Assembly: GCA_016787725.1 (NCBI GenBank)
Contig: JAEUTZ010000021.1
Location: forward strand, 1 to 64,000
Length of the DNA stretch: 64,000 bases
Direction of reading: 5' to 3'
DNA from: Cyclobacteriaceae bacterium
GTDB lineage: Bacteria; Bacteroidota; Bacteroidia; Cytophagales; Cyclobacteriaceae
The notes below the pieces were generated by a model. It worked only from the letters and a program-made list of their open reading frames with translations. It made no database searches and was not told the origin of the DNA. Positions within the stretch are counted from its first letter, which is position 1. Every line of letters begins with the position of its first letter. The position numbers and the translations under genes were made by a program. Positions 1-64,000 of this stretch are shown piece after piece.

Positions 1-30
1 GGTAGTAAGGATACCTGGATATTAAGTTGA
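1..30 (+). CDS. 3' end of a circularly permuted ATP-grasp protein (partial)
   Basis: The first 27 bases read in frame as GSKDTWILS and then TGA at 28-30. A GGSKDTW-type tail is the usual C-terminus of the circularly permuted type 2 ATP-grasp proteins (DUF404/DUF407) that sit directly upstream of alpha-E genes. The stop lies 4 bases before the alpha-E start, consistent with one operon. Only nine residues are visible, so the call rests on this tail and on gene order. Confidence 0.6.
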   Translation, partial: GSKDTWILS

Positions 31-34
31 AATA

Positions 35-955
35 ATGTTAAGTCGTGTTGCCGATGCAGTTTTTTGGATGGCCCGTTACATGGAGCGTACGGATAATGTT
101 GTTCGGGCCTTACGAACGAACTACATCGCTTCGCAGGACGAATTGCAAAATTTTGATTGGCAGATGTGGGTAGAAGGCCTGGGCGGCACGGCTCAAGAAC
201 AGAAAACCGTAAGTTCTTACCGGGAGGCATTGCAGCATTTAATTATTAACAAGGAAAACGATACTTCTGTGCTGATTAATATTGTTCGGGCGCGTGAAAA
301 TGCACGGTCAGTTCAGGATTACATCACCAAGGAGTTATGGCAATGCATGAACGACTATTATCACCTCGTTCGGGAAGCGCATACGGAATATTTGATTTTA
401 CACGGAGATCCGGTAACTGCATTTGACAATCTGTTGCGCGAGAGTACACTCTTTTACGGGACGGTGGACATCACCATGAACCGGGGCGAAGGCTACACCT
501 TCCTGAACATCGGAAAGTACATTGAACGATTACTGCGAAGTCTTGACTTTCTGGAATTAAAGATCAAAGAATTGGAATTGGGGGGTAATGAAGTGACACA
601 ATGGAAATACTTACTTTATTCTTTGTCGGGCTATGAGTTCCACACAAAATATTACCGCAACGTTCTTTCAACGGAAAATGTGCTACACCAGGTGATCATG
701 AACGTCCAGTTCCCGCACTCCGTATTTTATTGCCTTTCGCAAGTGGAGCGTTACTTTAAACGACTCGATGCTATTTCGGTACCAGAACACTTTAAAGAGA
801 TGGAATTTTTGTTAGGTCGCGCCATCAGCACCTTACGGTATAACGGCCCGGAACAAAAAAGTGTTGAACAGGTAAAGGGGTTGGTGGCCAATACCCGTAC
901 CGAAATCAAAGGGTTAAGTCAAAAGCTGGCCACCCTTTACTTTGGATATTCTTAA
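35..955 (+). CDS. Alpha-E domain protein (DUF403)
   Basis: A 306-residue all-helical protein that opens with MLSRVADAVFWMARYMERTDN, the characteristic start of the alpha-E (DUF403) family. It fills the protein from end to end and has no signal peptide or membrane segment, so it should be cytosolic. Family members are nearly always encoded between a circularly permuted ATP-grasp protein and a transglutaminase-like protein, exactly the order seen here. The trio is thought to make or modify a peptide-type product, but the reaction is not established. The ATG is 4 bases after the previous stop and the stop is 9 bases before the next gene, indicating co-transcription. Confidence 0.9.
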   Translation: MLSRVADAVFWMARYMERTDNVVRALRTNYIASQDELQNFDWQMWVEGLGGTAQEQKTVSSYREALQHLIINKENDTSVLINIVRARENARSVQDYITKELWQCMNDYYHLVREAHTEYLILHGDPVTAFDNLLRESTLFYGTVDITMNRGEGYTFLNIGKYIERLLRSLDFLELKIKELELGGNEVTQWKYLLYSLSGYEFHTKYYRNVLSTENVLHQVIMNVQFPHSVFYCLSQVERYFKRLDAISVPEHFKEMEFLLGRAISTLRYNGPEQKSVEQVKGLVANTRTEIKGLSQKLATLYFGYS

Positions 956-964
956 CCCAATACC

Positions 965-1921
965 ATGCCTTTGTTTTATATACGCCATCGCACTCATTAT
1001 TTATACTCCGGGTACGTAATTGACTCGGCCAACCAGATTAAATTATACCCCATCCATGACGAGGTTCAGAAAGTTAGCGAACACCGGTTGCAGGTTTCGA
1101 TGCATCCGCCTGTAAGCACCGTACGCGATTACTTTGGCAACCTGACCGGATTCTTCACCTTGTTGACGCCCCACACGGAATTGGTAGTTGACAATATGAT
1201 GGCCGTGGAGATGCTGCCACGCCCTGAACTGCTAAGAAATGAATCTCCCACGGATGTGTGGAAGCAAGTGCACAGTGAAGAGAACCAGCTGTTGTATCAT
1301 GATTTTCTGAAGGCAGAAGAGGCAACCTGCCAACAGGAAGTGCAACAAGCTATTCATGAGATTCTATCCAAAGTGCAGCACCCTATGGATACCATCCTTG
1401 ATTTGTCGAATTACATCTACGATAATTTCACGTATAAGAAAGGAGTGACCAGCATTGAAACCAGTGTGGATGAATTATGGAACCTGCGCGCAGGCGTGTG
1501 CCAGGACTTTGCCCACCTGCTGCTCTACATGTTGCGTTTAATGGGTGTACCAGGACGCTATATCAGCGGGTACATTTGTCCGGGCAGCAGTGAATGGCGG
1601 GGCGAGGGTGCCACGCACGCCTGGGCCGAAGCCTGGCTTCCGGATACGGGGTGGGTAGGGATTGACCCCACCAATAAATGCGTGGCCGGTGAGCGCCACG
1701 TACGATTGGCCATGGGGCGCAACTTTAGCGATTGTACTCCGGTTAAGGGTACGTACAAAGGGGCCGTGGAACATAAATTGGAGGTAACCGTACAGTTTGG
1801 ATCACAACCATTTAATGAGGACCAAATAATCACTACCCCTACTTTTGTAAGTGGTTCTGTGGCCGAAGGGATACCACGAAATTCATACATGGCGTACATG
1901 CAGATGCAACAGCAACAGTAG
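965..1921 (+). CDS. Transglutaminase-like cysteine protease/amidase
   Basis: A 318-residue protein with an N-terminal beta domain (about 1-90, Transglut_N type) followed by a transglutaminase-like papain-fold core. The catalytic triad is visible: Cys179 in AGVCQDFAHL, His218 in THAWAEAW and Asp234 in GIDPTN. No signal peptide is present, so it is probably cytosolic. Members of this family in ATP-grasp/alpha-E operons are predicted amidases or peptidases acting on the operon's product. It is the last gene of the operon; the next gene is convergent, with only 17 bases between the stops. Confidence 0.88.
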   Translation: MPLFYIRHRTHYLYSGYVIDSANQIKLYPIHDEVQKVSEHRLQVSMHPPVSTVRDYFGNLTGFFTLLTPHTELVVDNMMAVEMLPRPELLRNESPTDVWKQVHSEENQLLYHDFLKAEEATCQQEVQQAIHEILSKVQHPMDTILDLSNYIYDNFTYKKGVTSIETSVDELWNLRAGVCQDFAHLLLYMLRLMGVPGRYISGYICPGSSEWRGEGATHAWAEAWLPDTGWVGIDPTNKCVAGERHVRLAMGRNFSDCTPVKGTYKGAVEHKLEVTVQFGSQPFNEDQIITTPTFVSGSVAEGIPRNSYMAYMQMQQQQ

Positions 1922-1938
1922 GGGTTGCCTTCTTTTAC

Positions 1939-3408
1939 CTACGGATCGATGCCAAATCCCAAATAGATTTTTTCGCGCGACTCTTTACTGTCCGTAAGCA
2001 CTAATAGGTGGTCTCCGTTTTGGATTTCGGTTTCACCACTCGGTGTAACATATTTTCCCTTTCGGTGAATGAGTACAATCAAGGATGCCTTTGGAAGTTT
2101 TAATTGAACAATTTGTTTTCCAATGACACCTGAATTTGCCAGAATATCCAATTCAATCAATTCTGATTTTGAATTTTCGCGTAATTCCAAATCGAGTGGA
2201 AACTTGCGTTTCACCTTTTCGGGAACATCCACCCGAAGCCATTTAGCGACCAAGGAGAGCGTGGTGCCTTGCAATACTACCGAAGACACCGAAATGAAAA
2301 ATACCAGGTTGAAAATAATATCCGCATACCCGACTCCGGCTATCAAAGGATACGTGGCAAATACAATGGGCGCAGCACCCCGAAGACCTACCCAGGATAT
2401 GAATAATTTCTTTCTGAAATTAAGGTCGGTAGCCCGGGAGAGCGATATAAAGACGGACAGTGGTCGGGCGAATAGAATTAGAAATATTGAGATTAATAGT
2501 CCTTCCCCAACAATCGGAACAATTTTCGATGGAAACACAAGTAATCCCAGCGTAAGGAACATGACGATTTGCATCAACCAGGCAATGCCGTCAAAAAATT
2601 TAGTTAAGCTCTTTCTGTGAATGAGATTGCTGTTTCCCAGAATGATTCCGGCACCATAAATCGCCAAAAATCCGTTTCCTCCGATGGTATCCGTAAACGA
2701 GAACGTGAAAAACACCAACGACATCAGCAACACCGGATAAAGGCCGGCAACATCAAGATTTATTTTATTGATAATAAAAACCATGAGTTTTCCTGCACCG
2801 AATCCACAAACGGCACCAAGAATCATTCCCTTCAGAAAGTTTGGAATGAGCAGGAGCAAGGATGCTTCCGGATAGGTTACCAGTTCAATAAAACTAATGG
2901 TTAAGAAATAGGCCATCGGGTCGTTACTGCCGCTCTCAAATTCAAGCAGAGGTCGAAGGCTGCCTTTTAAACCCATATTTCTTGTGCGCAGAATGGAGAA
3001 AACGGCAGCGGCATCGGTCGAAGAAACAATGGCTCCGAGCAACATTCCTTCCACCCAGGAAAAGTTCAGAACATAGGCCGTAAATAATCCAACCGTGATG
3101 GCGGTAATAAGCACACCCAGCGTGGCAAGAACAATCCCATTTTTAAGAACAGGCCGGACGCTCTCCATTTTTGTATCCAGGCCTCCTGAAAACAGAATCA
3201 CAGTAAGTGCCATCACCCCCATAAACTGGGCGATCTTGGGGTCATCAAAATAAATTTTACCAGGGCCTTCCGACCCGGCCAGCATGCCTACTACTAGAAA
3301 TAATAGAAGTGTAGGAACCCCAAACCGGAATGAAGTTTTGCTGGCAACAATACTGATGAATAGCAGGATGGAGCCTAGCAGCAGTATGTTTTCAGCAGAG
3401 AAGTTCAT
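1939..3408 (-). CDS. CPA1-type K+(Na+)/H+ antiporter with C-terminal RCK_C domain
   Basis: A 489-residue inner-membrane cation/proton exchanger. About the first 390 residues form a 12-13 helix transporter domain carrying the CPA1 signatures SSTDAAAVFS and FESGSNDPMA, whose ND pair is the expected ion-binding site. The last 80 or so residues form a soluble TrkA-C (RCK_C) regulatory domain. This layout matches NhaP2/CvrA-type potassium/proton antiporters that protect against K+ excess or alkaline pH; the ion preference cannot be read from sequence. A terminator-like hairpin ends about 14 bases upstream of its ATG, and a 31-codon membrane mini-ORF lies just beyond it. Confidence 0.88.
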   Translation of the reverse strand: MNFSAENILLLGSILLFISIVASKTSFRFGVPTLLLFLVVGMLAGSEGPGKIYFDDPKIAQFMGVMALTVILFSGGLDTKMESVRPVLKNGIVLATLGVLITAITVGLFTAYVLNFSWVEGMLLGAIVSSTDAAAVFSILRTRNMGLKGSLRPLLEFESGSNDPMAYFLTISFIELVTYPEASLLLLIPNFLKGMILGAVCGFGAGKLMVFIINKINLDVAGLYPVLLMSLVFFTFSFTDTIGGNGFLAIYGAGIILGNSNLIHRKSLTKFFDGIAWLMQIVMFLTLGLLVFPSKIVPIVGEGLLISIFLILFARPLSVFISLSRATDLNFRKKLFISWVGLRGAAPIVFATYPLIAGVGYADIIFNLVFFISVSSVVLQGTTLSLVAKWLRVDVPEKVKRKFPLDLELRENSKSELIELDILANSGVIGKQIVQLKLPKASLIVLIHRKGKYVTPSGETEIQNGDHLLVLTDSKESREKIYLGFGIDP

Positions 3409-3415
3409 GGTTAGT

Positions 3416-3454
3416 AAAAATTGGGTTGGTTAAAAGTAAATTTCAACCAACCCA
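3416..3454 (-). terminator. Terminator/attenuator-like hairpin before the antiporter start
   Basis: Arms TGGGTTGGTT (3422-3431) and AACCAACCCA (3445-3454) are perfectly complementary over 10 bp with a 13-nt loop. On the minus strand the hairpin is followed by AATTTTTA. It sits between the stop of the 31-codon ORF and the antiporter start, so it may end the mini-ORF transcript or attenuate the antiporter message. Confidence 0.6.
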
Positions 3455-3459
3455 GTAGG

Positions 3460-3555
3460 TTATGACATCTTCAAGATAATAAATAATGCAATAAGGAGCA
3501 CTCCCATGAGGATGATAAACCACAGTCTTTTGATTGTTTCAAATAGTTCTTTCAT
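3460..3555 (-). CDS. Putative 31-residue single-span membrane mini-protein
   Basis: An ATG-to-TAA frame of 31 codons beginning MKELFETIKRLWF, followed by an unbroken hydrophobic stretch of about 16 residues (IILMGVLLIALFIIL) and ending KMS. The amphipathic, positively charged start and single span resemble small membrane proteins such as transporter-associated peptides. No family is recognised. It lies 51 bases upstream of the antiporter on the same strand, separated by a terminator-like hairpin, so it may be a separate small gene or a leader peptide. No clear Shine-Dalgarno site precedes it. Coding status is inferred from composition only. Confidence 0.45.
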   Translation of the reverse strand: MKELFETIKRLWFIILMGVLLIALFIILKMS

Positions 3556-3660
3556 GATTGAAGAAGGTAATGCGCATGAAACACATGCGTGCTCAACGAT
3601 GCGCGAGTGTATTAAATGAATTTAAGAGGATGGATAGAAGTCCTGGTGGTGCAGGATTTA

Positions 3661-4023
3661 CTACGGGGCGTGTATGGACAGGAGGTTGTAAAAGGGATTG
3701 AACTGATTCGCAGAAACTCGCAAAGCGGTATTGGTGATGAGGGTAAGCGAATGAATTAGTTCAACACAAAGCCAGGTCTTTTCAAACAGGTTATCCTTGA
3801 TGGTCGACAAAGTCGAGCCTTCACCGGATTCGCGTGCAGTAATAATCGGGGCACTACTAACACAGATAAACGTTTTGGAATCGGGATTGAGTTTTACCGG
3901 CTTTGATGCGGGAGGGGAACCCAAGACAAGAAAGACTAAAGCAATCCCCTGAAGCAGGAAACTTAGATAATTTCTTTGTTTCAACAGAAATTGCATGGCG
4001 GCAAAAGTAATCAAATTAGTCAT
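3661..4023 (-). CDS. Hypothetical small exported protein
   Basis: A 120-residue frame with no recognised family. The likely real start is the internal ATG at 3996 (MQFLLKQRNYLSF), which gives a good signal peptide ending near LGSPPAS and a mature part of about 80 residues. The ATG at 4023 would overlap the upstream serine hydrolase gene by 8 bases, which suggests translational coupling. The mature part contains two cysteines (TFICVSS and TWLCVEL) and ends FYNLLSIHAP. It resembles in size and layout the two small exported proteins at 53823-54731, but I see no convincing alignment. Confidence 0.55.
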   Translation of the reverse strand: MTNLITFAAMQFLLKQRNYLSFLLQGIALVFLVLGSPPASKPVKLNPDSKTFICVSSAPIITARESGEGSTLSTIKDNLFEKTWLCVELIHSLTLITNTALRVSANQFNPFYNLLSIHAP

Positions 4024-5134
4024 GATTACTTATGAGCAGGCTTTCCAAACCTGCTACCAATTCATCCATGCGGCCAAGGTCGTTGTTACACAATACAATT
4101 AGAGTTTTATGGTGTTGGATGAATCGTACTATTTTGGTAGCATACCCCGGATTGCTGCCCGTGTGGGAAACAACCGGATGTAGCGTATCGCGGTTAACTG
4201 ACCAGCCAAATCCATAGTACGAGAGCGAGTCATTATTCAATTTCATCGGCTGGAAGGCTTCCTTTAAGGTGACCTGCGATACCAGCTGGTTTCTATAAAG
4301 GGCACGATCCCACAGCAACAAATCTTGCGCAGTAGAACTAATGCGGCCCGGACCTTTTCGATTGCCTAACCAGATGGTATAGTTGGAGGCGGGAAAGGAG
4401 TCGGCCCGGATGAAACGCTTTTTTTCATCCACGTAAATATGACCTAAGGCAAAGTTTTTTATCGCTTTCTTATCTTCCAGACTGCGAATGTCGGTGTCCG
4501 TCATGGTGACAGGCTTGAATATCCGATTCCGGCATAGCTCGATGAAATCTTGCCCCGAAGCGATTTCGGCAATACTGGCTAATAAAACATAACCGGTATT
4601 GCTGTATTCATACTTTTCACCCGGATTGAATTGCGCAGGCGGTGCATATCGGTTCAGATAGGCGAGAATTTCTTCATTTCCGGCCACCTTTGATTTATCC
4701 CAATGCTGATCCATAATGGCCTGGTAATCGGGCAGGCCGGACGTATGCGTGAGTAAATGCCGGATGGTGATGCCCTTGTACGGCAAGTCAGGAAGATATT
4801 TTTCAACGGCATCATCATAGTCCAGTTTTTGTTCTTCTCTTAACATCATGATGATCATGGCCGTAAACTGTTTGGACACCGAGGCTAATTCAAAAATGGC
4901 ACTTGTATCCATGGGTGATTTTGTTTCAAAATCCAGATAACCAAAAGCTTTGTGGTAGAGGGGTTGACCTTTGTCCGCTACCAGCACCACACCACTGAAA
5001 TCTGGAGCGGTGGCGAGAAGTGAATCAATCTGATTGCGGATGAGATAAAAAGGGTCGGCAGGTTTTGATGTGGAACATGCCCAGGATAGGCTCAATAATG
5101 CGAGCAGGGTGCTTAGTTTTAAACTGGCTTTCAT
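4016..5134 (-). CDS. Serine hydrolase of the beta-lactamase (class C / PBP4-like) family, lipoprotein
   Basis: From the ATG at 5134 the protein has 372 residues with a lipoprotein signal (LSLSWAC, Cys20). The serine beta-lactamase motifs are SVSK (85-88, nucleophile Ser85), YSN (177-179) and HTG (324-326), as in class C enzymes, PBP4-type peptidases and esterases of PF00144. Substrate cannot be deduced; most such lipoproteins in this phylum are uncharacterised peptidases or esterases acting in the periplasm. Longer frames start at 5158 or 5203, but 5203 would overlap the divergent rsmG start and would lack a signal at its beginning. The small gene downstream overlaps its stop. Confidence 0.85.
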   Translation of the reverse strand: MKASLKLSTLLALLSLSWACSTSKPADPFYLIRNQIDSLLATAPDFSGVVLVADKGQPLYHKAFGYLDFETKSPMDTSAIFELASVSKQFTAMIIMMLREEQKLDYDDAVEKYLPDLPYKGITIRHLLTHTSGLPDYQAIMDQHWDKSKVAGNEEILAYLNRYAPPAQFNPGEKYEYSNTGYVLLASIAEIASGQDFIELCRNRIFKPVTMTDTDIRSLEDKKAIKNFALGHIYVDEKKRFIRADSFPASNYTIWLGNRKGPGRISSTAQDLLLWDRALYRNQLVSQVTLKEAFQPMKLNNDSLSYYGFGWSVNRDTLHPVVSHTGSNPGYATKIVRFIQHHKTLIVLCNNDLGRMDELVAGLESLLISNHD

Positions 5135-5186
5135 TAATTTTGATTTGGAATCAACCATGCAGTTAAGATAATTAATTCCATAAACC

Positions 5187-5816
5187 TTGCCCAACGCCAG
5201 CATACTTTCAGCTTACTTTCCATCCCTTTCTGACCAACAACTACATCAATTCAATCAACTGGGTGGCCTTTATCAGGAATGGAATGATAAAATCAACGTC
5301 ATCTCCCGAAAGGATATTGAAAATATTTATGTGAACCATGTATTGCACTCGTTGGGCATTGCCAAGGTGCTGACGTTCCAACCGCAAGCTGACGTGCTGG
5401 ATGTGGGTACGGGAGGCGGATTTCCAGGGATTCCCCTGGCTATTCTTTTTCCGCAAGCCCGGTTTCACCTGGTAGACTCCATCGGTAAGAAGATTACCGT
5501 GGTCGCTGAGGTGTCCAAAGCCTTGGGATTGAAGAATGTGAAAGCCGAACAAATCCGTGCCGAGCAGCTGAAGGGGAAGTATGATTTTATCGTAAGCCGG
5601 GCAGTAACCCGCATGAACGAGTTTTATGGGTGGGTTCATAACAAGGTAAAGCAGGATTCAGCACATAGCCTTGACAATGGCATTCTGTACCTGAAGGGTG
5701 GGGATTTAGACGAGGAGATGCAGGAGTTGAAACGACCTTATAGCGTTTACAACTTGTCGGACTATTTTAAGGAAGAATTTTTTGAAACGAAGCGGGTAGT
5801 GTATGTTCCGCTATAG
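5187..5816 (+). CDS. rsmG: 16S rRNA (guanine527-N7)-methyltransferase
   Basis: A 209-residue cytosolic SAM-dependent methyltransferase that modifies G527 of 16S rRNA. The SAM-binding loop is VLDVGTGGGFPGIPLA (about 70-85), diagnostic for RsmG/GidB, preceded by the typical WNDKINVISRKD segment (32-43). Length matches the family. The start must be TTG at 5187, because an in-frame TAA stands at 5181 and no ATG precedes conserved sequence. It is divergent from the serine hydrolase and its stop overlaps the stop of the convergent repeat protein by 6 bases. Confidence 0.93.
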   Translation: MPNASILSAYFPSLSDQQLHQFNQLGGLYQEWNDKINVISRKDIENIYVNHVLHSLGIAKVLTFQPQADVLDVGTGGGFPGIPLAILFPQARFHLVDSIGKKITVVAEVSKALGLKNVKAEQIRAEQLKGKYDFIVSRAVTRMNEFYGWVHNKVKQDSAHSLDNGILYLKGGDLDEEMQELKRPYSVYNLSDYFKEEFFETKRVVYVPL

Positions 5817-8375
5817 TTTATAGCCGAAAAATTGGCCTGTAAAGGTTGCTCCGACAGCAACATTGTCTCCAACCAATTTCACAGTTTGACCTGGAGTAAG
5901 TTGAAACATGAAAGTGGCATTATACCTTGGTAGTGTTGCTCCAAAAGGTAAGATAATGGAGATTGGGTATTTAACAGAGTTGTATAATATGCTAAGCTGG
6001 CCGCCAGCCGTGCCAGTGTTATAAATTCCATCTACCATAAACACATAAGTACCAGCTTCACTTGCGGTAAATGCACTTGTCCCGGCAACATTAAAGTTGT
6101 CGAATTCTTCCGAGTTAAAAATCATATCCTGATTGTTGGTAATTGTTCCGGAAGAATTATTGTAACTGAAATTCACCTTGAATGCATAAGTTGTGGAAAG
6201 CCTCGATGACAATAGAGCATCGGCATCGTCAACATACTTCTTAGTAACAGCGTCTGTATCAATTGTTGGTGTTCCTAAATTCTGGATCCGGAGCCCGCCC
6301 GCGTTGGCGTTGGTGGTTAATACCCGATTTAGGGTTGGAGAAATGTTTACTGGTGTCCCTCCGGAGATCGTTAAATTGCCTGTGCCAACATCATAGCTCA
6401 GTGATTGTTTGTATGATGAAAGATCCACAGTTGTCACATCTCCAGTTAAACTAAGAACATTATTCGATGGATTAATTGACAAATCCTGAATTTCATTAGT
6501 AGGACTATCATCGGGCAATGTAATTGAACCACCGCTTAAACTTAGAGAAACAGTTGCTCCCGATCTTGAGATGGATTGAATTTCATTGGTTGAATTATTG
6601 TCACCATCGTTGACATCAATGGTTACTCCGGTGCCATTCGAAATGTTGATGGTCCGGTTGGTTCCGGAGCTTGTTCCGAGCGATAGGTTTTGATTATCTG
6701 TATTAATGCTGCTCAAGTTCACCAAATTGCCATTGGATATAGAAAGGTTTGTTCCGGATAGAGAAAGGGTTTGATTATCGGTATTAATGCTGCTTATATC
6801 CACCAAATTGCCTCCGGTTATCGAGAGGTTCGTTCCGGATAGGGAAAGATTTTGATTGTCAGTATTATCCAGATAAGGAGCAAGATTTATTGTAGACGCT
6901 CCAGAGTTGTCGGTAATGCGCAGATTATTGCCAACCAAACTCAAATCCTGAATTTCATTGCTCGGATTATTGTCAGTATCAGCTACATCAATTGTTACCC
7001 CGGTTCCACCTGCAATGTTGATGACCCGGTTAGTGCCAGTACTGGTTCCCAGACTTAAATTCTGAAGCTCATTTGTACTGCTGTTATCATTATCAGCTAC
7101 ATCTATCGTTACGCCAGTTCCATTTGAAATGTTGATGACCTTACTGGTGCCAATGGCGGTGCCTAGTGATAGGTTCTGGTTATCTGTCGCAAAACTGCTG
7201 AGGTCAACAGAGTTGCCATTGGAGATGGAGAGCGAATTCCCCAGCAGGGTAAGCGTTTGGGCAAAAGGCGATAAGTCAATGGTGCTGGCGGCTGTATTAT
7301 TGGTGATCTTCAGATTGTTCCCGGTTAGATTTAAATCCTGAATCTCATTGGTCACGCTATTATCATTATCGGCAACGTCAATAGTTACCCCGGTACCATT
7401 AGTAATGTTGATCGTGCGGTTTGTACCCGAATTACTTCCCAGCAAAAGATTTTGAGTATCGGTATTAATGCTGCTCAAGTTTACCTGATTGCCATTCGAA
7501 ATGGAAAGGTTGGTACCCATCAGCGAAAGCACCTGGTTGTCGGTATTGTCGAGCAGCGGGGTGAGATCGATGGTCGTGGCGCCCGGATTCTGGGTTATTC
7601 GCAACATATTATTGCTGAATGTTAAATCCTGAATTTCATTCGTGTTACTTGCGTCCCCATCGGCATGGGCATCCACATAGGCTTTGGTGGCGGCATCTGT
7701 GGCACCAACAGGTGCTCCTAAATTGGTAATCCGGTTTGCAGCGGCATCGTTACTCTGATTCAGCACTTCCTGTAAGCCTGAGAGGAATCCACCGGCAAGT
7801 GGACTCAAATCAACTTCTTTCGTTGTTCCGGCTTCGGTAATTTTTAGTTTGCCTTCACTCGTAAGTGTAGCTTCGGTGATGAGTTCATTGGACGAACTGC
7901 TGTCACCATCTCCTGTATTGTGGATTTGATTGTTAGAAATGTCAATACCGGTTCCTGCAGTGAGGCCATTTCCTGAATATTCTGAATAAAACGCATAGGG
8001 CACGCTCATCAGTTGCTGACTGCCGGCCAACTGAAAGGAGCTACCCCCGTCAGGATCAATTTCAATCTGAAGCCATTTGGTTCCAATTGCCCAACTGACA
8101 AAGGCAAAGTCGCCCGAGGTTGTTGTACCCTGACCAATGACCAGCGTAAACAGCCCAAACTGATTGGTTTGCAGTTTATGAATTTCTGAGTATTCGACTT
8201 CACCAGTTGCTGAATTTTTAAGAATATTAATGCGAACCGAAATGGTTTGGGTTGCTATCGGTTTCCCTTCGTTATCGCGTGCTACTCCCTGATAATTGAT
8301 GCCCTTGGGTGCCTGAGCGCTTACGCAAGCAAATGTGAATAAAGCCAGTACGAGCAGGAGGAAGCGCTTATTCAT
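5811..8375 (-). CDS. Repetitive secreted protein with C1q-like C-terminal domain
   Basis: An 854-residue exported protein: signal peptide to about residue 20 (FTFACVSAQ), an N-terminal beta domain (about 20-130) common at the start of Bacteroidota repeat proteins, then about 550 residues of Asn/Ser/Thr/Asp-rich repeats. Two or three unit types alternate: NEIQDL plus GNNLxIT, GTNLSISNGNLVNLSSINTD, and TNRTINISNGTGVTIDV. The last 125 or so residues (YAFKVNFSYN to the end) look like a C1q/TNF jelly-roll domain, with FTASEAGTYVFMVDG as the clearest motif. Such architecture suggests a trimeric surface fibre or adhesin; this is inference. It is cotranscribed with the T9SS-sorted gene at 8377, one base away. 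Confidence 0.75.
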   Translation of the reverse strand: MNKRFLLLVLALFTFACVSAQAPKGINYQGVARDNEGKPIATQTISVRINILKNSATGEVEYSEIHKLQTNQFGLFTLVIGQGTTTSGDFAFVSWAIGTKWLQIEIDPDGGSSFQLAGSQQLMSVPYAFYSEYSGNGLTAGTGIDISNNQIHNTGDGDSSSSNELITEATLTSEGKLKITEAGTTKEVDLSPLAGGFLSGLQEVLNQSNDAAANRITNLGAPVGATDAATKAYVDAHADGDASNTNEIQDLTFSNNMLRITQNPGATTIDLTPLLDNTDNQVLSLMGTNLSISNGNQVNLSSINTDTQNLLLGSNSGTNRTINITNGTGVTIDVADNDNSVTNEIQDLNLTGNNLKITNNTAASTIDLSPFAQTLTLLGNSLSISNGNSVDLSSFATDNQNLSLGTAIGTSKVINISNGTGVTIDVADNDNSSTNELQNLSLGTSTGTNRVINIAGGTGVTIDVADTDNNPSNEIQDLSLVGNNLRITDNSGASTINLAPYLDNTDNQNLSLSGTNLSITGGNLVDISSINTDNQTLSLSGTNLSISNGNLVNLSSINTDNQNLSLGTSSGTNRTINISNGTGVTIDVNDGDNNSTNEIQSISRSGATVSLSLSGGSITLPDDSPTNEIQDLSINPSNNVLSLTGDVTTVDLSSYKQSLSYDVGTGNLTISGGTPVNISPTLNRVLTTNANAGGLRIQNLGTPTIDTDAVTKKYVDDADALLSSRLSTTYAFKVNFSYNNSSGTITNNQDMIFNSEEFDNFNVAGTSAFTASEAGTYVFMVDGIYNTGTAGGQLSILYNSVKYPISIILPFGATLPRYNATFMFQLTPGQTVKLVGDNVAVGATFTGQFFGYKL
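6480..7640 (-). repeat. Intragenic direct repeats encoding NEIQDL / NLSISNGN / TGVTIDV units
   Basis: Within the 854-aa gene the DNA carries degenerate tandem units of about 80-120 bases. The most obvious copies encode GTGVTIDV followed by a DND/DGDN segment (near 6600, 6970, 7090 and 7370) and LSSINTD (near 6700, 6780 and 7460). Copies are diverged at silent positions, so the array is old rather than freshly duplicated. Confidence 0.75.
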
Positions 8376-8376
8376 A

Positions 8377-8838
8377 TCATGATCCCACTTTAATCACTTT
8401 TATGGTTTTACTTTCCAGGTTCGTTAAGTAGACTTTAATAAAGTAGATACCCGGGCTCAAATCGCCCAGCTGCACGAGGTTGTCTTTGCCGGGTTTCATT
8501 TTCGTAATGATGCGGCCGGACGGTTCATACAACTCCATGTTCTGAATCTGAACTTCGCAGCCATACGCCTCAATGGTTATCTCACGTTTGGCCGGATTGG
8601 GGTAATAGGAGAAGTTCAGGTTTTTACACGGAAGTATTTCCGGCTGCAGAAAGCCTTGGGTTAAAATGATGTTGGTACTCGCCAGGGTAGCAATAGCCGG
8701 CTCACCAATGGATGTAGTTACGATGTAGTTGGGGATAGAGATATCGAAACCAGCCAGGTTGGTCACTTGCTGCCGGGCTTGCGTCCATGCCAAACCAGGC
8801 AATAGTACAAGTAAGAAACAAGTAAGTTTCGATCTCAT
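8377..8838 (-). CDS. Type IX secretion system (type A) sorting-domain protein
   Basis: A 153-residue exported protein with a signal peptide (LVLLPGLAWTQA) and an N-terminal segment with the IGEPAIATL ... TQGFLQPE motif that commonly precedes a T9SS tail. The last 80 residues are a type A C-terminal sorting domain: YYPNPAKREITIE, LYEPSGRII and LSPGIYFIKVY. The protein would cross the outer membrane through the type IX system and be anchored or released. It has almost no domain beyond its sorting tail. It is directly upstream of, and coupled to, the C1q-like repeat protein, suggesting joint function at the cell surface. Confidence 0.85.
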   Translation of the reverse strand: MRSKLTCFLLVLLPGLAWTQARQQVTNLAGFDISIPNYIVTTSIGEPAIATLASTNIILTQGFLQPEILPCKNLNFSYYPNPAKREITIEAYGCEVQIQNMELYEPSGRIITKMKPGKDNLVQLGDLSPGIYFIKVYLTNLESKTIKVIKVGS

Positions 8839-8997
8839 AAGTAGTTAGGAAATAGCAACTTACAACTTTTGGTTAAATTTTCACATAAAGTGGATTTTTT
8901 TTTGAAAACCCTGCCAGTAGGTCAACGTCCAAAGACTAGCAGTCGTGTGTGTCTCCTTCACTCACAGATTTGGGTCGATCCAGTATTTCAGCAGGTT

Positions 8998-9474
8998 TTA
9001 AGGCTTTTCCGGACTTTCGAGCTGACTGCGTTCGGGCTGGGAAAGATTCAAATCGATGGCAATCGAGTTGATCGTTGGCCGGTAGAGCATGTAGAGTACA
9101 ACTATCAAGGCAGTAAAGAGCAGAAAACTATTATCCTTTGAAAGAATAGCCGCCACTCCGGCAGCCAGTCCCGGAAATTCGAAACAGGCTGACCGGATCA
9201 AAATGGCTTGGTTGTATTTCTTAAGTTTTTGAATCAATGAGGCTGATACGGGCGTAGTAAGCTGCTTTTTGAACAGAAAATATCCAATAAACAGGCTCAG
9301 GGGGGTAATCGTAAATAATAAGTATCGAAACGCCAACGATAAATCCGGGCCCACCAGAATAATAATTCCGATTGTATTCTGAATGAATACGACCAGTGCA
9401 AAAGCCGTCAGGATTCCAACCATGGCAAAATAAATCAGATTCATGGTCCTTAGAATGGATTGAGGCGTGGTCAT
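8998..9474 (-). CDS. Hypothetical four-helix membrane protein
   Basis: A 158-residue protein with about four transmembrane helices (near 13-32, 47-67, 95-112 and 117-133) and a charged C-terminal tail ending QLESPEKP. No enzymatic motif or named family is recognised. It lies 24 bases downstream of the PlsC gene on the same strand and may be cotranscribed with it. The 159 bases between this gene's region and the T9SS gene hold no further frame that I can support. Confidence 0.65.
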   Translation of the reverse strand: MTTPQSILRTMNLIYFAMVGILTAFALVVFIQNTIGIIILVGPDLSLAFRYLLFTITPLSLFIGYFLFKKQLTTPVSASLIQKLKKYNQAILIRSACFEFPGLAAGVAAILSKDNSFLLFTALIVVLYMLYRPTINSIAIDLNLSQPERSQLESPEKP

Positions 9475-9498
9475 TTTTTTACTATAAATTACTAATGT

Positions 9499-10233
9499 CT
9501 ACAGGCTATTTGCGGAGATCATCGCATTCATGATCTCAAAGGTTTTGGTTCGTAATACCTGGGTATCCTGATCTGGATAAACCGGAATTTCTTTTCCAAC
9601 GTAAATCCGGATCAAGCCAGGGCGTAATCGGATGGTACCCGGTGGCATTAGTTTTCCGGCCCCAATCACAACCATGGGTAGCAATGGTTTTTGAGTGTCG
9701 GCAGCGATGCGAAAGGCGCCATCTTTAAACGGCTGCATAATTTCTTTGGTCCGATTTTGAGTACCCTCAGGAAAGATCAAAATATTGATCCCCAGGTTCA
9801 GAATTTCTTTGAGATGGTTAATGCTTTTTTTCCGGCTCTCATTGCTGCTGCGATCTACCACGACACAGGTAGCCCGGGTGATCCAACCAAACACCGGTAG
9901 TTTTAATAATTCTTTCTTTGCCAGGGGCCTGAACTGACCTTTAATGGTCATGGCAATGCCGGGCAAGTCCAGAAAGGAGGTATGATTGCTCACATAGATA
10001 TACGCTTTTCCCCTTTCAATATGTTCCCGACCAATGATGTCGTACCGGATAAAAGTGAGCATGCTAAATACCCATGACCAGGCCTTCATAAAAAAATAGG
10101 TAATGGCTACGGCTCGGGGTCCGAAAAAAGCCGGGACAACAATCCCGGGTAAAAATAAAAGCATGAAGACCGTGAAGACCAGGAATACCCAGAAGATGTA
10201 GATCGATGCGAGTAGTTTGAGAAGTGGTTTCAA
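9499..10233 (-). CDS. plsC: 1-acyl-sn-glycerol-3-phosphate acyltransferase
   Basis: A 244-residue membrane-bound acyltransferase that converts lysophosphatidic acid to phosphatidic acid in phospholipid synthesis. The motifs are NHTSFLD (83-89, catalytic NHxxxxD) and FPEGTQNRT (154-162, substrate phosphate binding). One or two hydrophobic segments at the N-terminus (about 8-60) anchor it. Length is typical for the family. A hairpin terminator separates it from the upstream oxidoreductase gene. Confidence 0.9.
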   Translation of the reverse strand: MKPLLKLLASIYIFWVFLVFTVFMLLFLPGIVVPAFFGPRAVAITYFFMKAWSWVFSMLTFIRYDIIGREHIERGKAYIYVSNHTSFLDLPGIAMTIKGQFRPLAKKELLKLPVFGWITRATCVVVDRSSNESRKKSINHLKEILNLGINILIFPEGTQNRTKEIMQPFKDGAFRIAADTQKPLLPMVVIGAGKLMPPGTIRLRPGLIRIYVGKEIPVYPDQDTQVLRTKTFEIMNAMISANSL

Positions 10234-10251
10234 TCGCTTAGTGTAAAATAA

Positions 10252-10285
10252 AAATTCCCGAAAGATGTGAATCTTTCAGGAATTT
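10252..10285 (-). terminator. Rho-independent terminator after the Gfo/Idh/MocA gene
   Basis: AAATTCC-C-GAAAGAT (10252-10266) pairs with ATCTTTC-A-GGAATTT (10271-10285) around a 4-nt GTGA loop, 14 pairs and one mismatch. Reading the minus strand, the hairpin runs into TTTTTATTTTA. It ends the 10310-11653 transcript before plsC. Confidence 0.75.
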
Positions 10286-10309
10286 CAGTGCCGAATGGGA
10301 TAAGTGGTA

Positions 10310-11653
10310 TCAGGAAAAATAGTGAGTAACCCCCGGAACTGCGACCGGGTAGAGGCCTTCGGCATTGGGTAAAACCGGAGGCATCGCATTGAAATCGAAT
10401 TCAGCAGGCATGATGTTCAGGCCGGAGTTCAACGCTTTTTCAAATTCCACAACCTGACCGGTATACGTAGCCATTCTGCCCAGGATCGCAGTCATCGTAC
10501 TCTTGGCTCCATTTTCAGTATCATCAAATTTATATTCTTGCTTAGCAAGGGCTGCAAAGAGTTCATCGTGTTCGGTCTGGTACGGGTTATTCTCTTTGGT
10601 GCGATCAAATTGGTACAGGACTTTGCCTTTGCGGTCAGTAATGTTCGCATGCCCGCAATAGATATTGCCTTTCGTTCCCATGATAAATTCGTCCACCTTA
10701 CTCATGGTACCTTTGATATGCCGGCACTGGCTATTCAAGACGGTTCCATCTGCATACGTAAATTCTACATAGTGGTGATCAAAGATTTCTCCAAAGTCTT
10801 TCCCTTTCCGTACTTCGCGGCCACCCATACCCTGGGCTTTCACCGGATAGCCACCTTTGAACCAATTGATGACATCGATGTTGTGGATGTGCTGTTCTAC
10901 GATGTGATCGCCACAGAGCCAGTTGAAGTAATACCAGTTGCGCATCTGGTATTCCATTTCGGTTTGATTGTATTTTCGGGGATTGACCCAAACCCCCTCA
11001 TTGTTCCACCATGCCTGGGCGGAGACGATTTCACCAATCATTCCTTCTTTATACTTCTTGTACAATTCGCGATACGAGTTTTGGTAATGCCGTTGCAAAC
11101 CAACCACTACATTTAATTTCTTTTGTCGCGCAACTACCGCAGCATCCAACACCCGTTTAATTCCAGCCGGATCGGTAGCCACCGGTTTTTCCATAAACAC
11201 ATGTTTACCTAGTCGTACCGCTTCTTCAAAATGCATGGGCCGGAACCCGGGCGGGGTTGTTAAGATCACCACATCGGCTAACGGAATTGCCTTTTTATAA
11301 CCCTCAAAACCAACAAACTTATTTTCTTCCGGCACCTGAATCTTATCCTTAATATTTCCAGCAACACCCGACCAGTCTGACAAGTCATCGCTCATTAATG
11401 CTTTGTAACAGTCATCCAGCCGGTCGCGGAAGGCATCGGCCATGGCTACCAGTTTTACATTTTGCTTGGAAAGCATGGCTTGCATGGCAGCCCCGGTGCC
11501 GCGGCCTCCACATCCAACCAAGGCTACTTTAATGGCATCGTCCACCGAGGTATTTACGGGCTGCGCTTTTGTTACAAATGGCAAGGTGGCAAGACTGCCA
11601 GCGATGAGCGAAGTTTTCTTTACAAACTCCCTGCGGCTTTGTGTTGATTTCAT
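10310..11653 (-). CDS. Exported Gfo/Idh/MocA-family oxidoreductase
   Basis: A 447-residue NAD(P)-dependent oxidoreductase from the ATG at 11653. It begins MKSTQSRREFVKKTSLIAG, a twin-arginine signal, so the folded enzyme with cofactor is exported by Tat. The Rossmann dinucleotide loop is VALVGCGGRGTGAA; the EKPVATDP segment contains the conserved Lys of the family. Bacteroidota paralogs act on sugars or cyclitols, but the substrate is unknown here. The longer frame from 11698 adds 15 residues before the signal and is unlikely. The upstream SUMF1-like gene ends 58 bases away on the same strand. Confidence 0.85.
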   Translation of the reverse strand: MKSTQSRREFVKKTSLIAGSLATLPFVTKAQPVNTSVDDAIKVALVGCGGRGTGAAMQAMLSKQNVKLVAMADAFRDRLDDCYKALMSDDLSDWSGVAGNIKDKIQVPEENKFVGFEGYKKAIPLADVVILTTPPGFRPMHFEEAVRLGKHVFMEKPVATDPAGIKRVLDAAVVARQKKLNVVVGLQRHYQNSYRELYKKYKEGMIGEIVSAQAWWNNEGVWVNPRKYNQTEMEYQMRNWYYFNWLCGDHIVEQHIHNIDVINWFKGGYPVKAQGMGGREVRKGKDFGEIFDHHYVEFTYADGTVLNSQCRHIKGTMSKVDEFIMGTKGNIYCGHANITDRKGKVLYQFDRTKENNPYQTEHDELFAALAKQEYKFDDTENGAKSTMTAILGRMATYTGQVVEFEKALNSGLNIMPAEFDFNAMPPVLPNAEGLYPVAVPGVTHYFS

Positions 11654-11711
11654 AGTATCTTTTCTGGTTACGTTTTGCTGATTGTGGCTGCCAGTCATAA
11701 GCAGCCCGTGA

Positions 11712-12650
11712 CTACTTCAGGTACAAGTTATAAAACTTTTCAATCTCCTCCTTCGAAGGTTGTACCAAGGGTCGAACCACCCGAAATCCCACAAACATTC
11801 CATCCGTCAGCCACCATTTGCTTTTGGGAATTTGCGGGTCGCGAATGTTCCAGTTCACGTCCGAAGCAAGTCGGTTGGCGCATCGCAACTCGTTCGCTTC
11901 ATCCTGATACGATCCGCCTTTTACGGTTTTGGGATGTTTCGATCCGGGAGTCGTTATCGGGTTTGTTGGAATTATTTTGGTATAGTAGGTAGCATCGTAT
12001 TGATCCAATGTCCACTCACTAAGATTGCCGAGCATATCAAACAAGCCCCAGGCATTGGGTTTAAGCTCACCAACTGGATGATATTTGCTGCCGCTATTCT
12101 CCTTAAAATATCCGTGCTCTTTCAAATTGCTGGGATCGTTGCCAAACGGATAAGGACTTTGACTGCCCGCGCGACACGCGTATTCCCATTCCGCCTCCGT
12201 TGGCAATCGGAAAAAGTATCCTGTCTTGCTATAAAGCCACTTGCAGTACATCATGGCTGCGGTATGGCTCATGCTGTTGGTAGGATGCTTTTTATCGCGT
12301 CCCATACCCCAGGTTAAATCAATGTATTGGGGTGTGGCCCGGGTTATCCCATCAATGGTTTTGCTTTGCGGAAGTGAATGGTCTTTGAAATAGAGATCCC
12401 ATTCTCCAAAGGTTACTTCGGTTACGCCCATCCAGAAAGCAGCCAGTTGAATTTCTTTTTGCGGGCCTTCGTCTTCCTGACGGCCACCTTCAGTAGCCGG
12501 ACTTCCAATCTTAAATTTTCCAGCCGGAATGGCGGCCAGCCTAAACGCAGTTGAAGTTCCCGGAATGGATTGGCTGTACGATTTAAAATCCTGGGCCAGA
12601 ACGGAATTGGCTATAAAAAACAAAAGCCATGCATAAAATGCTTTGTTCAT
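11712..12650 (-). CDS. Formylglycine-generating-enzyme (SUMF1) fold exported protein
   Basis: A 312-residue protein with a signal peptide (LLFFIANSVLAQ) and one FGE-sulfatase domain (PF03781) through the rest. Typical motifs are AGKFKIGSPATEGGRQEDEGP, FWMGVTEVTFGEWD, RLPTEAEWEYACRAG, MLGNLSEWTLD, KGGSYQDEANELRCANR and FVGFRVVRP. The pair of C-terminal cysteines that true aerobic FGEs use (C-x4-C) is not present, only a single RCANR cysteine, so it probably does not convert sulfatase cysteine. Many such proteins in this phylum are of unknown role, some in gliding or surface processes. Adjacent genes concern exported sugar-type enzymes. Confidence 0.8.
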   Translation of the reverse strand: MNKAFYAWLLFFIANSVLAQDFKSYSQSIPGTSTAFRLAAIPAGKFKIGSPATEGGRQEDEGPQKEIQLAAFWMGVTEVTFGEWDLYFKDHSLPQSKTIDGITRATPQYIDLTWGMGRDKKHPTNSMSHTAAMMYCKWLYSKTGYFFRLPTEAEWEYACRAGSQSPYPFGNDPSNLKEHGYFKENSGSKYHPVGELKPNAWGLFDMLGNLSEWTLDQYDATYYTKIIPTNPITTPGSKHPKTVKGGSYQDEANELRCANRLASDVNWNIRDPQIPKSKWWLTDGMFVGFRVVRPLVQPSKEEIEKFYNLYLK

Positions 12651-12688
12651 ATCGTGCAGTATGATTTTCTTAATTTCTTAAAGTCAGC

Positions 12689-13885
12689 CTATTTAAGTCT
12701 CTTTATCAGGGCCATATAAAACCCGTCAAATCCATCGGACGGTCGGATCCACTTTTCATCCACCTTCTCAAATTGTTCAGTTCTGGTTTCTAAAAATAGT
12801 ACAACCTGCTTTTCATTTTCAGACGGAAGCAAACTACAAGTGGAATACACCATCAAACCACCGGGTTTAAGCATTGAGCTATAGTCAATGAGAATGCGTT
12901 GCTGTAGTTCGATTACCTTGCTGATAAATTCCGGAGAAAGCTTCCATTTCGCATCAGGATTGCGTCTCAGGACACCCAATCCGGAGCAAGGTACATCCAG
13001 CAAGAGCCGGTCAGCCGATTTTTCCAAACGTTTGATTGTCTTGGAGGATTCAATTACCCGTGTCTCAATATTACTGGCACCTGCCCTGCGGGCGCGTTTC
13101 TTAAGCTCGTCCAGTTTCCAGGCTTCCGTATCCAGCGCAATAATGCGGCCTTTGTTTTGCATAAGGGCTGCGAGATGAAGGGTTTTCCCTCCGCCTCCGG
13201 CACAGGCGTCAATTACCCGCTGTCCTGGCTCCACTCTTAAGTAAGGGGCAATCACTTGCGAGCCGGCATCCTGCACTTCGAATAACCCGTCTTTGAATTG
13301 CGGGCGTGTAAAAATGTTCTGCCGCTGCTCCAGGATCAACGCATCCGGATAATCCAATGGTGCTTCCGAATTTATATTTTCATTTTCCTCTAAATCCATC
13401 TGAAGTTCTTTACGCGAAGTCTTTAACGTGTTAACGCGTAGAACCACGTTCGCTTCTTCATTTAATGCATGCAATTCCGGTTCCCATCGTTTTCCTAATT
13501 CACGTTCGCCCAATTCATCCAGCCAGTCTGGAATGGATTCACGTACCCTTCTATCCTTCTTTGCTTCTTCATAATTGCTCAGGATTTTTTTTCGATTCAG
13601 ATCCGTGAATTCCTCCCAGGCCGGTAGTTCTGCTTGTTTCCAGATACACCAAACTCCGAGTAATTTCCAGAAGTCATCCTCTTTGGCATTTGACATGGTT
13701 ATAAACAACCGGTACCACCGCACAATGTCATACGTGGTTTCAGCGATAAACCGCCTGTCGCGCGCACCCCATTTCGGGTTGCTCTTCAACACTTTTTCAA
13801 TCACTTTGTCGGCATATTTCTTGTTTACAAAGATCTCTGAAAGAGAATCTACGACTGCAGCCGACAAATTGCGGTAAAGTTTCAT
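12689..13885 (-). CDS. RsmB/NOP-family RNA m5C methyltransferase
   Basis: A 398-residue cytosolic SAM-dependent cytosine-C5 RNA methyltransferase. The N-terminal 130 or so residues are a helical NusB-like region as in RsmB; the catalytic domain follows with SAM motif VIDACAGGGGKTLHLA (224-239). The two conserved cysteines are Cys300 in DVPCSGLG and Cys350 in YSTCSLLPSENE, the release and catalytic residues. rRNA is the likely substrate by family, possibly C967 of 16S rRNA, but the exact site cannot be fixed from sequence. Confidence 0.87.
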   Translation of the reverse strand: MKLYRNLSAAVVDSLSEIFVNKKYADKVIEKVLKSNPKWGARDRRFIAETTYDIVRWYRLFITMSNAKEDDFWKLLGVWCIWKQAELPAWEEFTDLNRKKILSNYEEAKKDRRVRESIPDWLDELGERELGKRWEPELHALNEEANVVLRVNTLKTSRKELQMDLEENENINSEAPLDYPDALILEQRQNIFTRPQFKDGLFEVQDAGSQVIAPYLRVEPGQRVIDACAGGGGKTLHLAALMQNKGRIIALDTEAWKLDELKKRARRAGASNIETRVIESSKTIKRLEKSADRLLLDVPCSGLGVLRRNPDAKWKLSPEFISKVIELQQRILIDYSSMLKPGGLMVYSTCSLLPSENEKQVVLFLETRTEQFEKVDEKWIRPSDGFDGFYMALIKRLK

Positions 13886-13989
13886 AAAAGCAAGATATAA
13901 CGGGCATTGGTAAATCAGGGCTTTTTTGATAGAATGTTTTTAACTTGGCTGCTCCATCAAGAATCGGGTCATTACGAATCATCAGACAT

Positions 13990-14904
13990 ATGAAACGAAG
14001 AAACTTCATACAACTAGGATTTACCGGTCTTGCAGGCACCTGGTGGGGCACCGCGAAGGCTAGTAATCGTGTACAAAATGCGGCAGTTGCCGGCAAACCC
14101 TTTAAGTTGAATTATGCTCCGCATGATGGCATGTTTAAAAACCATGCGGGTGCTGATTTTATTGATCAGATCAAATTCATGGCCGATCAGGGGTTCAGAT
14201 CCATTGAAGACAATGGCTTGTTAGGACGTCCGGTCGACTATCAGGAGCGTATTGGAAAGACACTCGCGCAACTCAACATGACCATGGGTGTTTTTGTGGT
14301 GGATGGGGGTGACAATTGGAAGACTTCTCTTACAACCGGGAAACAGGAATTTAAAGATACTTTTATCAAAACCTGTAAGGCTTCGGTGGAGGCAGCGAAG
14401 CGTGTGAATGCAAAGTGGATGACCGTGGTGCCCGGATTCTATGACCGGAGAATGCCGATGGGGTTGCAAACCAGCAACGTTGTGGAGGCACTGCGCAGAG
14501 GAGCAGAAATTTTTGAACCTCACGGTTTGATTATGGTGTTGGAACCTCTTAGCGATACACCAGACCTGTTTTTACGATATTCCGATCAGACCTTTGAGAT
14601 TTGCAAAGCAGTAAACAGCCCATCGTGCAAGATTCTGTTCGACATTTATCACATGCAACGAAACGAGGGAAACATCATCAATAACATCAATGCCTGTTGG
14701 GAGGAGATTGCCTATTTCCAAATTGGCGACAATCCCGGCCGCAAAGAGCCCACGACCGGGGAGCTGAATTACAAAAACATTTTTAAACACATTTACGATA
14801 AAGGTTATCGGGGTGTGATGGGGATGGAACATGGCAATGCAAAAGAAGGCAAAGAGGGGGAGCTAGCCCTTATTCAGGCATACAGAGAATCGGATAGCTT
14901 TTAG
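13990..14904 (+). CDS. Exported hydroxypyruvate isomerase-like TIM-barrel protein
   Basis: A 304-residue protein from the ATG at 13990, starting MKRRNFIQLGFTGLAGTWW, a twin-arginine signal. The rest is a xylose-isomerase-like TIM barrel (AP endonuclease 2 family) resembling hydroxypyruvate isomerase: metal and active-site segments MVLEPL, ILFDIYHMQ, IGDNPGRKEPTTGE and GMEHGNA. It likely acts on a keto sugar or sugar acid outside the cytoplasm; the substrate is unknown. The 13945 alternative start adds 15 residues before the signal and is rejected. It is divergent from the methyltransferase gene. Confidence 0.83.
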   Translation: MKRRNFIQLGFTGLAGTWWGTAKASNRVQNAAVAGKPFKLNYAPHDGMFKNHAGADFIDQIKFMADQGFRSIEDNGLLGRPVDYQERIGKTLAQLNMTMGVFVVDGGDNWKTSLTTGKQEFKDTFIKTCKASVEAAKRVNAKWMTVVPGFYDRRMPMGLQTSNVVEALRRGAEIFEPHGLIMVLEPLSDTPDLFLRYSDQTFEICKAVNSPSCKILFDIYHMQRNEGNIINNINACWEEIAYFQIGDNPGRKEPTTGELNYKNIFKHIYDKGYRGVMGMEHGNAKEGKEGELALIQAYRESDSF

Positions 14905-14928
14905 AGGAGTTTACTTATTTGGAATGAA

Positions 14929-17760
14929 ATGAAAAAGACACTGTTTATTGGATGGCTGGTGTTGTTTCCGGTTTTGTGCAAAGCCCAGCTGGGAGGACTT
15001 GGAAACCGATTGTTGGAGAAAACAAAACAATCCGCACAAAAGGCCGCGAAAGATAAAGCCACTGGTTCAGCCGATGCTGAACGCGATCGGTTGGATTCAA
15101 CCGATTTTAATTACGCAATTACGGTGATCGACAACTCGGGGATGATGAACATCCGCGATTTTGATGAAGCCCTGACCAAAACAGCCTACTCAGCCTCTAA
15201 TTTTTTACTGAAAAATGAGAGCGATAAAACTCCGGCACAAAAAAGCAGGGCCATACTGGATGCGGCCGAGAAGTTCTATGAAGTTCGCCAATACAAACCG
15301 GCCGAGCTTTACTTTCTTGATGCAAAACTGAGTTACGAAGCCAACGGGTTGGTAGAAAATATCAATTACAGCAAAGTACATGCTGACCTTGGGTTATTGT
15401 ATGCCACCATGGGGCGTTACAATTCTGCTGAATACTATACCACCGAAGCCTTATCCATTCGCGAACAGACTCTCGGTAAAAACAGTAAGGCCTATGCGGC
15501 ATCGCTCAACAACGTGGCAGTATTGTATCAGGAGATTGCCCGGTTCAATGAATCAGAGAAGTACTTTGAAGAAGCTCTTCAAGTAGTTCAAAGCCAATTC
15601 ACGAATGGCAGTCAGGAGTATGCCATTGTGCTCAACAACCAGGCTATTTTATTTGCCGAGATTGGCCGAATCGATCAGGCGGTATCAAAACTGAATACCG
15701 CCATCGGAATTTTGGAGGGCATTAAATCAAAACCCGGATTGACCCGCAACAAAGTTGGCTTTCAGTCAAACCTCGCATTGCTCTATCAGCAAACCGGAAA
15801 GTTTACGGAAGCGGAAGCCATTTACTTAAAATTGGAGCGCTCCCTGGGCAGTAAAGATCCATTCTACGCGGGTGTGCTCAATAACCTGGCCTTATTGTAC
15901 ATCCAAACGAATCAGGTTGATAAAGTGGAAGACTATTTGAAGCGATCGGCTACAGTGTACCGCGATCGCTTTGGTGCTCAGAATCCTAACTATGCGAAAG
16001 TGCTTAACGATCTGGGTAACTTCTACCGCATGCAAGGCCGCTATGCTGAAGCGGAGCAACAATTGAATGAATCCCTGGCTATCCGCGGTGTTGCCCTGGA
16101 TACCAATCACCCGGATTATGTAAAGTCGCAGGAAGACCTGGCCATTTTATATTGGAAGAAGGGCGACCTGGCCACTGCCGAAACTGCTTACAAAGTAGCA
16201 ATGGATAAGTCGCTTGATTTTATCAACCGGTACTTTCCACCGATGAGTGAAGCGGAGAAGACGAAATACTGGGATGTGCTGCAACCCCGGTTTCAACGTT
16301 TCTATAATTATTGTCTCGAGGCCAGCAGCACCAACCCGGCTGTTGTACAAACGATGTATGATTACCAGATGGCAACCAAAGGGTTGCTGCTCAATTCAAC
16401 GAATAAAATCAAAAAGGCGATTTTGGCCAGCGGCAATAATGAGATCATCAAAGATTATATAGCCTGGCTCGATAAGAAAGAGACACTGGCTCGTTATTAC
16501 TCACTTTCGAAAGAAGATTTGACCAATCAGAAGATTGATCTCGCTGCCCTTGAGAAAGAAGCGAATGACATGGAGCGATCGCTTTCTCAACGATCAGCAG
16601 TTTTTTCACAAGGCTATGCTGCTGAAAAAGTGAACTTTACGCAGGTGGCTTCCTTGTTGAACGATCAGGAAGCAGTCATTGAATTCATCCGAATCCGATC
16701 GTATGACAAAGATTTTACGGCCGATTCAAAATATGCTGCGTTAATTCTTACCAAGGGCGCCACTTCCCCCCGGTTGGTGGTGCTGGACAATGGCAATCAG
16801 CTTGAAACCCGGTATGCAAAGTTTTACCGCAACGCCATTCAACTTAAATCAGCCGACAACTATTCTTACGAACAATTTTGGTCGCGGATCGATCCCGCAC
16901 TAAGCGGAAAGAAGACTCTGTATATCTCAGCCGATGGTGTTTACAATCAAATCAGTTTAAATACCCTGAAAAAGTCAGATGGGGATTACCTGTTGAATCG
17001 GTATGACCTGCTTCACATTGGGAATTCAAAAGATGTGATGGTTCTGAAAAGTCAAAAGGCAGGGGCTTCCAATAAAAATGCCTTTCTGTTAGGATTCCCC
17101 GATTACGGTGGCGATGCGGTTGCTGCCTTGCCCGGAACCAAAGTGGAAGTGGAGAACATTTCGAAAATTTTAAAAACCAGTGGCTATCAACCTACTCCGT
17201 ATTTACAGAAGGCGGCAACCGAGGCGGTGATAAAATCTGTTAAAGGTCAATCCATCGTACACATTGCCACACACGGATACTTTCAGGAAGATGTTGATGT
17301 TGCAGCCGGTGGAGTTCATCAGGAGAATGCCCGGAATAATCCGTTGCTTCGCTCAGGTTTGTTGCTGGCAGGAGCTTCACCCACGTTGAAAGGGGAAGTG
17401 ATTCCCAACCTGGAGAGCAATGACAACGGAGTACTCACTGCCTATGAGGCGATGAATTTGTCCTTGGAGGGAACGGACCTGATTGTACTGAGCGCATGCG
17501 AAACCGGATTGGGTGATGTGCGGGCCGGAGAAGGCGTCTATGGATTGCAGCGATCTTTTTTGGTGGCCGGTGCCAAGGCGATGGTGATGAGTTTGTGGAA
17601 AGTGGACGATGCAGCCACCCAGGCGTTGATGACAAATTTTTACACCAACCTGGCCAAAGGGGGTAGCAAGGCTAAAGCGTTTAAGCAAGCCCAGTTACAA
17701 CTGATGGCGAAATACAAGGAGCCTTACTATTGGGGTGCCTTTGTGATGATGGGGATGTAG
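14929..17760 (+). CDS. Exported tetratricopeptide-repeat CHAT-domain protein
   Basis: A 943-residue protein with a signal peptide (FPVLCKAQ), a short linker, about seven to eight TPR units between about 100 and 430 (typical NLALLYxxxGxxxEAE patterns), a helical region, and a CHAT peptidase domain in the last 280 or so residues. The catalytic dyad is visible: His782 in HIATHGYF and Cys857 in LSACETGLGD. CHAT proteins are caspase-related peptidases; other members act in host defence or regulated proteolysis. Export is notable because most characterised CHAT proteases are cytosolic. It starts 24 bases after the isomerase gene and may be cotranscribed. Confidence 0.88.
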   Translation: MKKTLFIGWLVLFPVLCKAQLGGLGNRLLEKTKQSAQKAAKDKATGSADAERDRLDSTDFNYAITVIDNSGMMNIRDFDEALTKTAYSASNFLLKNESDKTPAQKSRAILDAAEKFYEVRQYKPAELYFLDAKLSYEANGLVENINYSKVHADLGLLYATMGRYNSAEYYTTEALSIREQTLGKNSKAYAASLNNVAVLYQEIARFNESEKYFEEALQVVQSQFTNGSQEYAIVLNNQAILFAEIGRIDQAVSKLNTAIGILEGIKSKPGLTRNKVGFQSNLALLYQQTGKFTEAEAIYLKLERSLGSKDPFYAGVLNNLALLYIQTNQVDKVEDYLKRSATVYRDRFGAQNPNYAKVLNDLGNFYRMQGRYAEAEQQLNESLAIRGVALDTNHPDYVKSQEDLAILYWKKGDLATAETAYKVAMDKSLDFINRYFPPMSEAEKTKYWDVLQPRFQRFYNYCLEASSTNPAVVQTMYDYQMATKGLLLNSTNKIKKAILASGNNEIIKDYIAWLDKKETLARYYSLSKEDLTNQKIDLAALEKEANDMERSLSQRSAVFSQGYAAEKVNFTQVASLLNDQEAVIEFIRIRSYDKDFTADSKYAALILTKGATSPRLVVLDNGNQLETRYAKFYRNAIQLKSADNYSYEQFWSRIDPALSGKKTLYISADGVYNQISLNTLKKSDGDYLLNRYDLLHIGNSKDVMVLKSQKAGASNKNAFLLGFPDYGGDAVAALPGTKVEVENISKILKTSGYQPTPYLQKAATEAVIKSVKGQSIVHIATHGYFQEDVDVAAGGVHQENARNNPLLRSGLLLAGASPTLKGEVIPNLESNDNGVLTAYEAMNLSLEGTDLIVLSACETGLGDVRAGEGVYGLQRSFLVAGAKAMVMSLWKVDDAATQALMTNFYTNLAKGGSKAKAFKQAQLQLMAKYKEPYYWGAFVMMGM

Positions 17761-17771
17761 CCTGATGGAAT

Positions 17772-18106
17772 ACGTGGTTATTAGTTGACATTGGGTCACC
17801 TGGTGTGGACCTTGCAAGGCGGAATTTACTAAGTATGATGAGAGTTTTTATGGATTTCTGCTGGAGAATGACGTTAAATGTCTATTCTAATGCCTGGATA
17901 CACCAGAAAAGGAAGCAGCCTGGAAAGATGTTATGTTGTTTAATTTAAACGGGTACCATCTCAGGGCTGATAAAAAATCTAAAGATATCTGTTTACAAAG
18001 ATCTTTTTGATCGGAGTGAAATGGAGAAGTTATTTCTTCGAATTTAATCCGACCTTCATCCCCGGAATGCCGCAAAAGTGTAAGTCAATTGCTGTCAAGC
18101 AAATAA
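17772..18106 (+). pseudogene. Decayed TlpA-like thioredoxin-domain remnant
   Basis: Between the CHAT gene and ferritin the plus strand shows a degenerate thioredoxin fold. LLVDI (17778-17792) is followed after a missing base by WVTWCGPCKAEFTKYDESF (17792 onward), the CxxC active site. An in-frame TAA interrupts CLDTPEKEAAWKDVM, then LNGYHLRADKKSK, a frameshift near FLI (about 18003-18011), and NGEVISSNLIRPSSPE up to TAA at 18104. These pieces match, in order, the TlpA/ResA-type pattern of Bacteroidota. At least one stop and two or three frameshifts make it nonfunctional. The N-terminal half of the ancestral protein is missing. Confidence 0.68.
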
Positions 18107-18143
18107 TCAATTCCTTTGAATTGAAATTGAAAACGCTGAGCTT

Positions 18144-18659
18144 TTATTGACTCTTTTTCCCCTCCGCTCCACGAAAGTTCATAATGTCACGATCAAACAG
18201 GTACAGGCCACCTTTGTCATCGCCCACCAGTTGCAGTTTATCTGTGAGTGTACGGGCCACGCGTTCTTCCTCCATTTGTTCGTTTACATACCATTGAAGA
18301 AAGTTATGCGTGGCATAATCTTTTTCGGTGAGAGACAGATGCACCAGTTCGTTAATGCTGCTGCTCACTTTCAATTCATGTTTCAGAAATTCATCAAATA
18401 CATTTTTGATGGATTTGAAGGTAACAATGGGTTGCTCCAGTGCGGGGGTTAATGCAAAACCACCCCGCTCGTTAATAAAGCGGATCAATTTCAGCATATG
18501 ACTTCTTTCCTCGTCCGATTGTTGGTAAAAGAAATCCGTCACGCCTTGCAATCCGGGCTGTATTTCTGACCACGAGGCCATCGCAAGATACGCTTGTGAG
18601 GATTCGGCCTCCATTTGGACCTGCTTATTCAGAGCGTCTTGTATAGGTTTGCTTAACAT
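18144..18659 (-). CDS. Non-heme bacterial ferritin
   Basis: A 171-residue FtnA-type ferritin that stores iron in a 24-subunit cage in the cytosol. The ferroxidase ligands are recognisable: Glu17 in QMEAESSQAY, Tyr24, and Glu51/His54 in DEERSHM; a further Glu set follows in the NEQMEEERVART helix. Length and absence of a heme-binding Met at the usual position fit ferritin rather than bacterioferritin. It appears monocistronic, 66 bases downstream of the Rieske operon's last stop. Confidence 0.92.
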   Translation of the reverse strand: MLSKPIQDALNKQVQMEAESSQAYLAMASWSEIQPGLQGVTDFFYQQSDEERSHMLKLIRFINERGGFALTPALEQPIVTFKSIKNVFDEFLKHELKVSSSINELVHLSLTEKDYATHNFLQWYVNEQMEEERVARTLTDKLQLVGDDKGGLYLFDRDIMNFRGAEGKKSQ

Positions 18660-18725
18660 GTTGGTGAATTTTATTGGAATCTGAGATTGAAGATACGACT
18701 TTTCAGGAGTCTGGCGCCTTCAAAT

Positions 18726-19133
18726 TCACGAAAAAACCCGTAGCAGATTCCCATTCAACTCGGTATTGAATTGTCTCAAAGGTGAGACAGCCGGGCCGCG
18801 CACCACACTGCCATTGGTGGAGAATATGCTGCCGTGATTCGGACACAAGAAGTCTTTCTCATTAAACCGAAAGTTAACCGGAGTGCCCGCATGGGTACAG
18901 GCGCGGCTCAGGGCAGCAAATTCTGTTGTGCTAAGCCGGGCAATAATAATCCCATCTACAGTGACGCTGCCACCCGGAGTATTGAGGGCTGCATTTTGGC
19001 TTTGGGTTAAGTCTAAGCTAAAATCAAAAACTGTGGGTGTAGGTTCCGAGTCGCTGGAGCAGGCCGCCAAGCCACAAGTGCAACCAAGTAAAGCAGTCGC
19101 ACTCAACTTCTTTAAAAATTCCTCACGATTCAT
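18726..19133 (-). CDS. Rieske [2Fe-2S] lipoprotein
   Basis: A 135-residue protein with a lipoprotein-like signal (CTCGLAAC, Cys25) or an uncleaved twin-region anchor, followed by a Rieske domain. The cluster ligands are Cys79-Thr-His81 and Cys97-Pro-Asn-His100 in CTHAGTPVNF and CPNHGSIFSTNG. It should carry electrons at the periplasmic face. It is the last gene of a coupled operon, 3 bases after the multi-pass membrane protein gene, suggesting the two form an electron-transfer pair. Confidence 0.87.
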   Translation of the reverse strand: MNREEFLKKLSATALLGCTCGLAACSSDSEPTPTVFDFSLDLTQSQNAALNTPGGSVTVDGIIIARLSTTEFAALSRACTHAGTPVNFRFNEKDFLCPNHGSIFSTNGSVVRGPAVSPLRQFNTELNGNLLRVFS

Positions 19134-19136
19134 AGT

Positions 19137-19709
19137 TTATGCACGCTTGGTTAACAGTTCAGAAATTTTAATTCCCATCATTAGTGAAACCCAGGCCAGC
19201 AGGACAACAAATTCAGAATAAGAGCCGCCTACATTGGGTAACGTGCCCCGCACCCGAGGTAAGTAGCTCATGAAAAAAATGAACCACACATAATACAAGT
19301 AAAAAAGGTTGAAAGTCGAAAAATGTTTTTGAGAAAGCTGATTTTTTTCAAAAAGATGCTGAACATAAGGCATCAAAAAAATCATCAGGTAGGCCAGAAA
19401 ACCACCGGCCAATCGCACTGGGATCAAATCATTGCCGGAAAGATAGACATAGGCCAACAACTCAAGCAGATGGATCCCATGGGCAATGGCAAAAATCAAA
19501 AAATAGCGATCGGAGAGAAGGGAGCTGACTTTTAGGTGCCGATGACTCTGAAAGAGAAAAATCAAACTAAATATGGCCAGGGAAACCCGGCCCGAAAATC
19601 GGGTGGTCGCCTGAAGGGCCTCCAGTGTAGCACCATAGTTGATTACCGCCAGCAAGGCAACCGTTACTTCGGTTATTAACATCAACAAAAAAGCATTTCT
19701 GAAAATCAT
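19137..19709 (-). CDS. Multi-pass membrane protein, possible heme-binding partner of the Rieske protein
   Basis: A 190-residue protein with about five to six transmembrane helices and no recognised family motif. Histidines lie near helix ends (SHRHLK around 56-60 and IAHGIHLLE around 76-83), the positions where ferric-reductase-like or cytochrome-b-like proteins bind heme. Its gene overlaps the aminotransferase stop by 4 bases (ATGA) and precedes the Rieske gene by 3 bases. An electron-transfer role is inferred from this context and the histidines; it could equally be a structural membrane protein. Confidence 0.6.
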   Translation of the reverse strand: MIFRNAFLLMLITEVTVALLAVINYGATLEALQATTRFSGRVSLAIFSLIFLFQSHRHLKVSSLLSDRYFLIFAIAHGIHLLELLAYVYLSGNDLIPVRLAGGFLAYLMIFLMPYVQHLFEKNQLSQKHFSTFNLFYLYYVWFIFFMSYLPRVRGTLPNVGGSYSEFVVLLAWVSLMMGIKISELLTKRA

Positions 19710-20887
19710 GAAGCGGTTACTTTACGAAGTGCTAAAAGCAGAATGTCTACTTCCTGTTCCGTATTATAATAATGGGGAGAGATGCGCAACGCCCAATCTA
19801 CTTTTTTTTCATCAAAATCAATCAAGGCGAAATTTTTTTGCCCGATGGAGGTATTGATATGTTGGTTCCGCAATATGGAAAGTACTTCCGAACCTTGTTT
19901 ACCGGCTATCTTCACGGTAATGATGCTGCTCTGATTTTTACCCTTGTCCAATAAGGTTAGTCCGGTAATTTGAGCAAGGCCTGCGCGAACACGATTACAT
20001 AGATGTTCATTTCGTTGTTGAATATTTTTCAACCCCAGCGAAACGGCAAGGTCAATCGCTGCCTTGCTGCCCAGTACCAACGCATACGGCAACTCCCAGT
20101 CTTCAAATCTGCGGGCATCCATACGCGGAGTATATTCATTGGCCGTTACCCAATCCGCACCCCGCATGTCGATGAAGAGTGGCTCCAGTTTACGGTTAAT
20201 TATTTTATCGGAGACGAATAAAAAACCAGCTCCCCTCGGGCCCCGCAAAAATTTTCTCAAGGTTCCGGTGAAGAAATCACACTTAATATCCTTTATATCC
20301 GTTGGAATTTGTCCGGCCGATTGACAACCATCCACGAGGTAGTAAAGGTCGCGTTCGGCACAGAGTTTTCCGACTTCTTCCACGGGTTGTATCAAACCCG
20401 TATTGCTGGGCACGTGCGTTAATGAAACCAGTTTAGGATGATGCTGGTCCATAAGGCGTTTCATGTCCTCTACATCTACTCCACCGATAGGTAAACTTTT
20501 GGCCCGCACAACCTCTACACCAAAACGTTTTTTCAGCGAAAGAAAAGCAATCTGATTGGAGATATAGTCCTCATTGGCGAGCAGAATGGTATCTCCTTGC
20601 TCAAAAGGGATACAGGAAAGAGCCCGCGCAAAAGAATTCGTGGCACTGGATGTAAAGGCAATATTCACCGGTTTGCAGTTAAGCAGGGTGGCTGCCGATG
20701 AATAGAACCCGGTAATTTCTTTCGCTTTCAAATCGGCTGCTTCATACCCCCCGGTCACGTTCTCAAGTTGGAGGTAGTGCTGCATGGCATCCAAAACGGA
20801 TTGTGGCATGAGCGATGCACCGGCATTGTTGAAATGAATTTTTGTCTGGCAACCCGGTGTTTGCTGGCGCAGCAAGTCGATGTTCAT
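19706..20887 (-). CDS. Class V aminotransferase (cysteine-desulfurase-like fold)
   Basis: A 393-residue PLP enzyme of fold type I. The PLP lysine is Lys212 in TGTLRKFLRGPRG, with the preceding Asp186 and Gln189 in LVDGCQSAGQ contacting the cofactor, and SLTHVPSNTG (155-164) is the expected loop. The N-terminus has the FNNAGASLMP motif of class V enzymes. It may be a selenocysteine-lyase/desulfurase relative or an aminotransferase; no active-site cysteine in the SufS position is obvious. It overlaps both neighbours by 4 bases in the acylase-to-Rieske operon. Confidence 0.82.
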   Translation of the reverse strand: MNIDLLRQQTPGCQTKIHFNNAGASLMPQSVLDAMQHYLQLENVTGGYEAADLKAKEITGFYSSAATLLNCKPVNIAFTSSATNSFARALSCIPFEQGDTILLANEDYISNQIAFLSLKKRFGVEVVRAKSLPIGGVDVEDMKRLMDQHHPKLVSLTHVPSNTGLIQPVEEVGKLCAERDLYYLVDGCQSAGQIPTDIKDIKCDFFTGTLRKFLRGPRGAGFLFVSDKIINRKLEPLFIDMRGADWVTANEYTPRMDARRFEDWELPYALVLGSKAAIDLAVSLGLKNIQQRNEHLCNRVRAGLAQITGLTLLDKGKNQSSIITVKIAGKQGSEVLSILRNQHINTSIGQKNFALIDFDEKKVDWALRISPHYYNTEQEVDILLLALRKVTAS

Positions 20888-23271
20888 GAGCCTGGGGTTA
20901 ATACCAATTTGCGGCCACCGGATTGAATGGCCTCTCGGTTCATCAACATCTTCCGTGATTTACCGGTGGCGAACATTTCGGCCTGGTCGTTGTAATGCGC
21001 GCTCATCACATTACCCGATTGCCCGGAAGGTGAAACGGTTTCCCCGTTTTCCAAATCGGCAAAGTCGGTGATTTTGCGAAGGGCGGGGCCGCCATCCACA
21101 TGAAAATAGCCGGTGGTATCCAATGAAAAGTGCAGATTGTTAATCACCTCACTTCCACCGGGTACTTTAAAGGGGCCCACATTAAAGATGGATCGCAACG
21201 GTTTCACCGCATCGAAGGCGTGCTTGTGGGTAAGGGTATGTACTTTGCCCCACTTCCAGTCTTCCGGATTTGTGCCACAAATGGAGATCAGTAATTGAAT
21301 GGTAGTAGTAGCAGCTTTCTCAACAATCTGGGCGCGGGTTTCTTTCGCTTCTGTTTTTTTATCATCCCACCACGGAGAACGTTCATTCCCGATAAACTGC
21401 TCGTAGCTATTCTTGAGCAGTGAAGTTGCAGCAAGCGATTCGAATGCAGGGTGGGAGATCTCATCGGCCATTGCCAGGCGCATAGTTTGCGATAATAAAT
21501 TATAATAAATGGCAGGAGCCGTTAAGTCGGTTTCATGTTGCCCTTGCCAGGTTTCCAGTTGCGAAGTGACTTCCTTGAATTCGGGCTTGTTAATTTCGTT
21601 AAGGATAGAAGCCAGTTGGTGTGCAATTTCGGCATGCATATGCGAGGTAACATCCAGGTTGATCACCTTCATATCCTCCCGTGTCCATTTTTTTTCTTCT
21701 TGCAGGAGTTCTTCAATCCGGCCTGCCCGGCTACGCGGATAATAATAACCAGGATAAAGAACGCCCTCTACCGTATCGGGTTGGTTGTTGGCCGAGAACA
21801 CATACCCCCAGGGTGGATTTACCGCATGTGGATTTTTTGAAAAATCATAGAAGCCCTGGTATTCATCCAGGCCGCTGCTCCCATCCAGAAAAAATTTTGA
21901 AACTACGTGCTCCGGACGAACAGGCAACTTGGCGACCGCCCACCAGGCAATGTTTCCATGAGCATCGGCATACATGAGGTTAAGCCCGGGTGACGAAAAC
22001 AAGGAAGCCGCTCTTTCCACGTCAGTAAAATTTTTTGAATGATTAAGTTGATAGGCTGCCTGCAAAGCATAGTTGGTCTCGTGATTCAGCAGCCACCAAA
22101 GGGAGGCGGGTTTCAGTTCTTCGGTGTGATCAAGAATACCGGAAATCATGTTGCCATGCGGAGTAGCCGGGATGGTCAATTCAAAATCAACATCGTCTTT
22201 TACTTTAATGATTTCCTTGCGCCAGGTTAAATCAACCCATTCGCCTTTGTACTTTACCTGCCCCTCTTCATTGGTTTCTTCATAAAAGAAATCGGTATCA
22301 TCATTTTCGAACATAGTGAGGCCCCAGCCTGCAAAGTGATTTTGTCCCAACAACCCAAACGGAATGCCCGCAATGTGATGACCATAGAACCGGTAACCGG
22401 GATATTCGAGGTGCGCCTCGTACCACACCGCGGGTTGTGCAAAACCAATGTGAGTATCATTAGCTAATATGGGTTGGCCCGAAGCCGTTCGACTGCCGGC
22501 TACTGCCCAGCCATTGCTGCCTTGCCATAAGGGTACCGGAATTTTTTCCAGTGCCGTGCTGAGAAAGGAAATAAGCGAATCAGTGGTGGGGATGTTTCCT
22601 TTGCCATCAAAGTTTTTGATCAGGACGGCATTGACTGGAGTTTGAACGGCAAGATCTTTCAGATATTCCGCCCCCAATTCGGTTCTGATTTTTTCGAGTA
22701 CTGGATCTACCCGCAGACCCTCGGCAAATCCAAATGACATGAAGCCCACAGCCAGATATATGTCTTCCGGTTTAAATTCTGTTTTAGGTATTCCAATTAT
22801 GGAAAATTCAAGCGGGGTTTTGCCGGTGCGAACAAATTCGTTGATCCCATGCTGGTAGGCGAGCGCGGCCTTTTGAAAAGCTGAAGTATCAGCATTCAGA
22901 AATTTTTGTGCGTGCGCCCGGGCAAAGACATGAATACCCAGCGTGCGGAAAAGTTTATCCACCTTCAATAAATCCTTCCCCAATACTTCCGATAGCCGTC
23001 CGCTGGCAGCTCGTCTGATCATTTCCATCTGAAAAAGACGGTCCTGGGCATGCACATAACCCAGTGCAAAATAGGCATCGGTTTCGTTTTGTGCATAGAT
23101 GTGTGGTATTCCGTACTCATCATAATAAACTTCCACAGGCTCATTTAATCCGGACAAGGTAAGCTCGCCTGAATAGACTGGCTTCGTTGAGGTAAGATAA
23201 AAATAGAGCCCCAGGGTTGCGACTAGGATCAGACCAAGCAGGCCAATAAGAATTCGTTTTATGATTTTCAT
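20884..23271 (-). CDS. Penicillin-acylase-family N-terminal nucleophile hydrolase
   Basis: A 795-residue exported or membrane-anchored amidase with a hydrophobic N-terminal segment (about 5-27). Family signatures are GIPHIYAQNETDAYFALGYVHAQDRLFQME (split across residues 54-83) and the autocatalytic nucleophile Ser252 in GSNGWAVAG, where the precursor is cleaved into alpha and beta chains. Substrates of such enzymes include acyl-homoserine lactones, N-acyl amino acids and beta-lactams; none can be chosen here. It is the first gene of the four-gene operon. Confidence 0.88.
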   Translation of the reverse strand: MKIIKRILIGLLGLILVATLGLYFYLTSTKPVYSGELTLSGLNEPVEVYYDEYGIPHIYAQNETDAYFALGYVHAQDRLFQMEMIRRAASGRLSEVLGKDLLKVDKLFRTLGIHVFARAHAQKFLNADTSAFQKAALAYQHGINEFVRTGKTPLEFSIIGIPKTEFKPEDIYLAVGFMSFGFAEGLRVDPVLEKIRTELGAEYLKDLAVQTPVNAVLIKNFDGKGNIPTTDSLISFLSTALEKIPVPLWQGSNGWAVAGSRTASGQPILANDTHIGFAQPAVWYEAHLEYPGYRFYGHHIAGIPFGLLGQNHFAGWGLTMFENDDTDFFYEETNEEGQVKYKGEWVDLTWRKEIIKVKDDVDFELTIPATPHGNMISGILDHTEELKPASLWWLLNHETNYALQAAYQLNHSKNFTDVERAASLFSSPGLNLMYADAHGNIAWWAVAKLPVRPEHVVSKFFLDGSSGLDEYQGFYDFSKNPHAVNPPWGYVFSANNQPDTVEGVLYPGYYYPRSRAGRIEELLQEEKKWTREDMKVINLDVTSHMHAEIAHQLASILNEINKPEFKEVTSQLETWQGQHETDLTAPAIYYNLLSQTMRLAMADEISHPAFESLAATSLLKNSYEQFIGNERSPWWDDKKTEAKETRAQIVEKAATTTIQLLISICGTNPEDWKWGKVHTLTHKHAFDAVKPLRSIFNVGPFKVPGGSEVINNLHFSLDTTGYFHVDGGPALRKITDFADLENGETVSPSGQSGNVMSAHYNDQAEMFATGKSRKMLMNREAIQSGGRKLVLTPGS

Positions 23272-23289
23272 AGGGAGTAGAGAATATCG

Positions 23290-23309
23290 AAAGTTAACTA
23301 ATTAACTTT
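23290..23309. promoter_or_regulatory. Perfect palindrome in a divergent promoter region
   Basis: AAAGTTAA and TTAACTTT form an exact inverted repeat with a 4-base CTAA spacer, in the 59-base gap between the divergent acylase operon and the VanX-like gene. It could be an operator for both units. It is AT-rich, so chance occurrence is possible. Confidence 0.4.
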
Positions 23310-23330
23310 AGGGGAATCAATGGATCAACG

Positions 23331-23999
23331 ATGAAATACTGGATAATTTTCTTGCTCATTCCGGTGTACGTAAGTGCCCAGAATAAGTACGGCTTAACAA
23401 CCATGAAACTGGAAGAGTACAAATTGAGCGTACAGACAAATCCTGACAACGAGTTGGTTAATCTCGCGGAATTTATCCCGGGCATTGTGTTGGAAATCGG
23501 TTATGCGACTCCCAATAATTTTACTGGCAAGAAGATCTATACCCTGGCCCGGGCATATGCTCGCAAACCGGTAGCCGAGGCATTGAAGAAAATTCAAGCG
23601 GATCTACAAAAGCAGGGCCTGGCGTTGAAAATCTTTGATGGGTATCGACCGTACTCGGCAACCGTACTGTTTTATGAGACCTACCATGACACAACGTATG
23701 TCGCTTCGCCTTATAAGGGGTCGCGGCATAACCGGGGCTGTGCCCTTGACCTAACCTTAATTGATTCAAATACCGGCAAGGAGCTACCGATGCCAACCGA
23801 GTGGGATTCATTTAAGAAAGAAGCCTGGCCAACAACACCGGTGGCAGATCCCGTTATTCGCAAAAACCGTAAGACATTAATCGATGCAATGGAAAAGCAT
23901 GGCTTTAAAGTGAATGCTTCGGAATGGTGGCATTTCGATTTTGTGGGCTGGCAGAAATTTGCCGTGATGGATATTGATTTTGAGGAGTTGGAGATGTAG
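23331..23999 (+). CDS. D-alanyl-D-alanine dipeptidase, VanX/DdpX family (M15D)
   Basis: A 222-residue zinc dipeptidase with a signal peptide (LIPVYVSAQ). The M15D residues are present: Arg106 in GYRP, zinc ligands His133 and Asp140 in SRHNRGCALDLT, catalytic Glu198 and ligand His201 in EWWHFDF. It would cleave D-Ala-D-Ala in the periplasm for peptidoglycan turnover. There is no vanA/vanH-like gene nearby, so a resistance role is not indicated. Confidence 0.9.
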   Translation: MKYWIIFLLIPVYVSAQNKYGLTTMKLEEYKLSVQTNPDNELVNLAEFIPGIVLEIGYATPNNFTGKKIYTLARAYARKPVAEALKKIQADLQKQGLALKIFDGYRPYSATVLFYETYHDTTYVASPYKGSRHNRGCALDLTLIDSNTGKELPMPTEWDSFKKEAWPTTPVADPVIRKNRKTLIDAMEKHGFKVNASEWWHFDFVGWQKFAVMDIDFEELEM

Positions 24000-24019
24000 G
24001 TTCCATTCGTTCAATTTGA

Positions 24020-24027
24020 TAGCTTTG
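24020..24027 (+). promoter_or_regulatory. Candidate Bacteroidota -7 element for the M42 peptidase gene
   Basis: TAGCTTTG matches TAnnTTTG and lies 22 bases before the ATG at 24050. No good TTTG is seen at the expected upstream distance, so this is a partial match. Confidence 0.4.
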
Positions 24028-24049
24028 TTTCGTTTAAATTTTACGTGTT

Positions 24050-25120
24050 ATGGATAAAAAGAGTAAAAAATTCCTGTTTGATTATCTGAACAATGCATCA
24101 CCCACTGGTTTTGAGCACACGGGCCAGCAGCTTTGGCTGGATTACATAAAGCCCTATACAAATGATTACATGGTGGATGTGTATGGAACTGCGGTTGGAA
24201 TCATCAACCCCAAAGCCAATTATAAAGTAGTGATCGAAGCGCATGCCGATGAGATCTCCTGGTTCGTGAATTACATAACCGATGACGGTTACATTTATGT
24301 ACGTAGAAATGGCGGCTCCGATCATCAGATTGCGCCTTCCATGCGGGTGAATATTTATGGTGATAAGGGAGTAGTGAAAGGGGTATTCGGTTGGCCGGCC
24401 ATTCACGTGCGTGATGCGGCCAAAGAAGAAACACCCACGCTAAAGAATATTTTTATTGACATTGGTGCCGAATCTAAAAAAGAAGTCGAAGCCATGGGTG
24501 TCCATGTTGGCTCGGTGGCTGTGTTTGAAGATGAATTGATTGAGCTGAACAAGAATTACCTCACGGGCCGGGCGTTAGACAACCGGATGGGTGGGTACAT
24601 GATAGCCGAAGTTGCGCGCAGACTGAGCGAAAACAAGAAGAAACTTCCGTTCTGTTTATATGTTGTCAACGCAGTGCAGGAGGAAATCGGGTTGCGCGGA
24701 GCCGAAATGATTTCACGCAGGTTGAAACCCGATCTGGCAATTTGTACCGATGTAACCCACGACACACAGTCGCCCATGTATAATAAAAAGGAGAGTGGTA
24801 ATCTGAAATGCGGACTGGGGCCGGTGTTGTGCTATGGACCTGCGGTACAGAACAATGTACTGAAGATGATCATTGATGTGGCCAATAAAAAGAAGATTCC
24901 ATTCCAGCGGCAGGCGGTATCCCGTTCTACGGGTACGGATACGGATTCTTTTGCCTATTCTGCCGAAGGCGTTGCCTCCGGATTGATTTCACTTCCACTC
25001 AAGTACATGCACACCACGGTTGAAACGGTGCACAAAGAGGATGTTGAAAATGTGATTAACCTGATATATGAAGTGTTGCTTCAGGTGAAACCCGGGCACG
25101 ATTTCCGGTACATAAAATAA
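24050..25120 (+). CDS. M42-family aminopeptidase
   Basis: A 356-residue cytosolic dinuclear zinc aminopeptidase of the glutamyl aminopeptidase/endoglucanase-like family. Metal and catalytic residues are visible: His65 and Asp67 in EAHADE, Asp177 in ALDNRMGG, Glu211-Glu212 in VQEEIGLRG, Asp234 in CTDVTHD and a late His in YMHTTVE. M42 enzymes form tetrahedral dodecamers that trim peptides. It is followed by a hairpin. Confidence 0.9.
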   Translation: MDKKSKKFLFDYLNNASPTGFEHTGQQLWLDYIKPYTNDYMVDVYGTAVGIINPKANYKVVIEAHADEISWFVNYITDDGYIYVRRNGGSDHQIAPSMRVNIYGDKGVVKGVFGWPAIHVRDAAKEETPTLKNIFIDIGAESKKEVEAMGVHVGSVAVFEDELIELNKNYLTGRALDNRMGGYMIAEVARRLSENKKKLPFCLYVVNAVQEEIGLRGAEMISRRLKPDLAICTDVTHDTQSPMYNKKESGNLKCGLGPVLCYGPAVQNNVLKMIIDVANKKKIPFQRQAVSRSTGTDTDSFAYSAEGVASGLISLPLKYMHTTVETVHKEDVENVINLIYEVLLQVKPGHDFRYIK

Positions 25121-25126
25121 TTTATG

Positions 25127-25161
25127 ATCCGTTATCAGGCTGCTCTTACCTGATAGCGGAT
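25127..25161. terminator. Hairpin between the M42 peptidase and lipoprotein genes
   Basis: ATCCGTTATCAGG (25127-25139) pairs with CCTGATAGCGGAT (25149-25161), 13 bp with one wobble and a 9-nt loop. The following TAATAATACTATT is only weakly T-rich, so it may be a weak terminator or an RNA-stabilising stem. Confidence 0.5.
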
Positions 25162-25177
25162 TAATAATACTATTACC

Positions 25178-25783
25178 ATGAGAAGGCTTGGAATTGTTTT
25201 CTTGCTTTATTTTCTTTTGGAGGCTGTTTCAGTTTCCTGTTCGTTGATTTGTCCTTGTGGTTGTGATACAGGCTCCACTCCAAAAAGGATGGACATCCAA
25301 TCCTGGAGTGTGTATACGGCTGGCCATAATTTTGAGATGCTTGACACCACCAAGGTGTATGATTACAATAAAGTGCTTAAAGTCATCCAGGTGGATGAAC
25401 GGTTGTATGTTTCAACACTAGAATCGGTTGGGAATATGATTTCAACCGCCTATGCATGCAGCCCAGCCCCGGTGGAATCCATTCAAAAAATTGAAAGTAT
25501 CCAGTTAATCTCCAGAAATGAAATAGCACTGACCAGCGAAACAGATCTCATTCCTGTTGGAACGGATCTGAACCCCAGATTTGTCATGACTTTTCATGGG
25601 TCTTCCAATCCCGAACCCATTAACACATTCATCCAGGACTTGATAATTTATGACGAGGACCGGTATGAACTACAGCTCAATCAAAAGCCCTTCGATGAAA
25701 CAACCTTGAAGTTTGATTTGATAATTACCATGACAGATGGTAAGGTTACGGAGTTGAGAAATCAGATCATGAAAGTCAAGTGA
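25178..25783 (+). CDS. Hypothetical cysteine-rich-leader exported protein
   Basis: A 201-residue protein of no recognised family. The N-terminus is a signal (LLYFLLEAVSVSC) followed by a cysteine cluster SLICPCGCD, so it may be a lipoprotein with Cys21 or a secreted protein with disulfides. The rest alternates beta-like segments (KVIQVDERLYVSTLE, RFVMTFHGSS, KFDLIITMTDGK), suggesting a single beta-rich domain. No paired gene; the next gene is convergent. Confidence 0.6.
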   Translation: MRRLGIVFLLYFLLEAVSVSCSLICPCGCDTGSTPKRMDIQSWSVYTAGHNFEMLDTTKVYDYNKVLKVIQVDERLYVSTLESVGNMISTAYACSPAPVESIQKIESIQLISRNEIALTSETDLIPVGTDLNPRFVMTFHGSSNPEPINTFIQDLIIYDEDRYELQLNQKPFDETTLKFDLIITMTDGKVTELRNQIMKVK

Positions 25784-25824
25784 CACATTTCTTCCAACGC
25801 TATTGACCTGTAGGTTGGTTTCCG

Positions 25825-27057
25825 TTAACCATTATGTGTAGTAAATCCAGCCGCACGCATATCTTCCCAAAACCCCGGATAAGATTTATTGACCACCTCA
25901 GGATTTTTAATTTTCAGATCACAAAGAGTAGCCCAGGGCGCAAAGCCCATCGCCATCCGATGATCATGATAGGTTTCAATGGTTAGTTCATGATTCGGCA
26001 ATTTCCCTGGCGTTAAAACCCATTTTCCTGAGGGAGCCTCGTTTAAGCTCGCACCGATTTTCTTTATCTCATTCTGAAGCGCAGTAATTCGATCTGTTTC
26101 CTTAATCCGCAAACTTTCGAGTCCGGTAAACTCTCCTGTGATTCCTTTGGCGGCACAAACCGGTATTACAGTTTGAGCCAGATCAGGACAATCCTTAAAA
26201 TCCCATTGAATGAAAGGCGCTGATTCCTTTTTGGATAGCATGAGTTGATTGTTTTGGAACGTTGACGTTACCCCGATTCGCTCCATGATGATGGCAATCA
26301 CCCGGTCACCTTGCAGTGAGTTTTCTGAGACATTCGGTAAAACGATTTCGGCCGCCTTTGCCAACGCAGTAAATCCGTACCAATAGCTAATGGCCGACCA
26401 GTCGGCCTCAACAACAACATGGGCTGGCCGGTAGGCCCTGGCAGGAACTTGGATCGTTTGGGCGGCAAGGTCAATGTTCACGGTCACCCCGAAATCCTTC
26501 ATCAGCGCAGCGGTCATCTCAATGTAGGGTACACTCCCTATTTTACCCGTCAAGTTCAGGTTCAGACCTTGCGGTAAGGTTGCTGCAACCATCATTAAGG
26601 CAGAGATGTATTGGCTGCTGATATTACCAGCAATCGTCAGCGAATTTGTCCGTTGTTGCTCAAATCCTTTGATCTGAATGGGTGGAAAGCCTTCCTTTTC
26701 CAGGTAGTCAATCGTCACCCCCAACATCCGCAAAGCATCTACCAGGATTCCGATCGGCCGCTCTTTCATTCGTGGGGTACCCGTCAAAACTTTCTGCTGA
26801 TTAGTAATTCCAAAATAGGCGGTCAGAAAGCGCATCGTGGTACCGGCATCCATCACATCAATCACGGGGTTTGTGCTGGTAATTAATTGGGTCATCAATA
26901 CCGTATCCCGGGCATCGGAGAGATTACTAACAGTTGATCGGTTCCCACTCAACGCTTTCAAGATGAGAGCCCGGTTACTAATGCTCTTAGAAGAAGATAG
27001 CCGATGAATGGTGCCTTTAATGGAAGAGGTTCTTTTGATGGATAGGGACGAGGTCAA
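25825..27057 (-). CDS. aroA: 3-phosphoshikimate 1-carboxyvinyltransferase (EPSP synthase)
   Basis: A 410-residue cytosolic enzyme of the shikimate pathway that joins PEP to shikimate-3-phosphate. Family motifs: SSKSISNRALIL at the N-terminus, DAGTTMRFLTA (PEP site) and RIKETDRITALQNEI (shikimate-phosphate site). It is a short version compared with the usual 420-440 residues. It is separated from aroB, the other shikimate gene on the same strand, by a small opposite-strand gene. Confidence 0.93.
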   Translation of the reverse strand: MTSSLSIKRTSSIKGTIHRLSSSKSISNRALILKALSGNRSTVSNLSDARDTVLMTQLITSTNPVIDVMDAGTTMRFLTAYFGITNQQKVLTGTPRMKERPIGILVDALRMLGVTIDYLEKEGFPPIQIKGFEQQRTNSLTIAGNISSQYISALMMVAATLPQGLNLNLTGKIGSVPYIEMTAALMKDFGVTVNIDLAAQTIQVPARAYRPAHVVVEADWSAISYWYGFTALAKAAEIVLPNVSENSLQGDRVIAIIMERIGVTSTFQNNQLMLSKKESAPFIQWDFKDCPDLAQTVIPVCAAKGITGEFTGLESLRIKETDRITALQNEIKKIGASLNEAPSGKWVLTPGKLPNHELTIETYHDHRMAMGFAPWATLCDLKIKNPEVVNKSYPGFWEDMRAAGFTTHNG

Positions 27058-27150
27058 AGGATGGTTATTAAGGTGCGATAAAAATAAATTTTAGCGGACA
27101 TTTTTTGGGTACAATGAAACATTTTAATTTGAAAAGGAGTTTATAAAGGT

Positions 27151-27342
27151 ATGACAACAACTAAGAAAGTAATGATCGGTTTGGGAGTAGCCGGAGGAGC
27201 TTTGCTCGCTGCCTGGTTGCTAACCGGGGAGCGCGGAAAGAAAACCAAAGAATTCGTTTCCAAAAAAGCAGACGACCTGAAGCAGGCCATCAACAAAAAG
27301 ACTAACGCTGATTTTGACGACTCAGACGTACACTATGTGTAA
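27151..27342 (+). CDS. Small YtxH-like membrane protein
   Basis: A 63-residue protein with one N-terminal membrane span (VMIGLGVAGGALLAAWLL) followed by a Lys-rich helix (KKTKEFVSKKADDLKQAINKK) and an acidic tail. This matches the YtxH-like stress-associated family, whose role is unknown. A plausible Shine-Dalgarno AAAAGGAG sits 10-15 bases before the ATG, unusual for this phylum. Its stop overlaps the aroB stop from the other strand by 10 bases. Confidence 0.75.
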   Translation: MTTTKKVMIGLGVAGGALLAAWLLTGERGKKTKEFVSKKADDLKQAINKKTNADFDDSDVHYV

Positions 27343-28367
27343 ACCGACTGATAGTAATCAAGGGAAGCATTTATTTCTTCGGAGCTAACCTCCACATCCC
27401 ACCGGGCTTTGCCAATTCCTTCCGGCAAGGCCATGAGAATTTTACTGCCTTTATTTTTTTTGTCTTGAGTTATTAATTCCGTCAATCCATCGCGTTTGGC
27501 TGGAAGAGGAATAACGGGATAAACTTGTTTAAGGTAGCCTACAATGTCCTCTAACTCGGCTTTTTTAAGCATGTTCTTATTAAAAGCGATCCAGGACTCC
27601 GCCAACATGCCCAGCGCAATCGCTTCCCCATGAAAAATGCGGTGTTCAGAATTCAGGAAATAGCTCTCCACCGCGTGGCCAATGGTGTGACCAAAGTTTA
27701 AGATTTTGCGAAGGCCTTTTTCTTTCGGATCGGTGACCACCACCCCGCGCTTGAAATCAACAGAATGACCAAGCAGGGTCTCCCAGTCCTGATTTTGCAA
27801 CGACTTTTTACGGAGGGTATTCCACATGGTACGGTCAGCGATCAGGCAGTGCTTGATTACCTCGGCAAACCCGGACCGGAGTTCGCGTTCGGGTAATGTC
27901 TTCAAAAATACGGGGCTGATCAGTGTGGCAACGGGCTCACAAAATACGCCAATATGATTTTTGAAATTGAGGAAGTCGATGCCCAGTTTACCACCCACGC
28001 TGGCATCCACCTGGGCTAGCAAGGTAGTGGGTATCAAGATGAAATCAATTCCTCGTTTATAGGTAGCGGCACAAAACCCACCGAGGTCGCCCAGCACACC
28101 GCCTCCCAGCACCAGTACAAGGGCGTGTCGATCTAACTGTTGCTGGGTAAAGTACTCCCAAACCAATTTGCATGTTTCCAGGTTCTTTTGCTCCTCTCCG
28201 GCCGGTACGACAAGAAGTTCGGAATCGGGAAGACTCTCTTTAATCAATGGCCAGCAAAACCGATGGGTATTTGAATCGGTGAGCACCACTTTTTTCGACC
28301 ACGACTTACGGGATAGAAACCCACGGATCAATTCGTTTGGGTTGGCCGCTATTTTTACCTGAGACAT
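27333..28367 (-). CDS. aroB: 3-dehydroquinate synthase
   Basis: A 344-residue NAD- and zinc-dependent enzyme that cyclises DAHP to 3-dehydroquinate, the second step of the shikimate pathway. Motifs: VLGGGVLGDLGGFCA (NAD binding), IPTTLLAQVDASVGGK (substrate site) and FGHTIGHAVE (metal ligands). It is divergent from the proline dehydrogenase gene. Confidence 0.94.
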   Translation of the reverse strand: MSQVKIAANPNELIRGFLSRKSWSKKVVLTDSNTHRFCWPLIKESLPDSELLVVPAGEEQKNLETCKLVWEYFTQQQLDRHALVLVLGGGVLGDLGGFCAATYKRGIDFILIPTTLLAQVDASVGGKLGIDFLNFKNHIGVFCEPVATLISPVFLKTLPERELRSGFAEVIKHCLIADRTMWNTLRKKSLQNQDWETLLGHSVDFKRGVVVTDPKEKGLRKILNFGHTIGHAVESYFLNSEHRIFHGEAIALGMLAESWIAFNKNMLKKAELEDIVGYLKQVYPVIPLPAKRDGLTELITQDKKNKGSKILMALPEGIGKARWDVEVSSEEINASLDYYQSVYT

Positions 28368-28431
28368 TTCAACAAATTAAGTCATTTCTCCTCTTTAGGC
28401 CGTGGGGGCATTCAAAAATGTGAGGCAATCT

Positions 28432-28439
28432 TATATTTG
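28432..28439 (+). promoter_or_regulatory. Candidate -7 element for proline dehydrogenase
   Basis: TATATTTG matches TAnnTTTG and ends 19 bases before the ATG at 28459. No clear -33 TTTG is seen at the expected distance. It also favours the ATG at 28459 over a start at 28402. Confidence 0.45.
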
Positions 28440-28458
28440 TGCCACCAATTGCAAACGT

Positions 28459-29646
28459 ATGCACGCTGAACCCAACGTTCATTTTCATGATACCGAAGTT
28501 GCTTTCTCCTACAAAAGTGATGGTGAATTAAGAAAGGCCAATTTCATCTTTTCCATTGTCAATCATCCCTGGGTTTCCACCCTTGCCACAAGCCTGGCCC
28601 GGGCCGGGTTGGCGCTGCACCTTCCCGTGAAGGGGCTAATCAAGGCAACGGTGTTTGAGCATTTCTGTGGGGGTGAAACCATTGATCAAAGTGTTAAAAC
28701 AATCAATACCTTAACCCGCTTCCACGTTGGTGCCATCCTCGATTACTCAGCCGAAGGGGCACAAAGTGAAGCCGGGTTTGATCAGACCATGGGCGAAATT
28801 CTCAAGACCCTGGACAAAGCCAAAAATAATCCGGCCATTCCGTTTACCGTTTTCAAATCAACCGGCCTGGTGATGATGGATGTATTGGAGAAAGTGCAGA
28901 GTAAAGCGGAGTTAACACCGGACGAAAAAGAAGCTTTTCAACATTTTCGGGACCGGGTAGAGACGATTTGCGCGCGGGCCTTTGCTTATGATGTGCCCGT
29001 AATGATTGATGCCGAGGATAGCTGGATTCAGAATCCGATTGATGAACTCAGCTACGAGATGATGCGGAAGTACAACCTAAAGCGCCCGATCGTGTACAAC
29101 ACGTATCAGATGTACCGGAAGGATATGCTTGATAACCTACGCAAAGCACACCATGATGCAGTCATGCACAATTATTTTTTAGGGGTAAAAATGGTTCGCG
29201 GAGCGTACATGGAAAAAGAAGCCACACGGGCGGAGAAATTGAACTACCCAAACCCCATCCACCCGAATAAGCAGGCTACCGATGACTCCTTTAATAAAGG
29301 GTTAGCTTTCTGCATTGATAATAAGCAGCGGATCAGCCTGATGTGTGGCTCGCACAATGAGTACAGCAATCAATACTTAACTGTGCTGATGGACAAGCAC
29401 AGCATGCAACCCAGCGATAACCGGGTGTGGTTTGCTCAACTGTTGGGGATGAGTGATAATATTTCTTTCAACCTGGCCAAGGCAGGCTACAATGTGGTGA
29501 AATACGTGCCGTATGGGCCTGTGGAGCTGGTCATGCCTTACTTGATACGAAGGGCTTCTGAGAATACCTCCATTGCCGGACAAAGCAGCCGGGAACTGAC
29601 GCTCATCCGGAAAGAACTGGCTCGCAGAAGAGGAAACCGGACTTAA
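28459..29646 (+). CDS. Proline dehydrogenase
   Basis: A 395-residue FAD-dependent enzyme that oxidises proline to P5C. The start chosen is the ATG at 28459 (MHAEPNVHFHDTEVAFSYKS), which matches Bacteroidota homologs; the frame extends upstream without homology. Core TIM-barrel motifs include MIDAEDSWIQ, VKMVRGAYMEKE, LMCGSHNEYS and KYVPYGPVELVMPYLIRR. Monofunctional; no P5C dehydrogenase gene lies in the window. Confidence 0.92.
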   Translation: MHAEPNVHFHDTEVAFSYKSDGELRKANFIFSIVNHPWVSTLATSLARAGLALHLPVKGLIKATVFEHFCGGETIDQSVKTINTLTRFHVGAILDYSAEGAQSEAGFDQTMGEILKTLDKAKNNPAIPFTVFKSTGLVMMDVLEKVQSKAELTPDEKEAFQHFRDRVETICARAFAYDVPVMIDAEDSWIQNPIDELSYEMMRKYNLKRPIVYNTYQMYRKDMLDNLRKAHHDAVMHNYFLGVKMVRGAYMEKEATRAEKLNYPNPIHPNKQATDDSFNKGLAFCIDNKQRISLMCGSHNEYSNQYLTVLMDKHSMQPSDNRVWFAQLLGMSDNISFNLAKAGYNVVKYVPYGPVELVMPYLIRRASENTSIAGQSSRELTLIRKELARRRGNRT

Positions 29647-29698
29647 GCATAGTAACCCTCCCGGCATAGCTACCTAGGTACACCTGGTTTAATACGGC

Positions 29699-29730
29699 TT
29701 TCTGCAATAGCAGTCATTTGTTTAATTTTG
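29699..29730 (+). promoter_or_regulatory. Candidate promoter for lysS
   Basis: TTTC at 29699-29702 and TAATTTTG at 29723-29730, 20 bases apart, approximate TTTG/TAnnTTTG with one mismatch, 20 bases before the lysS ATG at 29751. Confidence 0.45.
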
Positions 29731-29750
29731 CCCCTCATTACCAAATCGCC

Positions 29751-31484
29751 ATGCAATTAAGCGAGCAAGAAATCATTCGCAGACAAAGTCTCCAGGAGTT
29801 GATCAAACTAGGGATTAATCCTTATCCGGCCGAATTATTTGAAATCAATACCTCTGCCGCAGATATTCATACGAACTACCCAAATCAGAAGATTGATTAC
29901 AAAGATGTTTCCATTGCAGGTCGCATCATGTCTCGCAGGGTAATGGGCAATGCTTCCTTTGCCGAATTGCAGGATGAATCAGGTCGCATTCAGGTGTATT
30001 TTCGAAGGGATGATATTTGCCCGGGTGATGACAAAACCTTGTACAACATTGTTTTTAAGAAGCATCTGGATATTGGAGATATTATTGGTGTTCGGGGATT
30101 TGTGTTCACTACCCAAACAGGGGAGATCTCCATCCATGTTACCAGCTTTAAAATATTGTCAAAATCGTTACGCCCCTTGCCGGTTGTGAAAGAGACAAAA
30201 GATGAACAAGGCAATGTTGTATTGCACGATGCCTTTACGGATCCGGAGCAGCGCTATCGCCAACGCTATGTTGACCTGGTGGTAAACCCGCAGGTTCGTG
30301 ATGCTTTTGTTAAGCGCACTAAATTGGTGAATTCAATGCGCGAATACCTGAACAACAAGGGCTACCTGGAGGTGGAGACTCCCATTCTTCAGCCCTTGTA
30401 TGGAGGTGCCGCTGCCAAGCCTTTTAAAACGCATCACAATACGCTGGACATGACACTCTACCTGCGCATTGCCAATGAGTTGTACTTAAAACGTTTGATA
30501 GTGGGCGGATTTAACGGGGTGTATGAGTTTTCAAAGGATTTCCGCAACGAGGGGATGTCTCGGTTTCACAACCCGGAATTCACGCAAGTGGAGTTGTACG
30601 TTGCCTATAAGGATTACCATTGGATGATGGACCTGGTGGAGGAAATGATTGAAAAAGTAGCCATTGATTTGCATGGCTCTACCGAAGTGAAAGTTGGGGA
30701 GAATATCATCGACTTTAAGCGCCCGTGGAAGCGGTTTACCATGTATGAAGCTATTCAGCATTTTACCGGAGTCGATATCGCCACGATGGATGAAGCCACC
30801 TTGCGTGATACCTGCAAGAAACTTCATGTGCCTATGGATTTAACGATGGGCAAAGGCAAACTTATTGATCAGATCTTTGGTGAGAAATGCGAGCCCAATC
30901 TCATTCAGCCAACATTCATAACGGATTATCCGCTGGAGATGTCTCCGCTTGCCAAAAAGCACCGCAGCAAACCGGGATTGGTGGAGCGATTCGAAGCCAT
31001 TTGCAATCGCAAGGAAATTTGTAATTCATTTTCAGAGCTGAACGATCCGCTGGATCAGCGCGAACGTTTTGAAGAACAACTTGAGTTGGGCAAGCGCGGA
31101 GATGAAGAAGCGATGACCCTGGATGAGGACTTTTTACGCGCACTGGAATATGGAATGCCACCCACGGCCGGATTGGGCATAGGCATTGACCGGTTGTCCA
31201 TGATCATGACCAACTCTCCCTCCATTCAGGATGTAATCTTTTTTCCACAGATGAAACCGGAAAAGCAAGTGGAAACGAGTGCGGAAGCTGACTTTACAGC
31301 CTTGGGCATTCGCCCGGAGTTGCTGCCCATTCTGCAGAAGTTAGGCATCACCACAATAACTCAGTTGAAAGCGATGAAAGCTACAAAGCTCTTTAACGAC
31401 ATTCCAGGCATGCGGAAAAAATTAAAACTGGAAAATGTTCAAAACCCAACTTTACAGGAAATCGAAAGTTGGCTGGCCGGTTAA
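29751..31484 (+). CDS. lysS: Lysyl-tRNA synthetase (class II)
   Basis: A 577-residue cytosolic enzyme that charges tRNA-Lys. It has an N-terminal OB-fold anticodon domain (about 50-150) and a class II catalytic core with motif 2 [20 protein letters not shown] and motif 3 [12 protein letters not shown]. After the core comes a tail of about 70 residues ([15 protein letters not shown]...) resembling a small helix-hairpin-helix-like extension, seen in relatives within the phylum. The ATG at 29751 is preferred to the TTG at 29718. Its stop overlaps the next gene's stop by 4 bases. Confidence 0.95.
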
Positions 31485-32131
31485 AAACGATAAAAGATAA
31501 AGATGCCAGCGGCCGGTTGAATCTGCAAGGTAAGATTATTAAAGCCTTCTTTGCGCTCGGTGGCCAGGCTGCCATCTGTATTGAATGTTTCCCATTGCGT
31601 CAATTCCCGTCCATATGAAATTCGCAAGGAGGCTTCTGTGGACAGATACAATTTTTCATTAATATGAAAACGAATGCCCAGAAAGGGTGCCGCGATACCG
31701 CCAGCGGTTAAATTTACCGAGCGGTATGCTAACACCGAGTTGTAATAAGCCTCTTGATTTGATTGCTCATAGAAGATGCCCATGTCTGCACCGTAGTTAA
31801 AAATCCATTTTTTACTTAGTTGATTTTGCTTCTCTTTCCCCAGGGTAAGGCTGCCCGAATAATTTTGCCGCTTTTCATAGTTGGGGGTTACACTCCATGT
31901 GGTAAGGTTGGTATTAACATAAACACTACCGCCAACCCGCAGTGCCGCATTGGACGATTTTTGACGTTTATACATTATATCAAAAGGTGAAGTCGTACTG
32001 TAGAGTATTCCATTTAGCAGCATGGTTGTATTAAATCCAATGTCGTGCTTGTATTTAGTTAAGTCGGGTAATTCCTGGCCAAATGTCAATGAGAAGACAA
32101 AGCACAGGATAAGGGTCAATGTGAATTTCAT
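31481..32131 (-). CDS. Putative small outer-membrane beta-barrel protein
   Basis: A 216-residue exported protein with a clear signal peptide ([11 protein letters not shown]). The mature part alternates hydrophobic and polar residues with aromatic girdles ([39 protein letters not shown]) and ends in an aromatic YRF, all typical of outer-membrane beta barrels. No family is recognised. It lies 123 bases from lptD on the same strand. Confidence 0.65.
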
Positions 32132-32254
32132 AGCGATTATCGGTTACGTTATTCGAATGATCTTACAACAGAAAGTTAGCGGATATACGGAGCACTATGC
32201 AAAAATTTTGCCATAGGTAGTTATGCCAATCATTCAGGTAAGCAGTGAGTACCC

Positions 32255-35086
32255 TTAATTATCGAAGAAGTTGCGCTGGCGATCAAGTTTCAGGTCGCGC
32301 AGCATGCCCGACTTAACACCAATAGAAAAGCTGTAGGATTGGTAACGGCCAAACGGTACCCAGTTTAAACTCATCTGCCAGCAATGCAAGTCTCGATTTA
32401 TGCTGATCTGGGTCTGGGTGAATTCATTATTCTCGAAGTCGTAGCCTGAGTTGTAAACGATTTTCCATTTTTCTGTAATGGATAAGTCACCATTAAACCG
32501 GATCGCCTGCGTTACCTTCGGATCCTGGTTTTCCTGATGACTGTAGTCGATGTTATAACTGATTCTCAAATTCCAGGGAATGGAGAAATCGACATAGGCA
32601 TCTGGATTTTGAAGCAGGTAGCGTTTGTCAGAGTCTGAAATGTCGGATTTGGAAATCTTTTCACGCATTTCATTGTCACTGTTTCTTCCCTTTGGGTTTA
32701 AGTTTGTGCTGAACGCAAAATTGGCGTTGGTGATGCGACCTAACGATCCGGAATTCCAGGCGTACCGGCTAATCCTTCTTTCTGAATAAATCGGGACAAG
32801 CTTCTGTTCCGGATCTTCATAATCGGTAATGATCTGTCGGTACTCATAGGGATCTAATGTGGCTCCGAAATTCAGGTTGATTTTATCATTCAGCACATTG
32901 GTGTTGGCGGAAAGATTGAAGTTAGCCAGTTTGAATGAGTCGGCAAGAAAATTATAGGAAGTAGCCACCGCGAGCGTGTTGAAGAGAGAAATCTTTCGAT
33001 CCACGGTGTCCTTTGGCGATCGGACTTTCATTTCAATATTGTTGTTCAAACTCATCCCCAGGGCGCTGCTTTTCCCAGACGTTGCGTTCCCGTACACGAA
33101 CCCTTCATACGTTGACTTAAGCACATCCGTTGTATTGCCGGCACCATCGGTTGTGGTAAATCGTTGATAGTAACCATATTTGGGGTCGCCAAAATCGGGT
33201 TGAAAGCTGTAGCTAACGGAGGGGTTTATTACATGGCGGATGGCACGAATCCGTTTGTTAGGATTTTTGGTGAGGTAGGTTCCGTAAATCCGGGTATTCA
33301 TACCAATGCCCCCCGAATAGTTAAATACCCGGTTAAATCCATCCACTTTCGTGGCGGTAAAAACACGAGAGCTATCGTTATACGACCAGGCCAAACGCTC
33401 GAAATACCAACGCTCCTCATAATTGAAATTAGGACTAAACGTAAAGAACTTCAGCAGTTTAAAGGAGGTACTAAGTGGAATAGCATGCCGGACTCCTTTT
33501 TTTGCGTTTCGAAACAAGTAGGGAAGGGTTTCCAGGGTAAAGGGTGCGATGCTGTCCGTTGGGCTTCCATCTACCTTGCCCAGGTTGTTCGTAATTTGAT
33601 TTACTCCATTGCCTGTGTACCGCACGTTGATATTCTGAAGGAACATGTTGTTCTGCACATTCTTAAACGGATAAATGTTGTTTACATTCAAACTCAGGTC
33701 GGGTATCGGCAGGTCAACCTGGTTGGTGCTCAGGTTTTGCGAATGCCGGAGGTTTACTCCTAGGCTGAGCGGGGTTCCGGGAAACGATTTGCTGTAGTTG
33801 ACGCTGGAGCTCAGGTTTTGTGTTACGTTGTCAATGCGGCCGGATTGCGTGTTGGTATTAACCCCTAAAAAGTTATTGGTATTGTAGGTGGAGCTGGCGG
33901 CATTAACCGAGGCTGAGAATCTGCTGGACCCCTTGGTTTGCGGACTGTGGCTCCACATAATCCGGAAATCTTTTTGGTAGGTGGGTGCCTCTATATCATC
34001 TGTATTGATGTTGTTGGTGAAGGAAAAATTAAAGGCCCCAGTATAATTATAGCGTTTATTATAATTGCTGTTCACATAAACCGCACCCCCTCCCTTGGAA
34101 TAAATGTCCCCCGTCAAACCCAGTTTTACATACTCACTGATGTCAAAAAAATATCCGCCATTGCGCAAAAAGAAACCTCGTCTTCCTTCTTCGCCATACG
34201 TTGGAATAATAACTCCGGAAGCACTTTTGCGCGGAGACGGAAACATACCAAAGGCAAAACCCAGCGGAGTGGGGACATCATTGAATTCCATATAAAATGG
34301 CCCGGAGATCATCTTATCCCCGGGAATTGCCTTTACCCGTTTTGAAATAATGCGAAAGTGGGGATGGGCCAGGTCGCAGGTGGTATAGGCGTTATTGATC
34401 GTGAACAATTCGTTCTTTTCGTTCTTATAAACCACACCACCATGTAAAAAACCATCGCCCTGTTTGGTCACCACCTCCGAAATTTTCGCTTTTCTGGTTT
34501 TGAAGTTATAAACCATGTCTTTGGTTTCGTACTTCTCATTGCCATTTATGAATATGGGGTACCCCACATGGCGTCCGGTTGAATCGAGTCTGCTTTTAGC
34601 GGAAATGGTGGATAGATTATAGTCGATCACGATTTCTTCGGCCTGCAGTTCGATTAATCCATACTTCACTTTGGCATCACCATAGAGTTTGATGATTTTC
34701 TGATCTAAATTCGAATTAATGGAATCGCGGGCCGAGTAAGTAATGGTAGTTTCAATTTCACTCTTGGGCAGGTTTTTTGTGGTATCGGTTTGTACCACGG
34801 TGGTATCCTTTTTGTTTGGATTTTGGCCGGCCGATTGCAGGGTATCTTGTTTCATGGGCAGGCTCCCCGCGGGCGGGCGAACAGGACGCTCTACCTGCGC
34901 GTACCCCGTAATATCGAAATTAATGATGAAAAGGAAGGCGATAGTAACTCGTAACACACCGGTTCTGGGCTCTGAATTGAAATTCAGGGGTTTAGCTTTT
35001 AGTGAAAAATTCACAACTTTGTACAAAGTTATTGCAAATACTCCAATCATCAGTAGCCCAGTGAAGAATATCAGAACTAAGCTCAT
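32255..35086 (-). CDS. lptD: LPS-assembly outer-membrane protein LptD
   Basis: A 943-residue protein with an OstA-like N-terminal jelly roll (about 115-245: IKLYGDAKVKYG, LQAEEIVIDYN, FKTRKAKIS) and a large beta barrel ending in SIGVKSGMLRDL. It would insert lipopolysaccharide into the outer leaflet. The signal sequence seems to be the second hydrophobic segment (FLFIINFDITGYAQ), preceded by an extra hydrophobic stretch; a GTG at 34957 would give a canonical signal, so the true start may be there. Divergent from the amidase gene. Confidence 0.85.
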   Translation of the reverse strand: MSLVLIFFTGLLMIGVFAITLYKVVNFSLKAKPLNFNSEPRTGVLRVTIAFLFIINFDITGYAQVERPVRPPAGSLPMKQDTLQSAGQNPNKKDTTVVQTDTTKNLPKSEIETTITYSARDSINSNLDQKIIKLYGDAKVKYGLIELQAEEIVIDYNLSTISAKSRLDSTGRHVGYPIFINGNEKYETKDMVYNFKTRKAKISEVVTKQGDGFLHGGVVYKNEKNELFTINNAYTTCDLAHPHFRIISKRVKAIPGDKMISGPFYMEFNDVPTPLGFAFGMFPSPRKSASGVIIPTYGEEGRRGFFLRNGGYFFDISEYVKLGLTGDIYSKGGGAVYVNSNYNKRYNYTGAFNFSFTNNINTDDIEAPTYQKDFRIMWSHSPQTKGSSRFSASVNAASSTYNTNNFLGVNTNTQSGRIDNVTQNLSSSVNYSKSFPGTPLSLGVNLRHSQNLSTNQVDLPIPDLSLNVNNIYPFKNVQNNMFLQNINVRYTGNGVNQITNNLGKVDGSPTDSIAPFTLETLPYLFRNAKKGVRHAIPLSTSFKLLKFFTFSPNFNYEERWYFERLAWSYNDSSRVFTATKVDGFNRVFNYSGGIGMNTRIYGTYLTKNPNKRIRAIRHVINPSVSYSFQPDFGDPKYGYYQRFTTTDGAGNTTDVLKSTYEGFVYGNATSGKSSALGMSLNNNIEMKVRSPKDTVDRKISLFNTLAVATSYNFLADSFKLANFNLSANTNVLNDKINLNFGATLDPYEYRQIITDYEDPEQKLVPIYSERRISRYAWNSGSLGRITNANFAFSTNLNPKGRNSDNEMREKISKSDISDSDKRYLLQNPDAYVDFSIPWNLRISYNIDYSHQENQDPKVTQAIRFNGDLSITEKWKIVYNSGYDFENNEFTQTQISINRDLHCWQMSLNWVPFGRYQSYSFSIGVKSGMLRDLKLDRQRNFFDN
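35015..35030. promoter_or_regulatory. 16-base perfect palindrome with an embedded -7-like element
   Basis: AACTTTGTACAAAGTT is an exact palindrome; read on the minus strand it includes TAACTTTG, a TAnnTTTG match. It lies inside the N-terminal extension of the lptD frame, 58 bases before the alternative GTG start at 34957, supporting the idea that this stretch is regulatory. Confidence 0.35.
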
Positions 35087-35143
35087 CCCGAAAGCAATAA
35101 CCTTGCTAAACTCACTATCGACCTCAAAAAAAACAAAGTGGGT

Positions 35144-35923
35144 ATGAAAAGAAGAGATTTTATCCTGAAATCATCCGCTCTTACCACGTTGCCTTTTTTT
35201 GCCTTTCGACAAAAGGGGTTTAAGGTACGCACGGTGGTGATTGATGCCGGGCATGGCGGCAAAGACCCGGGTACCATTGGCCAGTTTGCCCGTGAGAAAG
35301 ATGTTGTGCTTAAAATTGCACTTAAAACCGGCAAATACATTGAAGATAATATACCCGGTGTGAAGGTTTTATATACCCGTAACACGGATCGGTATGTTGA
35401 TTTTCAAGGGCGGGCGGATGTGGCAAATAAAAACAAGGCCGATCTCTTTATGAGCATCCATGCAAATTCCATTGTGGGCGCGAATGCCTACGGAACGGAA
35501 ACATTTGTTATGGGCTTGCACAAGGATACCAGCAACTTTGAGGTGGCCAAACGCGAGAACTCGGTTATCCTGATGGATGAAAACTACAAGGAGAAATACG
35601 AGGGCTTTGATCCAAACAGCCCCGAATCCTATATTCTGTTCTCTCTAAATCAAAGCGCCTATCAGGAAAATAGCCTGCGCTTTGCCCAAAAGGTAGAAGA
35701 TCAATTCAAGAACCGGGTGGGCAGGCACAGCCGCGGTGTTAAGCAGGCCGGGTTTCTTGTTTTGTGGATGACCACCACGCCCAGCGTGCTGATTGAAACC
35801 GGATTTTTATCCAATGCCAAGGAAGAGCAATATCTGGCCAGTGAAAAAGGTCAGGATTTGATTTCATCCGGCATCTACCGCGCTTTTAGAGACTACAAAG
35901 AGGAAATCGAATCCATAAATTAA
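35144..35923 (+). CDS. N-acetylmuramoyl-L-alanine amidase (Amidase_3)
   Basis: A 259-residue zinc amidase that cleaves the peptide from MurNAc, used in cell separation or turnover. Zinc and catalytic residues: His37 in DAGHGGKDPG, Glu51 in REKDVV, His106 in SIHANSI and catalytic Glu218 in LIETGFLSN. The N-terminus (MKRRDFILKSSALTTLPFF) looks like a twin-arginine signal, and several related amidases are Tat-exported. The ATG at 35144 is used; the GTG at 35138 would add two residues. It is 5 bases upstream of the MlaD gene. Confidence 0.9.
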   Translation: MKRRDFILKSSALTTLPFFAFRQKGFKVRTVVIDAGHGGKDPGTIGQFAREKDVVLKIALKTGKYIEDNIPGVKVLYTRNTDRYVDFQGRADVANKNKADLFMSIHANSIVGANAYGTETFVMGLHKDTSNFEVAKRENSVILMDENYKEKYEGFDPNSPESYILFSLNQSAYQENSLRFAQKVEDQFKNRVGRHSRGVKQAGFLVLWMTTTPSVLIETGFLSNAKEEQYLASEKGQDLISSGIYRAFRDYKEEIESIN

Positions 35924-35928
35924 TTCAT

Positions 35929-36903
35929 GTGAAGAATAAAGAATTTAAAGTCGGACTGTTTGTAGCCCTGTCGCTCGTATTGCTTTATTTCGGATTCAAT
36001 TTTTTAAAGGGAATAGACTTCTTCTCAACAACAAATAAATACTATGTTGTTTATGAGAACATTGACCAATTAGCAGTTTCCAACCCGGTTTTGATCAACG
36101 GTTTTGCCGTGGGTCGTGTAAGTCGTATCGCCATCCTGCAGAAAAAACAAAACAAAGTATTGGTTGAATTGATGATTGATTCGGATATTCAGTTAGGCGA
36201 TTCTACCAAAGCAATTTTAAATAGCGATTTCCTAGGCAGTAAATCTATCCTCTTGTCGATCGGAAAGATATCCAAGCCTCTTCAACCGAAAGACACGCTA
36301 ATCGCGGAAGTTGCCAAGGGCATGCTTGATGTTTTATCGGAGACCGCGACCCCTGTGGCCGATAACTTACAAACCACCCTTCGAAAATTCAATACCATTC
36401 TGGATAACTTGACCAAGAACTCCAGACAATTGGATTCTATGTTCCTCACCTTGCAAGAAACACCCCGCTTGCTTAACGCCACATTGATTAATGCCAATGG
36501 CAAAGTGGATGAGCTTTCCGTTAACTTTAAATTAGTAGCCGATAACCTCAACGGTAGTTTGCAGGAACTAAAACCTACCCTCGCTAACTTTCGTCAGCTC
36601 TCCGATTCATTGAAACGAATGGAATTGAATCAAACCATTACGGCCGCCAAACAGACACTTACGAAACTTAATACTACGTTGGATAAGCTGAGTTCGGGAA
36701 ATAGTACGATGGGTCGGTTGTTAACAGAGGATTCGCTTTATGTTAACCTCAACAAATTAATCCTTAGTATGGATACCCTCGCCCGTCATTTTGATGATAA
36801 CCCGAAACACTTCATGGCACCGCTGGGCAAGAGCAAAAAGAAAATTGATCGTGACCGGAAGCAGGAAGAACAGCAGAAGGCATCTTCAAAGGAAAATAAG
36901 TAA
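35929..36903 (+). CDS. MlaD/MCE-domain lipid-transport protein
   Basis: A 324-residue inner-membrane-anchored protein. One N-terminal span (VGLFVALSLVLLYFGF) is followed by an MCE domain (about 35-115: YYVVYENIDQLAVSNPVLINGFAVGRV) and a long helical coiled region, ending in a Lys-rich tail. Such proteins bind phospholipids between inner and outer membranes. The start codon is GTG at 35929, 5 bases after the amidase stop, so the genes are probably cotranscribed. MlaE/MlaF partners are not in the window. Confidence 0.87.
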   Translation: MKNKEFKVGLFVALSLVLLYFGFNFLKGIDFFSTTNKYYVVYENIDQLAVSNPVLINGFAVGRVSRIAILQKKQNKVLVELMIDSDIQLGDSTKAILNSDFLGSKSILLSIGKISKPLQPKDTLIAEVAKGMLDVLSETATPVADNLQTTLRKFNTILDNLTKNSRQLDSMFLTLQETPRLLNATLINANGKVDELSVNFKLVADNLNGSLQELKPTLANFRQLSDSLKRMELNQTITAAKQTLTKLNTTLDKLSSGNSTMGRLLTEDSLYVNLNKLILSMDTLARHFDDNPKHFMAPLGKSKKKIDRDRKQEEQQKASSKENK

Positions 36904-36925
36904 TTACCCAATACGTTCGAAAGGC

Positions 36926-38551
36926 ATGGATCTGGAGTTCAACAAAAATGAAGACCAGTTGAAGCAACTTTGTTCGCAGCTAAAGGCGCGTGCGAAAAAG
37001 ACAAAATTGGGAGGTGGGGAGAAGAAAATGGTGGAGCAGCATCAAAAGGGCAAACTTACAGCCCGTGAGCGTATTGACTATCTGATCGACAAAGGTTCTG
37101 AGTTTTTGGAGATTGGCCTTTTTGCCGGTGAGGGAATGTATGCAGAACAAGGAGGTTGTCCTGCCGGAGGGGTCGTAACCGGGATCGGGTTTGTTCATGG
37201 TAGACCTTGTGTTATCGTTGCCAACGATGCCACCGTAAAAGCCGGGGCCTGGTTTCCCATTACTGCAAAAAAGAATTTACGGGCGCAGGAGGTAGCCATG
37301 GAAAACCGTTTACCCATCATTTACCTGGTAGACAGTGCCGGAGTCTTTCTGCCGATGCAGGATGAGATCTTTCCGGATAAGGAACACTTTGGCCGCCAGT
37401 TTCGAAACAACGCCCGCATGTCCTCCATGGGCATCGTTCAAATCGCGGCCATCATGGGCAGTTGTGTAGCGGGGGGTGCTTATTTGCCGATCATGTCAGA
37501 TGAAGCGATGATCGTGGATAAGACGGGATCAATTTTTCTGGCAGGATCCTATCTGGTAAAAGCAGCCATTGGCGAGGAAATTGACAATGAAACGCTGGGC
37601 GGTGCCACCACTCATTGCGAGATTTCTGGTGTTACCGATAATAAATTTCCAAACGATAAAGCCTGCCTTGACCACATCCGTGATTTATTTGACAAGCTAG
37701 GACAACCTACTCTGGCAGGGTTCAGTCGCATAAAGGCCAGTCCGCCCAAGGAAAAGCTTAATAAACTTTATGGTCTCTTGCCGAACGACCGGGTTAAGCC
37801 TTATGATATGATGGACATCATCAAATGTCTGGTGGATGACTCCGAGTTTGATGAGTACAAGGCCTTGTATGGAAAAACCTTGGTGTGCGGTTTTGCCCGG
37901 ATTGATGGTTGGGCCGTTGGGATCGTTGCCAACCAGCGCAAGGTGGTAAAAACAAAAAAAGGCGAAATGCAGATGGGTGGTGTCATCTATTCTGATTCCG
38001 CAGACAAAGCGGCCCGATTTATAATGAATTGTAATCAGCGCAAAATTCCGCTGATCTTTTTGCAGGACGTAAGTGGCTTTATGGTAGGTAGTAAAGCTGA
38101 GCAAGGTGGAATTATTAAAGATGGAGCCAAAATGGTGAACGCTATGGCCAACTCCACCGTGCCGAAGTTTACGTTCATTATCGGGAACTCGTATGGAGCC
38201 GGAAATTATGCGATGTGTGGCAAGGCCTATGATCCGCGATTGATTTACGCCTGGCCTACCGCCCAGATTGCGGTGATGAGTGGCAACTCGGCAGCAAAAA
38301 CGCTGTTGCAGATTCGGGTAAGTAGCTTGAAAGCTCAAGGAAAAACCATTACACCCGAAGAGGAGGCCCAGCTTCTTAAGGAAATTACCGACCGGTACAA
38401 CGATCAGTTGAGTCCTTATTATGCAGCCGCCCGTCTATGGGTGGATGGCGTTATCGATCCGGTGGAGACCCGCAAGGTAATTTCGATCGGGATCGAAGCA
38501 GCCAACCATGCACCGGTGGAAAAATTCAATGTTGGAGTTATTCAAACCTAG
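36926..38551 (+). CDS. Acyl-CoA carboxylase carboxyltransferase (beta) subunit
   Basis: A 541-residue carboxyltransferase from the ATG at 36926, with two crotonase-like halves. GSCVAGGAYLPIMSDE, FLAGSYLVKAAIGEE, LGGATTHCEISGVTD and GNSYGAGNYAMCGKAYDP are typical of the methylcrotonyl-CoA carboxylase-like branch more than of propionyl-CoA carboxylase. It would transfer CO2 from biotin to an acyl-CoA. No biotin-carrier subunit lies nearby. The frame's extension to 36791 overlaps the MlaD gene and is not supported. Confidence 0.87.
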   Translation: MDLEFNKNEDQLKQLCSQLKARAKKTKLGGGEKKMVEQHQKGKLTARERIDYLIDKGSEFLEIGLFAGEGMYAEQGGCPAGGVVTGIGFVHGRPCVIVANDATVKAGAWFPITAKKNLRAQEVAMENRLPIIYLVDSAGVFLPMQDEIFPDKEHFGRQFRNNARMSSMGIVQIAAIMGSCVAGGAYLPIMSDEAMIVDKTGSIFLAGSYLVKAAIGEEIDNETLGGATTHCEISGVTDNKFPNDKACLDHIRDLFDKLGQPTLAGFSRIKASPPKEKLNKLYGLLPNDRVKPYDMMDIIKCLVDDSEFDEYKALYGKTLVCGFARIDGWAVGIVANQRKVVKTKKGEMQMGGVIYSDSADKAARFIMNCNQRKIPLIFLQDVSGFMVGSKAEQGGIIKDGAKMVNAMANSTVPKFTFIIGNSYGAGNYAMCGKAYDPRLIYAWPTAQIAVMSGNSAAKTLLQIRVSSLKAQGKTITPEEEAQLLKEITDRYNDQLSPYYAAARLWVDGVIDPVETRKVISIGIEAANHAPVEKFNVGVIQT

Positions 38552-38598
38552 TTGCCTGGAATTGTCACTGAATCAATTTTTTTTATATTCTTGCAGTG

Positions 38599-39450
38599 AT
38601 GACAGAGAATGAATTAAAGGCGTTGGTGTCCCTACTCGATGACGAGGATAAGCAAATTGCAGCTCATGTACAGGAGAAGATCCTCTCGTTAGGTACCGAG
38701 GCTATTCCCTTTTTGGAAAAGGAATGGGAAAGCAATCTTAATCCGGACGTTCAAAGCCGGATCGAGGAGTTGATTCATACCCTTCAATATGAATTAGTGA
38801 AAGAACGGTTGAAAGCCTGGTATTCCTCTGAGAATCAGGATCTGCTGACTGGCATGTGGATCATAGCCACGTATCAGTATCCGGATATCGAACTGGAAAA
38901 GCTAAAACAAGAACTCGAGCAGATTTATTACGAGACCTGGCTTGAATTTCGGCCCGACTTGTATGCGTACGATCAGGTTAAGGTGATCAATGGCGTGATC
39001 TTTAATAAGCTGAAGTTTGGTGCCAATACAAAAAATTTTCACTCCCCGGGTAACTCAATGATCAATGTAGTCCTGGAAACCCGAAAGGGAAATCCGATCA
39101 CATTATGTGTGATCTACATGCTGGTGGCGCAGAAGTTGAAACTCCCGGTTTCGGGAGTTAATCTTCCCAATCTTTTTATATTGACGTATAAGGATGATAA
39201 CCACCAATTTTACATCAATGCATTTAATCGGGGACTGATTTTTTCGAAGCAGGATATTGAAAATTACATTCACGAACTGCACCTGGTGCCTCAACCCTCG
39301 TTTTTTGAGGCGTGCAGTAACATTGAAATTATAAGAAGGGCGCTGAGAAATCTGATCATGTCATTTGAAAAGATGGGCGAACATGCCAAGGCCGAAGAGG
39401 TTAAGCTGTTGCTGGTGGAGATCTCCGCAGGGGGTGATCTTGGAGTTTAA
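38599..39450 (+). CDS. SirB1-family (Transglut_core2) protein
   Basis: A 283-residue cytosolic protein with an N-terminal helical repeat region (about 1-70, possibly HEAT-like) and a transglutaminase-like core lacking a clear catalytic cysteine: NSMINVVLETRKGNPITLCVIYMLVAQKLKLPVSGVNLP. The family is of uncertain function; members are often encoded near peptide-release or division genes. The ATG at 38599 is preferred to GTG at 38596. A possible -7 element TATTCTTG lies 14 bases upstream. Convergent with the esterase gene, overlapping by 4 bases. Confidence 0.8.
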   Translation: MTENELKALVSLLDDEDKQIAAHVQEKILSLGTEAIPFLEKEWESNLNPDVQSRIEELIHTLQYELVKERLKAWYSSENQDLLTGMWIIATYQYPDIELEKLKQELEQIYYETWLEFRPDLYAYDQVKVINGVIFNKLKFGANTKNFHSPGNSMINVVLETRKGNPITLCVIYMLVAQKLKLPVSGVNLPNLFILTYKDDNHQFYINAFNRGLIFSKQDIENYIHELHLVPQPSFFEACSNIEIIRRALRNLIMSFEKMGEHAKAEEVKLLLVEISAGGDLGV

Positions 39451-40103
39451 TTAAGTTGATTCAATATCTCTGAATTGATTTCATGTCCGCCTTTGAATTT
39501 AATGACACGGGGATTGATTCCTAATCGTTCGTTGATTTGCGTCACCTCCTTTAACCGGTCAACCGTCAAGAATGGATCCGCATCGCCATAGACTTCAATA
39601 ATCTCCTTCTTAGAAAATAGCACCGCGGCCTGTTCAAAATCCATATCGGGCGGAAAAATACCTGCCCATAATATTAATCGGTGAAATGGCACGGCTCCAT
39701 CCAAGACCCAACGCGAAGCAGTGGCCGCCCCTTGTGAAAAGCCGAGAACACTAATCTGTCCGGTAAACGCGTTTGGAACCTCTCGTTGATAGATCGTATT
39801 CAGGTAGTGAATGTAATTTTTAATATCCATCAATCGGTTTTCACGGGTCATCCAGGTGGCGCCTACTTTTTGATTACCCGACTGGCTGCGGCTTGCGATA
39901 TCTTCCAGATAGAAATGGGAAAGACCTTCGGGGGCAATAATGCAGGTGTTAGGATTTTCCAACGAGGAGAATTTCTTAAGAAAGAAGCGTGCTAACTGAC
40001 CGTACCCATGAAGTACAAACCAAATCTGTTGGGTTTGGCTATGAATATCGCCTACTTTGAAATAGCGGGCCTGGAAGTTGAAATGAATTGTTTCTTCGTT
40101 CAT
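39447..40103 (-). CDS. Alpha/beta-hydrolase, phospholipase/carboxylesterase type
   Basis: A 218-residue cytosolic hydrolase. The triad is Ser123 in GFSQGAAT, Asp174 or Asp176 in YGDADPFL, and His207 in KGGHEIN; the oxyanion loop is LHGYGQLARFF (31-41). Most similar in pattern to the YpfH/carboxylesterase family, whose substrates are short esters. A strong terminator follows the neighbouring upstream-located operon. Confidence 0.82.
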   Translation of the reverse strand: MNEETIHFNFQARYFKVGDIHSQTQQIWFVLHGYGQLARFFLKKFSSLENPNTCIIAPEGLSHFYLEDIASRSQSGNQKVGATWMTRENRLMDIKNYIHYLNTIYQREVPNAFTGQISVLGFSQGAATASRWVLDGAVPFHRLILWAGIFPPDMDFEQAAVLFSKKEIIEVYGDADPFLTVDRLKEVTQINERLGINPRVIKFKGGHEINSEILNQLN

Positions 40104-40111
40104 TGAAAAAT

Positions 40112-40139
40112 AAAAAAGGCTATTGGAGTGCCAATAGCC
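40112..40139 (-). terminator. Strong rho-independent terminator after the 40163 gene
   Basis: GGCTATTGG (40118-40126) and CCAATAGCC (40131-40139) pair perfectly over 9 bp with a 4-nt loop. On the minus strand the stem is followed by TTTTTTATTTTT. It ends transcription of the 40163-41506 genes. Confidence 0.85.
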
Positions 40140-40162
40140 GGTATTTGCTGCGCAACGTATGG

Positions 40163-40588
40163 CTACCGCTTAAAGCCCAGCGCGCTACCGCCACAATGAG
40201 CCGAAGGTTCATCAAAGGTGTATTGGATGTAATAGATACCGGTGGCGTTGCATGGGTAGGCAATGGCGCTGATAAACTGCCCATTGATTTTGCTCGTAGC
40301 CACCTTATTTCGCTCTTTATCGAAGATACTCACCACAATTCCATCCGTTGACGTTCCATTCGCACAAACATTTATCATGTACTGTGTGCCTTTGGTAAAA
40401 ACATAACTGTACTCGACTTTCTCTTTAGCGATGCCGTCAACTTTATAACTCTTTAAAAAATTAAAACCGCTGGCGAGTTTTGGTATGCAGGAATTCGCCA
40501 GGTTATCCGAGTCGCATTGGTCAACGATATCCGTTGAACTTACCGCCAGGGAAGATGTAAACAAGAACGCAAAAAGAATATTTTTCAT
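40163..40588 (-). CDS. Hypothetical secreted protein with conserved cysteines
   Basis: From the ATG at 40588, 141 residues with a signal peptide (ILFAFLFTSSLAVSS). The mature part has four cysteines (QCDSD, NSCIPK, NVCANG, YPCNATG) plus AHCGG near the C-terminus, and beta strands such as KEKVEYSYVFTKGTQYMINVCANG, resembling a pre-peptidase-C-like or jelly-roll domain. No family is confidently recognised. It follows the lipoprotein gene by 22 bases and is the last gene before a terminator. Confidence 0.65.
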   Translation of the reverse strand: MKNILFAFLFTSSLAVSSTDIVDQCDSDNLANSCIPKLASGFNFLKSYKVDGIAKEKVEYSYVFTKGTQYMINVCANGTSTDGIVVSIFDKERNKVATSKINGQFISAIAYPCNATGIYYIQYTFDEPSAHCGGSALGFKR

Positions 40589-40609
40589 AAGAAAATTCAA
40601 TATTAAGTA

Positions 40610-41506
40610 TTAGCTGATAATTTTATTCCGGATCGAATTGGTAAGATTCTTTATCTCCTCAACATTTTGAGGAGTGATGTCAATGGTTGTGGTGCTGTTG
40701 TCCTTGATAACCGCAACGCCATTAACAATTTCCATCGTGGATTCTTTGTAAGTATAATTGATGTTGATCTTGTCAAAGGCAGCTTTTAGTTGTTCCAGGT
40801 CGGCATGTAGGCTGGCCATGTTTTCATCGCTTTCATAGAACGAGAAAAGTAATAAAATCTGCTCCAGGATAATTTTTTGCTCACCGATTTTTTCCTGAAG
40901 CTCTTTGTTGCTAGGATTCTTGGCTGCTGCCTGACATGTAATTTGCATGGCCTCAAGCCATCCTCCGGTCAATAACAGTACACTCAGGTTGTCTCGCCTT
41001 TGTGACTGCAGATAGTGATTGATATGGTTGAAGTTAAGAGTCGTTATCAACAAAAGGGAATCCAGATTCTTGCTATTGGTTGCCAGGCGTCCAATGGTCT
41101 CCACGTCAAAAAATTGTCCTATGTTCAGATCATCGGCCAACGACTTGATGGAAGAAATGTATTTAATTCCATCCTGGTTTTGACCGTAAATATTGGTATA
41201 CCCTAAATCCGTGCCGTAAACTCCCAGATTTAATGCTTTGCGATAATTGCTATTGTACTTCGGCAGGTTATTAGTCGAATTCAATAATTCAGGATTGTAC
41301 TTAGAACCAGATTCTTTTAGAAGTAAAGAAATTTCCAGTGGACTTGGGATTTGATCCAGAATTGAATTGATTACCTCTTCATCCACCCCTGGCCCGGCCG
41401 TTTTGGTGGAGTCCAGACTTTCCAGGAATGCTTGTTCATCGGGCTTTTTTCCGGAAGAACAACTGAGTGCAAGTAGCGCAATCACTCCATAAACAAATAA
41501 TCTCAT
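40610..41506 (-). CDS. Hypothetical lipoprotein
   Basis: From the ATG at 41506, 298 residues with a clear lipoprotein signal (VIALLALSC, Cys16). The mature part is mostly helical with charged helices (LEQLKAAFDKININ) and no recognised family. A near-perfect Bacteroidota promoter (41525-41555) lies immediately upstream, so it heads its own transcript of two genes rather than depending on the upstream ABC gene. The longer frame from 41554 would put residues before the signal. Confidence 0.7.
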   Translation of the reverse strand: MRLFVYGVIALLALSCSSGKKPDEQAFLESLDSTKTAGPGVDEEVINSILDQIPSPLEISLLLKESGSKYNPELLNSTNNLPKYNSNYRKALNLGVYGTDLGYTNIYGQNQDGIKYISSIKSLADDLNIGQFFDVETIGRLATNSKNLDSLLLITTLNFNHINHYLQSQRRDNLSVLLLTGGWLEAMQITCQAAAKNPSNKELQEKIGEQKIILEQILLLFSFYESDENMASLHADLEQLKAAFDKININYTYKESTMEIVNGVAVIKDNSTTTIDITPQNVEEIKNLTNSIRNKIIS

Positions 41507-41524
41507 AGCGACTAGGATTGTATA

Positions 41525-41555
41525 CAAAAATAGCAATTCAACATTCTTATGCAAA
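41525..41555 (-). promoter_or_regulatory. Promoter of the lipoprotein gene
   Basis: On the minus strand TTTG (41552-41555) and TATTTTTG (41525-41532) are 19 bases apart, an exact match to the Bacteroidota TTTG/TAnnTTTG promoter. The start codon begins 18 bases after the -7 element. Confidence 0.7.
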
Positions 41556-41568
41556 TGTGCTGTTGGTC

Positions 41569-44500
41569 TTATTTGCCCTTTGAAATGCTGAATTTGTCAA
41601 AAAGCCCAACAAATTTCCTGAGCCATTCGAAGTAAAGAGTGATGTAAAAAAACGCGGTAAATGCCCAGATCACAAGCAGATTGAATAGCAGGGTAGTAAA
41701 GGTTAGCCCGACAAAAGTTTTCTCAGGAACAAAAAAGGCAGTCCTGTAATCAAGAAAATGGTCTGGGTTTGCCGCTTGGAAGATTGGATTGATCAATTGG
41801 ACCAACCGGCCCTTGTATTCGATGATTCGTTCTTTTGCAGAAATGTTACGTACCAGGTCGGATAAACTTTGATTAAAGTATCGATTTTTATCTTCCTGTA
41901 TATCAAACCCCTGCTTTTCAAAGAAAGCCATTTTCTTTTCAACCAAATCAGCGTTTTGGTTATAAACTTCCTGATAGTGTTTTTTATATGCGTTGAGATA
42001 GGCATCTATACGCTCGCCCAAGATATTTGAATAGCTGGAGTGAAGATTATTGAAGTCGGCTTTGGTTAGACCAGACTGAAAGGATTCATTACCTAGTTCA
42101 TCAATCAGTATCTGTCTGTTCAAGGAAACAAGTCGTTGAACGGAATCCCGGTTGTCACTTAGGTGGTCAAGAATATATTGATTTCTTTTTTTCAATTCAT
42201 CTGCCAGGTAGGCTGATTTAAAGTCGGCTTCCGCTTCGTTCCGCTCATACTCGTAATAATGCCGTTGGAATTCGTTGTTCTTAAATTGATGGACGGCCAT
42301 GGCCTCGTATGCCCAGCGCGAGGTCATCAGATCGGCTACCAGCGGCACCTTGCCTTTCGTACTCAGCAGGGGATTTAATTTATCGAACTCAAAGAGTAAA
42401 CCGCTCAAGATCATTTGTGGGATCAGAAGCAAGGGAATCAGGACATACACCGTAACAGCCGAATTGAATGCGGAAGAGATATTTAATCCAATAACATTGG
42501 CAAAACAGGAAGTGGTAAACAATACCAGCCAAAACGCCCAGGTCATTCCATGAATTTCAAGAATCCAATTACCAAGTACGATGAAGGTTAACGTTTGAAT
42601 GGCTGATAAAAGAAAGAGTATTGAAATTTTGGAGAGCAGGTAACTGTTCCAACTTAAATTCAGAAAGGATTCCCGCTTCAGAATTTTCCGATCACGGATA
42701 ATTTCTTCAGCACTTACCGTGAGTCCCATAAACAGGGCTACAATGATGGACATAAGCATAAAAGCCGGGAAGTTCTCATTGTACCGGAAAATGTAGTCAG
42801 AACCATCGGGGGCACTGCGATATTTGATAATAAACGCTAATAATACGGCCAGGAGCGGTGCCTCCAGGAGGTTGATCAGCAGATACTGTTTGTTGCTAAG
42901 TTTTGCCAATAAATCACGCGTGGCAAAAATAGCCGATTGCTTCCACCGGGAGGGAAGGTGGAGTCCTTTCGGTGGAACTTCTTTCACCTCTTCAATACGA
43001 CTGGGTTTAAATGTTGTTTTAAACATCTCATGCCATTGAACCGGAGTCACCTTGCGCTTGTTAGTAGGCTCACCATATTCATCCACTACCTTTGCTTCAA
43101 TGATATTGAAAATTTGTTCGGGGTTAACATTGCCACAGATTTCACACTGGCCACGATTGCTGTCAACCTGGTGGGTTGCTTTTTTGAAGTAGGTGATTGC
43201 CTCCACCGGATTGCCATAGAACGTGGGGTAGCCACCGGTGTCCATAATCAACATTTTATCAAACATCTTGTAGATGTCTGAACTGGGTTGGTGAATAACC
43301 ACGAAGATTAATTTCCCTTTTAGTGAAAGTTCTTTTAATAGGTCAATTACGTTTTCTGAATCGCGGGAGGATAATCCGGAGGTGGGCTCATCCACAAATA
43401 AAATGGCGGGCTGCCGGATAAGTTCGAGAGCAATATTCAATCGCTTTCGCTGACCACCGCTGATTCGCTTGTCCAAAACACTGCCTACCTTCAAATCTTT
43501 ACGATGATCAAGTCCGAGATCTTCCAGGACTTTCATCACACGCATTTCAATCTCAACCTCACTAAGGTGCGCGAAGCAAAGTTTGGCATTGTAATATAAA
43601 TTCTGATAGACGGTCAGCTCTTCAATGAGCAGATCGTCTTGAGAGATGTATCCGATCACCCCTTCCACCTTTCTCTTTTCGGTATGGATGTCGTACCCGT
43701 TGATCTTAATTTTGCCGGCACTGGGCTTTTCCAGGCCGGCCAGAATATTTAACAAGGTTGTCTTTCCAGCCCCGCTGGCACCCATAATGCCAATTAATTT
43801 TCCGGGTCCCTCTGCAATTTTCACATCCCGAATACCGATAACCCCGTTGTCAAATTTAAATTCATCTACCTGTGCTATGAACGATAGCTTGGTAGTCTGC
43901 ATCTCTTCATTGTAATCAGCAATCAGGTCGCTGTAATAGAGCGCACTGCCATCCGGAGTTTTTATGGTGCTCCCGTGAGAGAACAGATAGACCCGGTTAG
44001 GCTTCATGATGAAACCATTCAGATTGTTGGCATCTTCTCCCTGGTATTTCACAAAGTACATGCCCACACTAACAATGCGCATGAACACGAGATGCCCATG
44101 AACGTGGGTGTGCAGGTGTTTTTGAAGGGGCGCAGATTTTTCAGTTCCTTCATCTGCCACCAGGATGTCTTTGAAGTTGAGGGTCTTAACCTCCTCCGAG
44201 ATGATGAAACTCTCAATGAGCTTATACTCTTCCTGTGTAATGTTGAATACAGTAGAAACTGTATTTACAATTTCCATTCGTTGTGGCGAGAAATGCTTGT
44301 CTGATCCAACTAACTCCAGCAATTTGATCAAGACAATAACCTTCTGCTTTTGAGTAAGTGTTTTATTGATTTTCTTACAAATGGCTAACGTTTTGAGAGA
44401 GTCTTTGACGGACGTTAACTTGTTACTTTTATCATCGACATGTTGTTTTTGCTGTTCGGTATATCCTGAAATGGAATCGTATAATTGAAGGTATTCGACA

Positions 44501-44631
44501 ATGGCTGCCTTTTCCAACTCCTGTTGAAAGAAATCCGCAACGAATTGGCGCTCGTTCTCCGAAACCCCGCCATCTTGCTTGGTTATGATGGCAAAGAGTT
44601 GAGTCAGCGCTTTGAGGATTTCTTCACTCAT
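41569..44631 (-). CDS. TerB-like / ABCG-type ATP-binding cassette transporter fusion
   Basis: A 1020-residue half-transporter. Residues 1-150 resemble a TerB-like helical domain; about 160-280 hold a linker with a His-rich KHLHTHVHGH (171-180) and a beta region; the nucleotide-binding domain has Walker A GASGAGKT (284-291), signature SGGQ (391-394) and Walker B/D-loop DEPTSGL (414-420), ABCG-like. A CEICG motif (Cys496/Cys499) follows. The C-terminal part has about six to seven membrane helices interrupted by a large, charged, helical segment (about 760-940, likely coiled coil). The substrate is unknown. SiaC/DUF1987 lies just upstream on the same strand. Confidence 0.8.
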   Translation of the reverse strand: MSEEILKALTQLFAIITKQDGGVSENERQFVADFFQQELEKAAIVEYLQLYDSISGYTEQQKQHVDDKSNKLTSVKDSLKTLAICKKINKTLTQKQKVIVLIKLLELVGSDKHFSPQRMEIVNTVSTVFNITQEEYKLIESFIISEEVKTLNFKDILVADEGTEKSAPLQKHLHTHVHGHLVFMRIVSVGMYFVKYQGEDANNLNGFIMKPNRVYLFSHGSTIKTPDGSALYYSDLIADYNEEMQTTKLSFIAQVDEFKFDNGVIGIRDVKIAEGPGKLIGIMGASGAGKTTLLNILAGLEKPSAGKIKINGYDIHTEKRKVEGVIGYISQDDLLIEELTVYQNLYYNAKLCFAHLSEVEIEMRVMKVLEDLGLDHRKDLKVGSVLDKRISGGQRKRLNIALELIRQPAILFVDEPTSGLSSRDSENVIDLLKELSLKGKLIFVVIHQPSSDIYKMFDKMLIMDTGGYPTFYGNPVEAITYFKKATHQVDSNRGQCEICGNVNPEQIFNIIEAKVVDEYGEPTNKRKVTPVQWHEMFKTTFKPSRIEEVKEVPPKGLHLPSRWKQSAIFATRDLLAKLSNKQYLLINLLEAPLLAVLLAFIIKYRSAPDGSDYIFRYNENFPAFMLMSIIVALFMGLTVSAEEIIRDRKILKRESFLNLSWNSYLLSKISILFLLSAIQTLTFIVLGNWILEIHGMTWAFWLVLFTTSCFANVIGLNISSAFNSAVTVYVLIPLLLIPQMILSGLLFEFDKLNPLLSTKGKVPLVADLMTSRWAYEAMAVHQFKNNEFQRHYYEYERNEAEADFKSAYLADELKKRNQYILDHLSDNRDSVQRLVSLNRQILIDELGNESFQSGLTKADFNNLHSSYSNILGERIDAYLNAYKKHYQEVYNQNADLVEKKMAFFEKQGFDIQEDKNRYFNQSLSDLVRNISAKERIIEYKGRLVQLINPIFQAANPDHFLDYRTAFFVPEKTFVGLTFTTLLFNLLVIWAFTAFFYITLYFEWLRKFVGLFDKFSISKGK

Positions 44632-44677
44632 GAAGTATCAGATCAAGGATTGGTTTTCGTTTCGAAACAATAAAAAA

Positions 44678-45070
44678 TCAAGTGGCTTTAAATTCAAATG
44701 GAACAGATACCAGATGCGCTAACTCTTGACCGGACTCTTCCATATCTTCATCGTCTTCTAAAAATTGCCACACCACTTTTGACTCCGGAATGGCTTCAAG
44801 GATCTTAAAAATGTCTAACAACTCCCGGGCCGTTGCCGTATTGTAATACTCAAACCGAACCTGTAATGACGTAGCAGGATTTGGTTGTTTTGAATATTCG
44901 CGAAGCCATTCTTTCACTTTTTTATAAAAATCAGCGGGTTTATCCTGAAGTGATTTTCCCTCAATAATAAAAGTGTTTTTGTCTGGATTGAATAGTACGC
45001 TGGGCGTTAGTTCGGTGGGGATCAGTTCTAAGGAATGCACGGCAGTAATTTTAAACTCAAAACAGCGCAA
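44678..45070 (-). CDS. SiaC-family (DUF1987) regulatory phosphoprotein
   Basis: A 130-residue protein with the family's core: TPSVLFNPDKNTFIIEGKS, DFYKKVKEWLREY, EYYNTATARELLDIF and EDDEDMEESGQEL. SiaC acts with a SiaB kinase and SiaA phosphatase to control a diguanylate cyclase in Pseudomonas; the NTAT segment (77-80) is at the equivalent phosphorylation site. Neither partner is in the window, so this may be an orphan that acts elsewhere. A GTG at 45040 may be the real start. 46 bases lie before the ABC gene. Confidence 0.8.
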   Translation of the reverse strand: MRCFEFKITAVHSLELIPTELTPSVLFNPDKNTFIIEGKSLQDKPADFYKKVKEWLREYSKQPNPATSLQVRFEYYNTATARELLDIFKILEAIPESKVVWQFLEDDEDMEESGQELAHLVSVPFEFKAT

Positions 45071-45102
45071 TTTTTTCTAATAAAGGAAGTGATTTAAGAG
45101 AT

Positions 45103-45579
45103 CTATCCAGGCTCGTTTAAACTCGCTTTTGTAAAAACAAAGGGCAGTAACGAACTGGCAGAAGGACATTTTATCCATTGGTTATCTGTATGATGCATAA
45201 TGACTTCAATCGGCTTGCGTTGCCGCTCTTCAAATTCCGCCATCACCTGGCGACACGCCCCACAGGAGGCTGCGGCTGACAACTCTTTATGGTTTTTTTT
45301 ATGTGCCACCACGGCCATTTTCAGGATGGCTTTGCCGTGAAACTGTGAAGCAGCTGCATAGAGGGCCACCCGTTCTGCGCACATGCACAGCGGATAGGAA
45401 GCATTCTCCTGATTCGATCCGGTAACCAAAGTACCATCCTCCAGAATAAGAGCAGCTCCAACGTAAAATTTTGAATACGGTGCATAGGCATGATGGGCTG
45501 CTTCTTTGGCTTTATGAACCAGGTATTTGGACTCATTATCGAGTTCTTCCAAAGTTTTGTAGGTTTCAAATCCCTTCAT
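45103..45579 (-). CDS. cdd: Cytidine deaminase
   Basis: A 158-residue zinc enzyme of pyrimidine salvage that deaminates cytidine and deoxycytidine. The zinc motifs are MCAERVALYAA (Cys and catalytic Glu) and ASCGACRQVMAEF. Length suits the homotetrameric type. It lies 32 bases upstream of SiaC and is divergent from the saccharopine dehydrogenase gene. Confidence 0.93.
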   Translation of the reverse strand: MKGFETYKTLEELDNESKYLVHKAKEAAHHAYAPYSKFYVGAALILEDGTLVTGSNQENASYPLCMCAERVALYAAASQFHGKAILKMAVVAHKKNHKELSAAASCGACRQVMAEFEERQRKPIEVIMHHTDNQWIKCPSASSLLPFVFTKASLNEPG

Positions 45580-45676
45580 AGTTGCAATTGGTTACGATCA
45601 GGTAAGATAATAAAGTGCTGGATGGTTCCGAAATTTTCAATGATTAATCCATTAATTTAGATTTCTTTTTTCACGT

Positions 45677-47014
45677 ATGGAACTCAAGAATATTCTGGTG
45701 TTAGGTGCGGGCCGGTCATCCTCGGCACTAATAAAATACCTGCTTTCGCAGGCTCAGCAACATCACTGGATGGTAACGGTGGGTGACCTGGATGAACGTG
45801 TTGCGGCTGAACGGGTAAAGGGCATCCCTGAGGGCAAGGCCATCCACTTTAATATGGAAAGCGAAGAAGCAAGCCGCAACGCTGTAAAACAAGCAGATGT
45901 TGTAGTGTCCCTTTTACCGGCTCACTTCCATGGATCAGTAGCAAGAATTTGCCTGGCTGAGAAAAAGCATTTGCTTACCGCCAGCTATGTATCGGATGAA
46001 ATGAAGAGCCTGGATACCGCTGCGAAATCAGCAGGTCTGATTTTTTTAAATGAATGTGGCTTGGACCCGGGTATTGATCACATGAGTGCCATGCAAATGA
46101 TCGACAAGATTAAAAAGCAGGGGGGAATACTAACTTCCTTCGAGTCCTTTACCGGAGGATTGATCGCTCCGGAAACCGATCCTGGAAATCCGTGGAGGTA
46201 TAAGTTTACCTGGAACCCCCGGAATGTAGTGATGGCTGGACAGGGCACCGCAAAATATCTTCAGGAAGGAACCTATAAATACATTCCTTATCAGCAATTA
46301 TTTACCCGAACAACACCGGTTTCAGTTCCCGGTCTTGGAGCGTATGAAGGTTATGCTAATCGTGATTCACTGAAATACCTGACAACCTATGGATTACAAG
46401 GAATTAAAACAATTGTTCGTGGAACTTTGCGGAACCGTGGATTTTGCAGTGCATGGAATGTGTTGGTACAATTGGGTTGCTGCGATGACAGTTATCAAAT
46501 GGAGGCCGTGGCGAGCATGACCCATCGCAATTTTATTAATTCCTTTTTGGATTATCATCCAACCAAAACGGTAGAGGAGAAGGTGATCGATCAGTTTACT
46601 ATTTCGAAGCAGGGACCGGAAATGCAGTGTTTATTATGGAGTGGTTTTTTTACTGAGGAGAAGGTGGGTTTGGAACACGGAAGCCCGGCACAGGTTACGG
46701 AGCACATTTTGAATAAGAAGTGGAAACTTACCCTGGGAGATAAAGATTTTATTGTGATGTGGCACAGGTTCAAATATCAGCTTCATGGAGAGCAAAAGGA
46801 ACTTCAGGCATGGCTTACTGCCACGGGTGAGGACGAAGTCAATACGGCTATGGCAAAAACGGTGGGATTACCGTTAGGCATTGCAGCTAAATTGGTGATG
46901 CAAAAAAAAGTTCGAACAGCGGGTGTCATCATTCCTGTAACGAAGGAATGGTACGACCCCATACTGGCCGAACTCAATCAACTCGGCATCAGTTTGAGAG
47001 AAAAGGAGGGTTAA
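45677..47014 (+). CDS. Saccharopine dehydrogenase-like protein (lysine pathway)
   Basis: A 445-residue NAD(P)-dependent enzyme with an N-terminal Rossmann fold (ILVLGAGRSSSALIKYLL) and a saccharopine dehydrogenase C-terminal domain, with ECGLDPGIDHMSAM as the typical substrate loop. It probably handles saccharopine in lysine breakdown; the partner LKR gene is not present here. Its stop overlaps the acyltransferase stop by 4 bases. Confidence 0.85.
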   Translation: MELKNILVLGAGRSSSALIKYLLSQAQQHHWMVTVGDLDERVAAERVKGIPEGKAIHFNMESEEASRNAVKQADVVVSLLPAHFHGSVARICLAEKKHLLTASYVSDEMKSLDTAAKSAGLIFLNECGLDPGIDHMSAMQMIDKIKKQGGILTSFESFTGGLIAPETDPGNPWRYKFTWNPRNVVMAGQGTAKYLQEGTYKYIPYQQLFTRTTPVSVPGLGAYEGYANRDSLKYLTTYGLQGIKTIVRGTLRNRGFCSAWNVLVQLGCCDDSYQMEAVASMTHRNFINSFLDYHPTKTVEEKVIDQFTISKQGPEMQCLLWSGFFTEEKVGLEHGSPAQVTEHILNKKWKLTLGDKDFIVMWHRFKYQLHGEQKELQAWLTATGEDEVNTAMAKTVGLPLGIAAKLVMQKKVRTAGVIIPVTKEWYDPILAELNQLGISLREKEG

Positions 47015-48063
47015 TGCTTTTTCAGGATGACACTCACGAGCAGGGAAGCAAGATAGAACAGTGCGATTGAAAAGGATCCGGTAATCCAAAATACCACGCC
47101 CGACTGCATCAATTGAAAAACCGGAAATAAAATCATGCCCAAGGCAAACTTAATGGATCCCGTGAATTGCGGATCGGACACCTTATTGGTAAGTACCCAC
47201 TGTAATATAGAGCGTGGCAAAAAGTGATTGATGGTATAGTAAAACGAGAAGGGATTTAATCGTGTGGGGTTCGTGCCGGTTGGGGTAGTTTGTGGTGAAT
47301 GAATAAATTCCACAAGGGTGGCCTGATCAGAAGCAAGTTGCTCCACCAGATCCGATTTTCTTTGACGATGTGTTTGTAAATACATGACCCCCTGTTCATA
47401 GTGCTCCACCGGGATGTTCAAGATCAACGGTTTAAGATTTTCCTCACACACTTTTATCAAGCGATCCAGGTTTTCCTGGTGTGAGTTTTCTCGATTTATT
47501 AATTCGCGGGCTGGAATGGGTTTTCCAAAGCTGACCAATACCCGTGATCGAAAATGGGTATGTGATTCGTACTGAATTCCTACCGGCACAATCTGCACAT
47601 CCAGTGTCCAATTCTTTTTTTCTTCGGCTGCGAGGGCAATCCGGGCAAACCCTTTTTGGAGCGACCGCAAGTACCATTGATAGCTGTGATTGCCTTCACC
47701 AAAAATTAAAATGGATTCGCCCCTGGCCAACAGATTCGAACAAGTTTCAATCATCGAATCGTTTTTTCGAAGGGTGCTAAATCCATCACGAAAGCGATAA
47801 ACCGGGCTCATCTGAAGTAACGTTAGAATTTTTCTTGCCAACGGTTTTCTGAAAACTTCAGCTCGGGTAAGGGACCAGGGATTGCGGAAAGAACTGCAGA
47901 TGATCAATACCGCATCCAGAAAAGCATTTTGATGATTGGAAACAAAAATAACCGGGCCACGGGGAATGGGTGCAAGTTTTTGAATTTGCCAGCGACTGAA
48001 ATAGAACCAGAGCGATACCTGACAATATATTTTTAAAGTCCGGAAGAGAATCTGTTGCAGCAC
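47011..48063 (-). CDS. Glycerol-acyltransferase-like (PlsC fold) membrane protein
   Basis: A 350-residue protein from a GTG at 48063, or 370 from the ATG at 48123, which would overlap the BASS gene by 56 bases. The acyltransferase motifs are NHQNAFLDA and FGEGNHSYQW, the latter deviating from FPEGT. About two to three membrane helices close the C-terminus (LFPVFQLMQSGVVFWITG and following). Longer than classic PlsC; it may acylate lysolipid or another acceptor. It follows the BASS gene by only 4 bases if the GTG start is used. Confidence 0.75.
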   Translation of the reverse strand: MLQQILFRTLKIYCQVSLWFYFSRWQIQKLAPIPRGPVIFVSNHQNAFLDAVLIICSSFRNPWSLTRAEVFRKPLARKILTLLQMSPVYRFRDGFSTLRKNDSMIETCSNLLARGESILIFGEGNHSYQWYLRSLQKGFARIALAAEEKKNWTLDVQIVPVGIQYESHTHFRSRVLVSFGKPIPARELINRENSHQENLDRLIKVCEENLKPLILNIPVEHYEQGVMYLQTHRQRKSDLVEQLASDQATLVEFIHSPQTTPTGTNPTRLNPFSFYYTINHFLPRSILQWVLTNKVSDPQFTGSIKFALGMILFPVFQLMQSGVVFWITGSFSIALFYLASLLVSVILKKH

Positions 48064-48067
48064 ACAG

Positions 48068-48979
48068 TTAGGGTTGAGTAAGTTGAACCACGGCTCGTCT
48101 TCGCATGAAGGATGCAAAAGCAAACCCGCTGATCAGGTGCCAGACACCCCACCATGCAGCTACCACGGCCATGGCTGTATTGCCGTCAAAGAAATTAAAA
48201 ATGAGAATTAATCCCAATCCTGAGTTTTGAATTCCGGTTTCGATAGCCACGGTTCGGTTAACGGCTTCGGAATTCTTAAGCGCAGCACTAAAATAATACG
48301 CCCCCAACAATCCTAATCCATTGTGCAGCAGCACTATCCAGAATACATCACCCAGGTAGGCGGAGAACCCGTCCTGGTTGTTCAACACCGCGACAATAAT
48401 AAAGCCGGTCAACATCAGCATAGAAATTATACGCAGTGACCCTGCCATTTTCTTACTCATGGCAGGCCAGGCGGCAGTTACCCACATTCCTAAAATCAAG
48501 GGCACGAGAAGAATCGAAATCATGTTGATCATGAGTGAAAGGAAATCGATCTCAAATGATTTTATCTCGTTGGATAAGGTGGGTATCAGCGATCCCCAAA
48601 CAAAGAAACTGATAGGAGTAATAATAAAGGCAGCCAGCGAAGAGAATGCTGTTAGCGTAACGGATAACGCCACATGTCCGCGCGCCAGTTGAGAAAAAAA
48701 GTTGGAGACATTGCCTCCTGGACAACACGCCACCAACAGCATACCCAACGCCATGTCGGTGCTGATGGGAAGCACTGCGATAAGTAACACGGTCATCAAT
48801 GGCAGGAAAATGAATTGTGCCAACAGTCCGGTGGCTACCGTTTTCTTTTCATTCGCTAATTGAGTAAAGTGTTTCCACTGAATATCCAGTGCAACGCCAA
48901 ACATGATTATGGCAAGGCAGATATTGAGAGCGGTCAGGCTCCCGGACGAAAAATGGATAGAAACGGATTCTGCAGGCAT
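48068..48979 (-). CDS. Bile acid:sodium symporter (BASS) family transporter
   Basis: A 303-residue inner-membrane protein with about nine to ten helices. The family hallmark is ACCPGGNVSNFFSQLARG; ETGIQNSGLGL is the second conserved segment. Substrates of bacterial members include organic anions and pantoate; none can be chosen here. It lies 40 bases from rnhA on the same strand. Confidence 0.88.
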   Translation of the reverse strand: MPAESVSIHFSSGSLTALNICLAIIMFGVALDIQWKHFTQLANEKKTVATGLLAQFIFLPLMTVLLIAVLPISTDMALGMLLVACCPGGNVSNFFSQLARGHVALSVTLTAFSSLAAFIITPISFFVWGSLIPTLSNEIKSFEIDFLSLMINMISILLVPLILGMWVTAAWPAMSKKMAGSLRIISMLMLTGFIIVAVLNNQDGFSAYLGDVFWIVLLHNGLGLLGAYYFSAALKNSEAVNRTVAIETGIQNSGLGLILIFNFFDGNTAMAVVAAWWGVWHLISGFAFASFMRRRAVVQLTQP

Positions 48980-49019
48980 GAACCGGGGTTAAAAATCGAA
49001 AGATAGGGATTCGGTAAAA

Positions 49020-49490
49020 TCAAAACTCGGTCTGAGTAGATTGATTTTCTTCATACCATCGATCGGTCTGCAGGTCATCACTCAAGGCGGCCGAAACTGC
49101 AAGCTGATCGCACCGTTCATTTTCAGGATGGCCAGCATGCCCTTTCACCCAGACGAATTTTGGTTTAAAACGGTGGTGTAACGGAATGTACCGCTGCCAT
49201 AAGTCGGCATTGGCCTTCTTGGCAAAGTTCTTTTTTTCCCAGCCCCACAACCATCCTTTTTCAATGGCATCGACCACGTATTTGGAATCGGAGTAAATCG
49301 TTACAGGTATGCCCAACTTTTTTATGGACTCCAGGCCCACGATTACGGCCAATAATTCCATGCGGTTGTTGGTGGTGAGACGAAAACCTTCCGCCAATTC
49401 CTTAACATGATGATTCCATTTTAATATGGTGCCAAACCCACCCGGACCGGGGTTTCCTTGTGCGGCACCATCCGTGTAGATGCGGATCAT
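49020..49490 (-). CDS. rnhA: Ribonuclease HI
   Basis: A 156-residue endonuclease that removes RNA from RNA:DNA hybrids. The metal-binding residues are Asp7 in YTDGAAQGNPG, Glu45 in NNRMELLAV, Asp68 in YSDSKYVVDAI and Asp128 in ERCDQLA; the basic handle region (KKNFAKKANADLWQ) is present. It overlaps the marC stop by 4 bases. Confidence 0.93.
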   Translation of the reverse strand: MIRIYTDGAAQGNPGPGGFGTILKWNHHVKELAEGFRLTTNNRMELLAVIVGLESIKKLGIPVTIYSDSKYVVDAIEKGWLWGWEKKNFAKKANADLWQRYIPLHHRFKPKFVWVKGHAGHPENERCDQLAVSAALSDDLQTDRWYEENQSTQTEF

Positions 49491-50056
49491 ACCGGGAAAA
49501 CATTACCTTTAAAAATCTTAACGGCAATCGCCAACAGGATAACCCCAAATACTCTTCGCAGTACGGCAAACCCGGATTTTCCGATCACCCGCTCCAGCCA
49601 GGAGGAAGAGCGCAATACGAGGTAAACAAAGATCAGATTGACAAGAATTCCGATCAGTACATTGGTTTCCTGGTATACCGCTCGGAGTGAAAGAATGGTG
49701 GTGAGAGTTCCGGCTCCCGCAATGAGTGGAAAAGCAAGTGGCACCACGGAGCCCGACCCTTTAGCATCAGGATCATCTTTAATTAATGTGATTCCGAGAA
49801 TCATTTCCATGGCGACAATAAAAATTACAATGGCTCCAGCTACAGCAAACGAAGCTACATCCAATCCAAAAAGATTTAGAATAGACTGCCCCAGATACAA
49901 AAACCCAACCATGAGCGCTGCTGAAATAAGCGTAGCCTTCTCGGCATAAATTCGTCCTTCCCGTTTTTTAATCAGGATGATAAACGGAACCGAACCGATG
50001 ATGTCAATAACTGAAAAGAGAATGAGGGAAACGGAAAAGACTTCTTTAATGTCCAT
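49487..50056 (-). CDS. MarC-family integral membrane protein
   Basis: A 189-residue protein with six predicted membrane helices and the family pattern SVIDIIGSVPFIILI and PLAFPLIAGAGTLTTIL. The physiological role of MarC/YhgN proteins is unsettled. The gene is 4-bp coupled to rnhA and is preceded by a strong terminator that separates it from the porin gene. Confidence 0.88.
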   Translation of the reverse strand: MDIKEVFSVSLILFSVIDIIGSVPFIILIKKREGRIYAEKATLISAALMVGFLYLGQSILNLFGLDVASFAVAGAIVIFIVAMEMILGITLIKDDPDAKGSGSVVPLAFPLIAGAGTLTTILSLRAVYQETNVLIGILVNLIFVYLVLRSSSWLERVIGKSGFAVLRRVFGVILLAIAVKIFKGNVFPV

Positions 50057-50090
50057 AACGAAAGGAAGTCACAAAGGTACGATAAAATGG

Positions 50091-50128
50091 AAAACGTCAT
50101 CCTAAAAAAAGGGATAGGATGACGTTTT
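50091..50128 (-). terminator. Long terminator hairpin between porin and marC
   Basis: AAAACGTCATCCTA (50091-50104) and TAGGATGACGTTTT (50115-50128) are perfectly complementary over 14 bp with a 10-nt loop; the minus strand continues TTTTCCATTTTA. It ends the SulP-porin transcript before marC. Confidence 0.85.
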
Positions 50129-50137
50129 ATAAACGGA

Positions 50138-51472
50138 TTAAAAGAAGATTTGATATTGAACAACACACTGCTTTCTTCGACCTTCGCGAATCAGGTCTGT
50201 TCCGACTTGATTGTAATAGGGGCGGTCTTGCACATCCAGCGTAATTTTGCTGGTATGCCCATTCAATAGCCAGTTAACTCCTACGTGATACACATTCATG
50301 GGCTTATCCAGGCGGTTATAGTCAGCACTCATTATTGACAAATAGGGCATTAATGTTCCCTCGCCCAACAAGTCCCGTTTCATCAGGTAGGCAAGTTGTG
50401 AATACCAGGCTGATCCGGTTCCAAACATGGGAAAGGCATTGCCTTGACTTCCTGCCGGGTAGGGTCCGCCCACTGGTACAGAGGAAGCTGGATTCATAAT
50501 TCCGTTGTATCGAAGGTAGCCAGGACCAAAATCGTAATTGAAGTAGCCTGCATAGGCATTTATAGCCGTACCTTTTTCTTTATTAACTGGAGCATCGTAG
50601 AAAATAGCAGCAGAAAGAAGATTCATAGCATGATAAACAGTGTCAACCGATTCGCGTGTCCAGGTAGCGTTGCCTTGCGAAATAAATCCTGCCTCCAGAT
50701 TCAATACTCTCTTTTTACCCAAATAGGTCCCCGTCATATATGGAGTTGTGTGTGGTTCCTTATCAAAGAGATTATAAATAAAAAATCCCTGGTACTGCAG
50801 GGTATGCCCCCGTTGGCTAAATGTAGCATTGGAAGATAACGGAGGTGCTGGCTGACCGTTCGTTGTGATCGGGAAGGGGTCACTGAGTGCAATCCTGTAG
50901 TCTAATTTGCCAACTTGACCGCGCGCATACACACTTAGTTTTCTGGAAAATTCATCGGTTTGATCAACGGTGGCCTGTGCAAAAACCGGTACATCCAGGG
51001 TGCTAATGGTGCCAATGCTTGGCTGACTGAATCGCGATAATCCGTTGGTAATGGTAAGGCCTCCTCCTACAATCAGATTTTCGCTCCCTTGTGTAATACG
51101 ATATTCACCCAAGGCATCATGAAAGAAAACTTGGAATTTTCGATTGCTTGCATTTTGCGATAGGTAATTGAAATTATTCTGTCCAAACTGAAAATAAAAG
51201 AATACTCGGTCAGTCAACTGACCAAAGAGCTGGAAACGTGTTCTTCTTAAACCAATGTCAAATGTCTCTGTTTTTGGCACGGAAAGCACCATCGTTCCCG
51301 GGTTGCTTTGATTGTATCGAAACCAGATCTGGTTGAGGAAGGTGGCTTTTATATAATGATCGCCAACGTCATTTAGATTAAGTTTTAATTCGGTAATATC
51401 TTTTGACTTTTCCTGTGCGTTGACTAAAAATCCGGCACAAAGAAAAGCCAATGTAACAAGTAACTTGTTCAT
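50138..51472 (-). CDS. Outer-membrane porin, phosphate-selective porin (OprO/P)-like
   Basis: A 444-residue exported protein with signal LCAGFLVNAQ and barrel-like pattern. Signatures of the OprO/OprP-type porin family include DIGLRRTRFQLFGQLTDRVFFYFQFGQNNF and FFHDALGEYRI at the N-terminal part, and it ends in VVQYQIFF, with a terminal aromatic as in outer-membrane barrels. It lies 27 bases downstream of the SulP gene and before a terminator, so it likely supplies an anion (bicarbonate or sulfate) pathway across the outer membrane for SulP. Substrate is inferred. Confidence 0.72.
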   Translation of the reverse strand: MNKLLVTLAFLCAGFLVNAQEKSKDITELKLNLNDVGDHYIKATFLNQIWFRYNQSNPGTMVLSVPKTETFDIGLRRTRFQLFGQLTDRVFFYFQFGQNNFNYLSQNASNRKFQVFFHDALGEYRITQGSENLIVGGGLTITNGLSRFSQPSIGTISTLDVPVFAQATVDQTDEFSRKLSVYARGQVGKLDYRIALSDPFPITTNGQPAPPLSSNATFSQRGHTLQYQGFFIYNLFDKEPHTTPYMTGTYLGKKRVLNLEAGFISQGNATWTRESVDTVYHAMNLLSAAIFYDAPVNKEKGTAINAYAGYFNYDFGPGYLRYNGIMNPASSVPVGGPYPAGSQGNAFPMFGTGSAWYSQLAYLMKRDLLGEGTLMPYLSIMSADYNRLDKPMNVYHVGVNWLLNGHTSKITLDVQDRPYYNQVGTDLIREGRRKQCVVQYQIFF

Positions 51473-51499
51473 GGCTAATTTTTTTAAGGACGAGAAGTT

Positions 51500-53707
51500 T
51501 TACTCTTGCGTGACTATGTTGGGCTGAGGCTGGAGTATGAGTGACACAAAGTCTTCAGCAAATTTTACGGTATACAAAATTTCATCCGGCTCCAGTAAAT
51601 TTCTTTTCTTGTAGAAGAGAAGCCGGTTGCGATGGCATTCAATATGCATCTCTTCACGGTTTTCTAAAAACCGGATCAACGGTTCCGAAAAGAAAAGGCG
51701 CACATTCGCTTCATGCACCCCGCGCAGATAGTATTTCTCAGAAAATTTTGGATGATTATCGAAATCTATATCCCTGCCTGAAATACTTTCAAATAGTTTT
51801 GACCACAATCCTTCCGGTTCCAGGGCGAAGTCAGGAATCAGTGCATCAATCTCAGAAACCTGTATAATGGTGATGGAAAGTTCTTGTTGCGCCTGTCGCG
51901 CACCTTCAAGTAAGGTAATGTCTGCAGCTTCCATCTTTGCCATGTCTGAATACTGAATCAGAATATTTTCCTCATAGGGTATTTTGTTGCCATGGGATAT
52001 TGGAAAATCTTTATACTTTAAGGAAGCTCTTACACGTTGCGGATAGAACTGCCATTCCTGACTTTCGGCAAACTTACGCAACTCCAATTGGCGTGGACTA
52101 AGTTTAATTTCAATCCTGTTCTGGTGATCGATAGAAAATTTGCGGGCAGCTAGCGGGTGATTTGAAAAGGGTTTAAAGCGGTCGAACCCGACCGATACTA
52201 CCGCACCACCGGCATGGGTGCATTCGTCTTCGATGTGATGCAAATACTCCATAAAACTGTGATCCAACAAATGGGCGTCCGAGAAGTCGACCACAATTTT
52301 TTTGCTCAAATCCAGTTTGGAGAACACCTTTTTGAAGCCAAGCAAATTTGAGAACAAAGCTGATTCTTTAATCTTTATAAGATATTCATCCCCCTGATCA
52401 CTGAGCTCGTAATGGGCTTTAAATAGGCTTCGAAATGGAACCCCATTGAGTACATGAAATACGAACTTCATTAATATTCCAGCGGCCACGCCAATTAACA
52501 AATCAGTAGAAACGGTAACAATGATGGTTACTACGAAAATGACAAGTTGTTCTGATCCAATTTTGTAGGTTTTAAAAAATTCATTCGGGGAAGCTAACCG
52601 GTAGCCAACGGCAATCAGTAAGGCGGCCAAAGCGGTATTGGGAATCATTTCGATTACCGGGATGAACAGGAGCATCGCGATCAATAGGAAGAATCCATGA
52701 AAGAAGTTGCTCCATCGGGTACGGGCTCCAAAGGAGATGTTGGCCGAACTTCGCGCGACTTCCGAAATCATGGGCAACCCGCCCAATGCCGCTGAGAGTG
52801 CATTGCCGGCACCTACAGCCATCAAATCTTTATTCGGATTAGAAATGCGTTTCCACGGATCCAGACTATCAATGGCCTTAACTGTAAGCAATGATTCCAG
52901 GCTGTTAACAAATAGGAACATGAGCACATATTTCCAAAACACAAACGTACCAATCATTCCAAAGCTTGCATTGAACCCAACGTCACCCCAGAAGTCACCG
53001 ATCTTCACCATGTCAAAGGCAGGTTCTGTATGTTTGAAGTCCATTAGCCACGCGAGCGGGATGGTGACCAACAGCACCACAATGGGGGCGGGTACTTTCT
53101 TCACTACTTTTCCTTTTAATAAGGGCAAACCAAAAATGATCAGCAAACTGATCATGCCTATTAGGGTAACCCGCACGTCTTCATGGACAATGGAATCCGG
53201 AATCATCTGAAATAGCTCCAAAGGTTCTTTTCCTTTTAGGGTTGCGGGATCAATTCCTAACAGAATATGAATTTGTTTGGAAAAGATGATTAACCCGATA
53301 GCGGCTAGCATACCATGAACTACTGAATGTGGAAAGAAATCACTGAGGGAACCAAAGCGCAGCCAACCCAAAAAGATTTGAATAAATGCGGCAACAAGAA
53401 TGGCGCCTAAAGCAAAATGCCATCCTTCCAGGCCTCCACCCATTTCCATTACGGCTCCGGCACAGATAGTGATTAAACCGGCAGCGGGGCCCTTAATGGT
53501 AAGTCGGGAGCCTGCAAAAAAGCTTACAAATAATCCGCCAACCATGGCGGTAAGTACCCCCATAGCCGGAGGAAACTCACTGGCTTTGGCGATACCCAAA
53601 CTTAAAGGGAGGGCAAGAAGAAAAACAAGGAACCCGGACACCGCATCGCCTGTCCAGTGTTGCTTCAATCCGGCCCATCCATCTTTCGGAATTTCTACTG
53701 TTTTCAT
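51500..53707 (-). CDS. SulP-family anion transporter with STAS domain
   Basis: A 735-residue inner-membrane transporter. About residues 12-430 form the 12-14 helix SulP core (GIAKASEFPPAMGVLTAMVGG, FFAGSRLTIKGPAAGL, GNALSAALGGLPMISEVARS); a STAS regulatory domain follows (about 450-540: FSDAHLLDHSFMEYLHH), and then a second, unusual soluble region of about 190 residues (560-735) containing SDMAKMEAADITLLEGARQAQQEL. SulP members carry bicarbonate, sulfate or other anions. Its placement opposite dabAB and before a porin favours bicarbonate (inference). Two small hairpins lie in its leader. Confidence 0.85.
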   Translation of the reverse strand: MKTVEIPKDGWAGLKQHWTGDAVSGFLVFLLALPLSLGIAKASEFPPAMGVLTAMVGGLFVSFFAGSRLTIKGPAAGLITICAGAVMEMGGGLEGWHFALGAILVAAFIQIFLGWLRFGSLSDFFPHSVVHGMLAAIGLIIFSKQIHILLGIDPATLKGKEPLELFQMIPDSIVHEDVRVTLIGMISLLIIFGLPLLKGKVVKKVPAPIVVLLVTIPLAWLMDFKHTEPAFDMVKIGDFWGDVGFNASFGMIGTFVFWKYVLMFLFVNSLESLLTVKAIDSLDPWKRISNPNKDLMAVGAGNALSAALGGLPMISEVARSSANISFGARTRWSNFFHGFFLLIAMLLFIPVIEMIPNTALAALLIAVGYRLASPNEFFKTYKIGSEQLVIFVVTIIVTVSTDLLIGVAAGILMKFVFHVLNGVPFRSLFKAHYELSDQGDEYLIKIKESALFSNLLGFKKVFSKLDLSKKIVVDFSDAHLLDHSFMEYLHHIEDECTHAGGAVVSVGFDRFKPFSNHPLAARKFSIDHQNRIEIKLSPRQLELRKFAESQEWQFYPQRVRASLKYKDFPISHGNKIPYEENILIQYSDMAKMEAADITLLEGARQAQQELSITIIQVSEIDALIPDFALEPEGLWSKLFESISGRDIDFDNHPKFSEKYYLRGVHEANVRLFFSEPLIRFLENREEMHIECHRNRLLFYKKRNLLEPDEILYTVKFAEDFVSLILQPQPNIVTQE

Positions 53708-53765
53708 TTTTTAGTGGGAGAACTGCTTCACCCGTTTTGAGATTGTTAAATAAGCAATTTGAAAG

Positions 53766-53807
53766 GGTATTCATAATCAGGAATACCAATACAGGCCGGT
53801 TGCCTGT
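53766..53807. repeat. Tandem inverted repeats upstream of SulP
   Basis: GGTATTC / GAATACC (53766-53772 and 53781-53787) and ACAGGC / GCCTGT (53791-53796 and 53802-53807) form two adjacent small stems between the 117-aa protein gene and SulP. They lack a long T-run, so they may be regulatory rather than terminating. Confidence 0.45.
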
Positions 53808-53822
53808 TACCAAAAATGAAAA

Positions 53823-54176
53823 TCAGATGAGGAGTACCCGATGTAACTGGTACAACGCAGGTTGGGTATTAAATCGCTCGCGGGGCAATGACCACGTAAT
53901 GCGGGCAATTTCAAATTTTTGTAGTTGATTGAATACTTCAAAACAGCAACAGGTAGTCAGAATATCGTCTTTGCCTTCTTTTTCTTCACTCGTATTTTCT
54001 TCAAAGAGGAAATGAGCAAGTAAGTCGAGGGTAGGTATAGTTTCCGTTAACTGATTTTTAGTATAGACTTGATTGTGGGGTTGTGTAGCGGCTGTCAGTA
54101 CCGATGGCACAAACAACTCCGCACAAAAAAGCAGGATGGCAAAGGCTTTCACAATTCGATTATACCTAAACCCCAT
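53823..54176 (-). CDS. Exported 117-residue protein A, paralogous to the plus-strand protein B
   Basis: A 117-residue protein with a signal peptide (FVPSVLTAATQ) and no recognised family. The mature part has HFLFEENTSEEKEGKDD, then a triple-cysteine TTCCCFEVF and the terminal VLLI. The protein at 54378-54731 is also 117 residues, has QFLFEEKEKEEKG at about the same position and ends SLLI, so I infer that they are distant paralogs flanking the same promoter region. It is 115 bases upstream of SulP on the same strand. Confidence 0.6.
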   Translation of the reverse strand: MGFRYNRIVKAFAILLFCAELFVPSVLTAATQPHNQVYTKNQLTETIPTLDLLAHFLFEENTSEEKEGKDDILTTCCCFEVFNQLQKFEIARITWSLPRERFNTQPALYQLHRVLLI

Positions 54177-54194
54177 GAAACGGAGGATTTTTTA

Positions 54195-54202
54195 CAAAGG
54201 TG
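54195..54202 (-). promoter_or_regulatory. Weak -7-like element before protein A
   Basis: On the minus strand CACCTTTG resembles TAnnTTTG with T replaced by C, 18 bases before the ATG at 54176, and looks like the plus-strand element at 54365. No clear TTTG is seen upstream. Confidence 0.3.
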
Positions 54203-54343
54203 TAATTATTTTTTTGAATTCTGCTAAATCTTGTCCTGGATAGGATTAGCAACCGTTTGTTGAGAGTCATTTGGAGCAAAAAATAGCGGGCCTTTTGGAA
54301 CCCGGTCCTCATTACCACCATTAGTAGCAACGTTTAGCCCTTG

Positions 54344-54372
54344 TTTGTGGATGAGGGATTTTTATACCTTTG
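54344..54372 (+). promoter_or_regulatory. Promoter of the protein B-dabAB arm
   Basis: TTTG (54344-54347) and TACCTTTG (54365-54372), 17 bases apart, match the Bacteroidota promoter. The -7 element ends only 5 bases before the ATG at 54378, so the transcript may be nearly leaderless for protein B. Confidence 0.6.
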
Positions 54373-54377
54373 TATTA

Positions 54378-54731
54378 ATGAACAAGAGAAATTTTTTCCG
54401 CACACTCATTAGCCTTGTGCTGGTTTTCTTTCTGTTCGCGCCTATACTCTTAGGTTCATTGAGTGGAGGTTGGGGGGGGCCAAGTAAGCACAACACCCTG
54501 GCTAAATCCTCGGGTTCGCATACGAAATCCGACAGCCAGTTTTTGTTTGAAGAAAAGGAGAAAGAGGAAAAGGGTACCGAGAATGCTTTATCCATGCTCC
54601 CCATCATGTATGAGGTAGCCACCCTATCGACTTCATCTACCGACTCAATTATCTTGTTCCCCACGATTGACCACGTGGGTTTTTTCTTCGATACTCCGAT
54701 TTATCTCTCCAAGAGGTCTCTGCTGATTTGA
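54378..54731 (+). CDS. Exported 117-residue protein B, paralogous to protein A
   Basis: From the ATG at 54378, a 117-residue protein with a signal sequence (LISLVLVFFLFAPILLG) and no recognised family. A glycine-rich stretch (LSGGWGGPSK) is followed by QFLFEEKEKEEKGTENAL, then a hydrophobic C-terminal portion ending SLLI. It shares with protein A (53823-54176) the length, the FLFEE acidic motif and the end. It precedes dabA by 76 bases, with a hairpin terminator between, so it lies in the dabAB leader transcript. Confidence 0.6.
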   Translation: MNKRNFFRTLISLVLVFFLFAPILLGSLSGGWGGPSKHNTLAKSSGSHTKSDSQFLFEEKEKEEKGTENALSMLPIMYEVATLSTSSTDSIILFPTIDHVGFFFDTPIYLSKRSLLI

Positions 54732-54753
54732 TTAAGGCTTTCATTTTTTAGTG

Positions 54754-54775
54754 AGCCCTTGCGGGCTGCTTTTTT
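54754..54775 (+). terminator. Terminator/attenuator-like hairpin in the dabA leader
   Basis: AGCCC (54754-54758) and GGGCT (54763-54767) pair with a TTGC loop, then GC and TTTTTT (54770-54775). Only 32 bases separate it from the dabA ATG at 54808, and no promoter-like element is visible in that gap. Confidence 0.65.
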
Positions 54776-54807
54776 CATTATCAAATCATAGCGTTAAGCT
54801 ACCTACT

Positions 54808-57303
54808 ATGAAAGCTACTACTGAAACCCTATATAATGAGCATGAACTTTTGCATGCGTTGAAACATTACTTGCCTGCACAAGCTCCCCTTAAAGATTTT
54901 ATTCATCACAATACGCTTCATGCTTTTCAACATTTAAAATTTAGCCATGCTATTTATAGCGCGTCCACCATTTTCGGATACCGCGTTTCACTTTCGTTGG
55001 CAGAATACCGGGCCTGCTTTAAACAAGGCCGCATTCAGGAGGCTGTGATTGATCGGATCATTACACAAAAAAAGGGTTCCGGCCAATTACCAATTTGGAA
55101 AGAGAAGATGTTAACGGGCCACTATCAGAAGGGAAGCCCAAGAATTGGATTGCTGCGCGCAGCCTGGAAACGCGAATACCAGATTGATCTCGACTCGCTG
55201 GTACATCCGCTATTATTCCGCGTGCTATGTTCCTATCTCGATCAGGGAATTTCGATATGGAATTTTCCGGTGTGGCACAAGGGCTTGATTGCCTCTATTC
55301 GCGAGATGGAGCGAGTGAGTTTTTCCAGTTTTTTCCGCGGTAAACGAGCGAAGAAGCTCTTGCTTGGAGGTCAGGCGGATATGCGCCACTTGTTGAAAAT
55401 CCTGGTGGGCGATGAGAAACTCTATAAGCGATATTTATTTGATCAACAATTTGCGCATCAGGGTTGGTCAGGAATGGTAAGTACCGTAGAGGATCAACCT
55501 CAAACATTACTCGACCACAAAAAGATTTCTCTGCACGATCTGATCACGTTTGAATTATTATTAGAGATTGACGCATTGGATAGTGTGTTTGGTACAGAAT
55601 GGAAACCCTTGTGTGAAACAGTCAGGGAGCCGCCCATTGATCTGTTTGCCGAAGTGCCCGTGACCGAATTGGATGAAGTGACCACCCTATGGCAGGAGGC
55701 GTTTGAATGGAGCTATTATGATGAAGTATTACGCGGAATACAAAGCGTGCCTCCGGGTAATGGCAAGCAAAGTAGCACTACGTTTCAGGCCCTCTTTTGT
55801 ATTGATGACCGTGAATGTTCCTTGAGACGGTATTTGGAAAAGGTAGACCCTCATTGTGAAACCTTTGGTACTCCTGGTTTTTTTGGAGTTGAATTTTTCT
55901 TTCAACCGGATCATGGAAAATTTTATACCAAGCTTTGCCCTGCACCGGTTACTCCAAACTATCTGATTAAGGAAGTGGGGGTTCGCAGGAAGCATGAAAG
56001 GGATGCCCACTTTACAAAACATACCCACTCGCTTTTCCGGGGATGGCTCATTGCACAAACACTCGGTTTTTGGTCAGCATTTAAACTCTTCCTTAATATT
56101 TTCAAACCCTCAGTCAGTCCGGCTATGGCATCGTCCTTTCGGCATATGGAAAAGGAATCCCGATTGACGATCGAGAACAAGACGTTACAGAACCGTGAAA
56201 ATAATTTACAAATCGGGTTTACCGTTCCGGAGATGGTAACGCGGGTGGAGGGTTTGCTGCGAAGTATCGGATTGGTGGAGAATTTTGCACCGGTGATTTA
56301 TGTAATTGGTCATGGATCAAGCAGTGTAAACAATCCTCATTATGCGGCCTATGATTGCGGTGCCTGTTCTGGCAGGGCAGGTTCTGTTAACTCGCGCGTG
56401 ATTTGCTACATGGCGAATCATTCTGAAGTGCGGGCCCTGTTACGGGAAATCGGTATTGCGATTCCGGATGCTACGCAATTCGTAGGAGGGTTGCATGATA
56501 CCACCCGCGATGAAATTATGTTCTTTGATGAGGATTCATTAGTGCCTGCTAATAAAATTAATCATCGGGTAAATGAAGAAATATTTGTTCAGGCCCTGCA
56601 CTTTAACGCCAAGGAACGCTCACGAAGGTTTGAATCAATCAATACGGATTTAAGCCCGGATGAAATTCATGAGCATGTTCGCATTCGTTCTGTATCACTC
56701 TTTGAACCACGACCAGAGCTTAATCATGCTACCAACTCACTTTGTATCATAGGGCGCAGATCATTAACAAAGCATCTTTTTCTTGATCGCAGATCGTTTC
56801 TGAATTCTTTTGACTATCGGGTGGATCCGGAAGGGAAGTACCTCTTACCCATTTTGAAAGCAGCAGCCCCGGTATGTGGTGGAATTAACCTGGAGTATTT
56901 CTTTTCTCGCGTAGATAACCAAAAGTTGGGTGCTGGAACCAAGCTTCCTCACAACGTAATGGGGTTGATTGGCGTAGCCAACGGAATTGATGGTGATTTG
57001 CGACCCGGTTTACCCAGCCAGATGATTGAGGTACATGACCCTGTTCGGCTGATGGTCGTAGTGGAGCATTTTCCGGAAGTGGTTCTCCAGACCATTCAAA
57101 AATCTCCGGAGACCTATGAGTGGTTCATCAATGAATGGGTCCATCTGGTAGCGATTGATCCGCTCACACATGAGTTGTTTTATTTTAAAGAAGGCCAGTT
57201 TACGAAGTACAACACCCTCAAGATTTCAGTTCCTCAGGTGGATGATGTGATGTCGCTTCTTGAAACTCATACTGAAAATATACCGGTTCATCTTATCCTG
57301 TAA
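54808..57303 (+). CDS. dabA: Probable inorganic-carbon transporter subunit DabA
   Basis: An 831-residue protein of the DabA (DUF2309/UPF0753) family, which takes CO2 or bicarbonate into the cell together with DabB. The four residues essential in Halothiobacillus DabA are present with the same spacing: Cys331 and Asp333 in FCIDDREC, His502 in VIGHGSSS and Cys517 in YDCGACSG; these bind zinc in a carbonic-anhydrase-like site. The start is the ATG at 54808 (MKATTETLYNEHELL). The N-terminal HHNTLHAF motif is also typical. It is coupled to dabB. Confidence 0.93.
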   Translation: MKATTETLYNEHELLHALKHYLPAQAPLKDFIHHNTLHAFQHLKFSHAIYSASTIFGYRVSLSLAEYRACFKQGRIQEAVIDRIITQKKGSGQLPIWKEKMLTGHYQKGSPRIGLLRAAWKREYQIDLDSLVHPLLFRVLCSYLDQGISIWNFPVWHKGLIASIREMERVSFSSFFRGKRAKKLLLGGQADMRHLLKILVGDEKLYKRYLFDQQFAHQGWSGMVSTVEDQPQTLLDHKKISLHDLITFELLLEIDALDSVFGTEWKPLCETVREPPIDLFAEVPVTELDEVTTLWQEAFEWSYYDEVLRGIQSVPPGNGKQSSTTFQALFCIDDRECSLRRYLEKVDPHCETFGTPGFFGVEFFFQPDHGKFYTKLCPAPVTPNYLIKEVGVRRKHERDAHFTKHTHSLFRGWLIAQTLGFWSAFKLFLNIFKPSVSPAMASSFRHMEKESRLTIENKTLQNRENNLQIGFTVPEMVTRVEGLLRSIGLVENFAPVIYVIGHGSSSVNNPHYAAYDCGACSGRAGSVNSRVICYMANHSEVRALLREIGIAIPDATQFVGGLHDTTRDEIMFFDEDSLVPANKINHRVNEEIFVQALHFNAKERSRRFESINTDLSPDEIHEHVRIRSVSLFEPRPELNHATNSLCIIGRRSLTKHLFLDRRSFLNSFDYRVDPEGKYLLPILKAAAPVCGGINLEYFFSRVDNQKLGAGTKLPHNVMGLIGVANGIDGDLRPGLPSQMIEVHDPVRLMVVVEHFPEVVLQTIQKSPETYEWFINEWVHLVAIDPLTHELFYFKEGQFTKYNTLKISVPQVDDVMSLLETHTENIPVHLIL

Positions 57304-57308
57304 GGAGT

Positions 57309-59177
57309 ATGAGTCTTTTACTGCAAATCTTCATCTTTCTACCGGTACTTGGGTTCATCATCAGTTTGTTGATCCCTGGCAATAAGGAGACGCTGCTTTC
57401 CAAGATCGCATTTAGCACCGTAGGCCTGCACCTGGCTAGCTTTCAGATATTTTTAGTCTATTGGTTATGGAAAGGCCATCCAACTCTTAACCTGAAGGAA
57501 ATCGTGATTTTTGAGACGGATCATTATGAATTCTTTGTTGATTTTTATTTTGATAAGATCACGGCCACCTACTTATTTGTTGGTTCGTTGCTCACCTTTC
57601 TCGTTACAATTTATAGCCGCTACTATTTGCATCGCGAGCCGGGGTATAAGCGATTCTTTAACACGATTTTATTCTTCTATCTGGGGTACACCATCACGAT
57701 TTTCTCCGGCAACCTGGAAACCCTGTTTATCGGTTGGGAGGTACTCGGTATTTCCTCTTTCTTGTTAATTGCATTTTACCGCGATCGTTACTTGCCGGTG
57801 AAGAATGCGGTGAAAGTATTTTCGATCTATCGCGTGGGCGATGTGGGTCTGATCCTGGCGATGTGGATGAGCCACCATTTGTTTCATGAGAACATCACTT
57901 TTTTGAAACTCAGCAACTATGAGTTGGTGCACGAACATTTGCAAGCGCATAGCTGGATAGGAATCTTTATTTCGTTAATGATCTTGATTTCAGCGGCTGC
58001 CAAGTCTGCCCAGTTGCCTTTTTCTACCTGGCTGCCCCGGGCCATGGAGGGGCCAACCCCGTCCAGTGCGATTTTCTACGGTTCACTCTCTGTGCACATT
58101 GGGGTGTTTATTCTTTTACGAACCTTTCCGTTTTGGGAGCACCAACTTTCGGTACGCATTTTAATTGCTACGGTGGGATTGTTAACCAGTATTGTGGCGA
58201 CCACAATTGCCCGAGTTCAATCTTCCGTAAAAAGTCAGATAGCGTATTCTTCGATTGCTCAAATTGGACTTATATTTATTGAAGTAGCTGCCGGTCTCGA
58301 TTACCTGGCACTGTTCCACTTTGCAGGCAATGCATTTTTGCGCACGTATCAACTGTTGGTTTCTCCTTCGGTTGTCAGCTATCAAATTCGGGAACAGTTT
58401 TACAACTTTATACCCCGGCAACACACGCTCGAAGACTCCTTTCCAAAACGATTAGAGTATACACTTTACATGCTTAGTTTAAAGGAGTGGAATATCGATT
58501 CCTTTATGTACCGGTATTTGTGGAACCCTCTTAAATGGACGGGCCGCAAACTAAATTTTCTCGTAATGAATCAGGTGTTGTATTATCTTATTCCGATGTA
58601 TTTGATCGGATTGTTCTGTGTATATAATAAAGACCTTATTCCTGAAACAGTACTACACGCGTTGCCTATCGGCTTTAGTTTCATCGGACTGGTATTTGTG
58701 CTGAAGTCGTTTACGGAACGCATCCACGCCCGCATGAGCTGGCTTCTGGTAGTAATGAATCATTTTTGGGTAGCATTGGCAGTAGCCTTTAACGAAAATT
58801 TCAGTTTCAATGAAATCCATTTGTATCTCATCGGTGTGGCGATTTCAGGTATTGTTGGTTACTGGATATTGTTCAATATGAAACAACGGGAAGGTACGGT
58901 GGATTTGAATCAGTTTCATGGCTACTCGTGGAAGCATCCGAAGTTAGCGTTGGTCTTTTTACTGGCTTGCCTGGGTGCATCCGGGTTTCCCATCACCCCA
59001 ACCTTCATTGGGGAAGATTTGATCTTCTCGCACATTCACGAAAATCAGTTTGTGTTGGCCGCTTCGGTTGCGTTGAGCCTAATCCTGGATGGTCTTGCCA
59101 TCATCCGAATTTATGCGCGAATATTTCTAGGCCCGCATGTGAAGTCGGTGTATGAAATGGCTTATCGCTCCAGTTAA
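57309..59177 (+). CDS. dabB: Proton-conducting partner subunit DabB (ND5-like)
   Basis: A 622-residue inner-membrane protein with about 14-16 helices, homologous to the NuoL/MrpA-type antiporter-like subunits. Signatures are FIGWEVLGISSFLLIAFYR and AAKSAQLPFSTWLPRAMEGPTPSSAIFYGSLSVH, with the Lys and Glu residues of the proton path. It would let protons in to drive DabA. A strong Shine-Dalgarno AAGGAG (57302-57307) overlaps the dabA stop, just before the ATG. It is slightly longer than the usual 500-560 residues. It is convergent with phoH. Confidence 0.9.
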   Translation: MSLLLQIFIFLPVLGFIISLLIPGNKETLLSKIAFSTVGLHLASFQIFLVYWLWKGHPTLNLKEIVIFETDHYEFFVDFYFDKITATYLFVGSLLTFLVTIYSRYYLHREPGYKRFFNTILFFYLGYTITIFSGNLETLFIGWEVLGISSFLLIAFYRDRYLPVKNAVKVFSIYRVGDVGLILAMWMSHHLFHENITFLKLSNYELVHEHLQAHSWIGIFISLMILISAAAKSAQLPFSTWLPRAMEGPTPSSAIFYGSLSVHIGVFILLRTFPFWEHQLSVRILIATVGLLTSIVATTIARVQSSVKSQIAYSSIAQIGLIFIEVAAGLDYLALFHFAGNAFLRTYQLLVSPSVVSYQIREQFYNFIPRQHTLEDSFPKRLEYTLYMLSLKEWNIDSFMYRYLWNPLKWTGRKLNFLVMNQVLYYLIPMYLIGLFCVYNKDLIPETVLHALPIGFSFIGLVFVLKSFTERIHARMSWLLVVMNHFWVALAVAFNENFSFNEIHLYLIGVAISGIVGYWILFNMKQREGTVDLNQFHGYSWKHPKLALVFLLACLGASGFPITPTFIGEDLIFSHIHENQFVLAASVALSLILDGLAIIRIYARIFLGPHVKSVYEMAYRSS

Positions 59178-59196
59178 TAGAGTGGATAGTGACACT

Positions 59197-60540
59197 TTAT
59201 AATAGCTCGTTCGCCAGGTTGGCTAACTCTGAACGTTCGCCCTTTTCCAAGGTAACGTGCGCATACAGCTCATGGTCTTTCAGTCGGTCGATCAAATACG
59301 AGAGGCCGTTACTCTGAGCATCAAGGTAAGGGGTATCAATCTGGTGAATATCTCCGGTAAAAATGATTTTCGTATTCTCACCGGCCCGGGTAATGATTGT
59401 TTTAACTTCGTGCGGGGTAAGGTTTTGAGCTTCATCCACAATGAAGCAAATATTCGATAAACTCCGACCCCGGATGTAGGCCAATGGCGTGATCACCAGT
59501 TTTTCATTGGTCACCATCTCCGTAATTTTCGAGTACTCCTTGTCGCTCTCGCTATACTGGTTTTGAATAAATTTTAAATTGTCCCAAAGTGGCTCCATGT
59601 AGGGATTTAATTTGGATTTGATATCCCCCGGCAAATACCCAATATCTTTATTGCTCAAGGGCACAATCGGCCTGGCCAGGTAAATTTGTTTGAACTCCCG
59701 TTTTTGTTCCAAGGCAGCCGCCAAGGCAATCAGGGTTTTACCCGTTCCAGCCACGCCTTGCATCGACACCAGTTTGATTTCTGGTTTTAGCACAGCATGA
59801 ATTGCAAACGCCTGTTCAGCATTTCGTGGTTTAATGCCATAGGCATTTCTCTTCTCCACCTGCTCCACCATGCCATTGGCCGAGTTGAAAAATGCCAGCA
59901 CGGACTTCTTACCACTTTTTAAAATATAATAGTGGTTCTTCATGGGCTTGTCCTTGCCCAGCACTTCTTCGGGTGGGCAATACCCTTTTTCATACATCAG
60001 GTTGATAATGGTCGGATCCACTTCTTCCACCACGGTGCGACCCGTGTGAAGGGAACTGATATTTTGAACTTTTCCGGTAGTGTAGTCTTCCGACTGCAAC
60101 CCCAACGCCTTCGCTTTCAAGCGCAGGTTCACATCTTTCGAGACCAGGATTACCTTGCGTCCTTTCTCTTCTTTTTGCAAAAGGAGGGCTGAATTCAAGA
60201 TGCGATGATCGGCTTTGTCCTCATTGAAGACTTTGTTGGCGTCAACCTGGCTGGTTCCACCCGTATCCATCACCACTTTAAAGTTTCCTTTGCCCTTCCC
60301 ATTGATGGGATTCCAATGGTGGAGCATCTGGTCTTTCGCCAGCTTATCGATCAAGCGAATGAATTCACGGGCTTCAAAATTTTTGGTGTCATTGCCTTTT
60401 TTGAAATTATCCAGTTCCTCCAGCACTGTGATGGGGATGCCGATGTCGTGTTCATCAAAGTTGAGGATGCTGTTGTGTTCATAAATGATTACCGAAGTGT
60501 CAAGTACAAAAATTTTCTTCTCCTTGTCTTTCTTACTCAT
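59197..60540 (-). CDS. PhoH-family PIN-domain/P-loop ATPase
   Basis: A 447-residue cytosolic protein. The first 150 or so residues are a PIN-like nuclease domain with acidic residues (Asp14 in VLDTSVIIYE, Asp111 in ADHRIL, Asp136 in SKDVNLR). The C-terminal part is a PhoH ATPase with Walker A GVAGTGKT (262-269) and Walker B FIVDEAQNL. The family, often called PhoH2, acts in RNA metabolism. A large hairpin lies 11 bases upstream of the ATG on the same strand. Confidence 0.9.
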   Translation of the reverse strand: MSKKDKEKKIFVLDTSVIIYEHNSILNFDEHDIGIPITVLEELDNFKKGNDTKNFEAREFIRLIDKLAKDQMLHHWNPINGKGKGNFKVVMDTGGTSQVDANKVFNEDKADHRILNSALLLQKEEKGRKVILVSKDVNLRLKAKALGLQSEDYTTGKVQNISSLHTGRTVVEEVDPTIINLMYEKGYCPPEEVLGKDKPMKNHYYILKSGKKSVLAFFNSANGMVEQVEKRNAYGIKPRNAEQAFAIHAVLKPEIKLVSMQGVAGTGKTLIALAAALEQKREFKQIYLARPIVPLSNKDIGYLPGDIKSKLNPYMEPLWDNLKFIQNQYSESDKEYSKITEMVTNEKLVITPLAYIRGRSLSNICFIVDEAQNLTPHEVKTIITRAGENTKIIFTGDIHQIDTPYLDAQSNGLSYLIDRLKDHELYAHVTLEKGERSELANLANELL

Positions 60541-60551
60541 AGGGTCAGTTT

Positions 60552-60621
60552 AAAAAAAAAGCGAAGACACGTTTCTTACAGGGGTGTATATAATCCTTGC
60601 AAGTATGAAACGTACCTTCGC
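60552..60621 (-). terminator. Large hairpin plus T-run just before phoH
   Basis: On the minus strand GCGAAGGTACGTTTCATAC (60603-60621) pairs with GTAAGAAACGTGTCTTCGC (60561-60579), 16 of 19 positions, with a 23-nt loop and a run of 9 T directly after (60552-60560). It either ends the upstream AlbA_2 transcript or attenuates phoH, whose ATG begins 11 bases later. Confidence 0.7.
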
Positions 60622-60725
60622 GACATCAATTCGATAGTCGAAATCTACTGAAAGGAGTTGATAAAAAGCAATAGCCAGCGGTAAACTTTTCGTTTCCAAT
60701 CATCCAACTGTTCAAGTAGAAGCTG

Positions 60726-61391
60726 CTAAACCCTTGAATATAAATCTCCTTTTTCGGAAGCCGTTATTCTCATCACATTGGCCAGAACAAGTAAAATAAG
60801 TTTACGACTGGCCCGAAACCGGTTTAAGCCCGAGAACTTCATGTACTCAGCCAGGGTAATGGTGGCATGGTGTTCCAGGTATTCCATCAGCTTTTTTTCG
60901 GGTTCGCCAAACGTAAAATGAATGTCGCGCTTCTTTTTCGATCGCTTGATAATTTCCTGCATCTCCGCGCTGGCCTTAATGCTCATGTCGTTCGAACGAA
61001 CAAACGTGTCGCGCTTGTCGGCAAGCACCTGAAAATGCGGACGTCTGTTACTGGGAGGTACATCAAAACGAACTACATACCGATTTTCGGAAATGGAGAA
61101 AACGGATTCCTGGTAAATCAACAACGGCCGGCATTGCCGCGTGAGCGCTTCAATTATAACGTGAACTTCTTCTTCCGGGTATTTAACCCCGGGAATAGAG
61201 CCGTCATCGTCAACACCGATCAGCAACGTGCCCCCCTCGGTATTGGCAAAGGCAATTAATTCGCGAACAATTTTTTCCGGATACGCGGCTTTTCGTTTAA
61301 ACTCCAGGTGTAGGCCTTCGCCTTCCGCCACCAGTTTTTTAATTTCACGAAGGGGTTGAACGTCAGCGCTGGCCGTTGCCGAAGGCTTCAT
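60726..61391 (-). CDS. AlbA_2 (Schlafen-type) putative DNA-binding protein
   Basis: From the ATG at 61391, a 221-residue protein. The AlbA_2 domain (about 18-120) has EFKRKAAYPEKIVRELIAFANTEGGTLLIGVDDDGS, typical of ATP-binding/DNA-binding Schlafen-like proteins. The last 90 residues resemble a winged helix (LAEYMKFSGLNRFRASRKLILLVLANVM). It overlaps the AAA gene's stop by 29 bases, suggesting operon coupling. It probably regulates transcription or nucleic-acid handling with the AAA/VWA pair. Confidence 0.75.
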   Translation of the reverse strand: MKPSATASADVQPLREIKKLVAEGEGLHLEFKRKAAYPEKIVRELIAFANTEGGTLLIGVDDDGSIPGVKYPEEEVHVIIEALTRQCRPLLIYQESVFSISENRYVVRFDVPPSNRRPHFQVLADKRDTFVRSNDMSIKASAEMQEIIKRSKKKRDIHFTFGEPEKKLMEYLEHHATITLAEYMKFSGLNRFRASRKLILLVLANVMRITASEKGDLYSRV

Positions 61392-62871
61392 CGTCCTCCG
61401 ATTCATCATCTTCATCTTTCGGCAAACTAAACATCCCACTCAGTAAATCTTTAAACTGAAGCCCCGAAGTAAGAGTGTGCTTGCTGATTAAACTGAATTC
61501 AGCCAAACCGTGCAATGCAAATTCCATAAGAAATAACTTCAATCCGGGGTCCTGCCCTTTATGAAACTCATTTATAAGATCCAGCAGCCCCGGTATGGAC
61601 CGAAGTGTTTTTTCATAGTCGGCCTGGTTCATCTCATTGAGTAAATCAATAGCGTTTCCATCGCCAAACCAGGTGGTAATTTTTTTATAAGGACTCTTCT
61701 CTTTTTGCTTCCTGAATTTGTCAGGGTCTGGAAAATAATTTAAGAATTGAGTTCGGATAGCTTTGCCCACCAGGTTATGGGCCACAATTCCCGGTCCTTC
61801 CTGTTGGCCTTCATAAACGAGTTCCACCTTGCCGGTAATGGATGGCACCACACCAACAAAATCCGAAACCCGAATGGTGGTGCTTTTTTCATTATTCAAC
61901 AAGGCCCTGCGTTCGGCTGCCGCCACCAGATTTTCAAATCCAGAGATGGTGAGGCGCGCAGAAACCCCACTCTTGGCATCCACAAACTCACTCTTTCGGG
62001 CTTCAAATGCAATTTGTTCGATCAGATCTTTAGCCACTTCGGGTACCGCGATCAGATTTTTTTGCTCCGTTCTGATTTTGGCCTCCTGTTGTGTGATTTT
62101 CTTGCTGATGTCAAGGGTTTTTGGATAGTGTGTAATAATCTGACTGTCGATCCGGTCTTTCAACGGGGTTACGATACTGCCTCGGTTGGTATAATCTTCC
62201 GGATTGGCAGTGAATACAAACTGAATGTCCAGGGGAAGTCGGATTTTAAAACCGCGAATCTGAACATCGCCTTCCTGTAAAATATTAAACAAGGCTACCT
62301 GAATCCGCGCTTGCAGGTCGGGTAATTCATTGATCACAAACAGACACCGGTGCGAACGAGGTATTAAACCAAAATGAATCACGCGTTCATCCGAATAGGG
62401 AAGCTTTAACGAAGCCGCTTTGATGGGGTCGACATCGCCAATCAAATCGGCAATGGAGACATCTGGGGTTGCCAGCTTTTCAGAATACCGCTCATCGCGG
62501 TGGAGCCAGTCGATTGGGGTTTGGTCGCCCAACTCAGTTACTTTGTCTTTTCCATAACGCGAAATCGGATGGAGCGGATCATCGTTCAATTCGGATCCTT
62601 CAATAACAGGAATGTATTCATCCAGCAACTGAATCATCAACCGGGCCAACCGGGTTTTGGCTTGCCCGCGCAACCCCAACAAATTGATATCATGTCCAGC
62701 CAGGATGGCCCGTTCGATGTCAGGAATCACCGTTTCTTCATATCCCCAAATGCCGGCAAAAACATTTTCCTTTTTGCGCAGTTTGGCAATCAGGTTGGTA
62801 CGCAATTCATCTTTAATGGTTTTAAAGGTATACCCGGCTTGCTTTAGTTCTCCCAGTGTTTTGATTTTCAT
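61363..62871 (-). CDS. MoxR/ChlI-like AAA+ ATPase
   Basis: A 502-residue protein resembling the magnesium-chelatase ChlI/MoxR class. The P-loop is GLRGQAKT (66-73), with Ala for the usual last Gly, typical of this subfamily. Other features are FVINELPDLQARIQVALFNILQEGDVQIRG (Walker B/ helix insert region) and VFTANPEDYTNRGS (sensor 1). It lies downstream of a VWA protein, a pairing seen for chaperone-type systems that assemble or mature protein complexes. The target is unknown. Confidence 0.85.
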   Translation of the reverse strand: MKIKTLGELKQAGYTFKTIKDELRTNLIAKLRKKENVFAGIWGYEETVIPDIERAILAGHDINLLGLRGQAKTRLARLMIQLLDEYIPVIEGSELNDDPLHPISRYGKDKVTELGDQTPIDWLHRDERYSEKLATPDVSIADLIGDVDPIKAASLKLPYSDERVIHFGLIPRSHRCLFVINELPDLQARIQVALFNILQEGDVQIRGFKIRLPLDIQFVFTANPEDYTNRGSIVTPLKDRIDSQIITHYPKTLDISKKITQQEAKIRTEQKNLIAVPEVAKDLIEQIAFEARKSEFVDAKSGVSARLTISGFENLVAAAERRALLNNEKSTTIRVSDFVGVVPSITGKVELVYEGQQEGPGIVAHNLVGKAIRTQFLNYFPDPDKFRKQKEKSPYKKITTWFGDGNAIDLLNEMNQADYEKTLRSIPGLLDLINEFHKGQDPGLKLFLMEFALHGLAEFSLISKHTLTSGLQFKDLLSGMFSLPKDEDDESEDDEAFGNGQR

Positions 62872-62941
62872 TTTGGTAGTTAATTGATGCTTGTTGGCTG
62901 ATGGTGTTGTTTATGAATAACCATCAACAAACAACTTGCAC

Positions 62942-64000
62942 TTATAAATTTTTTGTTCGGTTTCGTTTAAAGTCTTCAAACACCAGATTTCCCAATCCTT
63001 GTAAGCTGCTGTAATAGGCTTGTCCATTGTTTGCCTTTGTAAACTCTCTGACGAATGCTTTCAGGTAAGCATCGGTAGCAATCATGAACGTAGTTACCGG
63101 AATTTTTATTTTCCTAAGCTGGGTAGCTAAATCCAGCGTTTTGTTTAGAATTTTCTGATCTAAGCCGAAGCTGTTCTTATAATAGTTAATGCCTTGCTTA
63201 ATGCATGTAGGTTTCCCATCCGTAATCATGAAAATCTGCTTGTTGGAATTTTTTCTCCTTCTGAGAATATCCATGGCCAATTCGAGTCCTGCTACGGTGT
63301 TTGTGTGGTACGGTCCAACCTGTAAGTACGGCAAATCTTTGATTTCAATTTGCCAGGCGTCATCGCCAAACACCAAAATATCGAGTGTGTCTTTTGGGTA
63401 TTTTTTCGTAATCAGTTCGGCCAACGCCATGGCTACTTTCTTGGCAGGTGTAATCCGATCTTCTCCGTACAGGATCATCGAGTGCGAAATATCAATCATG
63501 AGCACCGTAGAAGTTTGTGTCTTGTACTCACTTTCAATAATTTCCAGGTCGTTTTCCGTCATGAAGAAGTCTTCCACACCGTGATTGATTTGCGCATTGC
63601 GTATTGAATCAGTCATGGAGATTTGCTCCAGTGTGTCTCCGAATTCATAGTCGCGTCTATCCGTGGTGGGTTCATCGCCCCGGCCGTTGTGAGGTGTTTT
63701 GTGCTCCCCGGATTTAGTTTTCTTCAGTTTCCCAAAAATTTCTTCCAGGGCCGATTGTCGCAGATTTTGTTCTGCCTTTGCCTTTAATTTGAATTCACCG
63801 GTGGGGCCATCTTCGGTGATGTATCCATTTCGTTTGAGGTCTTCAATAAAGTCCCCAATTCCATAATTCCCGTTGGTTAGTTTATACTGTTTGTCAACTT
63901 CGGTCAGCCATTGCAAGGCCTCTGCTACATTCCCCGAAGTAATGAGTAGGAGTTGCATAAATACCTTCAGCAACCGTTCGAAGTCGCTTTTGGCATCATC
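62942..64000 (-). CDS. VWA-domain protein (5' end beyond the window)
   Basis: At least 352 residues; the frame is open to the last base, so the start lies outside (visible N-terminus DDAKSDFERLLKVFMQ). A helical N-terminal region (to about 170) precedes a von Willebrand factor A domain with the MIDAS motif DISHSM and later TNTVAGLELA and FMITDGKP. A long stretch of charged residues separates them. Together with the MoxR-like ATPase it forms a conserved AAA/VWA pair. The proposed TTG at 63973 is not a real start, because upstream codons also look coding. Confidence 0.85.
   Translation of the reverse strand, partial: DDAKSDFERLLKVFMQLLLITSGNVAEALQWLTEVDKQYKLTNGNYGIGDFIEDLKRNGYITEDGPTGEFKLKAKAEQNLRQSALEEIFGKLKKTKSGEHKTPHNGRGDEPTTDRRDYEFGDTLEQISMTDSIRNAQINHGVEDFFMTENDLEIIESEYKTQTSTVLMIDISHSMILYGEDRITPAKKVAMALAELITKKYPKDTLDILVFGDDAWQIEIKDLPYLQVGPYHTNTVAGLELAMDILRRRKNSNKQIFMITDGKPTCIKQGINYYKNSFGLDQKILNKTLDLATQLRKIKIPVTTFMIATDAYLKAFVREFTKANNGQAYYSSLQGLGNLVFEDFKRNRTKNL

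Follow-up and report, generated by a model that had tools for sequence, protein, structure and literature searches.

A conserved SulP-DabAB gene module with a candidate second class of DAB complex and leader-type small ORFs in a Cyclobacteriaceae genome

Linkage of SulP and DabAB

The window, a 64,000-nucleotide stretch of Cyclobacteriaceae DNA, contains a locus in which the gene of a SulP-family carrier lies divergent from the genes of a DabAB complex, and this linkage is a conserved module. The locus as a whole is probably a dedicated module for inorganic-carbon supply. On the plus strand, dabA (54808..57303, 831 aa) precedes dabB (57309..59177, 622 aa); on the minus strand, sulP (51500..53707, 735 aa) precedes a gene for a porin-like protein (50138..51472, 444 aa), the distal gene of its arm. 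The original prediction of an integrated inorganic-carbon uptake locus is partly supported. DabA, DabB, SulP and an outer-membrane-like protein are encoded where it placed them, with the start of DabA corrected, and integration agrees with the conserved linkage and with the SulP tree, but its view of DabAB as a bicarbonate carrier is not supported: what is described for DAB2 of Halothiobacillus neapolitanus is CO2 hydration driven by the proton-motive force, not bicarbonate carriage (PMC13144422).

After loci with a short flank or unclear gene order were dropped, 33 of 42 class-AB loci of the order have a SulP gene no more than 3.5 kb from DabAB, in three arrangements, versus none of 15 class-BA loci; the remaining nine class-AB loci have no nearby SulP. 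In a set chosen by DabA similarity, 37 of 51 named loci have SulP linked to DabAB (three genomes, L064/L141, L070/L134 and L075/L100, are present in both locus sets), and six named loci bring together SulP, a weakly similar carbonic anhydrase and DabA-DabB within a few kb. Across 292 genomes of the order, searched with at most three SulP candidates scored per genome, this type of SulP is present in 59 of the 62 genomes with class-AB DabA and in 46 of the 230 without it (Fisher p 7e-29, the related species not being independent). One third of the SulPs of this type (40/120) lie within 6 kb of a class-AB DabA. No publication on SulP beside DabAB in Bacteroidota was found among the matches listed in a literature search.

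Leader-type ORFs ahead of both arms

Judged from sequence, both arms start with an undescribed secretory-type leader ORF of a kind that recurs ahead of such operons in Bacteroidota. The leader of the DabAB arm (54378..54731, plus strand) and that of the SulP arm (53823..54176, minus strand) are both 117 aa long and share one layout, a hydrophobic N-terminus, an acidic middle and a tail at the stop (TPIYLSKRSLLI and PALYQLHRVLLI, respectively). A -7-like box, TAccTTTG (54365..54372, plus strand), ends 5 nt upstream of the ATG of the DabAB-arm leader, and CAccTTTG (54195..54202, minus strand) departs at one position from the -7 box of Bacteroidota, TAnnTTTG. Each arm is probably co-transcribed with its secretory mini-protein gene, which would be a likely regulator of the genes downstream. 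Neither ORF had appeared in the original prediction.

The leaders bear the marks of translated genes: of the eight pairs for which dN/dS could be computed, seven gave 0.15-0.25, the SulP-arm leader gave 0.19-0.20 against two relatives (values for the DabAB-arm leader were saturated), and conservation is highest over the final 12 residues, next to the stop. A tail motif picked after inspection of the tails, aromatic-x3-[RKHC], occurs in 54 of 60 leaders, versus 5.5 of 60 shuffled tails; among the remaining small ORFs, 281 of 2041 have it. The set of 60 leaders (59 of them distinct) was curated: eleven names, one of them empty, were removed by hand, among them L109, L140, L161 and L162 with Pro-rich tails; SulP tails were removed, looser candidates added and two false ones left out, and the plus-strand leader of the window entered with its start placed nine codons too early. 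Automatic leader criteria selected 12 of 724 other ORFs.

In the window, an RNA stem surrounds the stop of the DabAB-arm leader (54724..54788, plus strand), TGATTTGAT at 54724-54732 pairing with ATCAAATCA at 54780-54788. Pairing of the stop window with downstream RNA (P at least 0.5) is predicted for 31 of 58 leaders versus 53 of 285 controls, and a perfect stem of at least 8 bp at the stop for 30/58 versus 120/285 (p 0.013, a slight rise). Within the stem of the window lies one terminator-like hairpin with a T run (54754..54776, plus strand), a feature not general among relatives: such hairpins follow 2 of 60 leaders versus 59 of 323 ordinary gaps, and attenuation by terminators was therefore rejected as a general rule.

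By analogy, these ORFs are arranged as arrest-peptide regulators and may act as such. The accessible text on arrest-peptide uORFs (PMC10987492) describes a small uORF without an assigned function, with an N-terminal signal or transmembrane segment, a conserved C-terminus and a spacer of more than 30 aa, all found here, with the signal peptide assessed by hydropathy and a downstream gene other than sec/yidC. As far as the accessible text goes, CutF and arrest-peptide uORFs (PMC9973294, PMC10987492) and HYC_CC_PP proteins (NF047658) resemble the window leaders in being small ORFs with a secretory N-terminus and a conserved tail, followed by a gene in the same direction and with an RNA stem between the two. 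The window leaders differ in preceding carbon-uptake genes and in their tail (P-L/F-F/Y-x3-R-x-I/L-L/R-I), which carries a single Pro and no PP, the mark sought in the last 15 residues of CutF-like leaders. No leader family model, HYC_CC_PP NF047658 included, matched them, and a literature search found no publication on leaders of carbon genes.

That the products are simply small secreted proteins, for instance periplasmic subunits, and not regulators is quite conceivable, though we lean against it: purifying selection over the ORF, the presence of HYC_CC_PP small proteins ahead of other operons and the modest excess of perfect stems would all suit such proteins, whereas the conservation peak in the last 12 residues and the more frequent pairing of the stop with downstream RNA argue for regulators. 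As regulators, the leaders would point to a possible new class of operons under leader control. Restriction of the leaders to carbon genes was rejected, a similar small ORF being found ahead of an RND-efflux-like operon (L041). HYC_CC_PP ORFs precede two putative TonB receptor genes.

The DabAB complex

Membership of the DAB superfamily is indicated by the match of DabA to PF10070 (731.6 bits, cut-off 25, residues 35-797 of the longest ORF) and by the adjoining Proton_antipo_M protein, DabB (PF00361, 153.6 bits), which is intact, as predicted. The DabA start consistent with homologs is the ATG at 54808, not the GTG at 54751. The zinc Cys/His/Cys residues and the Asp-Arg dyad of the superfamily are present (C331/D333/R335/H502/C517), and the spacings given in the original prediction are correct, 171 and 15 residues versus 173 and 15 in H. 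neapolitanus DabA2 (C351, H524, C539; PMC13144422). The zinc set is kept in all 118 class-AB DabA rows, 115 of them distinct.

DAB2 (PDB 9rd0) was the only DAB found in searches of the PDB. The claimed sameness with this studied enzyme is confined to the zinc site, since residues of the ion pathway differ. Also shared with DAB2 are the Asp-Arg dyad, a NuoL-like DabB and equivalents of Lys235, Lys310, His339 and Arg182/Asp185. DabB of the window has Y257, N341 and R345 at the positions of DAB2 His260, His343 and Lys347, besides Glu144, an I151E difference, and DabA has Gln417 at the position of Glu444 in the membrane finger. His260Tyr, His343Asn and Lys347Arg occur in 115 of 115 class-AB proteins (112 distinct, 105 clusters at 95%), whereas six DABs of other phyla retain the two His, the Lys and the Glu. 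DabB is also longer (622 versus 551 aa in DAB2), with an extra C-terminal part of predicted TM12-13-like character containing a GED motif and D570, which is present in 114 of the 115 rows. Taken by itself, this part aligns with positions 186-286 of PF00361 (32.8 bits, cut-off 21.5) and weakly with NdhF; its reading as an antiporter-like TM12 segment draws on these matches and on a predicted broken helix, the structural comparison having covered residues 1-416. The dab genes of the window run A-to-B, unlike those of DAB2.

On these residues, the complex of this locus falls into a second class of DAB that shares the zinc site of DAB2 but is predicted to have another ion pathway, given the Tyr/Asn/Arg swaps, the absence of a DabA acid at 444 and the TM12-like Asp570 of DabB. 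It is less probable that the class-AB complex is an ordinary DAB driven by the proton-motive force, in which Tyr, Asn and Arg are harmless and protons move as in DAB2. These three residues are not among the changes reported at His260, His343 and Lys347, but alanine at each of the three impairs DAB2 and E444A/Q abolishes its activity, mutants that define the proposed proton route (PMC13144422); the swaps are, moreover, invariant in the 115 rows and joined to Glu144 and the extra C-terminal part. Glu444 is also missing in 11 of 15 class-BA DabA proteins of the order, which have Ser there, so that its loss alone is no mark of another mechanism; because these proteins occur without the DabB extension, compensation of the loss by Asp570 is unproven. 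A class with an unchanged catalytic site in which residues that matter in DAB2 are regularly missing could serve as a natural experiment on the coupling of CO2 hydration to ion flow.

A broader scheme is offered tentatively. The second class, frequent in Bacteroidota and with scattered members in CPR, Methylococcaceae and other groups, would hydrate CO2 by another ion route (a NuoL-like TM12 Asp with DabB Glu144, not His/His/Lys with the DabA Glu); in Bacteroidota it would form one unit with SulP, which bears a TtfA-like domain in some lines, and its operons would be switched by secretory nascent-chain leaders that sense membrane energy or the supply of carbon and would be the first of their kind for inorganic carbon.

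The SulP carrier and the porin-like protein

The SulP family assignment was confirmed (PF00916, 192.5 bits, cut-off 23.2); the predicted STAS domain matched no STAS model in the profile search, and a STAS-like part emerged from alignment to SLC26Dg (5da0). The unusual C-terminus that had been noted amounts to about 200 extra residues. The C-terminal domain (residues 514-735; 51503..52168, minus strand) gave no match in Pfam, Foldseek or PHROGs. Its predicted fold is TtfA-like, at 9-11% identity to TtfA (PDB 6t84) and CCDC47 (presumably chains of 7tm3/6w6l), from which it differs in being fused to an anion carrier. The C-terminal part has no Pfam match to a carbonic anhydrase domain.

In the SulP tree, sampled from carbonic anhydrase- or DAB-linked SulPs apart from one, the 77 SulPs linked to dab genes fall into a single group (SH-aLRT 95). 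It adjoins a group of 29 that includes the six carbonic anhydrase-fused SulPs and 11 of the 12 adjacent to a carbonic anhydrase gene. Fusions of SulP to carbonic anhydrase were reportedly described by Felce and Saier in 2004. The window SulP resembles them in belonging to a neighbouring SulP group and having a beta-carbonic-anhydrase-type partner; it differs in that this partner is DabA and in its TM10 signature (PMISEVARSSAN), the Glu of which is found in 73 of the 77, versus Val in the commonest carbonic anhydrase-linked forms shown.

In comparison with the SulP-family carrier BicA (PDB 6ki1), the TM8-motif Thr is kept (ESLLT in the window, DALLT in BicA), whereas the Asp is replaced by Glu, the substrate-site GAGAT by MISEV, and the NCBIfam models for BicA (NF050096, 108.7 versus 880 bits) and sulP (157.8 versus 380.45 bits) were not reached, so that bicarbonate is no more than a candidate substrate. 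We consider it unlikely that SulP transports a different anion, whether sulfate or an organic acid, and adjoins DabAB because the two respond to one condition, for example alkaline pH or salinity: varied SulP substrates (in the accessible text of PMC10880623), the altered BicA site, the 46 genomes (of 230) with this SulP type and no class-AB DabA, and a cysD-annotated gene near other-class DabAB in two of six plasmid loci accord with that, but the nearest SulP group, within the sample described, is carbonic anhydrase-fused or -adjacent, and SulP is nearly obligate where class-AB DabA occurs. For dab-type SulPs that do not lie near DabA, twenty neighbourhoods searched for porin and carbonic anhydrase contained a porin homolog in three cases and a carbonic anhydrase in one; sulfate genes may be among the other neighbours.

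The predicted OprO/P-like porin found no backing in Pfam: the protein has no Pfam match, PF07396 included, and matches NCBIfam ExtI weakly (53.8 bits, cut-off 150), while one of five relatives has PF07396 at E 0.016, below the cut-off. Homologs adjoin SulP at some of the DAB loci; a porin was observed in 12 of 42 loci of the order and 10 of 51 named loci, undercounts because locus flanks end early.

Proposed inorganic-carbon supply in a genome without Rubisco

In the proposed mechanism, DabA, a beta-carbonic-anhydrase-type zinc protein, would hydrate CO2 to bicarbonate in the cytoplasm, and ion flow through DabB would drive the hydration one way, as has been proposed for DAB2 on the basis of its structure and mutants and as we infer here. 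SulP would most likely carry bicarbonate across the inner membrane, and the porin, where present, would admit anions. DabAB and SulP together could thus provide housekeeping carboxylases with bicarbonate, whichever of its two forms the dissolved carbon takes. The suggested supply to the acyl-CoA carboxylase of the window (36791-38551) gained nothing, no tie to the module being found.

The presumed absence of Rubisco was borne out across the whole genome, in which no Rubisco large chain was found; this and the SulP partner set the system apart from DAB2. According to the accessible text on MpsAB of Staphylococcus aureus, DabAB homologs serve carboxylation in a heterotroph (PMC6689103, PMC8552792), a role that would be shared here, whereas the genome studied here differs in having two carbonic anhydrases and three SulPs alongside DabAB. 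The two carbonic anhydrases, an alpha type and a beta type encoded beside another SulP, could already meet the bicarbonate need. The idea that DAB and carbonic anhydrase exclude each other was rejected, beta-carbonic anhydrase being present in 48 of 62 class-AB genomes versus 165 of 230 others (p 0.42). Such widespread carbon supply in organisms that mostly possess a carbonic anhydrase would argue against the sufficiency of one or the other.

The DabAB-SulP locus and its linkage in the order

The original prediction, that a DabAB pair with a divergent SulP transporter and porin forms an inorganic-carbon uptake locus, was confirmed as regards content: a porin-like gene (50138-51472), SulP (51500-53707) and a small secretory-type leader ORF (53823-54176) lie on the minus strand, and a second leader ORF (54378-54731) precedes dabA (54808-57303; PF10070, 731.6 bits) and dabB (57309-59177; PF00361), both intact, on the plus strand. 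The predicted spacings of the DabA zinc residues were correct. The interpretation was supported in part: the locus is a probable inorganic-carbon module, conserved in Bacteroidota, and its DAB class departs at the ion path from the studied DAB2 of Halothiobacillus neapolitanus. The host genome (4.21 Mb, 27 contigs, completeness 99.99%) contains a single PF10070 match, and the nearest DabA in the named set, which may omit very near genomes, is that of a Cyclobacteriaceae MAG (80% identity).

PF10070 is present in 75 of 292 Cytophagales genomes, in two locus classes distinguished by gene order: AB (dabA then dabB, as in the window) and BA, whose DabA is 24-34% identical to that of the window. 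SulP lies within 3.5 kb in 33 of the 42 AB loci whose flanks reach 3.5 kb or more upstream and 2.5 kb or more downstream (downstream co-directional in 16, upstream co-directional in nine, divergent in eight); it does so in none of 15 BA loci. SulP is linked in 37 of 51 loci of the named set, which was picked by DabA similarity. At the whole-genome level, window-type SulP occurs in 59 of 62 genomes with AB DabA versus 46 of 230 without it (Fisher p 7e-29, which overstates the certainty because related species are not independent); the three exceptions are an 89% complete genome (G157), one with only a short DabA remnant (G177) and one with a DabB of 132 aa (G240). The SulP-DabAB linkage is real. 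The converse is not true: no more than 40 of 120 window-type SulPs have an AB DabA at a distance of 6 kb or less, and in 20 fetched neighbourhoods of dab-type SulPs away from DabA, a porin homolog was near SulP in three and a carbonic anhydrase (CA) in one.

Divergence of the AB class from DAB2

In DAB2, according to PMC13144422, function is impaired by alanine at the zinc ligands and Asp-Arg dyad of the enzyme and at DabB Ser256, His260, Lys310, Ser316, His339, His343 and Lys347, and is abolished by DabA E444A or E444Q. The zinc Cys/His/Cys set is invariant in AB DabA (118/118 rows), and all 115 rows of AB DabB (112 different sequences, which form 105 clusters at 95% identity) have Tyr for His260, Asn for His343, Arg for Lys347 and Glu for Ile151. 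At position 444, 85 of 118 DabA have Gln and a single one has an acidic residue (L118, with a doubtful-looking alignment). BA DabB of the same order keeps His, His and Lys at 260, 343 and 347 in 14/14, as do six plasmid DABs of other phyla (Mesorhizobium, Haloarcula, Methylocystis, Nitrobacter, represented by its second, complete DabB, Mycolicibacterium and Phaeobacter), all with Glu444 and B-to-A order; no SulP annotation was found within 3.5 kb of these six, whose gene tables are incomplete.

AB DabB is also longer than that of DAB2 (about 620 versus 551 aa). The C-terminal region gives a PF00361 match over positions 186-286 (32.8 bits; cut-off 21.5) and aligns weakly with NdhF around the SKD motif (independent E 27); the predicted model has a broken helix (544-558 and 564-574, pLDDT 87.7), with Asp at position 570 in 114 of 115 sequences and Glu in one. 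In DAB2, DabA Glu444 reportedly takes the place of Lys399/Asp400 in NuoL TM12b (PMC13144422), and the AB class therefore seems to retain its own TM12-like helix. Two points speak against a simple trade of Glu444 for the DabB extension: in the BA class of the order, 11 of 15 DabA carry Ser at position 444 and the C-terminal extension is missing, and the DabB fold comparison spanned residues 1-416 only.

The AB class is also seen in records labelled Saccharibacteria, Kaiserbacteria, Planctomycetota, Nitrosomonas and Methylococcaceae; most are MAG contigs and could be mislabelled. Candidatus Saccharibacteria (one complete genome, CP025011.1) and Kaiserbacteria (MAG) records (L135 8977-13386, L142, L156) hold AB-class inorganic-carbon enzymes under CPR labels; the sequence retrieved around L135 and L142 showed no SulP. 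At L101, L167 and L170 (a Planctomycetota MAG and Methylococcaceae) two DAB pairs adjoin each other, the neighbouring copies sharing 33-38% identity with DabA of the window. The order also has a third group of DabA, of shorter length (L060, L065, L078, L081 and fragments), whose first 45-48 profile positions match apart from the rest; both aligned sequences (L060, L078) keep Glu444. Near plasmid DabAB lie a DUF6671 protein in two of six loci (Mesorhizobium, L216 6832-7695; Mycolicibacterium, L220 130-948) and a cysD-annotated gene in those of Mesorhizobium and Methylocystis.

Carbon physiology of the host

No Rubisco large chain was found in the whole host genome, and the label of putative heterotroph reflects this absence alone. 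The module likely supplies bicarbonate to carboxylases. The genome encodes two CAs, one of beta and one of alpha type, along with three SulPs; the beta-CA adjoins a second SulP (23 bp apart) in a second inorganic-carbon operon (L174 5047-7268, contig 26) headed by a leader ending SPPPQA, and six fetched relatives have SulP-CA fusions (716-793 aa). DAB and CA are not alternatives in the order (48 of 62 AB genomes carry beta-CA), although a bicarbonate transporter together with CA is said to make no sense in principle (PMC8552792).

Leader ORFs

Each arm of the locus opens with an ORF of 117 aa that is hydrophobic at the N-terminus and acidic in the middle and has a tail running up to the stop. 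Under a fixed set of criteria (ATG start, length 85-160 aa, hydrophobic N-terminus, five or more acidic residues in 14, gap below 330), ORFs of this kind precede 44 of 89 dabA genes, 13 of 21 SulP genes in first position, 4 of 11 divergent SulP genes and 7 of 12 SulP genes next to CA. For controls, the same scan found 0/15 for BA dabB, 12/724 for other long ORFs of these loci and 3/20 for dab-type SulPs away from DabA, one of them plainly no leader; none was found in CPR-, Planctomycetota-, Methylococcaceae- or Nitrosomonas-labelled loci with enough upstream sequence.

Leader dN/dS is 0.15-0.25 in seven of eight computable pairs and 0.58 in the eighth; six further pairs, including the window plus-leader, were saturated. 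Conservation is highest in the last 12 residues; the seven leaders ahead of SulP-CA pairs have Pro-rich tails instead. Of 60 hand-curated leaders, 32 have a TAnnTTTG box at most 60 nt upstream of the ATG (against 3.4% of random windows), and no such box occurs in the 120 nt past any leader stop, a sequence distribution in line with putative co-transcription of leader and next gene.

Leader-to-dabA RNA, with a mean z of -2.15 (n=43), is more folded than RNA of ordinary gaps, with -1.07 (n=120; p 2e-4). The stop region is predicted to pair downstream (P at least 0.5) in 31 of 58 leaders versus 53 of 285 controls, a comparison that may be affected by the leaders' excess of TGA stops (31/58 versus 46/285). 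Perfect stems of at least 8 bp at the stop are closer in frequency (30/58 versus 120/285; stem lengths, p 0.013). The leader layout agrees with all four sequence criteria of an arrest-peptide screen (PMC10987492), arrest itself being only putative here, and resembles that of CutF (PMC9973294); the words carbonic, bicarbonate and sulfate do not occur in the main text of the CutF paper.

Similar small ORFs also head other operons: a secretory one precedes an apparent RND efflux operon (L041 2888-4400), and HYC_CC_PP (NF047658) ORFs precede probable TonB receptors (L113, upstream of 5685; L119, upstream of 4600), which suggests that leader genes of this kind are widely used in Bacteroidota operons.
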